Source: an uncultured Bacteroidales bacterium
Lineage (GTDB): Bacteria > Bacteroidota > Bacteroidia > Bacteroidales > UBA932
NCBI GenBank assembly: GCA_946187865.1
Contig: CAMHST010000005.1
Coordinates: 1-64,000 of the forward strand
Direction of reading: 5' to 3'
Length of the DNA: 64,000 bases
Below are positions 1-64,000 of this stretch, in pieces (the stretch's first letter is position 1; every line of letters begins with the position of its first letter). The position numbers and the translations under genes are program-made. The notes under the pieces were generated by a model. It worked only from the letters and a program-made list of their open reading frames with translations. It had not been told where the DNA came from and did not search any database.

Positions 1-50
1 AGACCCACAGCTTAGAAGGCTGTTGCTCTATCCAGCTGAGCTACGGAACC
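1..50 (-). tRNA. tRNA-Arg (anticodon TCT), 3' part cut off by the window edge
   Basis: Reverse complement reads GGTTCCGTAGCTCAGCTGGATAGAGCAACAGCCTTCTAAGCTGTGGGTCT: acceptor 5' strand, D-arm (GCTC AGCTGGATA GAGC), anticodon arm with CTTCTAA loop. Confidence 0.9.
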
Positions 51-102
51 ATCCTATTCAAGGGTGCAAAGATAATGAAAAATCGGCAAAAGGCAAACCT
101 TA

Positions 103-1092
103 TCAGCGCTCCGACAGGGAAAGCAGCAGTTGGAGCTGCTGATTCACTGCGTCGGCGAAGTTGAACACGCCTTCCTCAAGGGGCTGGTTGAAGGTGTCCG
201 TGATAACGCCGTTTTCATGGACCATGGAAACGGACTCCAGGCCGCCGGCGATTTTCCGGAGGTCTTCCAGGGAAGGAAACACGTAGATGAAGTTGGTGTC
301 GTCGCGGGTTTGCTTGAGTTCGATCATGGAGCCGTCCTTAAGGGTGAAGCGGACGGCGGAATCGTATTCAAAGTGGTAGGAATCCTCGGTGCCCAGCATA
401 AAGGCCAGGTCTATATCCTCCGTATTGGTGCTCTTGTAATACAGGTGGGACAGGATGATGTTGTACAGGAACCGGTCCCCTTTGCCCACCACCGGGTTGG
501 AGGTGATCATGATGCTGTTCAGGTTGTCCGTGTAGCCGGCGACGGTGGCTTTGAGGTCGATGGTGCTTTCGGACGCCTTGAGAATGGCCTCGCAGTGGCG
601 CTTGAGCAGGCTTCCGAAAGCATCGTTGGCGGAGAAGTTCGCCTGGATGTAATCGTCCGGATTCCAGCCGGTGACAATATCGATGGACTTGACGCCGCGG
701 ACCATTTTCTCCATATCCGCGGGCTCTGCCGCGTATTTGAGCCTGTTCCAGAAAACGCCGCTGTCCAGGCGCCGTTTGGTGGCCGAATCCTGGCCGATCT
801 GTTCCAGGCGCACGATCTTGCCGTTGGTGAGGGTGACGGCCATTTTCACGCCCTTGGGCACCGCGGTGGCGTTTTTCTGCTCCAGGTTCATGTACAGCAG
901 GTACATGGTGGACCCGTCCGGGAACCCCACCAGCTCCACGCGTGTCCAGACGGGGACGCCTCCGGCCTCCAGCAGTTCGTAATCGGTAGAGATATGGGTC
1001 ATGCCCTCCGACCGGTAGTTGGTACGGATTTGCTGGGCTTCAAGGTTCAGTGCCAGCAGCGCGGCGGCTGCCAAAACGACGATTTTTTTCAT
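103..1092 (-). CDS. Hypothetical secreted protein with signal peptide (MKKIVVLAAAALLALNLEAQ)
   Basis: Long ORF; start moved to the MKK codon at 1092, giving a canonical signal peptide. Confidence 0.75.
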   Translation of the reverse strand: MKKIVVLAAAALLALNLEAQQIRTNYRSEGMTHISTDYELLEAGGVPVWTRVELVGFPDGSTMYLLYMNLEQKNATAVPKGVKMAVTLTNGKIVRLEQIGQDSATKRRLDSGVFWNRLKYAAEPADMEKMVRGVKSIDIVTGWNPDDYIQANFSANDAFGSLLKRHCEAILKASESTIDLKATVAGYTDNLNSIMITSNPVVGKGDRFLYNIILSHLYYKSTNTEDIDLAFMLGTEDSYHFEYDSAVRFTLKDGSMIELKQTRDDTNFIYVFPSLEDLRKIAGGLESVSMVHENGVITDTFNQPLEEGVFNFADAVNQQLQLLLSLSER

Positions 1093-1171
1093 TCGATTCA
1101 TTATTTCCGGGTACAAAGATACATTTTCTATGCCAAAAATCATTATCTTTACGGATACTAATTATTCGGCT

Positions 1172-1633
1172 ATGTATCAATACACCTTAGTGGAAGAGAC
1201 GCCCGTCCTCAATGCGGGCACCAAGGGGATCAAACGTTATATCCTCAGCCTGGACAACCATGTGAGCATTCTGGAGGCGCTTACCGCCTTCTGCACGGAA
1301 AAGCGGATTTTCGCCGGGAAAATCAGCGGCCTGGGCGCCGTGAACAGCGCCACGTTCCGTTTCCTGGACCCTGCTACCCTGAAGTATGTAGACAAAACCT
1401 TCGAGGAGCAGATGGAAATCACCAACCTCACCGGGAATATCTCCCAGAAGGATGGGAAACCTTATCTGCACCTCCATATCACGGCCAGCCGCCGGGACTA
1501 CACCTGTATCGGCGGGCATCTGCTGGACGCCCGCATCAACGGTGCCTGTGAGCTTTTCGTGGAGGATTATTACCTTACCTCCGTCGGCAGGTACCAGGAC
1601 CCCGAAACCGGATTGAACCTGTATAAATTCTAG
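1172..1633 (+). CDS. PPC-domain (DUF296) putative DNA-binding protein
   Basis: Protein pattern GKISGLGAVNSATFRFLD...YLHLHITASRRDYTCIGGHLLDARINGACELFV typical of the PPC/DUF296 family; ATG at 1172. Confidence 0.85.
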   Translation: MYQYTLVEETPVLNAGTKGIKRYILSLDNHVSILEALTAFCTEKRIFAGKISGLGAVNSATFRFLDPATLKYVDKTFEEQMEITNLTGNISQKDGKPYLHLHITASRRDYTCIGGHLLDARINGACELFVEDYYLTSVGRYQDPETGLNLYKF

Positions 1634-1638
1634 GCTAT

Positions 1639-3012
1639 ATGACTTTTACTATGATTGTGGAGCTGCTTATCGTACTGGCGGCTCTGTATGTGGGGTCCCG
1701 GTATGGTTCCCTGGCGCTGGGCGCCATTTCCGGCATCGGCCTGGCCATCCTGGTGTTCGGCTTCGGCCTCAAGCCCGGCACGCCCCCCACGGACGTTATT
1801 TACATCATCATCGCCGCGGTTACCTGCGCCGGCACCCTGCAGGCCTCCGGAGGCATGGACTGGATGATCCAGATTGCCGAAAAACTGCTTCGCAAGCATC
1901 CGGAGCACATTACCTTCCTGGGCCCCCTGACCACCTTCTTCCTGACCGTCCTGGTGGGTACGGGACACGTGGTGTACACCATCATGCCCATTATCTGCGA
2001 CATCGCCCTCAAGAAGGGAATTCGTCCGGAACGGCCCTGCGGTGTGTCTTCCGTGGCTTCCCAGGTGGGCATCACCTGCTCTCCCATCGCCGCTGCCGTG
2101 GTGGCCTTCGTCACCATCTCCAACGCCAACGGCTACATGGTGAGCATCCCGCAGGTTCTGATGGTCACCATTCCCGCCTGCGTGATCGGGCTCATGTGCG
2201 CCGCCGCTGCCTCTTACAGGCGGGGCAAAGACCTGGACAAGGATCCGGACTTCCTCAAGCGGAAGTCAGACCCCGAGCAGTATGCCTTCATGTATGGCAA
2301 CTCCGCCACCACCCTGGACAAGGTTATCACCAAAGAGGCCAAGGCTTCCGTGTTCATCTTCCTGGGCGCCCTGCTGGTAATCGTGGGCTTCGCCTTCTGT
2401 CAGATGGTCCATGTCGGGGACCAGTCCGTGGCCGACAAGATCGCCCTTCCCAAAATGAACATCTGCATCCAGATCATCATGCTCATGGCCGCCGCCTGCA
2501 ACATCATGTTCTGCAAGGCCGCTCCCAAGAAGGCCGTCGCCGGCGCCGTGTGGCAGTCGGGCATGGTGGCTGTGGTGGCAATCTATGGAATCGCCTGGCT
2601 GGCAGATACATATTTCAGCAACTACATGGACCAGATGAAGCTCATGCTCACGGACCTCGTAACCGCTTACCCCTGGAGCATCGCCTTCGTGTTCTTCCTG
2701 GTTTCGGTGCTCATCAACAGCCAGGGCGCCGTGGTGGTAGCCATGCTTCCGCTGGCCTATGAGCTGGGTATTGCCGGTCCGGTGCTGCTGGGCGTGCTCC
2801 CCAGCGTGTACGGTTATTTCTTCATCCCCAACTATCCCTCAGACATTGCAACGGTGAACTTCGACCGGTCCGGGACAACGGTTATCGGCAAGTATCTTTT
2901 GAACCACAGTTTCATGATGCCGGGCCTGATTAGCGTGGTGGTAGCTACCATCGTGGGCTATCTCCTTACCAATGTTATCTTTGCCGGGTATTTCGCCAGC
3001 TTTGTCCAATAG
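1639..3012 (+). CDS. dcuB: Anaerobic C4-dicarboxylate transporter (DcuA/DcuB family)
   Basis: 457-aa polytopic protein with Dcu signatures (GTGHVVYTIMPIICDIA, RPERPCGVSSVASQVGITCSPIAAAVVAF). The A/B assignment is uncertain. Confidence 0.85.
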   Translation: MTFTMIVELLIVLAALYVGSRYGSLALGAISGIGLAILVFGFGLKPGTPPTDVIYIIIAAVTCAGTLQASGGMDWMIQIAEKLLRKHPEHITFLGPLTTFFLTVLVGTGHVVYTIMPIICDIALKKGIRPERPCGVSSVASQVGITCSPIAAAVVAFVTISNANGYMVSIPQVLMVTIPACVIGLMCAAAASYRRGKDLDKDPDFLKRKSDPEQYAFMYGNSATTLDKVITKEAKASVFIFLGALLVIVGFAFCQMVHVGDQSVADKIALPKMNICIQIIMLMAAACNIMFCKAAPKKAVAGAVWQSGMVAVVAIYGIAWLADTYFSNYMDQMKLMLTDLVTAYPWSIAFVFFLVSVLINSQGAVVVAMLPLAYELGIAGPVLLGVLPSVYGYFFIPNYPSDIATVNFDRSGTTVIGKYLLNHSFMMPGLISVVVATIVGYLLTNVIFAGYFASFVQ

Positions 3013-3067
3013 CGGTAAATCGGTAAAAAAGTGTTATATTTGCACGTTTATAAGAATAAGCGTTAAA

Positions 3068-5473
3068 ATGATGATAGTTACCAAGCGATGGATGGCCGCA
3101 GCCGCCGGCCTTTTCCTGCTCTGCGGTGCCGCATGGGCCCAGAGCACCATGAGCGACGACCAGGTACTGGAATATGCCCAGCAGGCTGTCGCAGAAGGCA
3201 AATCCCGGGAAGAGATTGTTACGGAGCTTTCGCTCAAGGGGGTTACCCGCGCCCAGGCGGAACGGGTGTATGCCCTGTATCAGAGCAGGCAGAGCTCCAA
3301 TCAGGCCGCAGTCGCCGTTCAGGACGTGAGCCGCGTACATACGGTCAGCGCAGAGGCCACCGACGAAAGCCAGGTTACCGCTTTCGTGGCAGAGAATGTG
3401 AATGTCTATGGCCGGAACATCTTCCGGGACAGGGGACTGAATTTCAATCCCAGCGAAAACATGGCCACCCCGCGCAATTACAGGCTGGGCCCCGGCGATG
3501 AGGTGATTATCGACGTGTTCGGCCAGAACCAGACCACCCTTCGCGGAACCATCTCCCCGGAAGGAAGCATCAATGTGGACATCCTGGGTCCCCTGTACCT
3601 GAACGGAATGACCATCGAGGAGGCCAACGCCTACCTGAAAAAACGCCTTTCCCAGATTTACGGCGGCCTGCAGGGTTCCGCTACGGACATGCGGCTTAGC
3701 CTGGGCCAGATCCGGACCATCCAGGTGAGCGTGGTGGGCGATGTCAACGCCCCGGGTACGTATGTGCTTTCCGCCTTTGCCACGGCTTTCCATGCCCTGT
3801 ATCGTGCCGGCGGCGTCGTGGATCCCGGTACCCTGAGAAGCATCAAGGTGGTCCGCGGCAGGAAAACCGTGGGCGTGGTGGACGTGTACGAATTCCTGAT
3901 GAAGGGAGACACCACCTCCGACATCCGCCTGGAAGAAGGCGACGTGATCCTGGTTTCCCCGTATGCCAGCCTGGTTTCCGTGGAAGGGGCCGTGAAAAGG
4001 CCGATGTTCTTTGAGATGAAGGAAGGGGAGACCCTGGCCAACCTGTTCACCTATGCCGGCGGCTTCTCCAACGGGGCCAATACCTCGTCGGTAACGGTTT
4101 ACCGCCAGACAGACCGGGAATTCGAGATCCGTACCGTGCCGGCCGGCCAGTACGAGACCTTCAAGCTCCGCACCGGCGACCGGGTCACCGTGGGTGAGCT
4201 CCAGTCCCGTTTCCAGAACCGGACCGTCATCTTCGGCTCGGTGTATTTCCCCGGCACCTATGAGCTGGGAGAGGTGAAAACGGCCAAGGGCCTGGTGGAA
4301 AAGGCCGGCGGCGTGCTTCCGGAAGCCTTTACGGACCGTGTGGTGGTGCATCGCGAGCACGACGACAAGTCCAAGGAGATCTTCTCCCTGAACCTGACGG
4401 ACATTATCGCGGGCAAGGCCCCGGACTTCGTGCTCCAGAACAACGATGAACTGCACATCGCCAGCAGCTTCGACCTCAAAGACCAGGGTACCATGACCAT
4501 CAGCGGCCTGGTGAACCAGCCCGGCACCTTCCCCTTCGCGGAGAATACCACCCTGGAAGACTTCATCATCCTGGCCGGCGGTCTGCAGGACGGTGCCTCC
4601 ACCTCCCGTATAGACGTAACCCGCCGCAAGAAAGACGCTGCGGGAATGGTCGCCACCAGCGATATCGGCGAGCTTTACTCCTTCTCGCTCAAGGACGGCC
4701 TTGTGGCCGACGGCAACAAAGACTTCGTCCTGGAGCCCTACGATGAGGTTGTCGTGCATCAGAGCCCTTCCTATAACGTCCAGCGCCACTTTACCATCAA
4801 CGGCGAGGTCAACTTCCCGGGCACCTACTCCATTACCTCCCGGGAGGAACGCGTGTCGGATCTGGTGAAAAAGGCTGGCGGGCTCACCCAGTTCGCCTAC
4901 ACCAAGGGCACCCGCCTCACCCGCGTCGCCACGGCGGAAGAACTCCGCGTGGCCAATGAGATGGTGGATATCGTGGAAACCATGGCCGATTCCGTAGTCA
5001 TGGAAGCCCGCCGGGCTGCCAGCGGCACGTTCAACGTGGCCATCGACCTGGATGCAGCCATGGCCAACCCCGGCGGCGAGGCAGACGTGATCCTGCGTGA
5101 AGGCGATGTCCTGGATATCCCCGTAGAGAGCAACGTAATCCGCATCCAGGGCGCTGTCAAGTTCCCCACGGCGGTGAACTTCGATCCCAAGATGCGGGCC
5201 AAGGATTATATCAATGCGGCCGGCGGTTACTCCGAGCGGGCCCGTCGCAGCAAGGCCTATGTCGTGAGCATGGGCGGGCGCGCCAAGAAGCTTCGTTCCT
5301 GGACCAAAGTGGATCCGGGGTCGGAAATCTTTGTTCCGGAGAAGGAGAGAAGGCAGCGGAGCGAGTTTAATCCCTCCACGATCACGGCCATCGCCTCCGC
5401 GGCGGCATCCCTGGGCTCGTTGTCCATGACCACGATCTATATCATCAACTACCTCAACAACAATAAAAAGTAG
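3068..5473 (+). CDS. Polysaccharide export protein with multiple SLBB domains
   Basis: Signal peptide, then Poly_export motif (YRLGPGDEVIIDVFGQNQTTLRGTISPEGSINVDILGPLYLNGMTIEEA) and repeated SLBB units (V.G.V..PG.Y......L..L...AGG). Confidence 0.88.
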   Translation: MMIVTKRWMAAAAGLFLLCGAAWAQSTMSDDQVLEYAQQAVAEGKSREEIVTELSLKGVTRAQAERVYALYQSRQSSNQAAVAVQDVSRVHTVSAEATDESQVTAFVAENVNVYGRNIFRDRGLNFNPSENMATPRNYRLGPGDEVIIDVFGQNQTTLRGTISPEGSINVDILGPLYLNGMTIEEANAYLKKRLSQIYGGLQGSATDMRLSLGQIRTIQVSVVGDVNAPGTYVLSAFATAFHALYRAGGVVDPGTLRSIKVVRGRKTVGVVDVYEFLMKGDTTSDIRLEEGDVILVSPYASLVSVEGAVKRPMFFEMKEGETLANLFTYAGGFSNGANTSSVTVYRQTDREFEIRTVPAGQYETFKLRTGDRVTVGELQSRFQNRTVIFGSVYFPGTYELGEVKTAKGLVEKAGGVLPEAFTDRVVVHREHDDKSKEIFSLNLTDIIAGKAPDFVLQNNDELHIASSFDLKDQGTMTISGLVNQPGTFPFAENTTLEDFIILAGGLQDGASTSRIDVTRRKKDAAGMVATSDIGELYSFSLKDGLVADGNKDFVLEPYDEVVVHQSPSYNVQRHFTINGEVNFPGTYSITSREERVSDLVKKAGGLTQFAYTKGTRLTRVATAEELRVANEMVDIVETMADSVVMEARRAASGTFNVAIDLDAAMANPGGEADVILREGDVLDIPVESNVIRIQGAVKFPTAVNFDPKMRAKDYINAAGGYSERARRSKAYVVSMGGRAKKLRSWTKVDPGSEIFVPEKERRQRSEFNPSTITAIASAAASLGSLSMTTIYIINYLNNNKK

Positions 5474-5481
5474 TCAGTGAC

Positions 5482-6612
5482 ATGGAAGAGTATCAAGTGA
5501 ACAACCCTCAGGTGCAGGAAAAAGAGGAAGAGTTCGAGATAGACTGGATGGGCATCCTGTCCAAGATCCTGAAGCACTGGAAACAGATTTTCATCATCTG
5601 CTTCATTTTCGGTGTGCTGGGCATCGTATCGGCCCTGACCATGCACCGCTACTACAACGTGACGCTTACCCTGGCCCCGGAGCTCACCACCCGCGCCTCC
5701 AGCAGCCTGAGCAGCATTACCAGCATGCTGGGAATCGGGAACATGAGCATGGGCAACACGACAGATGCCATGAACATCACCCTGTTCCCGGAAATCTGCA
5801 AAAGCACGCCTTTCCTGGCAGATCTGCTGGATGTGCCCCTGACCTCTTATGTCTCCGACAAACAGAAGGAAGAAGGCGTACAGCCCATGCACACCACTGT
5901 GTACAGGCACCTTTCCGGGGAAGACAAGCCGAAGAAAGGACTGTCCAAATGGCTGGCCTCCCTCCGGAAAGAGAAGGATGAAAAGCCCTATACCGGCGTA
6001 GAAGATGCCACGGAACTGCCCCAGAAGCAGGCTGCTGTGGTAAAGGCCCTTTCAGAGAGCATATCGGCCAATGTGGACAACAAAACCGGCATCACCACCA
6101 TCTCCGTCACCATGGACGACCGGATGATGGCCAAACAGCTGGCCGACACCGTGTGCAACCGCCTGCAGGTGTATGTGTCCAACTACCGCACCAAGAAGGC
6201 CACGGCAGACTACGACTATTATACCACCCTGGCGGAAGAGGCCCGGGAAGAGTTGGTGAAAGCCCAGGCCGCCTATGCCCGCAGCGTGGACTACGACCGC
6301 AGCGTGATTCTCCAGAGCGCCAACTCAGAGAAGGAGCGGCTCCGCAGCGAGGCTTCCCTGGCCAGTGAAATCTATTCCCAGATGGTCCAGCAGCGTGAAC
6401 TGGCCCGTGCGAAAATCCAGGAAGAGAAACCCGTCTATGCCGTGGTGCAGCCGGCCACCCTGCCGCAGCGTGCCACCAACAGCCGCATGATGCGGGTGCT
6501 CATCTGGGGCTTCATGGGGCTTTTCCTGTCGCTGGCCTGGTATGGCTTCGGCGCCGACTTCCTGAAGAAGATGCGCACCGACGTCAAGGAAAAGATGGAC
6601 GAGGAAGCGTAG
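5482..6612 (+). CDS. Chain-length determinant (Wzz-like) protein
   Basis: N- and C-terminal TM segments flanking a coiled region; DWMGILSKILKHWKQIFIICFIFGVLGIVSAL; directly follows the SLBB exporter. Confidence 0.8.
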   Translation: MEEYQVNNPQVQEKEEEFEIDWMGILSKILKHWKQIFIICFIFGVLGIVSALTMHRYYNVTLTLAPELTTRASSSLSSITSMLGIGNMSMGNTTDAMNITLFPEICKSTPFLADLLDVPLTSYVSDKQKEEGVQPMHTTVYRHLSGEDKPKKGLSKWLASLRKEKDEKPYTGVEDATELPQKQAAVVKALSESISANVDNKTGITTISVTMDDRMMAKQLADTVCNRLQVYVSNYRTKKATADYDYYTTLAEEAREELVKAQAAYARSVDYDRSVILQSANSEKERLRSEASLASEIYSQMVQQRELARAKIQEEKPVYAVVQPATLPQRATNSRMMRVLIWGFMGLFLSLAWYGFGADFLKKMRTDVKEKMDEEA

Positions 6613-6668
6613 CCCTCCGGCTGCCGTGGCCCCCTTTTTGTACAGCCTGGTGGAAAAACCCTGAAAAG

Positions 6669-7868
6669 ATGAAAAGACTGATGTATTTTTTGTCAGTGGC
6701 GGCGATAGCCGCTCTGGCCGTTGCTGGATGCACCAAATACATTCCGTCGGGCCGGCACGGCGGGGAAACTCCTGACAATCCGTCCCGTCCGGGCGGAGAG
6801 CCGCAGCAACAGGGACTTACGCCCACAGAGTGCAACTGGGGCATTTCATATGTTGGCCGGGCAGATTACCAAGAGACAGACGGCTCGGTGTCCCGCGTAG
6901 AGGAATTCCGCTTCAATTATCCCGGAAATGCCTATTTCATTGTCCGGAGCATCACGGATGCGGATTTTAAAGCCTGGTACAACAGTGACGTCAAAGCCTT
7001 CCTGGAAGGGGAGGTGAGCGACGTAGTCACCACCGCGGAAAACAACAACCAGAAGTTCTACGAGAATACCAACTCCGTGTTCGACTCTTCCGTGAAACTG
7101 GTGTATTTCGACATGCTAATCCATGGGGACTATACCACCTACATGATCGAGATAACCAAGGACGGAAAAGCCAGCGGCAACTATGCCAAGCTCCGCCATA
7201 CCGTAGAGGAAGAGACCCCGGTAGAGGGCTATCTCAAGTGGATCGGAGACTGGAAGGTAGGGAACGGCAAGGCCGGATATGAGATAAAGGTAAGCGCCTG
7301 CGAGGCCAATTACCTCTATTACATCGACGGCTGGGAAACCGGAGAGGCCGTTCAGGAGCAGATGAACATGGAACGGGACTGGATCTATGCCCGCTACCGC
7401 AAGGAAGACGGCAACCTGTACTTCTACGGGCAGTACCTGATGAGCTACGACGACGAAGCCCTGGGCACCTATGTAGACCAGATGTTCGTGGGCACCTACC
7501 TTACTTCCAGTTCGGATGCCAACGGTATCGTGGACGAGGAAGGAGCAGACTATAATTACGACATCGCCCATACCGCCGTGCAGGAAGACGGAAGCATTAG
7601 CATAGTTCCGGAGTCGTTCTCCTTCGACAACGGCTTCGTGGCCACTTACCACACCATGCGCTATTCCCGCTATTGCTACGACGAAAAGAACTGGGCCCAC
7701 TACAACAACAGCGGCGTCCCCTCGTTCCCGCTGGTGATGCAGGCTTCGCTTGCCACCAAGTCGGCGGTCAAGGTTCCTCAGCGGCGCATCGCGTCCAAGG
7801 AGGCGCTCCGGCGTGTACAGCTTACGCCGCATGTCCCCAAACAACCGCGCAGCTACAAGGCGCAGTAG
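6669..7868 (+). CDS. Hypothetical lipoprotein
   Basis: Lipobox-like MKRLMYFLSVAAIAALAVAGCTK; no family recognised. Confidence 0.65.
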   Translation: MKRLMYFLSVAAIAALAVAGCTKYIPSGRHGGETPDNPSRPGGEPQQQGLTPTECNWGISYVGRADYQETDGSVSRVEEFRFNYPGNAYFIVRSITDADFKAWYNSDVKAFLEGEVSDVVTTAENNNQKFYENTNSVFDSSVKLVYFDMLIHGDYTTYMIEITKDGKASGNYAKLRHTVEEETPVEGYLKWIGDWKVGNGKAGYEIKVSACEANYLYYIDGWETGEAVQEQMNMERDWIYARYRKEDGNLYFYGQYLMSYDDEALGTYVDQMFVGTYLTSSSDANGIVDEEGADYNYDIAHTAVQEDGSISIVPESFSFDNGFVATYHTMRYSRYCYDEKNWAHYNNSGVPSFPLVMQASLATKSAVKVPQRRIASKEALRRVQLTPHVPKQPRSYKAQ

Positions 7869-7878
7869 TGAAATCCTT

Positions 7879-7908
7879 ACGGTCCGGCCGCTGAGCCGGG
7901 CCGTTTTC
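7879..7908 (+). terminator. Intrinsic terminator downstream of the hypothetical lipoprotein
   Basis: ACGGTCCGGC-cgctga-GCCGGGCCGT followed by TTTTCTTT. Confidence 0.8.
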
Positions 7909-7960
7909 TTTGAAATCAATCAAATAATTCCTAACTTGCCCTTTGTTTTAAAAGCAAGTT

Positions 7961-9466
7961 ATGAGAGCACTTTATCTGACCAATACACTTAGCCGCAATA
8001 AGGAATTGTTCAAGCCCATCCATGAAGGTCATGTGGGCATGTATGTTTGCGGGCCAACCGTTTACGGAGACGCCCATCTGGGCCACGCCCGTCCGGGTGT
8101 CACCTACGATGTCCTGTTCCGCCTGCTGAAATATCTGGGTTACAAGGTCCGTTACGTCCGTAACATCACGGATGTGGGCCATCTGGAGCACGACGCCGAC
8201 GAAGGTGAGGATAAAATTGCCAAGAAAGCCCGCCTGGAGCAGTTGGAACCCATGGAAGTGGTACAGTATTATACGGAACGCTACCATGAGGCCATGCGGC
8301 TTCTCAATGTGGAATCCCCTTCCATCGAACCCCGAGCTTCCGGCCATATCATCGAGCAGATAGAAACCGTCAAGAAAATCCTGGCTGCCGGCTATGCCTA
8401 TGAGTCCAACGGTTCGGTGTATTTCGATGTAGAAAAGTACAACCGGGACCACAAATATGGCATTCTGTCCGGCCGGTCCCTGGAAGCCACCCTGGAGGGC
8501 ACCCGTTCGCTGGACGGACAGGGAGACAAGAAGGCCCCCTACGATTTCGCCATCTGGAAAAAGGCGGAGCCGGAGCATATCATGCGCTGGCCGTCGCCCT
8601 GGGGAGAGGGTTTCCCGGGCTGGCACCTGGAATGCTCGGTGATGGGAGAGAAGTACCTGGGCAAAGAGTTCGACATCCACGGCGGCGGAATGGATCTGAT
8701 GTTCCCGCACCACGAATGCGAGATTGCCCAGAATGTGGCGTCCCGGGGAACCAGCGGCGTGCATTACTGGGTGCACAACAACATGATTACCATCAACGGG
8801 CAGAAGATGGGAAAGTCCCTCGGGAACTTCATTACGCTCCCGGAACTGTTCAGCGGGAATCATCCCGCCCTGAGCCAGGCCTATACGCCCATGACCGTGC
8901 GTTTCTTCATCCTGCAGGCCCACTATCGCAGCACGCTGGACTTCTCCAACGAAGCGCTTCAGGCGGCCGAAAAGGGCTATAAGCGCCTGATGCAGGCCTG
9001 GAGGGCATTGGGCTCGGAGGAGGCGGAGGCGCCTTTCTCCGGAGCATCGGCCTTTATCTCTGCAGAGGAGAAAGGCGTCTCCGCCTCCCCTGCCGTGAAA
9101 GCCATCATCGAGGCCGTGGAGGATGCCCTGTGCGACGATCTGAATACGCCCGTGGCCATCGCCCACTTGTTCGATGCCGTGAAGCTCATCAACGGCGGCT
9201 CGCTGTCGCAGGAGGATAAGTCGGCCCTCTCCACGCTGTTCAACCAGGTGGTAGGCGGCGTTCTGGGGCTGAAAGATGAGGAAGCCGGCGCTTCCGGCAA
9301 GGCGGAAAAGGCTTTGGAAGGGGTGATGGAGCTGGTGCTGGAGTCCCGCAAAAAAGCGAGGGAAGAGAAGAACTGGGCAGAGAGCGACAGGATCAGGGAT
9401 TTGCTCTCCTCTTTCGGGATAACGGTGAAAGATACCAAGGACGGCGCCACATGGACACTGGATTAA
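7961..9466 (+). CDS. cysS: Cysteine--tRNA ligase
   Basis: [44 protein letters not shown] motifs. Confidence 0.97.
9019..9088 (+). repeat. 70-bp palindromic element inside the cysS coding sequence
   Basis: 22-nt arms (GGAGGCGGAGGCGCCTTTCTCC / GGAGAAAGGCGTCTCCGCCTCC, 1 mismatch) around a loop containing GCATCGGCCTTTATCTCTGC. Confidence 0.8.
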
Positions 9467-10209
9467 AGTTTATTTCCTGGAACGTGAACGGCCTCAGGGC
9501 CGTGGCCGGCAAGGGCTTTGCCGATGTTTTCGTGGGCCTGGACGCAGATTTTTTCTGCCTCCAGGAGACCAAGTTGCAGGCGGGGCAGCTGGATCTGGAA
9601 TTCCCCGGCTATGAATCCTATTGGAACTACGCCGACAAAAAAGGCTATTCCGGAACGGCGGTCTATACCCGCCACACCCCGCTCAGTGTCCGTTATGGCA
9701 TGGGCGTGGACGAGCACGACCACGAAGGCCGCCTGATTACCCTGGAGTATGAACGCTTCTGTCTGGTCTGCGCCTATGTCCCCAACTCGCAGGACGGACT
9801 CAAGCGCCTGGATTACCGGATGCGCTGGGAAGACGCCATGCGCTCCTACCTCCTTTCCCTGGGAAAGCCGGTGGTGCTGTGCGGAGACCTCAATGTGGCC
9901 CACCGGGAGATAGACCTGAAGAATCCTTCCACCAATCACTTCAATGCGGGGTTTACGGATGAGGAACGTGCCAAGTTCTCCGAACTGCTGCAAGCCGGTT
10001 TTGTGGATTCCTGGCGTTTCCAGCACCCGGAAGAAGTCAAGTATTCCTGGTGGAGTTACCGCATGAACGCCCGTGAGCGGAATGCCGGGTGGCGGATAGA
10101 CTATTTTATCGTCTCCGACGCCATCAAAGACCGGATTGTCTCCACGGACATCCATAACGAGATTTTCGGATCGGACCATTGCCCGGTAGAACTGACCATA
10201 ACCTTCTAA
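9451..10209 (+). CDS. xth: Exodeoxyribonuclease III / AP endonuclease
   Basis: [42 protein letters not shown] motifs; overlaps the cysS 3' end by 16 nt. Confidence 0.95.
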
Positions 10210-10222
10210 TCTCTTATAAAGT

Positions 10223-10825
10223 ATGGAAAGCAAACTTAACTTTCAAAAAACCTTGACGGACGGTGTGAACCTGGGTATCAAGAACATCGCCAACCTGCTG
10301 CTCATGGCATTCCTGTTTCTGATCACCTTCTGGATTCCGTACCTGAATGTGGGTACCACCATCGGATTCTACAAGAACATCATCGCCCTGAGCAAGGGAG
10401 AGGATGTGGTTCCTATGAGTATTTTCAGCCGGGACAATTACAAGAATCTGGGAGATTTCTTCCTGCTGCTGGGTCTTCAGACCGCCGGAATCGGCGCCGC
10501 CGCCGCCTTCCTGCTGTTTCCCGCCATCGTGGTGAGCTTGGCTTGGCAGTTCGCCATGTATTTCTTCCTGGACAAGGGAACTTCTCCGCTCAAGTCGCTC
10601 AGCCTGAGCTATGACGCTACGCTGGGAGACAAGTGGACTCTGTTCTTTGTCTATCTGGCCTGCAGCATTCTGACCGGCCTGATCGTAGGCCTGTTGGCTG
10701 CCATCCCCAAAGTGGGCGGTATCCTGGCTTTCCTGGCTCTGATTGCCTTTGTGGCCATCATTATCGGCATCGAGGCCACGCTCTACAAGTATTTCTCTTC
10801 CAAAGTTGAAGAAAAGGCAGAATAA
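10223..10825 (+). CDS. Hypothetical polytopic membrane protein
   Basis: 200-aa ORF with several hydrophobic segments, tightly packed between xth and ltaE-like genes. Confidence 0.7.
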   Translation: MESKLNFQKTLTDGVNLGIKNIANLLLMAFLFLITFWIPYLNVGTTIGFYKNIIALSKGEDVVPMSIFSRDNYKNLGDFFLLLGLQTAGIGAAAAFLLFPAIVVSLAWQFAMYFFLDKGTSPLKSLSLSYDATLGDKWTLFFVYLACSILTGLIVGLLAAIPKVGGILAFLALIAFVAIIIGIEATLYKYFSSKVEEKAE

Positions 10826-11853
10826 TGCTTTCGTTTACCTGTGATTATAACGAGGGGGCGCATCCGGCCATCCTGGAGCGCCTCCTCGCTACCAATCTGG
10901 AGCAGGAGCCCGGGTATGGTTTCGACCGTTTCTCCCTGTCGGCCAAAGAGCGCATCCGCAAGGCCCTGGGCCGGGAGGATGCCGATGTGTACCTGCTTAC
11001 CGGCGGGACCCAGACCAATTCCACCATTATCGCCGCGCTGCTTCGGGAGTACGAGGGTGCAGTGGCTGCGGCCACCGGGCATATCGCCGTCCACGAGGCC
11101 GGTGCCGTAGAATATACCGGGCACAAGGTGCTCACCATCCCGCAGAAACAGGGGAAGATGGAAGCATCGGCCCTGGAATCTTACCTGAAGGGGTTTTATG
11201 CAGAGCCCGCCTTCGACCATATGGTGTTCCCCGGGCTGGTCTATATTTCTTTCCCCACGGAATACGGGACGCTGTACACCCGGGCAGAGCTGGAAGCCAT
11301 CCATGCCGTGTGCGGCAAGTACAACCTGCCGCTTTACATAGACGGCGCCCGTTTGGGATATGGCCTGATGAGCCGTTCCTGCGATTTCACGTTCCAGGAT
11401 CTGGCGGCCCTCTGCGATGTGTTCACCATCGGGGGAACCAAGGTGGGCGCCCTTTGCGGAGAGGCCGTGGTGTTCCCGCACGGCGGTGCTCCCGCACACC
11501 TTTTCACCTCCATCAAGCAGCATGGCGCCCTGCTGGCGAAGGGGCGGTTGCTGGGGGTTCAGTTCGACACCTTGTTCACGGAAGGCCTTTATTTCCAGAT
11601 CAGCCGTCATGCCATCGATATGGCAGAGCAGATCAAGGCCCTGTTCCTGAAAAAGGGATACGAGCTTTTCCTGGATTCTCCTACCAACCAGCAGTTTGTG
11701 CTGCTGGACAAGGCTACCATGTCAGCCTTGGAAGGGAAGGTGGCCTATGAAGTCTGGGAACAGAGTCCGGACGGCCGCACCGTGGTGCGCTTCGCCACCA
11801 GCTGGGCTACCACACCGGAGCAGATTGCCGCGTTGGAGACCCTTCTACCTTAA
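10825..11853 (+). CDS. ltaE: Low-specificity threonine aldolase / beta-eliminating lyase family PLP enzyme
   Basis: FTCDYNEGAHPAILERL, YIDGARLGYGL, FTIGGTKVGALCGEAVVF (PLP lysine region). Confidence 0.85.
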   Translation: MLSFTCDYNEGAHPAILERLLATNLEQEPGYGFDRFSLSAKERIRKALGREDADVYLLTGGTQTNSTIIAALLREYEGAVAAATGHIAVHEAGAVEYTGHKVLTIPQKQGKMEASALESYLKGFYAEPAFDHMVFPGLVYISFPTEYGTLYTRAELEAIHAVCGKYNLPLYIDGARLGYGLMSRSCDFTFQDLAALCDVFTIGGTKVGALCGEAVVFPHGGAPAHLFTSIKQHGALLAKGRLLGVQFDTLFTEGLYFQISRHAIDMAEQIKALFLKKGYELFLDSPTNQQFVLLDKATMSALEGKVAYEVWEQSPDGRTVVRFATSWATTPEQIAALETLLP

Positions 11854-12314
11854 AAAATCAGTTCGAATACGCCCAGTGATGCGGCGAGCATGATGGCTCC
11901 GGCAAGCAGCACGCCCAGCAGAATGTACAGGACGCTTTTTTTGAAGTCCATGTCCAGGATGCTGGCTGCCAGCGTGCCGGTCCATGCTCCTGTGCCGGGC
12001 AGCGGAATGCCTACGAACAGCAGAAGGGCCCAGTACAGCCCGTGCCCCGCTTTGGCTTCCAGCTTCCGTCCTCCCTTTTCGCCCTTCTGGAGACACCAGG
12101 TAAAGAATTTCCCGATATACTTCTTGTCTTTGCCCCACTCCAGGATACGGCGGGCGAACAGGAAGATGAAGGGGACGGGAATCATGTTGCCGATCACCGA
12201 CACGATGATGGAAGGGACGATGGGCAGGCCGAACCCTACGGCATAGGGAATGGCGCCGCGCAGTTCGATGAGCGGAACCATGGAGATCAGGAAGACAATC
12301 AGGTATTTCTTCAT
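11850..12314 (-). CDS. Small multi-drug export protein family (COG2426-like) membrane protein
   Basis: MVPLIELRGAIPYAVGFGLP and GTGAWTGTLAASILDMDFKKS are characteristic of this family. Confidence 0.8.
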   Translation of the reverse strand: MKKYLIVFLISMVPLIELRGAIPYAVGFGLPIVPSIIVSVIGNMIPVPFIFLFARRILEWGKDKKYIGKFFTWCLQKGEKGGRKLEAKAGHGLYWALLLFVGIPLPGTGAWTGTLAASILDMDFKKSVLYILLGVLLAGAIMLAASLGVFELIF

Positions 12315-12835
12315 TGGATTTTCTCTAACAGTTTAACGATTTCCCGGAAGGCGTCGGCCTGGGAGAGCGCTTGTCCCGGAGGGTCCAGGGCCACAAGGTC
12401 GAAGACATTGCCGGGCAGTTGCCCCCGCCCCACCTTGAAACGGGCGGTAGAGCAGCGGACCATGTATTCCAGGGGATAGTCGGCGACCGGCAGCAGCGAC
12501 AGCAGCAGGTCCGGGTTGCCCTCCAGCATGATCCGGGCTTTTTCCCGTGAAGGCCGGCCGTACCAATTGAGGTCTTTGAGCAGCACCGTGGTGTTGATGC
12601 TGGTAATCAGGCGTTCCCCTTTGTCGATTTTCCGGAAGTCGAAGAAAAAGATTTCCCCTTTGATGCCTTTTTCCCGGTAAAAGGCCATGATGGCGTTTTT
12701 GCAGCTGTCAAATCCCGGGTCCCGCACGTCGATAAAAGCCACGGCCGAAGTCACCGCCTGCAGCGGCAGCAGTGCGGTGGGCTCCACAGAAGCATCCTTG
12801 CGGAGGCTGCGCCGGCGCAGGAATTCCTTAATCAT
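12311..12835 (-). CDS. Conserved hypothetical protein (resembles the DUF6913 family of Bacteroidales)
   Basis: Start at MIKEFLRRRSLRKD (12835), 4-nt overlaps with both neighbours, suggesting an operon with the PfkB kinase. Confidence 0.65.
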   Translation of the reverse strand: MIKEFLRRRSLRKDASVEPTALLPLQAVTSAVAFIDVRDPGFDSCKNAIMAFYREKGIKGEIFFFDFRKIDKGERLITSINTTVLLKDLNWYGRPSREKARIMLEGNPDLLLSLLPVADYPLEYMVRCSTARFKVGRGQLPGNVFDLVALDPPGQALSQADAFREIVKLLEKIQ

Positions 12836-13833
12836 GACTGGGGCGTATTGGCCGCGATGAGGGGGCGGATTTGCTCTTTCGCCGCCCTCCAGCGGGGGAT
12901 ATCGATCTTTGTTCCAATAACTTCCACCACTTTTGCGGCGATAATGGAACCTACTTCGCCGCAGACCTTCAGCGGCATGTCCAGCGAGTGGGCATACAGG
13001 AAACCGGCCGCATAGGTGTCTCCGGCTCCGGTGGCATCTATGGGCTCTGCCGGCCACGGCGGGATAAAGTGGAATTCGTCCCCACTCTTGACCATGGAAC
13101 CTTCTTTCCCCACCTTTACTACGGCAATCTTGCAGTGGCGGGCCAGTTCGTCAATGGCTTCCCGGGGCTCCATCTTGGTGAAAGCCTTGGCCTCGGATTC
13201 GTTGGCGAAGACAATGTCCACGTAGTTCTCTACCAGGTTGTGGAAGAAAGCGTCGTTGGATTCCACCACGTTGTAGGAGGCCATGTCGATGGAAATGGTG
13301 CAGCCGGCGGCTTTGGCCAGACGTGCGGCCTTGGAGATCAGTTCCTGGTTCTGGACCAGGTAACCTTCTATATGGAAGTAGTCGTAGCCTTCAAAGAAGG
13401 AGGGCTCCAGATCCTCCGGCCCCAGTTCCAGGGTGGCGCCCATGTAGTCTGCAAAGGTGCGCTCTGCGTTGGCTCCGGTAATGAAAACCATGCATCGGCC
13501 CGACGACTTCTGACCGTAGAGCATCTGGGCGCGGACCCCGTACTGCTCCATGGTGCTTTTGAACAGGTTTCCCAGGTCGTCGTTGCCGATCTTGCCCAGG
13601 AAACCGGACTCCATCCCGAATATGGCCGTGCAGGTGATGGTGTTGGCTGCGCTGCCACCCGGCACGTACTTCACGCCATATTCCTTCAGGGCCTCCCAGA
13701 TGCGGTCTCCGGTTTCCATATCTACGTGCTGCATGCTGCCCAGCGGCAGGTGGTATTTCCGGAGTAGAGAATCGTCCGGGAGTACTGCCAGGATGTCGGT
13801 GAGGGCGTTGCCGATTCCGAGGATGGATTTCAT
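12832..13833 (-). CDS. PfkB-family sugar/adenosine kinase
   Basis: GIGNALTDIL N-term, PGGSAANT, and C-terminal DATGAGDTYAAGFLYA motif; start MKSILGIGNALTD at 13833. Confidence 0.9.
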   Translation of the reverse strand: MKSILGIGNALTDILAVLPDDSLLRKYHLPLGSMQHVDMETGDRIWEALKEYGVKYVPGGSAANTITCTAIFGMESGFLGKIGNDDLGNLFKSTMEQYGVRAQMLYGQKSSGRCMVFITGANAERTFADYMGATLELGPEDLEPSFFEGYDYFHIEGYLVQNQELISKAARLAKAAGCTISIDMASYNVVESNDAFFHNLVENYVDIVFANESEAKAFTKMEPREAIDELARHCKIAVVKVGKEGSMVKSGDEFHFIPPWPAEPIDATGAGDTYAAGFLYAHSLDMPLKVCGEVGSIIAAKVVEVIGTKIDIPRWRAAKEQIRPLIAANTPQS

Positions 13834-13903
13834 AGCCGATTTGTTTGTCGTTAATTTACAAAAGTAGTTATTTTTTGCCGTTTTTCCATTATCTTTGCGC
13901 CCT

Positions 13904-14911
13904 ATGGACAAGAAAACGAAAAGTATCCTGCAATATGTGTTCTGGATTGCCGTTGCGGTGGTCTTGGTGTATTTCTGCCTGCGAAGCATAGACTGGGAGC
14001 AGTTCTCCCTGGCCCTGAAACAGTGCCGGTGGGGGTATGTGCTCCTTTCCATGCTGCTGGGAACCCTGGTTTTCCTGATCAGGGGAAACCGCTGGCGGAT
14101 GCTCCTGCTGCCCTTCGACCCTTCCACTTCCCGGGTCACCACCTTCAACTCCTACAACATCTGCATGGCCGTGAACCTGGCTCTGCCCCGCGCCGGAGAG
14201 GTGGTGAAACTGGGCTATGTCGTCAAGCATTCCGCCCTGGACAAGGACGGGAAGCGGCTCCTGACCTTTGACAAGGCGCTGGGAACCCTGCTGGTGGAAC
14301 GGGCCTGGGATGCCATCATCACCCTGGGTATGGCGGCAGTGCTGCTGGTGGTGAAGTGGGACAGCTTCGGCGGATATCTGATGGAAAGCCTTTCCGGACT
14401 GGGCGGCAGCAAGGGTCTGTTATGGATTCTCTGCGGGGTGCTCTGCCTGGTGGGCGTACTCCTGTACCTGTCTTACCGGCTCCGTGAAAGAGGCGGTGTC
14501 TGGGGGAAAATCTGGGGCTTCATCGCCGGAATCGGCCATGGTCTGGTGTCCTTTACCCACATGAAAAAAGTGTGGCTGTTTTTCCTGTACACGGCCTTGG
14601 TCTGGATCATCTATTGGATCATGAGCGCCTGTATCGTCTGGGCGCTTCAGGATATCGAGGCCTTCTCCTCCCTCACCATGACCGACGCCTTTTTCCTGAT
14701 GATTGCCGGCAGTATCAGTTCGGTGGTTCCGGTCCCGGGCGGTTTCGGTGCCTATCATGGCGTGGTGGCGGGGGCGCTCCTGAGCATCTGGGGCATTCCC
14801 ATCGGCACGGGCATGATTTTCGCCACCCTCAACCATGAGTCTCAGGTGATTACCCAGGCCATCACCGGCCTGTGCTCCTATCTCCACGAGAGTTTTATCC
14901 GCAAGAAATGA
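13904..14911 (+). CDS. Lysylphosphatidylglycerol synthase-like / UPF0104 flippase-type membrane protein
   Basis: Polytopic protein, RGNRWRMLLLPFD..., PVPGGFGAYHGVVAGAL motif. Confidence 0.82.
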   Translation: MDKKTKSILQYVFWIAVAVVLVYFCLRSIDWEQFSLALKQCRWGYVLLSMLLGTLVFLIRGNRWRMLLLPFDPSTSRVTTFNSYNICMAVNLALPRAGEVVKLGYVVKHSALDKDGKRLLTFDKALGTLLVERAWDAIITLGMAAVLLVVKWDSFGGYLMESLSGLGGSKGLLWILCGVLCLVGVLLYLSYRLRERGGVWGKIWGFIAGIGHGLVSFTHMKKVWLFFLYTALVWIIYWIMSACIVWALQDIEAFSSLTMTDAFFLMIAGSISSVVPVPGGFGAYHGVVAGALLSIWGIPIGTGMIFATLNHESQVITQAITGLCSYLHESFIRKK

Positions 14912-15636
14912 AACGTTTCGCGCTCATAGGATACCCTGTCGCGGGGTCCCTGAGCCCCAGCCTTTTCCAGGCCGCCTATGGGGGCCGATATTCCTATGAG
15001 CTGCTGGAAGACCCTTCTTTCGAGCATGCCTGGGCGCGCTTTCTGGCCGATTTCGACGGCATTAACGTCACTGCGCCCTTCAAGCTGGATGCCTGTGCGC
15101 GCGTGGATACGCTCCATCCGCATGCCCGCCAATGCGGGGCGGTGAATCTGGTGGTTCGTTCCGGGAACATGACGATGGGGTATAACACGGATGTGGACGG
15201 CGTTTATGAATCGGTAAGCCGCAGCGGGGTCCCGGTTTCCGAAGCACTGATTGTCGGGGCCGGCGGTGCGGCGCGTGCCGCCGCGGTGGCCGCCCTCCGG
15301 CTGGGCTGCCGGGTGAGTATTGTCAACCGGACTTTTGACAAGGCGCAGGCCCTTTCCAATGCCCTGGGCTGCCGTGCATTGCCCCTGGAGGATGTCAGCC
15401 GCCTGGATCCGGACCTTGTAGTCTATACCCTTCCCGGAAGCGCTCCACTGCCCTCGGGCCTTCCGCTCTCCCGCGCCGTTGTGCTGGAAGCGGAGTACAA
15501 ACACCCTGTCCTTGCAGACTGCCCTTGCCGGGCCTACATCAGCGGCCGCCAGTGGCTGCTCTGGCAGGCGGCCGCGGGCTATGCCCTTTTTACGGGCGAA
15601 GATCCCGACGTGAAAAAAATGTCGGCCCTTTTTTAG
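14908..15636 (+). CDS. aroE: Shikimate dehydrogenase
   Basis: [47 protein letters not shown] overlap with the upstream gene. Confidence 0.93.
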
Positions 15637-15706
15637 CTTTTTTTCAAAAAATATCCGTAACTTGTATGCCCGCGGTGCAGGATGCCGCGTCTTAAATTTT
15701 TGTATT

Positions 15707-16357
15707 ATGTCACTGAACAAAGTCATGCTAATCGGTAACGTTGGATCAGACCCCGAAGTACGTTACCTGGAGAACAACCCTCAGAACCCGGGGAACAATG
15801 TAAAAGTAGCCACCATCCGCCTGGCCACTACAGAACGCTATAGAGACCGTAACGGAGAACTGCGGGAGAATACGGAATGGCATTCTGTGGTGCTGTGGCG
15901 CAACAACGCCGACGTCGCAGAGAAATTTGTGCACAAAGGCTCCCAGATCTATATCGAAGGAAAGCTCCGCACCCGTCAGTGGACAGACCAGAGCGGCAAT
16001 AAACGCTATACTACGGAAGTGGTGGCGGATACCCTCCAGTTGTTGGGCAAGCGCCAGGACGGTGACGGCAGTCAGGTCCAGGGTGCCTACCAAGGTGGCT
16101 ATCAAGGCCCTTCCCAGGGCGGCTACCAGGGTCCTTCCCAAGGAGGTTATTCCCAGCCCCAGCCCCAGCCTCAGCGCCCGGCTCAGCCTGCCTATCAGTC
16201 CCCGTCGGCTCCTCAACCCGTCCAGGGCGGCCCCGCTCCGGCCCAGCCGGCTTCGGCTGGCAATCCCTATCCGGCCCAGTCGGCCCCGCAGCCGGCGAAC
16301 CCCGCTTATCAGGGCCCGCTCCCTGCAGATGAGCCCGCCGACGACCTGCCGTTCTAA
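15707..16357 (+). CDS. ssb: Single-stranded DNA-binding protein with long Q/P/G-rich C-terminal tail
   Basis: [20 protein letters not shown]...TEWHSVVLW...[12 protein letters not shown]-terminal DDLPF tip. Confidence 0.96.
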
Positions 16358-16392
16358 TCGGCTGTGAACGTAAGTACTTGAACTTTAGGTTT

Positions 16393-16438
16393 TTATGCAA
16401 TATCCTTCAGGTCAAACGGCCTGAAGGATATTGCATAA
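16393..16438. terminator. Perfect 19-bp stem, 8-nt loop hairpin between convergent ssb and TrmH-family gene
   Basis: TTATGCAATATCCTTCAGG-tcaaacgg-CCTGAAGGATATTGCATAA. Convergent-gene position suits a bidirectional terminator, although no T-tract follows. Confidence 0.6.
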
Positions 16439-16486
16439 TTGGCTAATACTGAGTTGTTTGTGTTCACGCAAAGAAGTGCGCTGCCG

Positions 16487-17221
16487 CTATAAAGCGCCTG
16501 CCTGCCGCTGGCGGACGGCTTCGAAAAGGAGGATAGCGGCCGATACGGACACATTCAGGCTGTCCAGGCTGCCCAGCATGGGTATGCGGATGTGGGCCGT
16601 GGCGGCCTTCCGCCAACTGTCGGTGAGCCCGGTGGATTCGGTGCCCATTACCAGGGCTGTGCCGCGCCGCATATCTGTATCGTAATAGAGGGAAGAATCC
16701 TGTAACTGGGCTGTAAGGATCTGGATGCCGTTCGCCTGCAAGAAGCGGATGGCGTCTTCCGACGAGCAGGCTATGGTGGGAACGGTAAAGACTGCGCCGA
16801 TGGAAGCGCGGATCAGGTTGGGATTGTAAAGGTCTGTCAGCGGGTCGCAGACAAGGACGGCATCGGCCCGGGCTGCATCCGCACTGCGCAGCACCGCGCC
16901 CAGGTTCCCGGGTTTCTCCACGCTCTCCAGCACCATCACGAGCGGATTCTCCGGCAAGTGCAAATCCTTCAGTTCCAGCGACTTGTATGCAACCTCCGCG
17001 ATAATTCCCTCCGTGCTTTCCCGATAAGCCACCTTCCGGTACAGTACCTCCGGTATTTCCACCATCAATGGCTCAACCTCACCGGAAAAACCATTCCTCC
17101 AGGAGGCATCGGCCTTCAGGAGACCGGCGCCTTTGTCGGGGCAGATCTCCGGGCACACGAACAGGGTGCGCAGTTGGAATCCGGCGGCCAGGCAATGCTC
17201 CAGCTCCCGTCGGCCTTCCAC
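16487..17221 (-). CDS. TrmH/SpoU-family RNA methyltransferase
   Basis: VLESVEKPGNLGAVLRSADAA, LIRASIGAVFTVP, GTESTGLTDSWRKAATAHIRIPMLGSLDSLNVSVSAAILLFE. Confidence 0.92.
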   Translation of the reverse strand: MEGRRELEHCLAAGFQLRTLFVCPEICPDKGAGLLKADASWRNGFSGEVEPLMVEIPEVLYRKVAYRESTEGIIAEVAYKSLELKDLHLPENPLVMVLESVEKPGNLGAVLRSADAARADAVLVCDPLTDLYNPNLIRASIGAVFTVPTIACSSEDAIRFLQANGIQILTAQLQDSSLYYDTDMRRGTALVMGTESTGLTDSWRKAATAHIRIPMLGSLDSLNVSVSAAILLFEAVRQRQAGAL

Positions 17222-17319
17222 TACGAAAAGCCCTTGTTTCCGCCGCGCCCGGGACTTCTCCTGGAGCAGCAGCAGGTTCCGAATCTTGGGATTCTGGGCC
17301 GATGTGATGGTCTCTGTCC

Positions 17320-18834
17320 TCAGAATTTTTCCGGTCTCATGGTGGGGAAGAAGAGCACATCCTGGATGGCCTCCGCCCCGGTCATGAACATGGTCAGGCG
17401 GTCGATGCCGATACCGATACCCGAGGTGGGCGGCATGCCGTATTCCAGGGCGCGGACAAAGTCATAGTCGATGTACATGGCTTCGTCGTCGCCTTTGCTC
17501 TTGAGGGCGGCCTGCTCCTCGAAGCGCTCCAGCTGGTCTACCGGGTCGTTGAGCTCCGAGTAGGCGTTGGCCAGTTCCTTTCCGTTCACGAACAGTTCGA
17601 AGCGCTCCGTGAGGGTGTCATCGTAGCGGCAGCGCTTGGTAAGGGGAGACATCTCTACAGGGTAGTCGATCAGGAAGGTGGGCTGCACCAGATTCTTCTC
17701 TACATATTCGCCCACGATGGCGTCGATCAGTTTCCCGACGCCCATTTCCGGACTGACTTCCACATTCAGTTTCTTGCAGGTTTCCCGCAGCTGGGACTCG
17801 TCCATGCCCTTTACGTCCACGCCCGCATACTCCTTGATGGCATCCAGGATCTTGAGCCGGCGGAACGGGCCTTCAAAGGAGATTTCGTTGCCGCCGATGG
17901 TCTTCTTTACCCCGCCGGTGGCTTCTGCCACGCGCTGGAGCATCTTCTCCGTGAAGTCCATCATCCACAGGTAGTCCTTATAGGCGATGTACATCTCTAC
18001 GCAGGTGAACTCCGGGTTGTGGGTCTTGTCCATGCCTTCGTTACGGAAGTTCTTGGCAAACTCGTACACGCCGGCAAAGCCGCCTACGATCAGGCGCTTG
18101 AGGTACAGCTCATTGGCGATACGCATGTACATGTCCACGTCCAGGGCGTTGTGGTGGGTAATGAACGGACGAGCGGTTGCGCCACCCGGAATGGGCTGAA
18201 GGATAGGCGTTTCCACTTCCAGGCAGCCGACCTCGTTGAAGCACTGGCGCATGGTGTTGATAATGAGCGTACGCTTGACAAACGTCTCTTTCACCTGCGG
18301 GTTCACCACCAGGTCTACGTAGCGCTGGCGGTAACGCAGTTCTGGGTCTTCGAAGCTGTCGTGCACGGTGCCGTCTGCGTCGGTCTTGACAATGGGAAGG
18401 ACCCGCAGGGACTTGCTCAGGACGGTGAGTTCCTTGGCGTGGATAGACAGCTGCCCGGTCTGGGTATAGAAGGCGAATCCCTTGATGCCCACGATGTCCC
18501 CGATGTCCAGCAACTTCTTGAAAACGGTGTTGTACAGGGTTTTGTCTTCACCGGGGCAGATCTCGTCCCGCTTCACATAGACCTGGATGCGGCCGGCGTG
18601 GTCCTGCAGCTCCATGAAGGAGGCGGCGCCCATGATGCGGCGGCTCATGATACGGCCGGCCACGCATACGTCCTGGAAGTTGCCTTCTTCCGGTTTGAAG
18701 CCGGCTGCGATTTCCACGGTGGTGGTGTTTACGGGATACTGGGCGGCCGGGTAAGGATTGATTCCCAGCTCGCGCAGTTTGTTCAAAGATTCCCTTCTTC
18801 CGAGCTCCTGCTCGTTGAGTTCATAGTATGCCAT
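17320..18834 (-). CDS. lysS: Lysine--tRNA ligase (class II)
   Basis: Class II aaRS motifs ([46 protein letters not shown]). Confidence 0.97.
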
Positions 18835-18926
18835 GTTTCACTGATTTCTGGTAAAGCGCAAAGATAGCAAAAATCTGTGAAATAACGTATAGGAGCCGGG
18901 AAACCGGGTATTTCAGGCAATCGGGC

Positions 18927-20477
18927 TCAGTGGCTCCGGCGGAATTCGTCCAGCTGGCGGAAGCAACAGTCGTCCAGGATTCCCTGCAGGGGCCGGTCGA
19001 AGTTGTTGCGTACGCTGCATTCATGGTCGAAGATGAAGCAGGCGCCGTTTTCCGGGGTGTAGGGTTCCCATGCGGGCAGGCCCTCTACGTTGGGATTTCC
19101 GCTGATGGCGAAGTTGGCCCAGCTGCGGCTCATGTTCCGGGCCAGTTCCCAGTCGGCTGCGGACGGCTCGGGGAGCACCCTGCCGTGGAGGTTGGGGGTA
19201 TTGAAGCAGAAGTTGAGTTCGTATCCGTGCACCGAGCCCTGGTCGGCCGGGGATTTCCAGGTGAACATATACATGTAGGTGGGCGCCTTCCGGGTGGTGG
19301 CTACCGCGTCTGCGGTGATCAGGGTCTTGGGGCGGAACATCATGTCTATGGACAGCAGGTCCTGCGGCGTGTAATCCGGCCAAGCCTGAGCAAAGGCCGA
19401 CACATATTCGTCCACCCTGTCCCCGAAGGTGGGCTTGAGCTGTTCCCGGGCCTCTTCCAGGGTAATCGGCGTACCATACACGCGGCGCTGCAGCTCATTG
19501 AAGGTGGTGCCGATCATCAGGGGTACATCGGCGGAAATGTCGGCAAAGCCCGGCTGGAAGGGCTGCTGGAGCAGGACTTCACCGTCCGGGGCGGGGCCGA
19601 ATCCCCACATCATGGGCGTTCCCGGCGTGCGGGTGCCGATGCTGGCGGCCATGGCCCGCTGCCCGGCGGCAACCAGCTCTGCGTAAGGTACTTCTGCCAG
19701 TTCTTCGGGGCTTGAGGCTCCCAGCTGTTCCACCACGGCGCGGCCCAGTTCCTCGGTCATGGCCTTGGTGTTCACGTTCAGGATGGTGCCGCTCATGATG
19801 ATGGCTTTATGGAAGAGCCCTTTGGCGGCCGGCATGCACATCAGGGTGCCCACTTTTCCGCCGCCGCCCGATTCGCCGAAGATGGTGACATTGGAAGGGT
19901 CTCCCCCGAAGGCTTTGATGTTGTCCCGGATCCATTCCAAAGCCTGTACGATGTCCAGCATGCCCACCATGCCGGAGTGCTTGTATTTTTCTCCGAAGGT
20001 GGACAGGTCCAGGAAGCCCAGGATATTCAGGCGGTGATTCAGGCTCACCACAACCACATCCTGTTTGGCCAGTCCCATGCCGGGGTTCCCTGCGGCCGAT
20101 CCCGAATCAAAGCCGCCGCCGTGGATCCACAGCATCACGGGTTTACGGGCCTTGGTGTCCGTTGTCCAGACATTGAGCACGCAGGAGTTCTTTTCTGACA
20201 TGACGCTTTCCGGGACCTCGCGCCGGCCGTTTCCCTGCATCACCTGCGGGCCGAAGTGGTCGCAGACCATGACCGTATCCCACTTTTCTACCGGAAGCGG
20301 GGGCATGAAGCGTTCTACTTTGGCGTAGGGAATTCCTTTGAAGGCCAGGGTGCCCTCTTCTTCAATGCCTTTGACCAGGCCGTCTTTTGTACGGACGACC
20401 AGCGGGTCTGACGGGGTGCAGGCAAAGGCCGCCGACAGGCAGGCGGCGCAGGCGAGGAGTTTTTTCAGGATGTGCAT
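18927..20477 (-). CDS. Type-B carboxylesterase family protein (secreted/lipoprotein-type N-terminus)
   Basis: GIPYAKVERFMPP, NVWTTDTKARKPVMLWIHGGGFDSGSA, VTIFGESGGGGKVGTLM. Confidence 0.9.
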   Translation of the reverse strand: MHILKKLLACAACLSAAFACTPSDPLVVRTKDGLVKGIEEEGTLAFKGIPYAKVERFMPPLPVEKWDTVMVCDHFGPQVMQGNGRREVPESVMSEKNSCVLNVWTTDTKARKPVMLWIHGGGFDSGSAAGNPGMGLAKQDVVVVSLNHRLNILGFLDLSTFGEKYKHSGMVGMLDIVQALEWIRDNIKAFGGDPSNVTIFGESGGGGKVGTLMCMPAAKGLFHKAIIMSGTILNVNTKAMTEELGRAVVEQLGASSPEELAEVPYAELVAAGQRAMAASIGTRTPGTPMMWGFGPAPDGEVLLQQPFQPGFADISADVPLMIGTTFNELQRRVYGTPITLEEAREQLKPTFGDRVDEYVSAFAQAWPDYTPQDLLSIDMMFRPKTLITADAVATTRKAPTYMYMFTWKSPADQGSVHGYELNFCFNTPNLHGRVLPEPSAADWELARNMSRSWANFAISGNPNVEGLPAWEPYTPENGACFIFDHECSVRNNFDRPLQGILDDCCFRQLDEFRRSH

Positions 20478-20598
20478 GGCAGAAGCTATTTTCTTACAAA
20501 AATAGTCAATCCGCCAAAAGATAGCAATAGCGTTTGGGGGTACCGTTGGAATAGTCCCATTTTTTTGTTAAAATTGTAAGTTGAGAAATATGTAGTTT

Positions 20599-22266
20599 AT
20601 GGTAGATATCTTTTGCGTAAATGACGGCCGGCATTATCCGGTGGAAGAAGGCTATATGATTGCCGCCCTTGCCCCCGAGAAGGTTACAGACCCCAAAACC
20701 GGGAAGGAGTATCCGGTGCTGGCCGCCCTGGTAGACCACAAACTGAAGTCCCTGGACACCAAAGTGTTCGAGCCTCATCAGATAGAGTATGTGGGTTTCA
20801 ACCACCCCGACGGCCGCAGAACCTACATCCGTTCCCTGAGTTTCCTGGCCCAGCGGGCCGTGCGCAACCTGTTCCCGGACAAGGTGTTCAAGATCAACCA
20901 CTCCCTGCCCAGCGGCATGTATTGCAAGTTCCGCGCATGCCGCATCACGGACGAGGAAATCAAGCAGCTCAAGGAGGAAATGCGCCGCCTGGTGCAGCTG
21001 GACCTGCCCTTTACCCGGGAAAAGATGCTCGCCACCGATGCAGAGGCCATATACGAGGCCCAGAACCAGCACCTGAAAGCGGGATTGCAGCGTTCCCTGG
21101 GCCGATATTCCTGCAGCGTTTACTTCCTGGACGGCGTGGCGGATACCTTCTACGGTCCGCTGGTCCCTTCCACGGGATACCTTAAGGTCTTCGACCTCAT
21201 GCCTTTCCATCACGGATTCTGCCTGCAGTACCCCTCCGACGAAGACATTTCCCGGCCTATTCCCCGCCAGAAGCAGATCAAACTCACCAATACCCTGAAA
21301 GACTACGGATACTGGTGCAAGACTACCGGTGTGGTCGGCGTGGGTGCACTGAACCATCTGCTGATGGAAGGGAAGGCGGTGGAGCTGATCAATTTGTGCG
21401 AGGCCCGGCAGGAGCGGAAATACGCCGAGGTGGCCGACAAGATTTACGCAGAGCGGGAGCGCCTGAAGATTGTCTTCCTGGCCGGTCCGTCGTCCAGCGG
21501 AAAAACTTCGTCTTCCCTGCGGGTGGCCCAGCAGCTCAAGGTCCTGGGCATGAACCCCAAGGTGATCGAGCTGGACAATTACTTCGTGGAGCGCGAACGC
21601 ACCCCGCTGGACGAAGACGGGAATTATGACTTCGAGGCCCTGGAGGCCATGGACCTCAAACTTCTGGGCGATCAGCTGAACGCCTTGCTCAAGGGAGAGG
21701 AGGTGGAATTGCCCCGCTACGATTTCAAGCAGGGGAGGCCCTTCTTCGAGGGCAAGCGGATGCACCTGGAAGAGAACGATATCCTGGTGATGGAAGGTAT
21801 TCACGCCCTGGATCCGGACATGGTGCCCTCGGTGGACCAGAGCCGCATCTACAGGGTGTATGCGTCGGCCCTGACATCCCTGAAACTGGACGAGAACTGC
21901 TGCATCTCCACCACGGACAACCGCCTGCTGCGCCGGATGGTACGGGACAACCGGACGCGGGGGATTATCCCGGAAGAAACCATCCTTCGCTGGCCTTCCG
22001 TGCGCCGCGGAGAAAACCGCTACATCTTCCCCTTCCAGGAAAACGCGGACACCCAGTTCAACAGCGCCCTCCTGTACGAGCTGCCGCTGCTGAAATACTA
22101 CGCAGAGCCGCTCCTGCGGCGTATCCGGCCAGATTCCCCCGCCTATGCAGAGGCTACCCGCCTGCTCACCTTCCTGGATTACATCGTGGCCCTGCAGCCG
22201 TCGGAGATTGCAGCCATCCCGCCCACATCCATCCTGCGCGAGTTCATCGGCGGCCAGACGCTGTAG
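20599..22266 (+). CDS. Nucleoside (uridine-kinase-like) kinase
   Basis: P-loop VFLAGPSSSGKTSSSLRVAQQL, LDNYFVERERTPLDEDGNYDFEALEAMD, VMEGIHALDP. Confidence 0.88.
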   Translation: MVDIFCVNDGRHYPVEEGYMIAALAPEKVTDPKTGKEYPVLAALVDHKLKSLDTKVFEPHQIEYVGFNHPDGRRTYIRSLSFLAQRAVRNLFPDKVFKINHSLPSGMYCKFRACRITDEEIKQLKEEMRRLVQLDLPFTREKMLATDAEAIYEAQNQHLKAGLQRSLGRYSCSVYFLDGVADTFYGPLVPSTGYLKVFDLMPFHHGFCLQYPSDEDISRPIPRQKQIKLTNTLKDYGYWCKTTGVVGVGALNHLLMEGKAVELINLCEARQERKYAEVADKIYAERERLKIVFLAGPSSSGKTSSSLRVAQQLKVLGMNPKVIELDNYFVERERTPLDEDGNYDFEALEAMDLKLLGDQLNALLKGEEVELPRYDFKQGRPFFEGKRMHLEENDILVMEGIHALDPDMVPSVDQSRIYRVYASALTSLKLDENCCISTTDNRLLRRMVRDNRTRGIIPEETILRWPSVRRGENRYIFPFQENADTQFNSALLYELPLLKYYAEPLLRRIRPDSPAYAEATRLLTFLDYIVALQPSEIAAIPPTSILREFIGGQTL

Positions 22267-22294
22267 CGCCCGGGGCTTCTTGCTCCTGCGCTAT

Positions 22295-22310
22295 TGCGCG
22301 GCAACATGGC
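22295..22310 (+). repeat. TGCGCNGCAACATGGC motif, copy 1
   Basis: TGCGCGGCAACATGGC in the spacer after the nucleoside kinase gene; preceded by GCGC-TATT-GCGC mini-hairpin. Confidence 0.6.
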
Positions 22311-22315
22311 CCCGG

Positions 22316-22663
22316 CTATTTGAGCAGCAGGGCCAGGACGATGGCAAAAAGAAATGCCGCTCCTACGATGGAGGAGAAGATGCCCATCCCCCGGAGGCCG
22401 TCTTTCAAGTTCCGGCCGGCCGCTTCATCCACTGCCGGATCGTCCAGCGGATAATGTTTCCGGAGCCACCAGGTGTAGATAATGCCCGACACGTTCAGGA
22501 CGAACAGGAACCCGCCCAGAATGGTGATGATCCAGATCGATTTGCCCGTATCCCCACCGGCAAGGTCCACGATGCCGGTTATCAACCAGAATATGCCTAG
22601 AAGCGTCTGGAAGCCGTAATTGACCATCTGGGCCTTGAATTGGTTCTTGGTAATGCCTTTCAT
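22316..22663 (-). CDS. Hypothetical membrane protein
   Basis: 115-aa ORF with several TM-like segments; 4-nt overlap with the upstream ORF. Confidence 0.6.
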   Translation of the reverse strand: MKGITKNQFKAQMVNYGFQTLLGIFWLITGIVDLAGGDTGKSIWIITILGGFLFVLNVSGIIYTWWLRKHYPLDDPAVDEAAGRNLKDGLRGMGIFSSIVGAAFLFAIVLALLLK

Positions 22664-22869
22664 TTCTTGGGAATATGGGAGCCTAAGATGTACAACAGGG
22701 AGATGACCGCAGAGATGACCAGCGAGACGCCGAACATGATCAGGACGTCGGTCCAGACAAACTCTTCCGGCTCTTTGAAATAGGAGAGCAGGGACCAGCA
22801 GATGGTAAATCCAAAGGGATACAGGATACCCATCTGGGTAAAATGTTTCTGATCTTCAGAGAGTTTCAT
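22660..22869 (-). CDS. Small hypothetical membrane protein
   Basis: Start MKLSEDQKHFTQMG at 22869; upstream CAAAGATA (rc TATCTTTG) promoter-like motif. Confidence 0.55.
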   Translation of the reverse strand: MKLSEDQKHFTQMGILYPFGFTICWSLLSYFKEPEEFVWTDVLIMFGVSLVISAVISLLYILGSHIPKK

Positions 22870-22950
22870 CGTCTGTTTTTCGCAAAGATAAAAACAATCG
22901 GTTAAAACAGAAAAAAATGCGTCATTAATCTTATGGTTTCCAACACATTC

Positions 22951-22966
22951 TGCGCCGCAACATGGC
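22951..22966 (+). repeat. TGCGCNGCAACATGGC motif, copy 2
   Basis: TGCGCCGCAACATGGC in the spacer between the HAD hydrolase and the small membrane protein genes. Confidence 0.6.
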
Positions 22967-23614
22967 CTATAGGACGGAGGGAAGGTCGGCAAAATGGTCT
23001 ATTACCACACGGGCTCCGGCGGCAAGCAGGTCTTTCCGGTTACTGTTCCCGTAAGAGACGCCGCAGGCACGGCATCCGGCCCGTACGCCCATCAGGATAT
23101 CTACCGGCATGTCTCCCACCACCCAGGCGTCGTCGGCTTCTACGCCCAGCGCCGCCAAGGTCTTGAGCACCGGCTCCGGGTCCGGTTTGGCATGGGTCAC
23201 ATTGTCCGCGCCGATAACCAGAGAAAAGCACTCCAGGATCCCTTCTTCCGCGAGGAACTCCTTCAGTGAACGGGAAGAACGGGAGGATGCGACACTGAGC
23301 ATATAGCCCTCGCGCCACAGTTTCAGGATGGTTTCCTTCACTCCCGGGAACAGTTCTACCTGCATACGGGCCCGGTTTTCCTGGAAAATGCGCCGGTAGG
23401 AGGCCATGCACTTCTCCAGGCGCTCATCTTCAAAATCGGGATACAACTGTCGGAAACACTCCTTAAGCGGCAGGCCGATACAGGCCGAACAGGCATCGGC
23501 ATCCCTGTACTCCAGTCCCAGCTCCTGCATGGTGCTGTGCATGGTGGATACGATATATCCCTGGGTGTCTCCCAGGGTTCCGTCATAGTCGAAAATAATC
23601 AGTTTTGCAGCCAT
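22967..23614 (-). CDS. HAD-family hydrolase (phosphoglycolate phosphatase-like)
   Basis: IIFDYDGTLGDT, VASSRSSRSLKEFL, KPDPEPVLKTL, WVVGDMPVDILMG. Confidence 0.9.
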   Translation of the reverse strand: MAAKLIIFDYDGTLGDTQGYIVSTMHSTMQELGLEYRDADACSACIGLPLKECFRQLYPDFEDERLEKCMASYRRIFQENRARMQVELFPGVKETILKLWREGYMLSVASSRSSRSLKEFLAEEGILECFSLVIGADNVTHAKPDPEPVLKTLAALGVEADDAWVVGDMPVDILMGVRAGCRACGVSYGNSNRKDLLAAGARVVIDHFADLPSVL

Positions 23615-23639
23615 AGGGCGCAAAGATACAAAATAATCT

Positions 23640-23692
23640 GCCATGTTGCAGCGCAAAACGCGCTGTCGGGCCGATTTGGGGAGCAACATGGC
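23640..23692. repeat. TGCGCNGCAACATGGC copy 3 (minus strand) plus GCAACATGGC copy 4, forming an inverted pair
   Basis: GCCATGTTGC (23640-23649) and GCAACATGGC (23683-23692) are perfect 10-bp inverted repeats; inner AGCGC-aaaac-GCGCT hairpin. Confidence 0.6.
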
Positions 23693-23723
23693 AACGGGAA
23701 GTGCCCGGAATACAGGCCGGGAG

Positions 23724-26516
<2,793 letters not shown>

Positions 26517-26552
26517 AGCTTGCAAAGATAACACTTTTTCAGGAACTCACCG

Positions 26553-26595
26553 TTATAAAAACCGGCGGCAGGCTCCGGAATGGGACCTGCCGCTG
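26553..26595 (-). terminator. Intrinsic terminator of the acyl-CoA ligase gene
   Basis: Minus strand CAGCGGCAGG...CCTGCCGC followed by CGGTTTTTATAAC. Confidence 0.7.
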
Positions 26596-26614
26596 GTGTA
26601 TCTTGTCCGGGAGC

Positions 26615-28534
26615 TTATCCCAGCGCCGCCATGTTGCGGGCGTTGTGGATGTCCTTGCCTTCTGTGGTGTACAGGTAATCCAGCAGGTCTGCATAGTGCT
26701 CTTCCACCTTGCCGCGGACGATCTTCATGGTAGAGTTCATCATCTTGTTGGCGATGGTGAATTCCTCGTCGCAGATGCCCACGGCGGAAGGCAGCCAGCG
26801 CTCCGGGAACATACCCTCGTGTACGCCGCCTTTCTTGTAGGAATCTACATCGGCCTGGATCAGGTCCAGCATGTAGCGCTTGCCTTCATCGGAGGCGGGA
26901 TCCAGCCCGTGCTTCTGGGCGGCTTCTGCCAGGGCGGCCTTGTCCGGGACGAAGAGCGCTACGCAGAAGGGCTTCTGGTTGTTGTGCAGCACGCAGGCGT
27001 TCACCCACTTGGAGGTTTCCGTGATGTTGTCTTCGAAGCCTTCGGGAGAGTATTTCTCACCGTCGGAGGAGATCAGGAGGCTCTTGAACCGGCCTACGAC
27101 ATAAAGGAAATCAGGATCTTCCGGGCAAATGTAGCCCATGTCTCCGGTGTGGAGCCAGCCGTCGATCACGGTGTCGGCCGTGGCTTTGGGATTCTTCCAG
27201 TAGCCGGCCATCACGTTTTCTCCACGGATGACGATTTCCCCGCGGGTGCCGTGCGGAACTTCCTTGCCTTCTGCATCCAGGATAACGCAGTCCATCGGCT
27301 TCACAATACGGCCGGAGGATCCGAAGCGGGCGTGGCCCTCGGAGTTGGCGCAGATGATGGGGGTGGCCTCCGTGAGGCCGTAACCTTGGAACATCGGCAT
27401 GCCTACCGCGCAGAAGAAGCGCTGGAGTTCGATGTCCAGCAGGGCGCCGCCGCCCACGAAAAAGCGCATGCGGCCGCCGAAACTCTCCCGCACTTTGGAG
27501 AAGACGAGTTTGTCGAACAGGCTCACAAGGGGTTTCCTCCAGAACGTGCCGCCTGTGCCGCGGTTGTAGTATTCCTTGTTGTATTTGATGGCGTTGTTCA
27601 GGGCGAAGTAGAAGAGCTTCTCCGTGAATCCGCCCTTTTTCTTGATGGCGCCCTCGATGTTTTTCTTGAAATTGCGGGCCAGCGCAGGCACGGACAGCAT
27701 CACGTGGGGACGGACCTCATTGATGGCGACAGGCACGTTGCGCAGCGTTGCCAGGGCGTTTTTACCAATCGGGACAAAGGCGATGGAGCCGCCATAGTAC
27801 ATCATCGTGTACATGCCGGCCACATGGGCGAAGCAGTGGTCCAGCGGAAGGATGATGAGCATGACCTCGCCTTCGTTGATGCTGATGACGGAGTTGCCCT
27901 GGGCCACGTTGGCGGTGTAGTTGCGGTGCGTCAGGAGGATGCCTTTGGGATCTGCCGTAGTGCCGGACGTGTAGGAGATGTTGGCATAGTCGTCCGGGCC
28001 GATGCTCTTGAAGCGGGCCTCGAACTCTGCGCGGTGGGCTTTGAGGAATTCGTCGCCCATCTTCTGGATTTCCGACATCCGGATTTCCTTGGGCTCCAGT
28101 TTGTCGAAGTCGAAGGCGGTGTCGTCGAAGACGATCACTTTCTCCACGTCCGGGCATTCCGGAAGGATGGCGCGGATCTTGGGCAGGTGGTTGCCGGATA
28201 CCAGGATCCATTTGGATTCGGAGTGGTTGATACGGAAGATCAGGTCTTTCCCTTCTCCGAGGTTTACAGACAGCGGCACGTCCGTGGCGCCGGCATACAT
28301 GGCACCCAGTTCCGAGAGGATCCACATGGCGCGGCTCTCTGACAGGAGGGCGATCTTGTCTCCTTTCTTGAGGCCCAGGGACATCAGGCCGGCACCGATC
28401 CGGTAGGCTTCCTGGCGGGTTTGCTCCTGGGTGATTTCCTTCCAGACGCCGTCCACTTTCTCGCGGAGATAAACGTGGTCTGCGAATTGGTGGGTGTATT
28501 TTTCTACGAAATCAATGATAGTAGGTCTTTCCAT
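26615..28534 (-). CDS. AMP-binding long-chain acyl-CoA synthetase family protein
   Basis: ISYTSGTTADPKGILLTHRN, GYGLTEATPII, GWLHTGDMGYI; start MERPTIIDFVEKY at 28534. Confidence 0.92.
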   Translation of the reverse strand: MERPTIIDFVEKYTHQFADHVYLREKVDGVWKEITQEQTRQEAYRIGAGLMSLGLKKGDKIALLSESRAMWILSELGAMYAGATDVPLSVNLGEGKDLIFRINHSESKWILVSGNHLPKIRAILPECPDVEKVIVFDDTAFDFDKLEPKEIRMSEIQKMGDEFLKAHRAEFEARFKSIGPDDYANISYTSGTTADPKGILLTHRNYTANVAQGNSVISINEGEVMLIILPLDHCFAHVAGMYTMMYYGGSIAFVPIGKNALATLRNVPVAINEVRPHVMLSVPALARNFKKNIEGAIKKKGGFTEKLFYFALNNAIKYNKEYYNRGTGGTFWRKPLVSLFDKLVFSKVRESFGGRMRFFVGGGALLDIELQRFFCAVGMPMFQGYGLTEATPIICANSEGHARFGSSGRIVKPMDCVILDAEGKEVPHGTRGEIVIRGENVMAGYWKNPKATADTVIDGWLHTGDMGYICPEDPDFLYVVGRFKSLLISSDGEKYSPEGFEDNITETSKWVNACVLHNNQKPFCVALFVPDKAALAEAAQKHGLDPASDEGKRYMLDLIQADVDSYKKGGVHEGMFPERWLPSAVGICDEEFTIANKMMNSTMKIVRGKVEEHYADLLDYLYTTEGKDIHNARNMAALG

Positions 28535-28544
28535 AGTCTTTCTT

Positions 28545-29168
28545 TTATTGTTCGGACGGGAAGAGCCCGTACAGCTCTGCGTCAATCTTGTCTGTGATGT
28601 ATTGGAAATCTTCCGGTTTGTTCTCGAATTTGATTTTGTCCACATCTACGATCAAGAGGCGGGACTTGTAGTTCTGGATCCAGTCTTCGTAGCGCTGGTT
28701 CAGGCCGGTGATGTAGTCGATGCGGATGGAGCGCTCGTACTCGCGGCCGCGCTTCTGGATCTGGGCGATGAGGTTGGGGATGGAACTTCTCAGGTAGATC
28801 ATCAGGTCCGGCGGGTTCACCAGCGACATCATGAGGTCGAACAGGTCGCTGTAGTTTTCGAAGTCCCGCGTGGACATGAGTCCCATCGCGTGCAGGTTGG
28901 GGGCGAAAATGCGTGCATCCTCGTAGATGGTGCGGTCCTGGATAATCACGTCCTGGTGTTTGGAGATTTCCACCACGTCCTGGAAGCGCTTGTTCAGGAA
29001 ATAAATCTGGAGGTTGAACGACCAGCGCTCCATGTCTTCGTAAAAATCGGCCAGGTAGGGGTTGAAATCTACAGACTCGAACTTGGGCGTCCAGCCGTAA
29101 TGGGCGGCGAGCATCTTGGTGAGGGTGGTCTTGCCGCTGCCGATATTACCTGCTATTGCGATATGCAT
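28545..29168 (-). CDS. Deoxynucleoside kinase (dNK family), paralog 1
   Basis: MHIAIAGNIGSGKTTLTKMLA, DRTIYEDARIF, DLMIYLRSS. Confidence 0.9.
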   Translation of the reverse strand: MHIAIAGNIGSGKTTLTKMLAAHYGWTPKFESVDFNPYLADFYEDMERWSFNLQIYFLNKRFQDVVEISKHQDVIIQDRTIYEDARIFAPNLHAMGLMSTRDFENYSDLFDLMMSLVNPPDLMIYLRSSIPNLIAQIQKRGREYERSIRIDYITGLNQRYEDWIQNYKSRLLIVDVDKIKFENKPEDFQYITDKIDAELYGLFPSEQ

Positions 29169-29200
29169 AGTTACTATATTTAATTTACAAAGATAAGCAA

Positions 29201-29812
29201 TTAAAACAAACCGTACAACTCTGCGTCTATCCGGTCCGTGATGGAGGCGAAGTCTTCCGGCCGGTTCAGGAAATCCAGTTGGTCGGCCTCCACGATGATG
29301 AGCCGGCCCTTGTAGGAGGCGATCCATTTTTCGTAGCGCTCGTTCAGGCCGGAGAGGTACTCGATGGAGATGGACTGCTCGTAGTCCCGCCCGCGCTTTT
29401 GGATCTGGTATACCAGGTGCTCTATGCTGGAGCGGAGATAGATCATCAGGTCCGGCTCCTTCACTACCGACATCATGACGTTGAAGGTGTCCATGTAGGT
29501 GTTGTAATCCCGCTCTGAAAGGTTGCCCTGGGCGTAGTTGTTGGCGACGAAAATGTGCACGCCTTCGAACAGGGTCCGGTCCTGGATGATCACGTCTTTG
29601 GATTTGGAAATTTCCAGGACATCGTGCAGGCGCTGCTGCAGGAAGTACATTTCCAGGGCGAAGGACCAGCGCTTGATGTCTTTATAATAGTCGGCCAGGT
29701 AGGGGTTGTATGTGACGGACTCGAATTTCGGGGTCCAGCCGTAGTGACGGGCGAGCATGGTGGTCAGCGTGGTTTTTCCGCTGCCGATATTACCTGCGAT
29801 TCCGATGTGCAT
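29201..29812 (-). CDS. Deoxynucleoside kinase (dNK family), paralog 2
   Basis: MHIGIAGNIGSGKTTLTTMLA, DRTLFEGVHIF, DLMIYLRSS; clearly paralogous to the adjacent ORF. Confidence 0.9.
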   Translation of the reverse strand: MHIGIAGNIGSGKTTLTTMLARHYGWTPKFESVTYNPYLADYYKDIKRWSFALEMYFLQQRLHDVLEISKSKDVIIQDRTLFEGVHIFVANNYAQGNLSERDYNTYMDTFNVMMSVVKEPDLMIYLRSSIEHLVYQIQKRGRDYEQSISIEYLSGLNERYEKWIASYKGRLIIVEADQLDFLNRPEDFASITDRIDAELYGLF

Positions 29813-29881
29813 ACATTTTGTGCTTGATTCTACAAAGTTGGCAAAATAATCGTAAATTTGCAATCTAATTTTAGACCCGCC

Positions 29882-30586
29882 ATGCTCCATACCCGCATAT
29901 TCCAATTCAACCCCTTGGGCACCAATTGTGTGGTCCTCTGGACCGGAGACGGCCCCGCGTGCGCCATCGCAGATCCCGGCATGTCCTCCGAGGAAGGGGT
30001 GAAAGAGCTTACCGATTACCTGGAAAGCAATAAGCTGGTTCCGGAAGCTATCCTCCTCACACACGGCCATTTCGACCACGTCTGGGGCGTAGAGGCACTG
30101 CTGAAACTGTACGATATCCCGGTTTACATGCACCCCCTGGACAAGCAGATCATGCTGGACGGCGCTTCCGTGTTCAAGGGCATGCAGTCGTTCAAGTCCC
30201 TCAGGCATAATTTCCCTACGGTGGATATCGCCGACGGGGGGACGCTTCATGCCGGCGGTACGGACTGGACGGTGCTCCACACGCCCGGCCACACGCCCGG
30301 CGGCGTCTGTTTCTGGTCACGGGAAAACAATCTCCTCCTGAGCGGAGACACGTTGTTTGCCGGCAGCATCGGCCGGACAGACCTGGTGGGCGGGGACTAT
30401 GACGTGCTCATGGATTCCATCCTGAAAAAGATACTGACGCTCCCCGGAGAGACCGATGTGATCCCCGGCCACGGCGGCCCCACCAGCGTTGCCCGCGAAG
30501 GCCAGACCAACCCTTTCCTGCAGCCCTTCAACGAACCGGAGGGCGACGACCAGCTCCGCGACGGCATCCCCATCCACGGCATCTAG
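29882..30586 (+). CDS. MBL-fold metallo-hydrolase (glyoxalase II-like)
   Basis: ILLTHGHFDHVWGVEAL, HTPGHTPGGVCF, LSGDTLFAGSIGRTD, PGHGGPTSV. Confidence 0.93.
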   Translation: MLHTRIFQFNPLGTNCVVLWTGDGPACAIADPGMSSEEGVKELTDYLESNKLVPEAILLTHGHFDHVWGVEALLKLYDIPVYMHPLDKQIMLDGASVFKGMQSFKSLRHNFPTVDIADGGTLHAGGTDWTVLHTPGHTPGGVCFWSRENNLLLSGDTLFAGSIGRTDLVGGDYDVLMDSILKKILTLPGETDVIPGHGGPTSVAREGQTNPFLQPFNEPEGDDQLRDGIPIHGI

Positions 30587-30636
30587 CCTCAGCTTTTGCT
30601 ATTGTTCCGCCCCCGTGCCTGTATCGGGGCGGCTTG

Positions 30637-30717
30637 TTACGCATTTTTGACCATTTTCGCGTAACGCCGTGTACCCCCGGTACAGGTTGTTACGCGTTTT
30701 TGGCCGATAATGCGTAA
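30637..30717 (+). repeat. 81-bp dyad-symmetric intergenic element, copy 1
   Basis: TTACGC-N16-GCGTAA / CGCCG / TGTACC-CCC-GGTACA / GGTTG / TTACGC-N16-GCGTAA, centred exactly on 30677. Confidence 0.85.
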
Positions 30718-30744
30718 TTGGAAGTACCTGTGCGGCAGAGAGGC

Positions 30745-30776
30745 CTTGTCTGGAAAGAGAGTTTGGCGTATCTTTG
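30745..30776 (+). promoter_or_regulatory. Bacteroidota-type promoter for aroK
   Basis: TTG (30745-47) plus TATCTTTG (30769-76) with ~21-nt spacing, 22 nt before the aroK ATG. Confidence 0.5.
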
Positions 30777-30797
30777 TACCGACCAAAGCAAGCGGAT

Positions 30798-31295
30798 ATG
30801 CTCATTGCACTGACAGGATTCATGGGAAGCGGCAAGACCACGGTGGGAAAGATCGTGGCCGATGCCCTGGGATGCCCGTTTATCGACTTGGACGAACAAA
30901 TTGTGAAAAAGGCCGGAAAAAGCATTCCGGAGATATTTGCCGGGCAAGGCGAGAAAGAATTCCGCCGGCTGGAGAAAAAAGCGCTGGAAGAGACCGTGGA
31001 CAAATATGCCGAAAACACGGCGGTCCTCTCGCTGGGAGGTGGTACGGCGTGCATCCCCGGAGCGGCGGACCTGTTGCAGGAGAAAACGCTTTGCATCTAT
31101 CTCCAGGCCACATTGGAGACCATTTTACAGCATCTGGAAGGGCAGCGGGAAGGCCGGCCACTGGCCAAGGGAGACCTCTCTCAGCTGCTGCAGGAACGGG
31201 ATCCCTTTTACCAAAAAGCCGCACACATCTGCCTGGACACCGACACCCTGTCTCCCCAGGAAATTGCCGACGAGATTATCATAGACTGTTTATAA
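30798..31295 (+). CDS. aroK: Shikimate kinase
   Basis: LTGFMGSGKTTVGKIVADALGCPFIDLDEQI, SLGGGTACIP. Confidence 0.95.
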   Translation: MLIALTGFMGSGKTTVGKIVADALGCPFIDLDEQIVKKAGKSIPEIFAGQGEKEFRRLEKKALEETVDKYAENTAVLSLGGGTACIPGAADLLQEKTLCIYLQATLETILQHLEGQREGRPLAKGDLSQLLQERDPFYQKAAHICLDTDTLSPQEIADEIIIDCL

Positions 31296-31338
31296 AGCTA
31301 TTGTTTTTGCGCCCGGAATTTGCTAAATTTGTACGATT

Positions 31339-33075
31339 ATGGGCATTTCGGACCGAAAATGGACAGTGAAACCGGCTGCGGATCCGGAGAAAGCGGCGCA
31401 GTTGGCTACGGAACTCGGCATAGACCGGGTTCTTGCTAATTTGTTGGTCCAGAGAGGAGTAGAGACATTCGAGCAGGCCAGAAGCTTCTTCCGCCCCCGC
31501 CTGGAAGACCTCCACGACCCCTTCCTTATGGCCGACATGGACAAAGCCGTGGAGCGCGTCCATCAAGCTATTGTCAAAGGGGAGAAAATCCTGGTTTACG
31601 GAGATTACGATGTGGACGGGACCACCGCCGTGGCCCTGGTGTACTCGTTCATCCGCCGGTTCACCCACCTGGTAGATTTTTACATCCCGGACCGCTACGA
31701 CGAAGGTTACGGCCTGTCTTACAAGGGTTTGGACTGGGCTTCTGACAACGGCGTCCAGTTGGTGATCACCCTGGACTGCGGCATCAAGGCCATCGACAAG
31801 GTGGAGTATGCTCGCGGAAAGGGCATCGAGGTCATCATCTGCGACCATCACCTGCCGGAAAACGAACTTCCGGCTGCCGTGGCCGTCCTGGACCCCAAGC
31901 GGGAAGACTGCCATTATCCCTTCGACGATTTGTGCGGCTGCGGCGTCGGCTTCAAGCTGGCCCAGGGATACGTCAAAAAGTACGACCTGGATCCGGAACT
32001 GCTTTCTCCGCTGCTGGATTTGCAGGTCGTGTCCATCGCGTCGGACCTGGTGTCCATGACCGGAGAGAACCGCATCCTGGCCCATTTCGGCCTCAAGCGC
32101 CTGAACGAGAATCCCCGGAAAGGACTGCTGGCCATGATCAATCTGGCCAAGCTGGAGCCCGGGCACATCAATATCGACGATATCGTCTTCAAGATCGGCC
32201 CGCGTATCAATGCCGCCGGCCGGATGGAAAGCGGGCGGATGGCCGTGGAGCTGCTCACGGCAACCGACGACCAAACCGCCTTCCGGATCGGGGAACAGAT
32301 CAACGACAGCAACAACGAGCGCAAATCCATCGACCGGGAAATCACCCAGGAGGCGCTGGAAATGGTCCGCAGCGGGAATGCCCTGGAAACGGAAAATGTC
32401 ACCATCGTCTATAATCCCACCTGGAACAAGGGTGTAGTGGGCATTGTCGCATCCCGCCTGGTAGAAGCCTATTACAAGCCCACCGTCGTGCTCACCAAGA
32501 GCAACGGCTTTGTAACCGGAAGCGCCCGCAGCGTGCAGGGATTCGACCTTTACGCGTCCATCGAAAGCTGCGCAGACCTGCTGGAGAACTTCGGAGGTCA
32601 TGTGTACGCGGCCGGGCTCACCATGAAGGAGGAGAACCTGGAAGAGTTCTGCCGCCGGATGAACCGCTTTGTTTCGGGGAATATCACCCGGGAAGAACTC
32701 ACGCCCGTCGTGGAGATAGACGGTTATCTGGACTTCTCCCAGATAACGCCCAAATTTACCCGTATCCTCAAGCAGTTCCAGCCCTTCGGCCCTGGAAACA
32801 GCAATCCGGTCTTCCTCACAGAGGACGTCTATGACGCCGGTAATGGCCGCAAGGTGGGCGCCGGCGGCGTGCACCTGAAACTGGACCTGATGCAGGAAAG
32901 CCAGCCCTATCGCCAGATTGCCGCCATCGGCTTTAACATGGCCGACTATTACGACTACATCAAGGCCGGCAACCCGATCGACATCTGCTATTCCATCGTG
33001 GAAAACTTCTACCGCGGTTCCTCTACCATCCAGCTCCGCCTCAAAGACATCCGCGAGCGGGAAGACCTGATCTAA
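31339..33075 (+). CDS. recJ: Single-stranded-DNA-specific exonuclease RecJ
   Basis: VYGDYDVDGTTAVAL, CDHHLPENELP, GPRINAAGRM. Confidence 0.96.
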   Translation: MGISDRKWTVKPAADPEKAAQLATELGIDRVLANLLVQRGVETFEQARSFFRPRLEDLHDPFLMADMDKAVERVHQAIVKGEKILVYGDYDVDGTTAVALVYSFIRRFTHLVDFYIPDRYDEGYGLSYKGLDWASDNGVQLVITLDCGIKAIDKVEYARGKGIEVIICDHHLPENELPAAVAVLDPKREDCHYPFDDLCGCGVGFKLAQGYVKKYDLDPELLSPLLDLQVVSIASDLVSMTGENRILAHFGLKRLNENPRKGLLAMINLAKLEPGHINIDDIVFKIGPRINAAGRMESGRMAVELLTATDDQTAFRIGEQINDSNNERKSIDREITQEALEMVRSGNALETENVTIVYNPTWNKGVVGIVASRLVEAYYKPTVVLTKSNGFVTGSARSVQGFDLYASIESCADLLENFGGHVYAAGLTMKEENLEEFCRRMNRFVSGNITREELTPVVEIDGYLDFSQITPKFTRILKQFQPFGPGNSNPVFLTEDVYDAGNGRKVGAGGVHLKLDLMQESQPYRQIAAIGFNMADYYDYIKAGNPIDICYSIVENFYRGSSTIQLRLKDIREREDLI

Positions 33076-33114
33076 GCGCGCTCTCTTCCGCCTCCCGTTC
33101 TAACGTCAACCCTA

Positions 33115-33195
33115 TAACGCATTTTCGGCATTTTTCGCGTAACAACCTGTACCGGGGGTACACGGTGTTACGCGAAAATGGTCAAAAATGCGTAA
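33115..33195 (-). repeat. 81-bp dyad-symmetric intergenic element, copy 2 (inverted relative to copy 1)
   Basis: Reverse complement aligns gap-free with 30637-30717 at about 72/81 positions (hand count), centred on 33155. Confidence 0.85.
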
Positions 33196-33243
33196 TGAGG
33201 CGGCCTTGGTGCAAGGAACCGCGAAAGGCCACGAAACGGGGGG

Positions 33244-36021
33244 CTAGAACAGGGTGGGTTCCCAGTCCGAGAAATCTACCGCCCCGTTGTCGTCCGGGTT
33301 TTGGCCGTCCGACGGGTCCTGGGGCTTGAGCAAGGCCGACGACTGGCCGGTTTGCTCGATGGGCGTTCCGGCGCCGGGCGTCTCTTCCGGGAAATCATCT
33401 TCGATATCCACATCCATGGGCTCCGGTTCCGGGGCGGGTTCTGCGTCGTCTTCCGGTTTATGGAGCGGCTCTCCGAATTCGACGGTTTTGAGGTCGTACG
33501 GGGAGCACTTCTTGCCCTTGGCCGTGAGTCCTTTCTTGGCGATGAATTCCTCTGCGTCAAGTGTTTCCGGTTCCCGATGCTCGAACTTTCCGCCGAAGGT
33601 CATGACCACCTGAGGGTGCAGGTCGGAGGAAATGTCCACCAGTTTGGAGCCCCGGGCGTCGGAGATGAACAGCAGCGGGGAGTTGTTGCTTTCGGTGAAG
33701 CTGAAGCGCTTCACATAGAAGGCTTTGGCCGCGTTGTCCCAGTACAGGACCGTGTACACCCGGCCGGGATCGAATTTTTCTATCCGCACGACATCGCCCT
33801 GGTACTTGTTCACCAGGTCGTAGGTGGTGGTGTAATAGGAGCCGTCGGCAAAGATGGCCAGCACGCGGTCTTGTCCGGAGAATTTGCCCAGGTGCGTGCC
33901 GCGGCCGTCTTCGTTCAGGCGCTGGATATCAGGGTCGTACCAGATGTCTTTCCCCTCCAGGGTGGTGATGCCTTTGGATTTAAGTTGGATACGGGCGATG
34001 GGGTTTTTGGTGACCAGGTTGCCGCGCGACGCTTTCCCCTTGATGGCGAGGGCGGCGAAATCCCATTCCAGCTGGGATTTCTTGAGCCCTTTCTTGGGGC
34101 GCAGGCTGATCCGAACCGTCTCTGCCTCTCCGTTGTGGTTCACCGTGAACCAGAGAATCTTGGAGCCCTCCGCCCCGGTGGTGATGTCGTAATCCTTATC
34201 CCGGGTAATGGAGGTGATGGCGAAGCGTTTGGCATAATAGGCCGGGCCTTTCCCTTCCCGGTAAATCACGTTGTAAATGGTGCGCTCGTCTCCCCGGTTG
34301 AAAACACCGGCGTAAAGGAGGTCTTTCCCGAAGAAGGCTTTGTCGCTTACCTTGGTCACCCGGTATTTGCCGTCCCGGCCGATGACGATGATCTCGCTCA
34401 GGTCCGAGCATTCGCTGACAAACTCGCCGCCGTCGTCCCGCTTGAGGCCGATTCCCACAAAGCCCTCTGCCAGGTTGGCGTAGAGCTTGGCGTTGTTGGA
34501 GACCACTTTGGTAACCGTAATGTTTTCCAGCGAGGAGATTTCCGTGAGCCGGGGCCAGGCCTTTCCGTATTTTTTCTTCAGGCCCTGGAACCACTCGATG
34601 GTGACATCTGTCATGCGGGAAAGCTTGTCCCGGATGTCTTTCATCTGGTCTTCGATGGCGTAGATTTTCTCGTCCAGGGCTTTGGTGTCGAACTTGGAGA
34701 TCTTCCGCACCGGTTTCTCTACCAGCTTCAGGATATCCTCCATGGTGATGGGCCTGTGCAGCAGGTCCTGGTACTGGAGCATCTGGCTCAGGACGTCCTG
34801 CAGCTGCTCTTCCCAGCTGAGCTGGTTCTGTTCCAGCACCTTATAAATGCGGTTCTCGAAGAAGATGCGCTCCAGGGAGCTGTAGTGCCAGTCGTCTTCC
34901 AGTTCTCCCAGTTTCACGTTCAGCTCTGCCTCCAGGATGTCGCGGGTGTGCCAGGTGTCGTATTCCAGGATTTCGTTCACGGTAAGGAATACCGGCTTGT
35001 TTTCCCGGATGACGCAGGCATTGGGCGCGATCTTGGTCTCGCATTCGGTGAAGGCATACAGGGCGTCGATGGTTTTGTCCGGGGAGACATCGGCGGGAAG
35101 ATGGATCACAATCTCCACCTTGTCGGTGGTCATGTCTTCTATCTTCTTGATATTGATCTTCTTCTTGTCCTTTGCCTTGAGGATGCTGTCGATAATGGCG
35201 TGGGAGGTTTTCCCGTAGGGGATCTCCGTGATGGTGATGGTGGACTTGTCTACCTTGTTGATCCGGGCCCGCACCTTGACCATGCCGCCGCGCTTGCCCT
35301 GGTTGTACTTGGAACAGTCGGCGATGCCGCCGGTGGGGAAGTCCGGCAGCAGGGTGTAGGGCTGGGAGCGGAGGATGGCGATGGAGGCGTCTATGAGCTC
35401 GTTGAAGTTGTGGGGGAGGATCTTGGAGGAAAGGCCGGCGGCGATACCCTCCGTGCCCTGGGCCAGCAGCAGCGGGAAGCGGACGGGCAGTTCCGTGGGC
35501 TCCTGGTTGCGGCCGTCGTAGGAGGTCATCCAGGGGGTGACTTTGGGGTCGAAGACCACCTCTTTGGCAAATTTGGAAAGCCGGGCCTCGATGTATCGGG
35601 GGGCGGCGTTGGAGTCTCCCGTGAGAATGTTGCCCCAGTTTCCCTGGCAGTCGATCAGGAGGCCTTTCTGCCCCAGCGTGACCAGGGCGCCCAGGATAGA
35701 GGCGTCGCCGTGGGGATGGTACTGCATGGCCTGGCCCACGATGTTGGCCACCTTGGTGTAGCGGCCGTCGTCCATGGTGAACATGGTATGCAGCACGCGG
35801 CGTTGCACGGGCTTGAACCCGTCTACGATATGCGGAACGGCACGGTCCAGGATGGTATAGGAGGCGTAGTCCAGATACCAGTCCTTGAACATGCCGGAAA
35901 GCTTGTATTTCCGGCTGTCGCTGCCCAGCAGGCGGTCAAATTTCCCGGACGCAACGGCATCCTCTCCCAATTCTTCTTCGGGTTCTTCCTGATTGTCAAT
36001 TTCTTCCCAATCCTCTGCCAT
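33244..36021 (-). CDS. parC: DNA topoisomerase IV subunit A (GyrA/ParC family)
   Basis: YASYTILDRAVPHIVDGFKPVQRRVLHTMF, YHPHGDASI, active-site region NAAPRYIEARLSKFA. Confidence 0.93.
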   Translation of the reverse strand: MAEDWEEIDNQEEPEEELGEDAVASGKFDRLLGSDSRKYKLSGMFKDWYLDYASYTILDRAVPHIVDGFKPVQRRVLHTMFTMDDGRYTKVANIVGQAMQYHPHGDASILGALVTLGQKGLLIDCQGNWGNILTGDSNAAPRYIEARLSKFAKEVVFDPKVTPWMTSYDGRNQEPTELPVRFPLLLAQGTEGIAAGLSSKILPHNFNELIDASIAILRSQPYTLLPDFPTGGIADCSKYNQGKRGGMVKVRARINKVDKSTITITEIPYGKTSHAIIDSILKAKDKKKINIKKIEDMTTDKVEIVIHLPADVSPDKTIDALYAFTECETKIAPNACVIRENKPVFLTVNEILEYDTWHTRDILEAELNVKLGELEDDWHYSSLERIFFENRIYKVLEQNQLSWEEQLQDVLSQMLQYQDLLHRPITMEDILKLVEKPVRKISKFDTKALDEKIYAIEDQMKDIRDKLSRMTDVTIEWFQGLKKKYGKAWPRLTEISSLENITVTKVVSNNAKLYANLAEGFVGIGLKRDDGGEFVSECSDLSEIIVIGRDGKYRVTKVSDKAFFGKDLLYAGVFNRGDERTIYNVIYREGKGPAYYAKRFAITSITRDKDYDITTGAEGSKILWFTVNHNGEAETVRISLRPKKGLKKSQLEWDFAALAIKGKASRGNLVTKNPIARIQLKSKGITTLEGKDIWYDPDIQRLNEDGRGTHLGKFSGQDRVLAIFADGSYYTTTYDLVNKYQGDVVRIEKFDPGRVYTVLYWDNAAKAFYVKRFSFTESNNSPLLFISDARGSKLVDISSDLHPQVVMTFGGKFEHREPETLDAEEFIAKKGLTAKGKKCSPYDLKTVEFGEPLHKPEDDAEPAPEPEPMDVDIEDDFPEETPGAGTPIEQTGQSSALLKPQDPSDGQNPDDNGAVDFSDWEPTLF

Positions 36022-36035
36022 AGTGTTTTTCTCGC

Positions 36036-36917
36036 TTAAAACTCATACCCGAAGCGGCGGAGTTCCTTGCGGTTCTCGCGCCAGTCGGGGTCCACTTTCA
36101 CAAATGTACTCAAAAAAACTTTTTTCTGGAAGAAATCTTCCATGTCCAGGCGAGCCTCGGTGCCCACTTTCTTGAGCATTTTTCCGCCTTTTCCGATGAT
36201 GATCCCTTTCTGCGAATCCCGCATCACATAGATGACGGCGCTGATCTCGTAGCGGTCTTCCCCTTCGTGGAAGGCCTCGATCTCTACCTGGCAGCTGTAG
36301 GGGATTTCCTCGCTGTAGTTCAGGAAAATCTTCTCCCGCAGGATCTCGGAGGCGAAGAAACGGAGGTTCTTGTCCGTGAACTGCTCTTTGTCGAACCAGG
36401 CCGGCGCTTCCGGCAGGCGGGAAGAAACCGCCTCCAGGATGCTTTCCAGATTGAATTTCTCCTGGGCCGATGCCGGGATGATCAGGGCTTTGGGCAACTG
36501 CTCTTTCCACCACTGCATCAGTTCCACCACCTTTTCCTGGGAAGAGAGGTCGATCTTGTTGATGACCAGGATCACCGGGCACTCCAGTTTCTGGAGCTTG
36601 GCTATATAGGCGTCGTTTTTGTCGGCCTTTTCCACGGTGTCGGTCACATACAGGATGATGTCCGCGTCGCCGATGGCGGTGTCTACGAAGCTGAGCATGT
36701 TCTGCTGGAGCCGATAGCTGGGCTTCAGGATGCCCGGCGTGTCGGAGTACACGATCTGGTAGTCTTCCCCGCTCACGATGCCCATGATCCGGTGCCGGGT
36801 GGTCTGGGCCTTGGCGGTGACGATGGAAAGCTTTTCGCCCACCAGTGCATTCATGAGCGTGGATTTGCCCACGTTCGGATTGCCGATGATATTGACAAAA
36901 CCAGCCCTGTGTGCCAT
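36036..36917 (-). CDS. era: GTPase Era
   Basis: NIIGNPNVGKSTLMNAL, SDTPGIL, NKIDL, C-terminal KH region (VIYVMRDSQKGIIIGKGGKMLKKVGTEAR). Confidence 0.96.
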   Translation of the reverse strand: MAHRAGFVNIIGNPNVGKSTLMNALVGEKLSIVTAKAQTTRHRIMGIVSGEDYQIVYSDTPGILKPSYRLQQNMLSFVDTAIGDADIILYVTDTVEKADKNDAYIAKLQKLECPVILVINKIDLSSQEKVVELMQWWKEQLPKALIIPASAQEKFNLESILEAVSSRLPEAPAWFDKEQFTDKNLRFFASEILREKIFLNYSEEIPYSCQVEIEAFHEGEDRYEISAVIYVMRDSQKGIIIGKGGKMLKKVGTEARLDMEDFFQKKVFLSTFVKVDPDWRENRKELRRFGYEF

Positions 36918-38137
36918 TATACGTATGCTCCCATCTTAAGGATATTCACTTCGCCCTCCGTGAGGTAGCGCCAGTCGCTCTTTTTGAGCCCTTTCTTGGT
37001 GAGGCCGGCGAAATACACGCGGTCCAGGGCGCGGACTTCGTAGCCCAGCGACTCGAAGATGCGGCGCACGATGCGGTTTTTCCCGGAGTGGATCTCGATG
37101 CCCAGCTGACGGTGGTCGTGGGCGTCGATGTACTCCAGTTCATCGGCCGCCACCACGCCGTCGTTGAGCTCGATCCCTTCCAGGATCTTGGCCTTGTCTT
37201 CCTCCGAGAGGGGAGCGTCCAGGACTACCTGGTAAATCTTCTTTTTATTGTAGGAAGGGTGGGTGAGGTGTTCGGCCATCTCCCCGTCGTTGGTGAACAT
37301 GAGCACGCCGGTGGTGTTCTTGTCCAGGCGGCCTACCGGGAATACGCGGGTGGGGCAGCCTTTCAGCAGGTCCATCACGGTTTTCTCCGCGTGGGGGTCG
37401 CTGGCTGTGGTGACATAGCCTTTGGGCTTGTTCATCACGATATACACTTTTTCCTCGCCTTTGAGACGCTCTCCGTTGAAGCGGATGTCGTCCGTGAGCA
37501 CGTTCACTTTGGTGCCCAGCTCCGTAACCACTTCTCCGTTTACGGTGACAACGCCGCTTTGGATGAAGGTGTCGGCCTCCCTGCGGGAGCACACGCCGGA
37601 GTTCGCGATGAATTTATTCAGGCGCACAACCTCCTGGATTTCGGTTTTGACGGTGTCGTCGTCGCTGTAGCGGCCGTTCACCTGGGGCTTGCGGCGGAGC
37701 ATGGCGTTCATCCCTTCGTCGGCCTGGTTGCGCTTGGGGGCGGACTTGCCGAAAGAGGGCTTTCCATAGCCGCTGCGGTTAGCGGTGCGGCTGCCGGCGG
37801 CACCCTTGGCGCCGTAACTCTTGCGCGGACCGCCTTCAGGACGATGTCCGCCTTCTGCCGGCCGGCCTTCCCCGGAGAAACGGTGCGGCTTATAGCTGCC
37901 CTCATTCCGGAAACCGCCTTCACTGTGGCGGCCACCCTCGCCGTGGTGGTATCCGCCTTCGCTGCGATATCCGCCTTCGCTGCGGCGGCCACCCTCCGGG
38001 CGGGGGGTGTAGGCACGGCGGGCGGGACGCTCGCCGGAATCGAAACTGCGGCTGGTTGAATAATCTACTTTTTCTGCGTGGCCTTCTGCGGGCCTTCTGG
38101 TGATACGTTTTCTCGTACCTTTTTTGATGTCTTCCAT
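36917..38137 (-). CDS. rluB: RsuA/RluB-family rRNA pseudouridine synthase with disordered Gly/Arg/Glu-rich N-terminal extension
   Basis: S4 region (RLNKFIANSGVCSRREADTFIQSGVVTVNG), NKPKGYVTTASDPH, FPVGRLDKNTTGVLMFTNDGE; N-terminal GGYRSEGGYHHGEGGRHSEGG repeats. Confidence 0.9.
   Translation of the reverse strand: MEDIKKGTRKRITRRPAEGHAEKVDYSTSRSFDSGERPARRAYTPRPEGGRRSEGGYRSEGGYHHGEGGRHSEGGFRNEGSYKPHRFSGEGRPAEGGHRPEGGPRKSYGAKGAAGSRTANRSGYGKPSFGKSAPKRNQADEGMNAMLRRKPQVNGRYSDDDTVKTEIQEVVRLNKFIANSGVCSRREADTFIQSGVVTVNGEVVTELGTKVNVLTDDIRFNGERLKGEEKVYIVMNKPKGYVTTASDPHAEKTVMDLLKGCPTRVFPVGRLDKNTTGVLMFTNDGEMAEHLTHPSYNKKKIYQVVLDAPLSEEDKAKILEGIELNDGVVAADELEYIDAHDHRQLGIEIHSGKNRIVRRIFESLGYEVRALDRVYFAGLTKKGLKKSDWRYLTEGEVNILKMGAYV
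37780..38020 (-). repeat. Degenerate repeat encoding GG(Y/R/F/H)xxEGG units in the pseudouridine synthase N-terminus
   Basis: Repeated EGG(R/Y/F)(R/H)(S/N)EG units in the ORF translation. Confidence 0.65.
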
Positions 38138-38189
38138 AAAAACTTGACCCTCACGGGCTTGTTAAGAATTATACATGCGACTCACGTCG

Positions 38190-38978
38190 TTATTTGAGCT
38201 TGAATATATAGGTGATGGTGCCCAGCTGTACGGCCGGGGCATCTGCCTTCTGGTTGAAATGCGCCTTGAGCGCAGCGTTGCGGGCGGCGTTCCACAGGTT
38301 TTTATCCGTTACGGTGGTGCCCTCTACGCCGGGAATGGCGTCGGTCACCTCGCCGTACTGGTTCACCTTGATCTGGACCACTACGCGCCCTTCCGCCTGG
38401 GCCGAATAGGACGGTTTGGGAAGGGTTCCCAGCACCGTGCGTCCCTGCAGGTGGGCATTGGCGCTGCCCTCGGTCTTGCCCGTCTGGGCATTGCCGTCCG
38501 GCTGTCCGGCCTTGAAGCCTTCCGAGGCCTCGGAGGCGCTGTGCGGGGTGGTGGCGGTATTGTCCTGGGTGCTCATGCCGGGGAAGGAAGCCCGGGGATC
38601 CAGTTTGGGCTCTTCCTGCTTGGGGGTGGGCACTTCCACGTCTCCGTGCGGGTCCGGCTTGGTGGCGGGGGTGGTGTTGGGCCTGTCGCTCACCGTGGGG
38701 GATTCGGCCTGCTGGACCAGTTCCACAGGACGGGTAAGGTCTACCTGCTGGGACTGCGGCTCCCGGCCGGCCTGGGCGGGGATGGGCTTTTCGGGGACCG
38801 TCTCTTCCTCGAACTCGATTACCAGGGAAGTGCGCTCCGGCGGGGGCGGATCCAGGTAGCTGAACCCGGTGGTGAGGCAGATTACCAGGGCCAGGGCATG
38901 CACCGCCACCGTGACGGCGATACCGGTCACGTTGGCGTTCTTATCCCGCTGCTCTCTGGTTCTCTGGTAAGGCTGCAT
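38190..38978 (-). CDS. TonB-like energy transducer (TonB C-terminal domain)
   Basis: Single N-terminal TM, Pro-rich middle, C-terminal AEGRVVVQIKVNQYGEVTDAIPGVEGTTVTDKNLWNAARNAALKAHF. Confidence 0.85.
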   Translation of the reverse strand: MQPYQRTREQRDKNANVTGIAVTVAVHALALVICLTTGFSYLDPPPPERTSLVIEFEEETVPEKPIPAQAGREPQSQQVDLTRPVELVQQAESPTVSDRPNTTPATKPDPHGDVEVPTPKQEEPKLDPRASFPGMSTQDNTATTPHSASEASEGFKAGQPDGNAQTGKTEGSANAHLQGRTVLGTLPKPSYSAQAEGRVVVQIKVNQYGEVTDAIPGVEGTTVTDKNLWNAARNAALKAHFNQKADAPAVQLGTITYIFKLK

Positions 38979-38984
38979 GGCTGT

Positions 38985-39395
38985 TTATTCGGGTTGGGTG
39001 GCCAGGATCACCTTGTAGTGATTCCGCTTGGCTATATTCATAATCTGTACCACTTCTCCCACGGGGACGCTCTCGTCCGAGAAAATGGAGAAAGTGGGGT
39101 CTTCTTCCTGCGACAGCAGGCCGATCAGTTCATCTTCCACGGCCTCGTAGGAGAGGGGATCTTGGTCCCCGTTCACATGGTAGGTGTAGGTGTCGTTGCC
39201 CCAGTCCTTGATGCTTACGCTCACGGTGGCCTTGGCGTTCACCTGCCCGGTGCTCCTCGGAAGCAGGAGCTTAAGGGCGTTGGGGTTGATGAGCGTGGAG
39301 GTGACCAGGAAGAAGATCAGCAGCAGGAACACGATATCCGTCATGCTGGATACCGAGAACGTCGGGTCCACCTTGGTGTTTCGCTTGAGTGCCAT
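38985..39395 (-). CDS. exbD: ExbD/TolR-family biopolymer transport protein
   Basis: SVSSMTDIVFLLLIFFLVTSTLI; start MALKRNTKVDPTF at 39395. Confidence 0.88.
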   Translation of the reverse strand: MALKRNTKVDPTFSVSSMTDIVFLLLIFFLVTSTLINPNALKLLLPRSTGQVNAKATVSVSIKDWGNDTYTYHVNGDQDPLSYEAVEDELIGLLSQEEDPTFSIFSDESVPVGEVVQIMNIAKRNHYKVILATQPE

Positions 39396-39399
39396 AAGA

Positions 39400-40131
39400 C
39401 TATTCTTCGCCGGGTTCGTTGAGGACGATGTCGATGAATTCCAGGGTGGAGCTTTCCATCTTGTACACAAGGTTGGAAACCTTGGAGGTGAGCCAGTTGT
39501 AGCCGAAGTAGGCGATGATGCCCACGATGAGGCCGCCCACGGTGGTGAGCATGGCGGTGTAGATACCGTCGCTGAGGAGGGTGATGTCTATGTTGTTGCC
39601 GGCCTTGGACATGTTGAAGAAGGCCTGCACCATACCCATCACGGTGCCCAGGAATCCGATCATGGGAGCGCCGCCGGCGATGGTGGCCAGGATGGGGAGT
39701 CCCTTCTCCAGGCGGGCCACTTCCACGTTGCCGATATTCTCGATGGCGCTTTGGATATCTGACATGGGACGGCCCATGCGGTGGATGCCGGTCTCGATCA
39801 TGCGGGCCACCGGGTTGTCGAACTTGCGGCACAGGGTGACGGCGCTCTTGGTTTTGCCGTCATTCATGTAGTCGCGGATGTCGTTCATGAAATTGGGGTC
39901 TATCTTGGAGGCATGGTCTATCATCCACCATTTGCGGCCGATGATGTAAATGGCGAGGATGCTCAGGGCAAGCAGGACCCACATCAGCGGGCCGCCCATG
40001 GTGAACATGGAGAAAAGGCTCTCGTTCATCTGGGTGGGCTGCTGCACGGCGGGGGCGGCGGTTTCCACGGCGCTTGCGGCCTCCTGGAGGGCGGCTCCCA
40101 GCGTGTCGGACTGAAGAAGAAGGGAAATCAT
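39400..40131 (-). CDS. exbB: MotA/TolQ/ExbB proton-channel family protein
   Basis: GLPILATIAGGAPMIGFLGTVMGMVQAFFNMSKAG, TTVGGLIVGIIAYFGYNWL. Confidence 0.92.
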   Translation of the reverse strand: MISLLLQSDTLGAALQEAASAVETAAPAVQQPTQMNESLFSMFTMGGPLMWVLLALSILAIYIIGRKWWMIDHASKIDPNFMNDIRDYMNDGKTKSAVTLCRKFDNPVARMIETGIHRMGRPMSDIQSAIENIGNVEVARLEKGLPILATIAGGAPMIGFLGTVMGMVQAFFNMSKAGNNIDITLLSDGIYTAMLTTVGGLIVGIIAYFGYNWLTSKVSNLVYKMESSTLEFIDIVLNEPGEE

Positions 40132-40203
40132 ATCTTTTAAAAATTATTATTATCGGTTCAAACTGCAAAGATACAAAAAAGTGCCGATAAATACTATAAT
40201 TTA

Positions 40204-40971
40204 TTAGTAGAGGACTTGGTTCAGGAAAAGGGCGTGGCCGGGGACGGATTCTCCGGCGTCTCCCCGCGTGCCGTGGGCGATGAGTTCCGCTATCCACTCC
40301 GGGGCGTGTTTGCCCCGGCCCACCTCGATGAGCGATCCCACCGTTGCCCGGACCATGTTCCGGAGGAAGCGGTCTGCCGCAATCCGGAAATACCAGTATT
40401 CACCTTCTCCGCCCATCACCTGCAGGTGGGAGGGGACATAGGGCTTCCAGAAGGCGTCCATGACGGTGCAGACGGAGGTTTTGTTGTCGCCGCCGGTTTT
40501 CTCGAAGCAGGAGAAGTCGTGGGTGCCCAGAAGGTGGGAGCAGGCGCGGTTCATGGCCTCGAAATCCAACTCCGGATAGCCGCACTGCCACGACCAGGGG
40601 GCCACGAAAGGGTCTTTCTGCCTGTGAATGAAATAGGTGTATTCCCGACGGCGGGCGCTGAACCGGGCGTGGAAATCTTCGGCTGCGGGAGTGACGCTGT
40701 GAACCACTACCGAGCGGGGTAACATGGCATTTAATTTGTAGCATAAATCCGATTGCCCGAAGGGCAGGGGGCTGTCCGTGTCAAAGTGAGCGATATAGTT
40801 CACGGCGTTCACGGCAGTGTCTGTCCGGCCGGCGCCGGTAACCGCCACGGGGCGGCCCAGCAGGCGGGACAGGGTGGCCTCCAGGCTTGCTTGTACGGAC
40901 GGGGCGTTGGGCTGGATCTGCCAGCCGCAGAAAGCGGAGCCGTCGTATGAGAGGCAAAGAGAATAACGCAT
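40204..40971 (-). CDS. truA: tRNA pseudouridine(38-40) synthase
   Basis: YDGSAFCGWQIQPN, AGRTDTAVNAVNY, RFLRNMVRATVGSLIEVG. Confidence 0.95.
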   Translation of the reverse strand: MRYSLCLSYDGSAFCGWQIQPNAPSVQASLEATLSRLLGRPVAVTGAGRTDTAVNAVNYIAHFDTDSPLPFGQSDLCYKLNAMLPRSVVVHSVTPAAEDFHARFSARRREYTYFIHRQKDPFVAPWSWQCGYPELDFEAMNRACSHLLGTHDFSCFEKTGGDNKTSVCTVMDAFWKPYVPSHLQVMGGEGEYWYFRIAADRFLRNMVRATVGSLIEVGRGKHAPEWIAELIAHGTRGDAGESVPGHALFLNQVLY

Positions 40972-40991
40972 ATGCAAATGTAACAATTTAT

Positions 40992-41984
40992 ATGGAAAGC
41001 GTAAACATCCGTGAATTAAACGAGCGAATCCAGAAAGAAAGTTCCTTCGTGGACCTGCTGTCCCTGGAAATGGGCAAAGTGATTGTGGGGCAGAAGCATC
41101 TGATAGACAACCTGCTCATCGGCCTGCTCTCCGGTGGGCATATCCTGCTGGAGGGTGTTCCTGGTCTGGCCAAGACCCTGGCCATCAACACGCTGGCCCA
41201 GGCGGTGGATGCCAAATTCAGCCGTATCCAGTTCACCCCGGACCTGCTGCCCGCAGACGTGGTGGGCACCCTGGTCTATTCCCAGAAGCGGGAAGAATTC
41301 GAGGTGCACAAAGGCCCCATCTTCGCCAACTTCGTACTGGCCGATGAAATCAACCGTTCCCCGGCCAAGGTGCAGAGCGCCCTGCTGGAAGCCATGCAGG
41401 AAAAGCAGGTGACTATCGGCGAGAATACATACAAACTGCCGGAGCCGTTCCTGGTGATGGCCACCCAGAACCCGATCGAGCAGGAAGGCACTTATCCGCT
41501 GCCGGAAGCCCAGGTAGACCGTTTCATGCTCAAGGTGGTGGTCTCTTACCCCAAGAAAGAGGAGGAAAAGCAGATTATCCGGATGAACAATGCCGGGGAA
41601 TTCCCCAAGGCCCAGGCCGTGGTGAAACCGGAAGACATCATCCGGGCGCGGGAAGTGGTTCGCGACGTATATATGGACGAAAAGATAGAGCGTTACATCG
41701 TAGATATCGTCTATGCCAGCCGTACGCCGGAAGAATATGGCCTGCAGGAGCTTAAGAGCTTTATCTCCTACGGCGCCTCCCCGCGTGCCAGCATCTCCCT
41801 TTCGCTCGCGTCCAAAGCCTACGCCTTCATCAAGCGCCGCGGCTACGTGATCCCGGAAGACGTGCGTGCGGTATGCAACGAAGTGCTCCGCCACCGTATC
41901 GGCCTCACCTATGAGGCGGAGGCGGAGAATGTCACGCCGGAACAGATTATCGAGAAGATCATCAACGCGGTAGTAGTCCCGTAG
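40992..41984 (+). CDS. moxR: MoxR-family AAA+ ATPase
   Basis: HILLEGVPGLAKTLAINTLAQ, IFANFVLADEINRSPAKVQSALLEAMQEKQVTIG. Confidence 0.95.
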   Translation: MESVNIRELNERIQKESSFVDLLSLEMGKVIVGQKHLIDNLLIGLLSGGHILLEGVPGLAKTLAINTLAQAVDAKFSRIQFTPDLLPADVVGTLVYSQKREEFEVHKGPIFANFVLADEINRSPAKVQSALLEAMQEKQVTIGENTYKLPEPFLVMATQNPIEQEGTYPLPEAQVDRFMLKVVVSYPKKEEEKQIIRMNNAGEFPKAQAVVKPEDIIRAREVVRDVYMDEKIERYIVDIVYASRTPEEYGLQELKSFISYGASPRASISLSLASKAYAFIKRRGYVIPEDVRAVCNEVLRHRIGLTYEAEAENVTPEQIIEKIINAVVVP

Positions 41985-42011
41985 CGCAGGCTTACGCACA
42001 GACTTTGTTTG

Positions 42012-42070
42012 AGGGGGCCCTGCCCCCTATTATCCCCCGCGGCCTCCGGCCGGTCGCTCTGCAGAGCGAC
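42012..42070. repeat. Three adjacent hairpins/palindromes in the moxR-DUF58 spacer
   Basis: AGGGGGC-cct-GCCCCCT (42012-42028), CGGCC-tcc-GGCCG (42040-42052), perfect 18-bp palindrome GTCGCTCTGCAGAGCGAC (42053-42070). Confidence 0.85.
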
Positions 42071-42094
42071 TTGTGAGGAACTTCATTGAGACTT

Positions 42095-42976
42095 ATGACA
42101 CCAGAAGAGTTAATAAAGAAGGTCCGGAAGATAGAGATCAAGACCAAGGCGCTGAGTCACCAGATCTTCGCCGGAGAGTACCACTCCGCCTTTAAAGGGC
42201 GGGGAATGGCTTTCAGCGAGGTGCGGGAGTATCAGTGGGGGGACGATGTGCGCAACATGGACTGGAATGTGACCGCCCGCATGAACGCTCCTTACGTGAA
42301 GGTGTTCGAGGAAGAGCGGGAACTTACCGTGGTGCTGCTGGTGGACATTTCCCGGTCCGGCCTTTTTGGAACGCAGGTGAAGACCAAACGGGAGCAGATT
42401 GCGGAGATTGCCGCCACCCTGGCCTTTTCGGCCATCCTGAATAACGACAAAGTGGGCTGCATCCTGTTCAGCGACACGGTGGAGAAGTTTATTCCGCCGG
42501 CAAAGGGGCGCACCCATTTCCTGCACATTATCCGGGAAATCCTGGAATATGAACCCCGCCACGACGGCACGGATGTCGGGGAGGCGCTCCGCTACCTGAC
42601 CAACGCCATCAAGAAAAAGTGTACGGCGTTCATCCTGTCCGATATGTTGGATGTGAATCCCGACGGCACGCCGCGCTATGAAGAGGCCATGAAGGTGGCC
42701 GTGAACCGGCACGACCTGTCCGTGATCCGTGTGAGCGATCCGCGGGAGAAGGCCCTTCCCAACGTGGGGCTGGTGCATGCGAAAGATGCGGAGACCGGCG
42801 CTTCCCGCTGGGTGAACACGGCTTCCAGGAAGGTGCGCAGCGCCTACGGGGAGTGGTACAGGAATGCCACCCGTCAGGCCGACAAGGTGCTGCTCCGCTA
42901 CCAGGTGGACCGGGTGGACATCGGCACGCAGGAAGATTATGTACGGGGCTTAATGGCTTTATTCCACAGAAGATGA
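42095..42976 (+). CDS. DUF58 domain protein (Bat operon)
   Basis: GEYHSAFKGRGMAFSEVREYQWGDDVRNMDWNVTARMN...VKVFEEERELTVVLLVDISRSG. Confidence 0.94.
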   Translation: MTPEELIKKVRKIEIKTKALSHQIFAGEYHSAFKGRGMAFSEVREYQWGDDVRNMDWNVTARMNAPYVKVFEEERELTVVLLVDISRSGLFGTQVKTKREQIAEIAATLAFSAILNNDKVGCILFSDTVEKFIPPAKGRTHFLHIIREILEYEPRHDGTDVGEALRYLTNAIKKKCTAFILSDMLDVNPDGTPRYEEAMKVAVNRHDLSVIRVSDPREKALPNVGLVHAKDAETGASRWVNTASRKVRSAYGEWYRNATRQADKVLLRYQVDRVDIGTQEDYVRGLMALFHRR

Positions 42977-43956
42977 GATTGAAACTGATGATATCGGCCT
43001 TGCTGCTGCCGGCGGCGCTCTTTGCCCAGGGCAGGCGCGTAGATGCGGGAGAAACGTTTCTGGAGCCGCTCCAGAAACGGGATTCCGTACTCATCGCAGA
43101 CCAGCTCCGCTACGGGGTGGTGCTCAAGGACGTGAAGGAAAACACTCCGCTGGCCCTGCCGGAACTGAAGCCGGAGCAGGACAGTCCGCTGGAGATTGTG
43201 GGCAGCTGGCAACTGGACTCCACCCGGGTGAGCGGGCGCAAGGAAAGCCCCGCCCGATACGATATCCGGGCCTCCCTGGTGCTGGCCGCTTTCATGGGCG
43301 GCAGTTACGAGCTTCCGGACATTCCCGTGCTCCTGAACGGAGATACGCTGGTTTTCCGCGCCGGCGAACCGCTGGAGGTAAAAGAACTCCCCGTTGACAT
43401 GGAGACTTTCCAGCCCAACGACATCAAGCCCCAGGTCAAGTTCCCCTATACGTTCGGGGAGGTGTTCCCCTGGGTGCTGGGCGTGCTGCTTTTCGCCGCC
43501 CTGGTGTATCTGCTGGTGCGGGCGGTGCTTCGGCACCGGAAAGCGGCGGAGGAAAAAGCGGATGCGGAACCGGCCCATATCAGGGCCCTGCGCAAGCTGG
43601 ACGCCTTCCGCTCGGACAAATTCTGGGCGCCTGAAAAGCAGAAGTCCTTCTACTCCGGGGTGACAGACACGCTCCGCGAGTATATCGCGTCCCGTTTCGG
43701 GGTGGGCGCCCTGGAAATGACCACGGCAGAGCTCTTTTATGCCCTTAAGGATGCCAAGGATATCCCGGCAGACCTTTACCAGGAAATGAAAGACCTGTTC
43801 GAGCGTGCCGACTTTGTGAAGTTCGCCAAGTTCACCGCCTCCGACGAGGACAACGCCAAGGTGCTTCCCGGCGCGGTGCGCTTTGTGACCACTACCTACC
43901 AGAGCCAGCTGGAGGCCGACGAAAAACAAAAGGAAGGGAAACAGGAGGAGGAATAG
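42973..43956 (+). CDS. Bat-operon-associated membrane protein of unknown function
   Basis: Signal peptide, one C-terminal-half TM segment (PWVLGVLLFAALVYLLVRAVL); ATGA overlap with the DUF58 gene. Confidence 0.7.
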   Translation: MRLKLMISALLLPAALFAQGRRVDAGETFLEPLQKRDSVLIADQLRYGVVLKDVKENTPLALPELKPEQDSPLEIVGSWQLDSTRVSGRKESPARYDIRASLVLAAFMGGSYELPDIPVLLNGDTLVFRAGEPLEVKELPVDMETFQPNDIKPQVKFPYTFGEVFPWVLGVLLFAALVYLLVRAVLRHRKAAEEKADAEPAHIRALRKLDAFRSDKFWAPEKQKSFYSGVTDTLREYIASRFGVGALEMTTAELFYALKDAKDIPADLYQEMKDLFERADFVKFAKFTASDEDNAKVLPGAVRFVTTTYQSQLEADEKQKEGKQEEE

Positions 43957-43959
43957 CGT

Positions 43960-44943
43960 ATGTTTTTTGAGTATCCACATCTGCTCTGGCTGTTGGCCGT
44001 TCCCGCATTGCTGGTCCTGCGTTACCTGTGGATAGAGATCCGGGACCGCAGACCCCATCTCCGCGTGTCTTCGCTGGACGAGTGGGCTGCCGGCGGGTCC
44101 GGCATCCTGAACTGGCTGCGGCACGTTCCCTTCGTCCTCAGGACGGCGGCCCTTTCCCTGATTATCGTGGCCATCGCCCGGCCCAGAAGCTCCACCCAGA
44201 TGGAAAGGGTAGATACGGAGGGCATCGACATCGTGTTCGCCATGGACGTCTCTACCAGTATGCTGGCCAGGGATTTCCAGCCGGACCGCCTGAGCGCGGC
44301 CAAGGACATCGCCATCGAGTTTATCGCCCAGCGTCCCAGCGACCGCATGGGAATCGTGGTGTTTGCCGGCGAAAGTTATACCCAGTGTCCCCTTACCACC
44401 GACCGGGCCACCCTGATCAACCTGATGAAAGAGGTGCAGACAGACCTGATCGAGGACGGTACGGCGATCGGCAACGGACTGGCCACCGCCGTGGCCCGCA
44501 TGAAGGATTCGGATGCCAAGAGCCGCGTGGTGATCCTGCTCACCGACGGCGTGAACAACATGGGCGAGATAGACCCCGGCATGGCTTCCGACATTGCCAA
44601 AACCTACGGGATCCGGGTCTATACGATTGGCGTAGGCGCCAACGGAGAGGCTCCTTACCCGATGCAGACGCCCTGGGGAATCGAGCTCCGGAACGTTCCG
44701 GTGGAGATTGACGAGCCGCTGCTGAAAAACATTGCCGACAACACCGGCGGACGCTATTTCCGGGCGACGGACAACACCAAACTGAGTGAGATTTACGCGG
44801 AGATCGGCCAGATGGAGAAGACCCGCACCACGGTGGACTCGTTCCCGGTCTATAAGGATTTGTATAAAGGATATGCGGTCGCGGCGCTCCTGTGCCTGCT
44901 GTTGGAGCTGCTGATCGGCGCATTATTGAGGAGGATGCCGTGA
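43960..44943 (+). CDS. batA: BatA: VWA-domain membrane protein
   Basis: VWA MIDAS DVSTSM, LLTDGVNNMGEIDPGMASDIAK, TM segments at both ends. Confidence 0.9.
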   Translation: MFFEYPHLLWLLAVPALLVLRYLWIEIRDRRPHLRVSSLDEWAAGGSGILNWLRHVPFVLRTAALSLIIVAIARPRSSTQMERVDTEGIDIVFAMDVSTSMLARDFQPDRLSAAKDIAIEFIAQRPSDRMGIVVFAGESYTQCPLTTDRATLINLMKEVQTDLIEDGTAIGNGLATAVARMKDSDAKSRVVILLTDGVNNMGEIDPGMASDIAKTYGIRVYTIGVGANGEAPYPMQTPWGIELRNVPVEIDEPLLKNIADNTGGRYFRATDNTKLSEIYAEIGQMEKTRTTVDSFPVYKDLYKGYAVAALLCLLLELLIGALLRRMP

Positions 44944-45947
44944 TGTTGATGTTTGCCGACTATAAGTTTTTGTACCTGTTGCTGCTGATCCCGGTCTTCC
45001 TGCTGGGGTACGGCCTGTTGCGCTACTTCCGGCGCCGCCGGGTGGAGGCCTTCGGCGACAGGGAGCTGGTAGAGGCGCTGATGCCTTCCCGTTCCCGCTC
45101 CAAGGGCTGGGTGCGGATGGTGCTCTTCTGCCTGGCGTTCTTCTTCTTCGTGGTGGGTCTGGCCCGGCCGCAGACCGGCGCCAAACTCTCCGAGCGCACC
45201 ACCCGGGGAGCGGAAATCATTGTGGCGCTGGACGTTTCCAATTCCATGCTGGCGGAAGATTATTCTCCCAATCGGCTGGAAAGGGCCAAACTGGCTATCT
45301 CCCGGCTCACGGACCTGCTGCAGGAAGACCGGATAGGCCTGGTCATCTTTGCCGGCACCTCTTTCGTGCAGCTTCCGGTGACCACCGACTATGTCAGCGC
45401 CAAGATGTTCCTGGGGTCGATAGACACCGGTTCCATTCCGGTTCAGGGAACGGCCATCGGCGATGCCATCCGGCTCAGTATCAAGAGCTTCAGCGCGCAG
45501 AGTGAGAAAAGCCGCGTGATCGTGGTGATCTCTGACGGTGAAAACCACGAGGACGATCCCGTAGAGGCTGCCAAACTGGCGGCGGAGGTAGGGATCAAGG
45601 TGTACACGATCGGCGTGGGCTCGGCCGAGGGTCAGCCTATCCCGGTGGACGGAAGCCTCCTCAGGGATTCCCAGGGAGAGATCGTCGTGAGCCGCCTGGA
45701 CGAGAAAACCCTCCGGGACATCGCCCGGGCCGGTGGCGGCGCCTACATCCATGCCGGGAACGAGGAGTTCGGCCTGAACCCCATCGTCCAGGACATCCGC
45801 CGCATGGAAGACGAGGAATTGGGCAGTATCGTGTTCGAGGAATACGACGAGCAGTACATGTACTTCTTCGGGATCGCCCTGCTGCTGTTTGTGATTGAAA
45901 TGCTCATTGGCGAGCGCAAGCCCCGCCGGAAACTGTTCGAGCGATGA
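44943..45947 (+). CDS. batB: BatB: VWA-domain membrane protein
   Basis: ALDVSNSMLAEDY, VISDGENHEDDP; 1-nt stop/start overlap (TGATG) with batA. Confidence 0.9.
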   Translation: MLMFADYKFLYLLLLIPVFLLGYGLLRYFRRRRVEAFGDRELVEALMPSRSRSKGWVRMVLFCLAFFFFVVGLARPQTGAKLSERTTRGAEIIVALDVSNSMLAEDYSPNRLERAKLAISRLTDLLQEDRIGLVIFAGTSFVQLPVTTDYVSAKMFLGSIDTGSIPVQGTAIGDAIRLSIKSFSAQSEKSRVIVVISDGENHEDDPVEAAKLAAEVGIKVYTIGVGSAEGQPIPVDGSLLRDSQGEIVVSRLDEKTLRDIARAGGGAYIHAGNEEFGLNPIVQDIRRMEDEELGSIVFEEYDEQYMYFFGIALLLFVIEMLIGERKPRRKLFER

Positions 45948-46687
45948 AAAAATGTTTGGTAATACTGCTGTCCTTCTGCTGTTTAAGCGCTTTTGCGCAG
46001 AAGGGAGACCTTCGCCGGGGGAACCGCCAGTTCCGCAAAGGGGACTTTGCCCAGGCCGACCTGAGCTATCGGAAGGCTTTGGTGCAGGACTCCACTTCGG
46101 TGGCGGCCGTCTATAACCTGGCCAATACCCTGTACCGGGAAAAAGACATGGAGAATGCCCGGAAAATGCTGGACGGCGTAAAGGAAAGCGCTCAGCAAGA
46201 GGCTTTCGCCCCGGATTATTACTTCAATCTGGGCGATGTGGCCATAGCCCAGGAAGACTGGCAGGCGGCGGTGGATGCGTTCAAGGAGTGCCTTGTCAGA
46301 ACCCCCGGGGACCTGGCGGCCAAGGAGAATTACATCTATGCCCGCAATAAACTGATGGAGCAGCAGAACCAGGACCAGAACCAGGATCAGAACCAGGATC
46401 AGAACCAGGATCAGGACCAGGATCAGGACCAGAATCAGGATCAAAACCAGGATCAAAACCAGGACCAGAACCAGAATCAAGATCAAAATCAGGATCAAAA
46501 CCAGAACCGGGATCAGGACCAGAAACAGGATGGCGGTGGGCAGGACGGTCAGCAGCCCCAGATTTCTCCTCAGCAGGCCCAGCAGATGTTGCAGGCCATC
46601 CAGCAAAAGGAAAAGCAGACCCAGGAAAAGGTAGATCAGAAGAAGGCGGCAGCCCTGAAGTCCCGCCAGAAAGAAAAGAATTGGTAG
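45944..46687 (+). CDS. batC: BatC: TPR protein with long Asn/Gln/Asp low-complexity tract
   Basis: Signal peptide, TPR (NRQFRKGDFAQADLSYRKALVQDSTSVAAVYNLANTLY), then NQDQ repeats; ATGA overlap with batB. Confidence 0.85.
   Translation: MKKCLVILLSFCCLSAFAQKGDLRRGNRQFRKGDFAQADLSYRKALVQDSTSVAAVYNLANTLYREKDMENARKMLDGVKESAQQEAFAPDYYFNLGDVAIAQEDWQAAVDAFKECLVRTPGDLAAKENYIYARNKLMEQQNQDQNQDQNQDQNQDQDQDQDQNQDQNQDQNQDQNQNQDQNQDQNQNRDQDQKQDGGGQDGQQPQISPQQAQQMLQAIQQKEKQTQEKVDQKKAAALKSRQKEKNW
46366..46530 (+). repeat. Hexamer-type tandem repeat (AACCAG/GATCAG-like) encoding (NQDQ)n
   Basis: Directly visible aaccaggatcagaaccaggatcag array, in frame with batC. Confidence 0.9.
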
Positions 46688-46693
46688 AAGGAT

Positions 46694-49309
46694 ATGAAAC
46701 GGATTATCTCAATTTGTGCCCTTGTCCTCATGGCGCTCCCGCTGTGGGCGCAGTCGGCCATCCGCGTAGAGGTGCACAATATCGTGGAATTGTCGGAACG
46801 CTTTAACGTAGTGTTCGTGGTGGAAGGCGAGCACGCCCCGTCGGATTTCGAATGGAGCGCCGGAGATGATTTCAGCATTGTCTGGGGGCCCCAGAAAGGC
46901 TCTTCTACCAGCATCCAGATCGTGAACGGGAAAACCACCCGGAACTCGCAGACTTCCTATACCTATATCCTTCAGGCCAAGAAGACGGGGACGTTCACGC
47001 TCCCGCCGGCATCGGCCAAGGTGCGTGGAAACGCCATCCAGTCCAAGGCGGTGAGTATCCAGGTGGTGGACAACGGCTCGCGTCCTTCCCAAGGGGCATC
47101 GGCCGATGACACGCAGCAGGAGGGCGCGGCAAACGCCAGTCAGCAGCGCTCCGAGGAACCCGATATTTTCATGCGCCTGTCCCTGAGCCGTTCTTCCGTG
47201 GTGGTGGGAGAACCGGTGACGGCGACGCTGAAAATTTATCACCGGACCAACCTGGTCGGTTTCGAAAATGCCAAGTTCCCCTCTTTCAACGGTTTCTGGA
47301 GCCAGGAAGTGGAGTCTCCCTCCAACATCGAGTTCCAGCGGGAGCAGGTGGACGGCAAGATGTACAATGCGGCCGTGCTTCGCCGCTGGGTCATCATTCC
47401 CCAGAAGGCTGGCGACCAGACCCTGGATCCGGCAGAGATTGTCTGCCTGGTGAATACGCAGCGCCGCCGCAGCACCGGATCCATTTTCGACGATTTCTTC
47501 GAGAACGATTATGTGACCACCCGGCAGCGGGTGTACACGGGCGCTCCCACCCTGCATGTGTCGGCCCTTCCTGCCGGCGCGCCGGCCTCGTTCGGCGGCG
47601 GAGTGGGCAATTTCACCGTACAGGCGCGTCTGAGCAAGGACTCCCTCAAGACCCACGACGCCGCGTCGCTGCTGGTGACGATCTCCGGAAAGGGCAATAT
47701 CGCCCTGCTGGAAGCGCCCAAGCTCAATTTCCCGCCGGACTTCGAGGTGTACGATGTCCGTACTACAGTCAACACTGACAAAAGCGGAACGTCCGGCTCC
47801 AAGACCTTCGAGTATCCGTTCATCCCCCGCAGTCCCGGAGACTTCTCCATCGCCCCTGTGAAATATGGATTCTACGATGTCTCCGCGCGCAGGTACCAGA
47901 CCGCTTCTACCGATTCGCTCCATCTGAGCGTGGCGCGGGGTGTCGGATCGGCCTCCAGTGTGCCCGACAGCGGGTCTTCCCTGGTGGTAGACCGCAAAGG
48001 CGTGAAAAACCTCGGGGACGACATCCGTTTCATCCGCTCCAGCACGGACTTGGGCGAGGGCCGGGATTTCCTGGTCTATTCTCCGGTCTGGTGGGGCTGT
48101 ATCGTGCTCCTGCTGCTCTTGGGCCTGGGCTTTTACCTGGGCTTCCGGAAGGTGGCCGCACGCCGGGCCGACGTAGCCGGCACCCGCAACCGCAAGGCTA
48201 CGCGGATGGCCATGAAGCGGCTGTCGCAGGCGCATGATTTCCTGCAGAAGAACTTATACACAGCCTTTTACGAGGAACTCCACCGCTCCCTGCTGGGCTT
48301 TGTCGGGGACAAATTGTCCATGGACATGGCCGAGCAGAACAAAGAGAACATCGGGGAAGCGCTCCGGGAGGGTGGCGTTTCGGCTGAAACGGCCGACGGA
48401 TTCACCGCCCTGCTGGATGCCTGCGAATTCGCCCGCTATTCCCCCGACGCCGGCCACGAGGCCATGGCTGCCCATTACGACCAGGCTGTCGCTTTGATTA
48501 CCACCATCGACTCTTCCATGAAAAAGACCCCGTCCCCTAAGCACGCCCTCACTTCCAGCCTGCTCCTGCTGCTGGTGGGCAGCTTCTCGCTCCAGGCGGC
48601 TCCGCTGTCCTATCCCGACTCCCTCTGGCGCTCCGGCGTAGAGGCCTATACGGCAGGGGATTATGCATCGGCCCTGCAGGACTGGGAAGAGCTGCGGTCG
48701 GCCGGGCTGGTGTCCAAGGAACTGTATTACAATCTGGGCAATGCGTATTTCAAGACCGAAGAGATTGCCCCTGCCATCCTCTGGTATGAGCGCGCCCTTC
48801 GGCTGGACCCGTCCGACGCCGATATCCGCTACAACCTGGAATTCGCCCGTTCCCGTACCCAGGACCGCATCGACGAGGTCCCGGAAATCTTCTTCGAGGC
48901 GTGGGGCCACAAGATGTGCTATTTGCTGCCTTCCGATACCTGGGCGGTCCTATCCCTGGTATTTTTGGCGGCTACGGTTGCGCTTGCCCTGCTGTTCCTG
49001 CTGGGCTCTACCAGCGGCCGGCGCCGGCTGGGCTTCTTCGCCGGTATCGTGACGCTGCTGCTGGCGTTCCTGGGCTGGGATTTCGCCCAGTGGCAGCGGA
49101 CGGAAGCCCGCAGGCAGGATACGGCCATCGTCATGCGGGCGGTGTCCTCCGTAAAGAGTTCCCCTTCGGCCGACACAGCCAAAGACCTGTTCATCCTGCA
49201 CGAAGGCACCCGTGTCAAGCTGCTGGACAGCGTGTCTTCCTATTCCAATATCGAACTGTCCGACGGCCGTCAGGGCTGGATCCTTACGAAGGATATCGAG
49301 GTGATATAG
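46694..49309 (+). CDS. batD: BatD-BatE fusion: BatD (oxygen-tolerance) region followed by TM/TPR/SH3-like BatE region
   Basis: N-term BatD (AIRVEVHNIVELSERFNVVFVVEG...); C-term TPR (AYTAGDYASALQDWEELRSAGLVSKELYYNLGNAYFK), TMs and SH3-like tail (KLLDSVSSYSNIELSDGRQGWILTKDIEVI). Confidence 0.85.
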   Translation: MKRIISICALVLMALPLWAQSAIRVEVHNIVELSERFNVVFVVEGEHAPSDFEWSAGDDFSIVWGPQKGSSTSIQIVNGKTTRNSQTSYTYILQAKKTGTFTLPPASAKVRGNAIQSKAVSIQVVDNGSRPSQGASADDTQQEGAANASQQRSEEPDIFMRLSLSRSSVVVGEPVTATLKIYHRTNLVGFENAKFPSFNGFWSQEVESPSNIEFQREQVDGKMYNAAVLRRWVIIPQKAGDQTLDPAEIVCLVNTQRRRSTGSIFDDFFENDYVTTRQRVYTGAPTLHVSALPAGAPASFGGGVGNFTVQARLSKDSLKTHDAASLLVTISGKGNIALLEAPKLNFPPDFEVYDVRTTVNTDKSGTSGSKTFEYPFIPRSPGDFSIAPVKYGFYDVSARRYQTASTDSLHLSVARGVGSASSVPDSGSSLVVDRKGVKNLGDDIRFIRSSTDLGEGRDFLVYSPVWWGCIVLLLLLGLGFYLGFRKVAARRADVAGTRNRKATRMAMKRLSQAHDFLQKNLYTAFYEELHRSLLGFVGDKLSMDMAEQNKENIGEALREGGVSAETADGFTALLDACEFARYSPDAGHEAMAAHYDQAVALITTIDSSMKKTPSPKHALTSSLLLLLVGSFSLQAAPLSYPDSLWRSGVEAYTAGDYASALQDWEELRSAGLVSKELYYNLGNAYFKTEEIAPAILWYERALRLDPSDADIRYNLEFARSRTQDRIDEVPEIFFEAWGHKMCYLLPSDTWAVLSLVFLAATVALALLFLLGSTSGRRRLGFFAGIVTLLLAFLGWDFAQWQRTEARRQDTAIVMRAVSSVKSSPSADTAKDLFILHEGTRVKLLDSVSSYSNIELSDGRQGWILTKDIEVI

Positions 49310-49326
49310 CGGTCTTTCCCTTATAC

Positions 49327-49362
49327 GAAAAAAGCCTTCCAGCTGTTTGGAAGGCTTTTTTT
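49327..49362. terminator. Bidirectional intrinsic terminator between batD/E and glyA
   Basis: AAAAAAGCCTTCC-agctgttt-GGAAGGCTTTTTTT. Confidence 0.93.
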
Positions 49363-49380
49363 ATGGGCGGTAGGCAAGGC

Positions 49381-50724
49381 CTAATAGCGGTTCAGCGGCC
49401 GGCCGGAAGTCATCATGTGGACCTTGCGTTTTACCTCGTCCAGGATGAGTTTGTGGGCGATGCGCTCTGCCGTCTGTTTTTCGTCCGGCTCCTTGGCGGA
49501 GAGGGCGGCGGCGTGGGCGTTGGCCGATGCCAGCACCTGGTCGATCAGGTCTACGATCACGAGCATGTCTTTCTCCTCAAAGCCGCGGGAGGTGATGGCG
49601 GGGGTACCTATGCGAAGACCGCTGGTGGCGAAGGCGCTGCGGCTGTCGAAGGGAACCATGTTCTTGTTCACGGTGATGTCTGCCCGCACCAGTTCCTTTT
49701 CTGCCATACGGCCTGTCAGGTCCGGGAATTTGGTGCGCAGGTCTATGAGCATGAGGTGGTTGTCCGTACCGCCGGAAATGATCTTGTAGCCCCTGGCAAT
49801 GAATTCTTTGCACATGGCGGCGGCGTTGGCCACCACCTGCTTCTGGTACTCCTTGTACTCCGGCTGGGCGGCCTCGAAGAAGGCCACGGCCTTGGCGGCA
49901 ATCACATGCTCCAGCGGACCGCCCTGGATGCCCGGGAATACGCTGGAATTGAGGATGGCGCTCATCTTCTTGATCTCTCCCTTCGGGGTGGTAAGGCCCC
50001 AGGGATTGTCGAAGTCCTTGCCCATGAGGATAATGCCGCCGCGCGGACCGCGGAGGGTCTTGTGGGTGGTGGAGGTGACGATATGGGCGTATTTGACGGG
50101 GTTCTTCAGGAGACCGGCGGCAATCAGGCCGGCGGTGTGTGCCATGTCTATCCAGAGGATGGCGCCAACCTCGTCCGCGATTTTGCGCATGCGCTCGTAG
50201 TCCCATTCGCGGGAATAGGCCGATGCACCGCCGATGATGAGCTTGGGCTTGCACTCCAGCGCCTTGCGCTCCATCTCATCGTAATCTACGCGGCCAGTTT
50301 CCGGATCCAGGCCGTAGGGGACGGGATGATACAAGATGCCGGATGCGTTGACGGGAGAACCGTGGGTAAGGTGACCGCCCATGGAGAGGTCCAATCCCAT
50401 GAAAGTGTCTCCGGGGCGGAGGATGGCCATGGTGACGGCCATGTTGGCCTGGGCGCCGGAGTGGGGCTGGACGTTGGCGTATTCTGCGTCGTACAGGGCG
50501 CAGAGGCGGTCGATGGCCAGCTGCTCGATCTGGTCCACTACCTCGCAGCCGCCATAGTAGCGCTTGCCGGGATATCCTTCCGCGTACTTGTTGGTGCAGA
50601 TGGAGCCCATGGCTTCCAGCACCTGGTTGGACACATAGTTCTCGGAGGCGATGAGCTCCAGCCCGGAAGACTGACGCTCCTGCTCTTTCTTGATAAGGTC
50701 AAAAACCTGAAGATCCTGTTTCAT
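49381..50724 (-). CDS. glyA: Serine hydroxymethyltransferase
   Basis: [53 protein letters not shown]. Confidence 0.98.
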
Positions 50725-50779
50725 AAAAGAAATTAATAATTATGTCCACAAATATAAGCTTTTTTTCCGGCTAAACCAC

Positions 50780-50787
50780 TATCTTTG
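50780..50787 (+). promoter_or_regulatory. Putative -7 element (TATCTTTG) of the TrmH-family gene
   Basis: TATCTTTG 6 nt before the ATG at 50793, so the transcript would be near-leaderless. Confidence 0.4.
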
Positions 50788-50792
50788 CCGGT

Positions 50793-51383
50793 ATGAAAGA
50801 CAGAAAACTGCTCAATATAGAACTGGGGCGCATGTCGGCCGAAGCATACCGGAACAAGCCGGAAAGCGGCATTGTGCTGGTGCTGGACAACATCCGCAGC
50901 GCCCATAATGTGGGCAGCGCTTTCCGGACGGGGGACGCCTTCGGGGTGGACAAGATCTACCTGGGCGGCATCTGCCCGGTTCCACCCTCCCCGGAGCTCA
51001 GGAAAGTGGCCCTCGGGGCAGAGGAAACCGTTCCCTTCGAACATGTGCAGGATGTGCCCGCCCTGGTCAGGCGCCTGCAGGGCTGCGGATATACTGTCGT
51101 AGCCGTGGAACAGACGGTCCACTCCGTGAAACTGGACGGGTTCCAGGCAGGAACAGGGAAGGGCGTTTCCGCTGTGCATCGGCCTTCTTCTTGCACAGCG
51201 GAAACACCCTTTCCTGTCCGCTACGCCTTCGTTTTCGGCAACGAGGTGGACGGCGTGCAGCAGGAGGTGGTGGATGCCTGCGATTTTGCCCTGGAAATCC
51301 CCCAGCGGGGCACCAAGCACTCCCTGAATGTGTCCGTAAGTATCGGCGTAGTGCTCTGGGGAGCCGTTTTTGCAAGTAAATGA
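50793..51383 (+). CDS. TrmH/SpoU-family RNA methyltransferase
   Basis: VLDNIRSAHNVGSAFRTGDAFGVDKIYLGG, FVFGNEVDGVQQEVVDACDFALEIPQRGTKHSLNVSVSIGVVLW. Confidence 0.93.
   Translation: MKDRKLLNIELGRMSAEAYRNKPESGIVLVLDNIRSAHNVGSAFRTGDAFGVDKIYLGGICPVPPSPELRKVALGAEETVPFEHVQDVPALVRRLQGCGYTVVAVEQTVHSVKLDGFQAGTGKGVSAVHRPSSCTAETPFPVRYAFVFGNEVDGVQQEVVDACDFALEIPQRGTKHSLNVSVSIGVVLWGAVFASK
51150..51219 (+). repeat. 70-bp palindromic element inside the TrmH-family coding sequence
   Basis: GGAACAGGGAAGGGCGTTTCCGCTGTGCA - tcggccttcttct - TGCACAGCGGAAACACCCTTTCCTGTCC; arms pair almost fully. Confidence 0.85.
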
Positions 51384-51442
51384 GTATTTTTTAAGCTTTC
51401 CTGTCACAGGAAAAGGATATCTTTGCAAAAAATGAAATAGCT

Positions 51443-52006
51443 ATGAAAAAATTGATGAGCATTCTGGCTGCACTCGCCATAGCGGGAACAGCCTTCGCGC
51501 AGGGTTCTGCCGCCAAGTTCGGAATCAAATCCGGCAAGATGGTATCTTCCTCTGAGATTATGGGACAGAAGACGGAAGCCGTGTCCTATTTCGACAATTA
51601 CGGTGCCCTCCAGATGAGCAAGACCGAGATGGAGACCCCGATGGGAAAGATGGAGATGGGAACCTTCCAGAAGGACGGAAAAACCTTCATGGTGGACTAT
51701 ACGCAGAAGACCGTGCAGGAAATGCCCGCCCAGGAAAGCATCAATTACCTTTCCCTGGACAAGGCCACTATCGACAAATATAAGGTGAAGGAAGTGGGCA
51801 AGGAGAAAGTGGGCGGCAAGGAGTGCACCAGATATACCTCCGAGATTTCCCAGATGGGCCAGACGGCCAAAGTGGAAGTATGGGTGTGGAAAGGCATTCC
51901 CATGAAAACCGTCACCGACTTCGGCGGCATGTCCATCGTCTCGGAAGTGACCGAGTTCTCGGAAGAGGCCGTAGATGCCTCTGTCTTCGAGATTCCCAAG
52001 TTCTAA
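51443..52006 (+). CDS. Secreted hypothetical protein (DUF4412-like)
   Basis: Signal peptide MKKLMSILAALAIAGTAFAQ; Met/Lys-rich beta-type domain. Confidence 0.7.
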   Translation: MKKLMSILAALAIAGTAFAQGSAAKFGIKSGKMVSSSEIMGQKTEAVSYFDNYGALQMSKTEMETPMGKMEMGTFQKDGKTFMVDYTQKTVQEMPAQESINYLSLDKATIDKYKVKEVGKEKVGGKECTRYTSEISQMGQTAKVEVWVWKGIPMKTVTDFGGMSIVSEVTEFSEEAVDASVFEIPKF

Positions 52007-52010
52007 GGTG

Positions 52011-52871
52011 TTATAAGGAAACCCACTCGATGGAAGGGTCCCGGCGCCACCACGTGAGCTGGCGCTTGGCATAATGCCTGGTATTTACCTGGATGCGGCG
52101 TACGGCCTCGTCCAGGTTTATTTTTCCGTCGAAGTACTCGAACAGCTCCCGGTAGCCCACCGTCTGCAGGGCCGTGAGGTCCCGGTAGGGGAGCAGGCTT
52201 CTGGCTTCCTCTTCCAGGCCGTCCTCCATCATTTGCAGCACCCGGGCGTCCAGGCGCCCGTACAATTCTTCCCGGGGACGTTCCAGGCCGATTTTCCGGA
52301 TCTCAAAATTCCTTTCCTTGAAGCGGCGGGTTTTGAAGGACGAGAACGGTTTTCCGGTGTACAGGCATACTTCCAGGGCCCGGATGACTCGTCGGCCGTT
52401 GGTCAGGTCTATTTCTTCATAGGTGACGGGATCCAGTTCCCGGAGCTGGGCGGCCAGGGTGTCCACGCCCTCGTCCCGCAGGCATTCGACGAGGTGCTCC
52501 CGGAGCTGCATGGGCACTTCCGGGAAGTCGTCCAGGCCGTAGCACAGGGCGTCTATGTACAACATGGAGCCCCCGCACATCACCAGGGTCTCGTGCCCCT
52601 GGGCAAAGAGCCGGTCTATGAGCTCCAGGGCCTGCACTTCGTAAATGCCGGCCGTATAGTTTTGGGTGACAGGGATTTCCCGGATAAAGTAGTGCTTCAC
52701 GGCGGAGAGCTCCTCATCGGAGGGTACGGCCGTGCCGATACGCATTTCGCGATAGATCTGCCGGGAGTCGCAGGAGATGACGGGGCTGCCGCATTCCAGG
52801 GCGCGGGAAATGGCATAGGCCGTTTTGCCTACACCGGTGGGGCCGAGTATAATCTCCAGGCTCCGCCCCAT
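52011..52871 (-). CDS. miaA: tRNA dimethylallyltransferase
   Basis: LEIILGPTGVGKTAYAI, ISCDSRQIYREMRIGTAVP, TRHYAKRQLTWWRRD. Confidence 0.96.
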   Translation of the reverse strand: MGRSLEIILGPTGVGKTAYAISRALECGSPVISCDSRQIYREMRIGTAVPSDEELSAVKHYFIREIPVTQNYTAGIYEVQALELIDRLFAQGHETLVMCGGSMLYIDALCYGLDDFPEVPMQLREHLVECLRDEGVDTLAAQLRELDPVTYEEIDLTNGRRVIRALEVCLYTGKPFSSFKTRRFKERNFEIRKIGLERPREELYGRLDARVLQMMEDGLEEEARSLLPYRDLTALQTVGYRELFEYFDGKINLDEAVRRIQVNTRHYAKRQLTWWRRDPSIEWVSL

Positions 52872-52874
52872 CGT

Positions 52875-53423
52875 CTATTCGTTTTCGTCAAAGATTTCCT
52901 TTCCGTCCTCGTCTTCTTCCGCCTCCTCTTCTTCCTCGTCGTCAAATTCTTCGTCGTCCAGATCGTCCGGTTCTTCGCCGGGCAGGAAGCGCTGCTTGTC
53001 CGGAAGGTCTTCGAAGGCCACGTAACCGTTCTCGAACTCGATGGGGTTGGGACCCTTGGTTTCCGTGAGCAGGGGAGAGTCCGGGCTGACTTTGGTGCCG
53101 GCGGGGGCTTCCTCTACGGCGATGTTCACGCTTTTGCGGTTGGTGACATCGTAGAAATAGACGAAGGAGGTGGTGCCGCCTTTAAAGGCTTTTTCCAGGG
53201 AGACGGTGTCTACCGTTCCGGAGCCCAGGTCGAACAGGCCGTACCGGCCCAGGACGGAGCCGTCCGCCGCCAGGGCCTTGAACATGATCAGCTGGTCCTG
53301 CGGGAACTCCATGTCTGCGCGGAGTTGTTTATGGAGGGTGTACAGGGTGGTGGCACCGTGTACGAGATAGATTCTGTAGAAGCCTTTGATCCCCGTGAGG
53401 GTGACTTTTAGTTTGAAAATCAT
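52875..53423 (-). CDS. PRiA4_ORF3-like (IS1096 passenger TnpR family) acidic protein
   Basis: MIFKLKVTLTGIKGFYRIYLVHGATTLYTLHKQLRADMEFPQDQLIMF... with strongly acidic C-terminus. Confidence 0.6.
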   Translation of the reverse strand: MIFKLKVTLTGIKGFYRIYLVHGATTLYTLHKQLRADMEFPQDQLIMFKALAADGSVLGRYGLFDLGSGTVDTVSLEKAFKGGTTSFVYFYDVTNRKSVNIAVEEAPAGTKVSPDSPLLTETKGPNPIEFENGYVAFEDLPDKQRFLPGEEPDDLDDEEFDDEEEEEAEEDEDGKEIFDENE

Positions 53424-53507
53424 AGGATGTCCGTTTTGCGAACCCAAAGATACTGCTTTTTTCCGGTACAATTGCAAATTTCTCCAAAAAACACTACATT
53501 CGTAGAG

Positions 53508-54107
53508 ATGGATTGTAACGACGCATATTCCAGCATTGCCGCTCCCTCGGAGGGGCTTTTCAAGGATAACGGATCCCGTTTCATCGCCCTGGCCTATCCG
53601 GTAGAGACCCAGCAGCAGGTGAAAGACATCGTCGCATCCCTGAAAAAGGAATATCACGACGCCCGTCACCACTGCTATGCCTACAGGCTGGGTTACAAAG
53701 GGGACGTGTTCCGCTCCTCGGACGACGGGGAACCCTCCGGCAGCGCCGGAAGGCCCATCCTGGGGCAGATCGATTCGGCCGGGCTCAGTGACGTCCTGGT
53801 GGTGGTGGTACGCTATTTCGGCGGTATCAAGCTGGGCATTCCGGGGCTGATCCGCGCATATAAAACGTCCACGGCAGACGCCCTGTCCCATGCACCGGTG
53901 GTGGAGAAGATTGCCGGCGTCTGGTTCCGGCTGTCCTTTGGCTACGATGCCATGAACACGGTGATGAAGGTGCTCAAAGACATGGACCTTCCCCAGCGGG
54001 CGCAAAACTTCGGAATGGAATGCTCCCTGGAAGTGCGGGTGCGGCTCAGTGCCGTGGCCGATTTTCGGGAAAAGATGGAAAATGCTGCTAAATTGGAAGA
54101 AATTTAG
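53508..54107 (+). CDS. YigZ/IMPACT family protein (UPF0029)
   Basis: DARHHCYAYRLG, SSDDGEPSGSAGRPILGQI, VVVVRYFGGIKLG. Confidence 0.92.
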   Translation: MDCNDAYSSIAAPSEGLFKDNGSRFIALAYPVETQQQVKDIVASLKKEYHDARHHCYAYRLGYKGDVFRSSDDGEPSGSAGRPILGQIDSAGLSDVLVVVVRYFGGIKLGIPGLIRAYKTSTADALSHAPVVEKIAGVWFRLSFGYDAMNTVMKVLKDMDLPQRAQNFGMECSLEVRVRLSAVADFREKMENAAKLEEI

Positions 54108-54179
54108 GTTTTGTTAATTATAATTTATATCTTTATCGCGTAATTTGATAAAAAATTATAACACATAATCAATAACGTC

Positions 54180-55256
54180 ATGTCTAAGAAAGTTCATGTT
54201 TTCAACGCCGGGCCCTGCGTCCTGCCGCAGGTAGCCATTGAAAAGGCCAAAGAGGCCCTCACCGACTTCGCAGGAACCGGTATTTCCGTTCTGTCTATCT
54301 CCCACCGGACCAAGGAGTGGGACGCCGTCATGGACGAGTGCCGTGCCCTCTGGAAAGAACTGCTGCACATCCCGGATACCCATGAGGTGGTGTTTCTGGG
54401 CGGCGGCGCCTCCCTGCAGTTCCTGTATGTGGCCATGAACTATCTGGAGAAGAAGGCTGCATACCTGGACACCGGCGTATGGGCCCACAAAGCCCTCGTA
54501 GAGGCCCAGGGAATCGGCGAGGCCTATGCCATCGCCTGCTCCAAAGACAAGAATTACACCTATATTCCCAAAGGCTTCGAGATCCCCGCAGACCTGGACT
54601 ATCTGCACATCACCACCAACAACACCATCTACGGTACGGAAATCCATGAAGATATAGACTGCCCCTGCCCGCTGATTGCCGATATGTCCTCGGACATCAT
54701 GTCCCGTCCGGTGGATGTGTCCAAGTATGACCTCATCTACGGCGGCGCCCAGAAGAACGTCGGCCCTGCAGGCGTTATCTTCGCCATCATCCGCAAGAGC
54801 TCCCTGGGCCGCGTGACCCGTCACCTGCCCACCATGCTCAACTACCAGACCCATATCGACAAGCTCTCCATGTTCAATACCCCGCCCGTGTTCGCCATCT
54901 TCGTGATGAACGAGACCCTCAAGTGGCTCAAGGGCATCGGCGGCGTGGAGGCCATCCACGAGATCAACAAGAAGAAAGCCGCCCTCCTGTACGACGAGAT
55001 AGACCGCAACAGCATGTTCGTAGGCACCGCGGCCAAGGAAGACCGCTCCCTGATGAACGTGTGCTTCGTGATGGCGCCCGGCAAGGAAGACCTCCAGGAC
55101 AACTTCATGGCCTTTGCCAAGGAGCGTGGCATGGTGGGTATCAAAGGCCACCGCAGCGTAGGCGGTTTCCGCGCCTCCCTTTATAACGCCTGCCCCATCG
55201 AGGATGTCCAGGCCCTGGTAGAATGTATGAAAGAATTTGAGACCCTTAACAAATGA
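54180..55256 (+). CDS. serC: Phosphoserine aminotransferase
   Basis: [41 protein letters not shown]. Confidence 0.97.
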
Positions 55257-56173
55257 AAGTCTTATTAGCCACCCAGAAACCTTTCGCCGCCAAGGCTGTG
55301 GAAGGCATTGTCTCCATCCTTACGGAGGCTGGTCACAAAGTTGAGAAATTAGAGAATTATGCCAGTCAGGAGGCCCTTGTATCGGCCGTAGCAGATGCAG
55401 AGGCCCTGATTGTCCGCTCCGACAAAGTCACGGAAGAGGTAATGGCCGCCGCCCCCAAGCTCAAGATCGTGGTGCGTGCCGGCGCCGGCTTCGACAATGT
55501 AGACCTTGCCGCCGCCACCGCCCGCGGTATCGTAGTGATGAATACCCCCGGCCAGAACTCCAACGCCGTGGCCGAACTTGCCCTGGGCATGATGATTTTC
55601 ATGGCGCGTACGCATTTCACCCCCGCTACCGGCAGCGAACTCTCCGGCAAGCGCCTGGGTGTCCAGGCCTACGGGAACGTGGGCCGTCTGGTGGGCCAGA
55701 AAGCCAAAGCCCTGGGCATGGAAGTCTGCGCCCTGGATCCGTTCCTCACGGACGAGCAGATCGTTGCAGGCGGGGCAGAGCCCGTTCATTCCGTGGAAGA
55801 GCTATACGCCAACTCCGACTATCTCTCCATCCATATTCCCGCCCTTCCCGCCACCATCAAATCCATCGGCTACGACCTTATCACCAAGATGCCCAAGGGT
55901 GCAACCCTCATCAATACCGCCCGCAAGGAGGTTATCGACGAAGACGGCCTGCTGAAAGCCCTGGAAGAGCGTGAAGACCTCAAGTACGTCACCGACGTAA
56001 TGCCGGACAACTACGACATACTTACCAAGAAGTTCGGCTACAGGGTATTCGCTACGCCCAAGAAGATGGGTGCCCAGACGGCAGAAGCCAATGTGAACGC
56101 CGGTCTGGCCGCCGCCCGCCAGATCGTGGATTTCTTCGCTACCGGAAACCGCAAATTCCAAGTAAACAAGTAG
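55253..56173 (+). CDS. serA: D-3-phosphoglycerate dehydrogenase (short form)
   Basis: [47 protein letters not shown] overlap with serC. Confidence 0.95.
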
Positions 56174-56180
56174 TAAAGAC

Positions 56181-57446
56181 ATGGTCCGAGTAAAACCTTT
56201 TGCGGCCATCAGGCCACCCAAAGACCTCGTGACAGAGGTTGCCGCTCCCCCGTACGATGTCCTTAATTCCGAGGAAGCGCGTGAGATAGCCGGCGAAAAG
56301 AGCCTCCTTCACATCACGAAGCCGGAGATTGACTTTACGCCCATCGCCGGAGAGCACGAGCAGCGCACCTACGACAAGGCTGTGGAAAACTTCAAGCTCT
56401 GGAAAGAGCGCGGCTGGCTTGTGCGTGAAGACAAGGAGAAGTACTATGTGTATGCCCAGACCATGGGTAAACGCACCCAGTACGGCATTGTCCTGTGCGC
56501 CCACACAGACGATTACGCGAACGGCGTGATCAAGAAGCATGAACTCACCCGCAAGGACAAGGAAGACGACCGCATGGTCCATGTGCGCATCCAGAATGCC
56601 AACATAGAACCCGTGTTTTTCGCCTTCAAGGACAACGCGGAGCTCAATGCGATCATCGCAAAGGCCGCCTCCGGCAAGCCCGAGTACAAATTCACCGACG
56701 AGAACAAGTTCGTCCACACCTTCTGGGTCATCGACGACGATGCCGTGAACGCCCGCATCACCGAGATTTTCACCACCCAGGTGGATGCCTTCTATGTGGC
56801 CGACGGTCATCACCGGACAGCCGCCGCCGCCCGCGTGGGTGCAGAGAAGAAGGCGCAGAACCCCCATCACACCGGAGACGAAGAATACAACTTCTTCATG
56901 GCCGTCTGCTTCCCGCAGAGCCAGCTGGCCATCATCGACTACAACCGCGTGGTGAAGGATCTGGGCGGCCTTTCCGAAGAAGAATTCCTCAAAGCCCTGG
57001 AAGCGGACTTTGACGTCGCCGTAGCCACAAAGCCCCGCTGCGGCCGCCCTGCCAAGCCCTATGCGCCCACAGGTCTGCACAACTTCTCTATGTATCTTGG
57101 AGACAAGTGGTACACCCTTACGGCAAAGCCCGGCCGGTACGACGACGCAGACCCTATCGGCGTCCTGGACGTTACCATCCTGTCCAATCTGGTACTGGAC
57201 AAGATCCTGGGCATCAAAGACCTCCGCACCGACAAACGGATCGATTTCGTGGGTGGCATCCGCGGACTGGGAGAACTCTCCCGCCGCGTGGATTCCGGCG
57301 AGATGAAAGTGGCGTTCGCCCTCTATCCCGTCTCCATGGACCAGCTCATCCGCATTGCAGATACCGGCAACATCATGCCGCCCAAGACCACCTGGTTCGA
57401 GCCCAAGCTCCGAAGCGGCCTGGCCATCCACAGTCTGGAGCGCTAA
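56181..57446 (+). CDS. DUF1015 family protein
   Basis: KPFAAIRPPKDLVTEVAAPPYDVLNSEEARE, FYVADGHHRTAAAARV; downstream of serA. Confidence 0.93.
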   Translation: MVRVKPFAAIRPPKDLVTEVAAPPYDVLNSEEAREIAGEKSLLHITKPEIDFTPIAGEHEQRTYDKAVENFKLWKERGWLVREDKEKYYVYAQTMGKRTQYGIVLCAHTDDYANGVIKKHELTRKDKEDDRMVHVRIQNANIEPVFFAFKDNAELNAIIAKAASGKPEYKFTDENKFVHTFWVIDDDAVNARITEIFTTQVDAFYVADGHHRTAAAARVGAEKKAQNPHHTGDEEYNFFMAVCFPQSQLAIIDYNRVVKDLGGLSEEEFLKALEADFDVAVATKPRCGRPAKPYAPTGLHNFSMYLGDKWYTLTAKPGRYDDADPIGVLDVTILSNLVLDKILGIKDLRTDKRIDFVGGIRGLGELSRRVDSGEMKVAFALYPVSMDQLIRIADTGNIMPPKTTWFEPKLRSGLAIHSLER

Positions 57447-57448
57447 AG

Positions 57449-57482
57449 AAAAATCCCGCAGCAACCGCCGCGGGATTTTTTC
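57449..57482. terminator. Bidirectional terminator between DUF1015 and metG
   Basis: AAAAATCCCGC-agcaaccgcc-GCGGGATTTTTTC. Confidence 0.9.
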
Positions 57483-59690
57483 TTATCCGATTTGTGCGCC
57501 GTTGGTGACGACTTCCTGCGGGGTGATGAAACGCATCTTCCCGTCTCCCTGCTTTGCCATCAGGATCATACCCTTGGATTCGATGCCGCGGATTACGCGC
57601 GGGGCCAGGTTGGCCAGGATGCAGATCTGTTTCCCGAGCATGTCCTCCGGGCTGTAATACTCCGCAATGCCGGAAACGATTGTCCGCTGGTCGATACCGG
57701 TATCGATGGTCAGTTTCAGGAGTTTGTCCGTCTTGGGAACGCGTTCCGCCGCCAGCACCGTAGCGGTACGGATATCCATGGCCCCAAACTGGTCGAAGGT
57801 GACTTCGGCCTTCTGCGGTTCCACCTTTTTGGCGGCTTCGGCTGCAGCCTTTGCGGCCTCGGCGGCCTCGCGGGCTTTCTTGATAGCCTCCAGTTTTGCC
57901 GTCTGCGCCTCGATCTCGGCATCCTCGATTTTGCGGAACAGAAGCACGGCTTCTCCAAGCTGATGGCCGGCAGGGATGAGTTCGGCATCCCCCAGCTGCT
58001 CCCACCGAAGCACCAAGTCAGAAGGACATACCCCCTGAGGAGCATCGGCCTTCTTATTTGCGACGAAGGGGACCGTGTGCACGGCCTTGCCTTCACCTTC
58101 CTTGAAGAAATTCACGGTGGGGGCGCCTTCGCCGGCACGGTGGTCCGTTCCCGCATCAATCCCCACGCGGAGGATGCCACGTAACTTTTCCGCGCTGAAG
58201 GGCGTGAACGGTTCAAACGCGATGGCCAGGTCTGCGCAGAGCTGCAGGCAGGTGTACAAGATGCTGGCGCAGCGGTCCATGTCCTCTTTCGCCACCTTCC
58301 AGGGCTCCATGTCGGAGATGTATTTGTTGCCGATACGGGCCATGTTCATGGCCTCCTTGAGAGCCTCGCGGAAGTGATACGTCTCGATGTATTTCTCCAG
58401 CGCCTCCCGGCAGGGTTTCACGGCGGCAAGTGTCTCGGCGTCGATCGCCTCCGGCTTCAGGTTCCGAGGAACGGCACCGCCGAAATACTTCTGCGTGAGC
58501 ACCACGGCCCGGTTCACGAAGTTGCCCAGCACGGCAACCAGTTCGGAGTTGTTCCGGCTCTGGAAGTCTTTCCAGGTGAAGTCGTTGTCCTTGGTCTCCG
58601 GGGCATTGGCCGTGAGGACGTAGCGCAGCACGTCTTCCTCTCCGGGGAAATCCCTTTCGTATTCATCCACCCATACGGCCCAGCCGCGGGAGGTGGAAAT
58701 CTTGTCGCCTTCCAGATTCAGGAACTCATTGGACGGTACATTGTCCGGCAGGATGTAGTCTCCATAGGCCTTCAACATGGACGGGAACACAATGCAGTGG
58801 AACACGATATTGTCTTTGCCGATAAAGTGAACCAGCCGGGTCTCAGGGTCTTTCCACCACTTCTCCCAGCTTTCCGGAAGAAGTTCCTTGGTGTTGGAGA
58901 TATAGCCGATGGGGGCGTCGAACCAGACGTAAAGCACCTTGCCTTCCGCGCCTTCTACCGGAACGGGAACGCCCCAGTCCAGGTCGCGGGTGACGGCGCG
59001 GGGGAGGAGGCCGCCGTCCAGCCAGCTCTTGCACTGGCCGTACACATTGGTTTTCCACTCCTTGTGCTGCTCCAGGATCCAGTCGCGGAGCCAGGGCTCG
59101 TACTTGTCCAGGGGAAGGTACCAGTGCTTGGTTTTCTTCTTCACCGGCACGGTGCCGCTCAGGCGCGACTTCGGTTCCAGCAGCTCTTCAGGAGAAAGGG
59201 TGGAACCACACTTCTCGCACTGGTCGCCGTAGGCATGCGGATTGCCGCACTTGGGGCAGATTCCCTCGATGAGGCGGTCTGTCAGGAACATTTTGGCCTC
59301 CTGGTCATAGAGCTGCTCAGACTCCTTGACAATGAAGTCGTCCTGGTCATAGAGCTTGCGGAAGAACTCGGAAGCATTCTCTGTATGCACCTGGGAAGAG
59401 GTCCTGGAATAAATGTCGAAGTTGATCCCAAGGCCCGCAAAGGCGTCCTTCATGATTTTGTGGTACTTGTCCACGATATCCTGCGGCGTGACACCCTGGT
59501 CTTTCGCCTTGATGGTGATGGGCACGCCGTGCTCGTCGCTGCCGCAGATAAACAGCACATCCTCTCCCCGCATGCGGAGGTAACGGACATAGATGTCGCC
59601 GGGGATGTAGGCACCGGCCAGGTGGCCGATATGGACAGGACCGTTGGCATAGGGGAGTGCACAGGTCACGAGAGTTCTTTTATGGCTCAT
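57483..59690 (-). CDS. metG: Methionine--tRNA ligase with C-terminal EMAP-like tRNA-binding domain
   Basis: [26 protein letters not shown], Zn-binding [32 protein letters not shown]-term [31 protein letters not shown]. Confidence 0.97.
58017..58086 (-). repeat. Probable degenerate third copy of the in-CDS 70-bp element, in metG
   Basis: Contains GCATCGGCCTTCTTATTTGC (58042-58061), matching the cysS and TrmH loops; flanking arms pair weakly (CCCCT/AGGGG). Confidence 0.4.
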
Positions 59691-61663
59691 TTCTTTAATC
59701 TCCCAAGTTTGATATTGATGGTTTTCTTGATTTCGTTGATGCGGCCCAGGCGGGACAGGAGTTCCATCTGGTCTTCTGCCGAGGAGGCCTGGTCCATCTG
59801 GGCTTTAAGCTCCTCCTGCTGCACCTGGAGCCGTTTGTCGTGGAAGGCCAGGATGGCGCGGGGAACATAGTTCACCAGCCAGGAATCCGTGGTGGTCAGG
59901 GCCTCGGTGAAATTGTGTACCGTGAGTTCGTACTTGCGCGTGGACAAGTTGGCGGCCACCCCGGCAACCGTCCGGTCTTCGGCGTTGAGCAGGCTCAGGA
60001 CGATGTCGTCCTGCGTTTTCCCTTCGTCGTAGAGGCGGAAATAGGCGTTGTACGTGCGGCTATAGGCCGGGTTGGCAAAGTGGATGTCGTCTCCCTCAAG
60101 GGCGGCGTCGATGAATTCCGCCACCGTCTGAGCGCCCTCCGGGGCGTAAAACTCCGAGTCCGACTCGAACTGGAGAGGCGTGCACCCATACTGCAGGATA
60201 AAGCCCAGCAGTTCCCGTTCAGAGGGCTCCAGGATCTCGTTCTCTTTCCGGGTGCGGCGGTCCTGGGGGGTGTCTGGAACCGTTTCCTGCACGGCGGTTT
60301 CCTGTACACGCCGATAGGGCTCCCGCACGGGGGCGCTGTGCACGTGGGACTCGTCCTTTTCCCGCGTTTTGCGTACGCGGTCCTGGATGATGTCGCTCTC
60401 GATGCCGAAACGCTTGGACACCATGTCCACATAGACCTGCCGCTTGATGGCATCCGGAATCAGGGCGACAGTGTCGGCGATGTCGTTGATCAGGTTGGCC
60501 TTTTTCAGCGGGTCTTCCCCGGCTTCCTGCAGCAGCAAGTCGGTTTTGAAGCCGATACCGTCCTGCTCGTGGGCGTCGATGAACCCGCGGATTTCTTCCA
60601 GCGTGTGTTTGCGGGAGTACGAATCAGGGTCGTCCCCGTCCGGCAGGAACACCACGCGGGGGTTCATCCCCTCTTTGAGGATCATGCCGATGGCGCGGAT
60701 GGCGGCGTGCAGGCCGGCGCTGTCCCCGTCGTACATGATGGTGATGTTGTCCGTGAACTTCTTGATGATGCGGATCTGTTCCTCCGTGAGGGAAGTGCCG
60801 CTGGAAGCCACGCAGTTCAGGATGCCGGCCTGGTGCATGGACAGCACATCCAGGTAACCTTCCATCAGGAAGCATTTGTCCTGCCGGGCGATTTCCTGTT
60901 TGGCGAACCAGATGCCGTACAGCGAGCGGGATTTCACGTAAATCTCGCTCTCCTTGGAGTTGACGTATTTGGCTATTTTGTCCGACTTTTCCGTGAGGAG
61001 GGTCCGTCCGCCAAAGGCGATGACCCGTCCGCTGACGGAGTGGATGGGGAAGATGACCCGGTCGTAGAAGCGGTCGTGGAGGCTGTTGTCGCTCTCCCAC
61101 TGGGCGCAGAGGCCCGTCTCGATCAGGAATTCGTCTTTGTATCCCGCCTTTTTCGCCGCGTCGGTAAAGGCACTCTTGGACTTGGGCGCCCAGCCCAGCC
61201 CGTATTTTTCGATGGTTTCCGGAAGCAGACCCCTGGAGCGGAAATACTGCATGCCGATAGCTCTTCCTTCCGGCTCCTGCAACTGCTGCTTGAAAAACTT
61301 GCCGGCGAACTCCGACACGGCCAGAAGGCTTTCGCTGCGCTGCCGGGCGGCGATTTGTTCGGCCGACTCTTCCTCTTCCTTTACTTCAATGTTGTACTTG
61401 CGGGCCAGATAGCGCAGGGCTTCCGGGTAGGTCATGTGCTCGTACTCCATGACAAAGCCCACGGCGCTTCCGGCCTTGCCGCAGCCGAAACACTTATAGA
61501 TGCCCCGGGCGGGATTTACGTTGAAAGAAGGGGTTTTCTCATTGTGGAAGGGACAGCAGGCCACGTAATTGGCTCCGCGGCGCTTGAGCGTCACAAAGTC
61601 TCCCACCACCTCTTCGATGCGGGCGGTGTCCAGAATCTGCTCTACTGTCTCCCGGGGAATCAT
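59687..61663 (-). CDS. dnaG: DNA primase
   Basis: [39 protein letters not shown] zinc finger, Toprim [16 protein letters not shown]; 4-nt overlap with metG. Confidence 0.96.
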
Positions 61664-61669
61664 GCGCGT

Positions 61670-62005
61670 CTATTCCTTCTCGTAGTTTACTTCTTTGGCG
61701 TCGGAGAGGTCCGTGATGGTGATTTTCCCGTCGTCCGGGCTTTGGGCCGACTGCTGCTGGGGACGGTCCTGGCGGCGGGCTTCGGCTTTCTCCTGCTCCC
61801 TGGCGGCTTCCTTTTCCAGTTTGGCGGCCCTTATCTGATAATAGAGGTCACGGCCGTACCAAACCAGCGCGATGCATCCCAGCAGCACGCCGAAAAAGCC
61901 TGCGCGCCAAATGAGCATGAAGGCGATTACCACAAAGATACTGTCTTTGATCATGCGCCATTTGCGGTCCCGGTATCCGAAAGAAAACATAGTACTTCCT
62001 GTCAT
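61670..62005 (-). CDS. Small hypothetical membrane protein
   Basis: TM segment DSIFVVIAFMLIWRAGFFGVLLGCIALVWY and charged tail. Confidence 0.6.
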   Translation of the reverse strand: MTGSTMFSFGYRDRKWRMIKDSIFVVIAFMLIWRAGFFGVLLGCIALVWYGRDLYYQIRAAKLEKEAAREQEKAEARRQDRPQQQSAQSPDDGKITITDLSDAKEVNYEKE

Positions 62006-62034
62006 TTTGTCATAAAGTTTACAAAGATACAAAG

Positions 62035-62071
62035 ATTCTGCGAGAATCCGTGCGAGGGATTCCCGCAGAAT
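62035..62071 (-). terminator. 15-bp near-perfect hairpin downstream of recQ
   Basis: ATTCTGCGAGAATCC-gtgcgag-GGATTCCCGCAGAAT (one mismatch). Confidence 0.5.
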
Positions 62072-62124
62072 ACAGATGGGACAAATCCTGTGCTACAGGA
62101 AATGCCGGGATAGCGCTGCCGGCG

Positions 62125-64000
<1,876 letters not shown>

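Follow-up and report, generated by a model that had tools for sequence, protein, structure and literature searches.

The locus raises the question of how a long and almost fully paired palindrome comes to lie within the coding sequence of an RNA methyltransferase, and whether it belongs to a wider set of such structures. The sequence analysed, referred to here as the window, is a stretch of 64,000 nucleotides from a Bacteroidales genome designated G000, and the features discussed are collected in Table 1. The analysis identified the palindrome as one copy of a small dispersed palindromic DNA family, which is present in hundreds of copies and lies in frame in ordinary proteins of a gut and rumen Bacteroidales genus.

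The trmH hairpin and its host protein

The original prediction placed a 70-nt palindrome inside an intact TrmH-family reading frame. The reading frame was found to be open throughout, its product matched the Pfam family SpoU_methylase (PF00588, E 2.9e-32), and the predicted arrangement was thus confirmed. The two arms, at positions 51153-51178 and 51192-51217, are 26 nt each and 92% complementary, with 13 nt between them. Folding of the 70-nt segment gave free energies of -48.3 and -49.2 kcal/mol on the two strands (z-scores of -8.65 and -10.05, respectively), and none of 200 shuffled sequences folded as well, so the hairpin can be taken as real. Hairpin scores of 21 and 19.5 were observed for trmH and for a second structure in cysS, respectively; triplet-shuffled windows yielded 0.03 hairpins per 64 kb at a score of at least 15, with a maximum of 15.

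Alignment of 19 TrmH proteins from one genus revealed that 16 lack exactly 19 residues (124-142 of the G000 protein), which are present in G000 and in two related genomes, G180 and G187. The expectation that relatives would lack an insertion was therefore borne out, although its size is 19 residues rather than the 20-24 anticipated. The congeneric orthologs without the palindrome lack the segment altogether, as opposed to carrying it without palindromic symmetry, and the G187 copy has other arms but retains the palindrome. The palindrome extends a few nucleotides past the 57-nt insertion, into native sequence. In the AlphaFold model of TrmH (mean pLDDT 82.4), residues 125-139 have pLDDT values below 50 and lie directly ahead of a strand at residues 143-150, and the inserted segment is accordingly predicted to be a disordered linker.

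Table 1. Positions of the trmH palindrome, its host gene and related sites in the 64-kb window
Feature	Position	Strand	Remarks
trmH/spoU-family RNA methyltransferase gene	50793..51383	+	196 aa, host of insertion; open ORF, Pfam match, 18 congeneric orthologs align
Palindrome in trmH, whole segment	51150-51219		70 nt
Left arm of trmH palindrome	51150..51175	+	outer part GGAACAGGGAAG resembles native sequence
Family-1 core/loop in trmH	51176..51194	-	19 nt, GCATCGGCCTTCTTCTTGC; common coding orientation reads GCAAGAAGAAGGCCGATGC; inner 13 nt inverted in sister species G180
Right arm of trmH palindrome	51195..51219	+	
In-frame insertion in trmH	51162..51218	+	57 nt, residues 124-142, GVSAVHRPSSCTAETPFPV; absent from 16 congeneric orthologs
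cysS, cysteinyl-tRNA synthetase gene	7961..9466	+	element between catalytic domain (residues 17-337) and DALR domain (386-437)
Family-1 element in cysS	9019..9088	+	arms 9019-9040 and 9067-9088; core GCATCGGCCTTTATCTCTGC at 9044-9063
Third family-1 copy, in metG	58018..58083	+	degenerate; core 58042-58061
Empty site in G000	36024..36037	.	occupied in G180 by a family-1-like palindrome; intergenic, upstream of the gene at 33244-36021 (minus strand)
Second empty site in G000	17080..17124 (about 17085)	.	occupied in G180 (L401:14450)

Two loop families on variable arms

A structure of the same kind in cysS had been taken to indicate a dispersed element, and this was upheld: the cysS and trmH copies have the loop in common but not the arms. 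The loop GCATCGGCCTTYTTYTTGC recurs in hairpins with different arms, both in cysS and on further contigs. Because the arms are not shared, a DNA-similarity search of the genome with the whole trmH segment returned the segment itself as the sole match. The exact core pattern, when searched in relatives, retrieved mostly ordinary coding matches without palindromes, and a covariance model was therefore needed. With such a model, the search that had been proposed of the genome and its relatives gave 16 matches in G000 and 10 in G028, and many copies with the same loop were found in the genome and its sister species.

Two loop families were distinguished. The family-1 core, present in trmH and cysS, is near-invariant (GCAAAAAAGARGGCCGATGC), as is the family-2 core (GCGTCGCTTCGCGACCCTGTACGGGCAAATGC), and the family-2 loop GTCGCTTCGCGACCCTGTACGGGCAAAT lies inside the same kind of arms next to the truB copy and in G019. 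In the set of 133 distinct copies, arm pairing and sequence information both drop at arm position 24, so that the unit consists of about 23 nt, the core and a further 23 nt. This corresponds to 66 bp with a core of 20 or 78 bp with a core of 32, both multiples of three, and the reading frame is therefore kept. The arm consensus is alike in the two families (about CGGARGRRGATGCYYYTYCC-TCC), and many copies carry a symmetric TCC/TCC mismatch beside the core; the cysS element has a symmetric GGA/AGA mismatch at this place.

The arms vary from copy to copy with their complementarity kept. When nine copies were aligned on the loop, after removal of a single loop base from four of them to bring the arms into line, 24 of 27 arm pairs varied on both sides, and 89.7% of cells were paired versus 57% in shuffles. 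The family-2 core, by contrast, is often letter-perfect where the arms differ; among 11 family-2 copies of G019, mean divergence was 0.6% in the core versus 39% in the arms.

With reading frames assigned by length, 86 of the 133 copies fall in one clear ORF, and 35 more also lie within an ORF, but the choice of which one is ambiguous. In 78 of the 86 assignable copies, the core begins at codon position 1, in either orientation (p 1e-28). Both orientations are free of stop codons in this phase, reading AKKRADA or ASAFFFA for family 1 and ASLRDPVRANA or AFARTGSRSDA for family 2. The hosts include TrmH, CysS, TruB, the imidazoleglycerol-phosphate dehydratase protein HisB, MetG, Mur ligases, ketoacyl synthase, DnaG and DNA polymerase I (polA). 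Insertions are often located between Pfam domains, and the added peptide may be tolerated because it would fall in disordered linkers. Some copies (C14, C24) are intergenic, near gene ends.

A second covariance model detected family 1 in 48 of 400 congeneric genomes (∼12%), many of which have at least 12 copies. Family 2 was present in 49 of the 400 (∼12%), with 21 copies in G310, 14 in G186, 13 in G019, 12 in G180 and 11 in G000. The total for G000 is about 20 copies, and all such counts, obtained under scoring caps and strict filters in genomes that are drafts and mostly metagenome assemblies, are lower bounds. When 0.8 Mb of G180 was scanned for long-stem hairpins with no loop specified, about 20 were found with one of the two cores; the remaining hairpins mostly resembled terminators, with very short loops. 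In a sample of 393 genomes from the order, family 1 was absent from all 392 other genomes, among them three from the same family. Scattered single core matches in other phyla (GTDB) look like chance, and a wider spread was discounted. A phage origin was rejected on the absence of the family-2 loop from IMG/VR; the family-1 pattern gave 8 matches there.

Core units are tandemly repeated in metG and in the IGPD protein of G180 (L355 and L359), which suggests local duplication as a further way in which the element grows. At the metG site, G180 has a perfect palindrome with repeats of the core unit after it, and the G000 copy looks like the product of a deletion between repeats.

Divergence at orthologous sites

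G180 is syntenic with G000, with 87% identity over the tested window segment and many insertion sites in common. In trmH, the 13-nt loop is inverted between these two species: G000 reads TGCA-TCGGCCTTCTTCT-TGCA and G180 reads TGCA-AGATGAAGGCCGA-TGCA. Three of the 11 orthologous copies show the loop or core inverted in this way, namely trmH, cysS and one family-2 copy (L393 versus L425). Further flips were found by flank comparison in the pairs G334/G109, G166/G019 and G257/G000, at 88, 86 and 82% flank identity, respectively, and the same site carries family 1 in one species and family 2 in the other in the pairs G180/G000 (87%) and G354/G019 (86%). Orthology in this comparison is defined by flank similarity only; site pairs at lower flank identity may be independent insertions into the same gene, and some flips could be assembly errors, given the draft and mostly metagenomic state of the genomes.

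Over the 11 orthologous copies, whose alignments were cut by hand, arms differ between G000 and G180 at 93 of 446 positions (20.9%), cores at 14 of 241 (5.8%) and 4-fold sites at 222 of 721 (30.8%). Arm positions had changed on both sides in 32 cases, where 12.5 were expected on the assumption of independence within a locus, and 25 of the 32 are Watson-Crick pairs in both species. The conservation of the loop alone over copy-specific arms, the second loop family on similar arms, the single main reading phase and the inversion of the loop between sister species all go beyond the original prediction.

These changes can be explained by the following model, which we consider likely to be correct: the element is a protein-coding mobile palindrome, similar to the Rickettsia palindromic elements, the arms of which are kept perfect by template switching that also flips the loop. 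Here, once the element has inserted, the folded hairpin would cause the nascent strand to change template from one arm to the other. Synthesis templated by the opposite arm would restore a change or spread it, giving a paired change; a polymerase going round the loop would invert it; and overshoot would extend the palindrome. The conserved core may be what the mobiliser recognises, in which case the arms would need only to pair. Template switching is deduced from its outcome, and selection on pairing with compensatory mutation could also give paired changes, but not loop inversion. Conversely, the conservation of the core would not be expected from template switching (5.8% divergence versus 31% at 4-fold sites, and the low core divergence within G019). 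A more specific proposal is that the element is defined by its loop: dedicated putative machinery would recognise the short loop in a folded hairpin, the arms would have almost no fixed sequence, strand switching would rewrite them during insertion or later, and loops would be interchangeable at one site. We regard this as possible but rather doubtful.

Sites occupied in one species and empty in the other were found in both directions. The intergenic copy C24 is present in G000 but not in G180, and three G180 copies are missing from G000, two of them within the window. Clear target-site duplication was not seen at the empty sites in the comparison of G000 with G180, the flanks of which have diverged. 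The truB family-2 copy has a short new left arm, TCCGGAAA, that is the inverse of its right flank, TTTCCGGA, and G180 has this flank without the insertion. This observation, together with the likeness of the outer trmH arm to native sequence and the pairing that, in some copies, continues beyond the end of the unit, is what would be expected if the palindrome were made locally, with a conserved loop inserted and one arm formed as an inverted copy of the target flank. However, when the full arms were sought in the native flanks at C24 and at L402 and L430 of G180, neither was there, and neither arm of the corresponding G180 palindrome was found in the G000 sequence at the empty site 36024-36037. 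Moreover, a common 23-nt consensus is found in the arms of copies that are not orthologous, and the arms of families 1 and 2 are alike. Both results indicate that the arms usually travel with the core. Purely target-derived arms are thereby ruled out as a general rule, and local making of the palindrome appears unlikely, although, given the truB left arm and the near-native outermost trmH arm, conversion seems able to reach into the flank.

Template switching was also weighed against selection for a functional RNA hairpin, in which a stem-loop in the transcript would be selected, compensatory mutations would keep it paired and the conserved loop would be bound by protein or RNA. Such a role would fit the strong covariation and the combination of variable arms with a conserved loop, which is also a feature of RNA hairpins bound by proteins, as well as the intergenic position of some copies near gene ends. 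Most copies, however, are located within the coding sequences of unrelated genes, and their presence varies from one species to the next. Mismatches counted on the coding strand are more often A-C (69) than G-U (37), and the loop occurs in either orientation with respect to the transcript and flips at fixed sites; selection for RNA pairing is less likely for these reasons. Rfam gave no match to the element, its sole match in the window being a tRNA gene at positions 1-50 that is cut by the window edge. A functional RNA hairpin is thus very unlikely.

The mixed loop orientation at orthologous sites, and the different loop families at the same site with 86-87% flank identity, would also be produced if the loop were the site of a recombinase, of the invertase or integron-like type, that inverted or exchanged it as a regulated switch. 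But 13-28 nt would be a very short invertible segment for a recombinase that works on paired sites, the hosts are housekeeping genes and no recombinase was linked to the element, making this reading highly improbable. The least credible explanation is an artefact of assembly or binning in draft, mostly metagenomic genomes, in which palindromes are hard to assemble: the same sites are occupied in species that were assembled separately, with arm changes that are sequence-specific; reading frames remain open; dozens of genomes together contain 133 distinct copies; and the loop would be anchored by reads that span 70-80 bp.

One alanine-rich C-terminal tail carries a family-2 loop in G000 (L371, contig 7) and family-1 loops in G180 (L400 and L364). 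The arm bases beside the loop are similar, and exchange of the loop in place is possible.

Relation to other palindromic sequences

The closest counterparts are the Rickettsia palindromic elements, which are about 150 bp long and occur in frame in many genes, with a preferred phase, several families and an unknown mobiliser (PMC10969869, summarising Ogata 2000, 2002). The likeness that the original prediction drew to them holds for a dispersed, in-frame palindrome: both have a long inverted repeat that can fold into a hairpin, many copies, positions in frame in unrelated housekeeping proteins, a preferred reading phase (78 of 86 here) and several families. By contrast, the present element is 66 or 78 bp and its host belongs to another phylum; here the loop alone is conserved, arms are rewritten in pairs, the loop flips, and two loop families sit on similar arms. 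On this comparison by description, the element may be filed as a variant of the Rickettsia kind, with no claim of common descent.

Template switching in RNA genes leaves compensating changes with loop inversion as its strongest footprint, which is extremely rare (PMC8794818). A single event of the process described is predicted to yield multiple compensating changes, a longer stem and an inverted loop, and each of these three kinds of outcome is observed here. In contrast to those rRNA and miRNA hairpins, with loops of mostly 4-8 nt, the present loops are 13-28 nt, belong to a repeated protein-coding element and are frequently inverted.

MITEs resemble the element in being small, non-autonomous and bounded by inverted repeats, but here the conserved part is internal rather than terminal, and clear target-site duplication and a parent transposon were not found. 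REP and BIME sequences are likewise short, dispersed palindromic DNA. REP elements are linked to the Y1 (RAYT) transposase, but such a link was not found for the Bacteroidales element. A RAYT/IS200 (Y1) transposase was rejected as the mobiliser, since PF01797 had no match in G000 and similar counts were obtained in genomes with and without many copies; this search, with PF01797, yielded no candidate parent transposon or moving enzyme. In chloroplasts, small inversions between inverted repeats also invert a hairpin loop at a fixed site, but these are isolated sites, as opposed to a dispersed coding element. REPs, moreover, are extragenic and carry a GTAG/CGTC tag at one end (PMC3733652), unlike the mainly intragenic copies with a conserved loop described here.

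Protein-coding palindromes have so far been regarded as a peculiarity of Rickettsiales, and no report of them in Bacteroidales was found in the literature searched, which consisted mostly of papers available without subscription. The family offers dozens of orthologous, datable palindromes from which rates of arm conversion and loop inversion can be measured in wild bacteria, and it serves as a natural archive of the self-copying of DNA palindromes. It also exemplifies the addition of short peptides to core enzymes (CysS, TruB, DnaG and DNA polymerase I), and it presents the puzzle of a selfish element in which the loop is far better conserved than the arms.

Several other hairpins were observed. 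Two intergenic hairpins of about 80 nt in the window, at 30637-30717 and 33114-33196, are mutually inverted copies (TTTTTGACCATTTTCGCGTAACRCCGTGTACC, 0 expected by chance) that flank shikimate-kinase-like and RecJ-like ORFs; they constitute another repeat family, unrelated to the in-frame element. Related species have other long hairpins, whose arms measure 33-43 nt (L339 in G429, L178 in G375 and L435 in G180; for example, CAGTGCGGGTAGTGTCCC... and GCGGCCAAGTGCAAAAATGGCCC...), and these are possibly further palindromic repeat families. At 1501-1571 of L189 (G047), a 31-bp palindrome pairs perfectly around an A-rich loop that differs from the other two (AAAAAACTTTGGGAAAA) and perhaps represents a third loop family.
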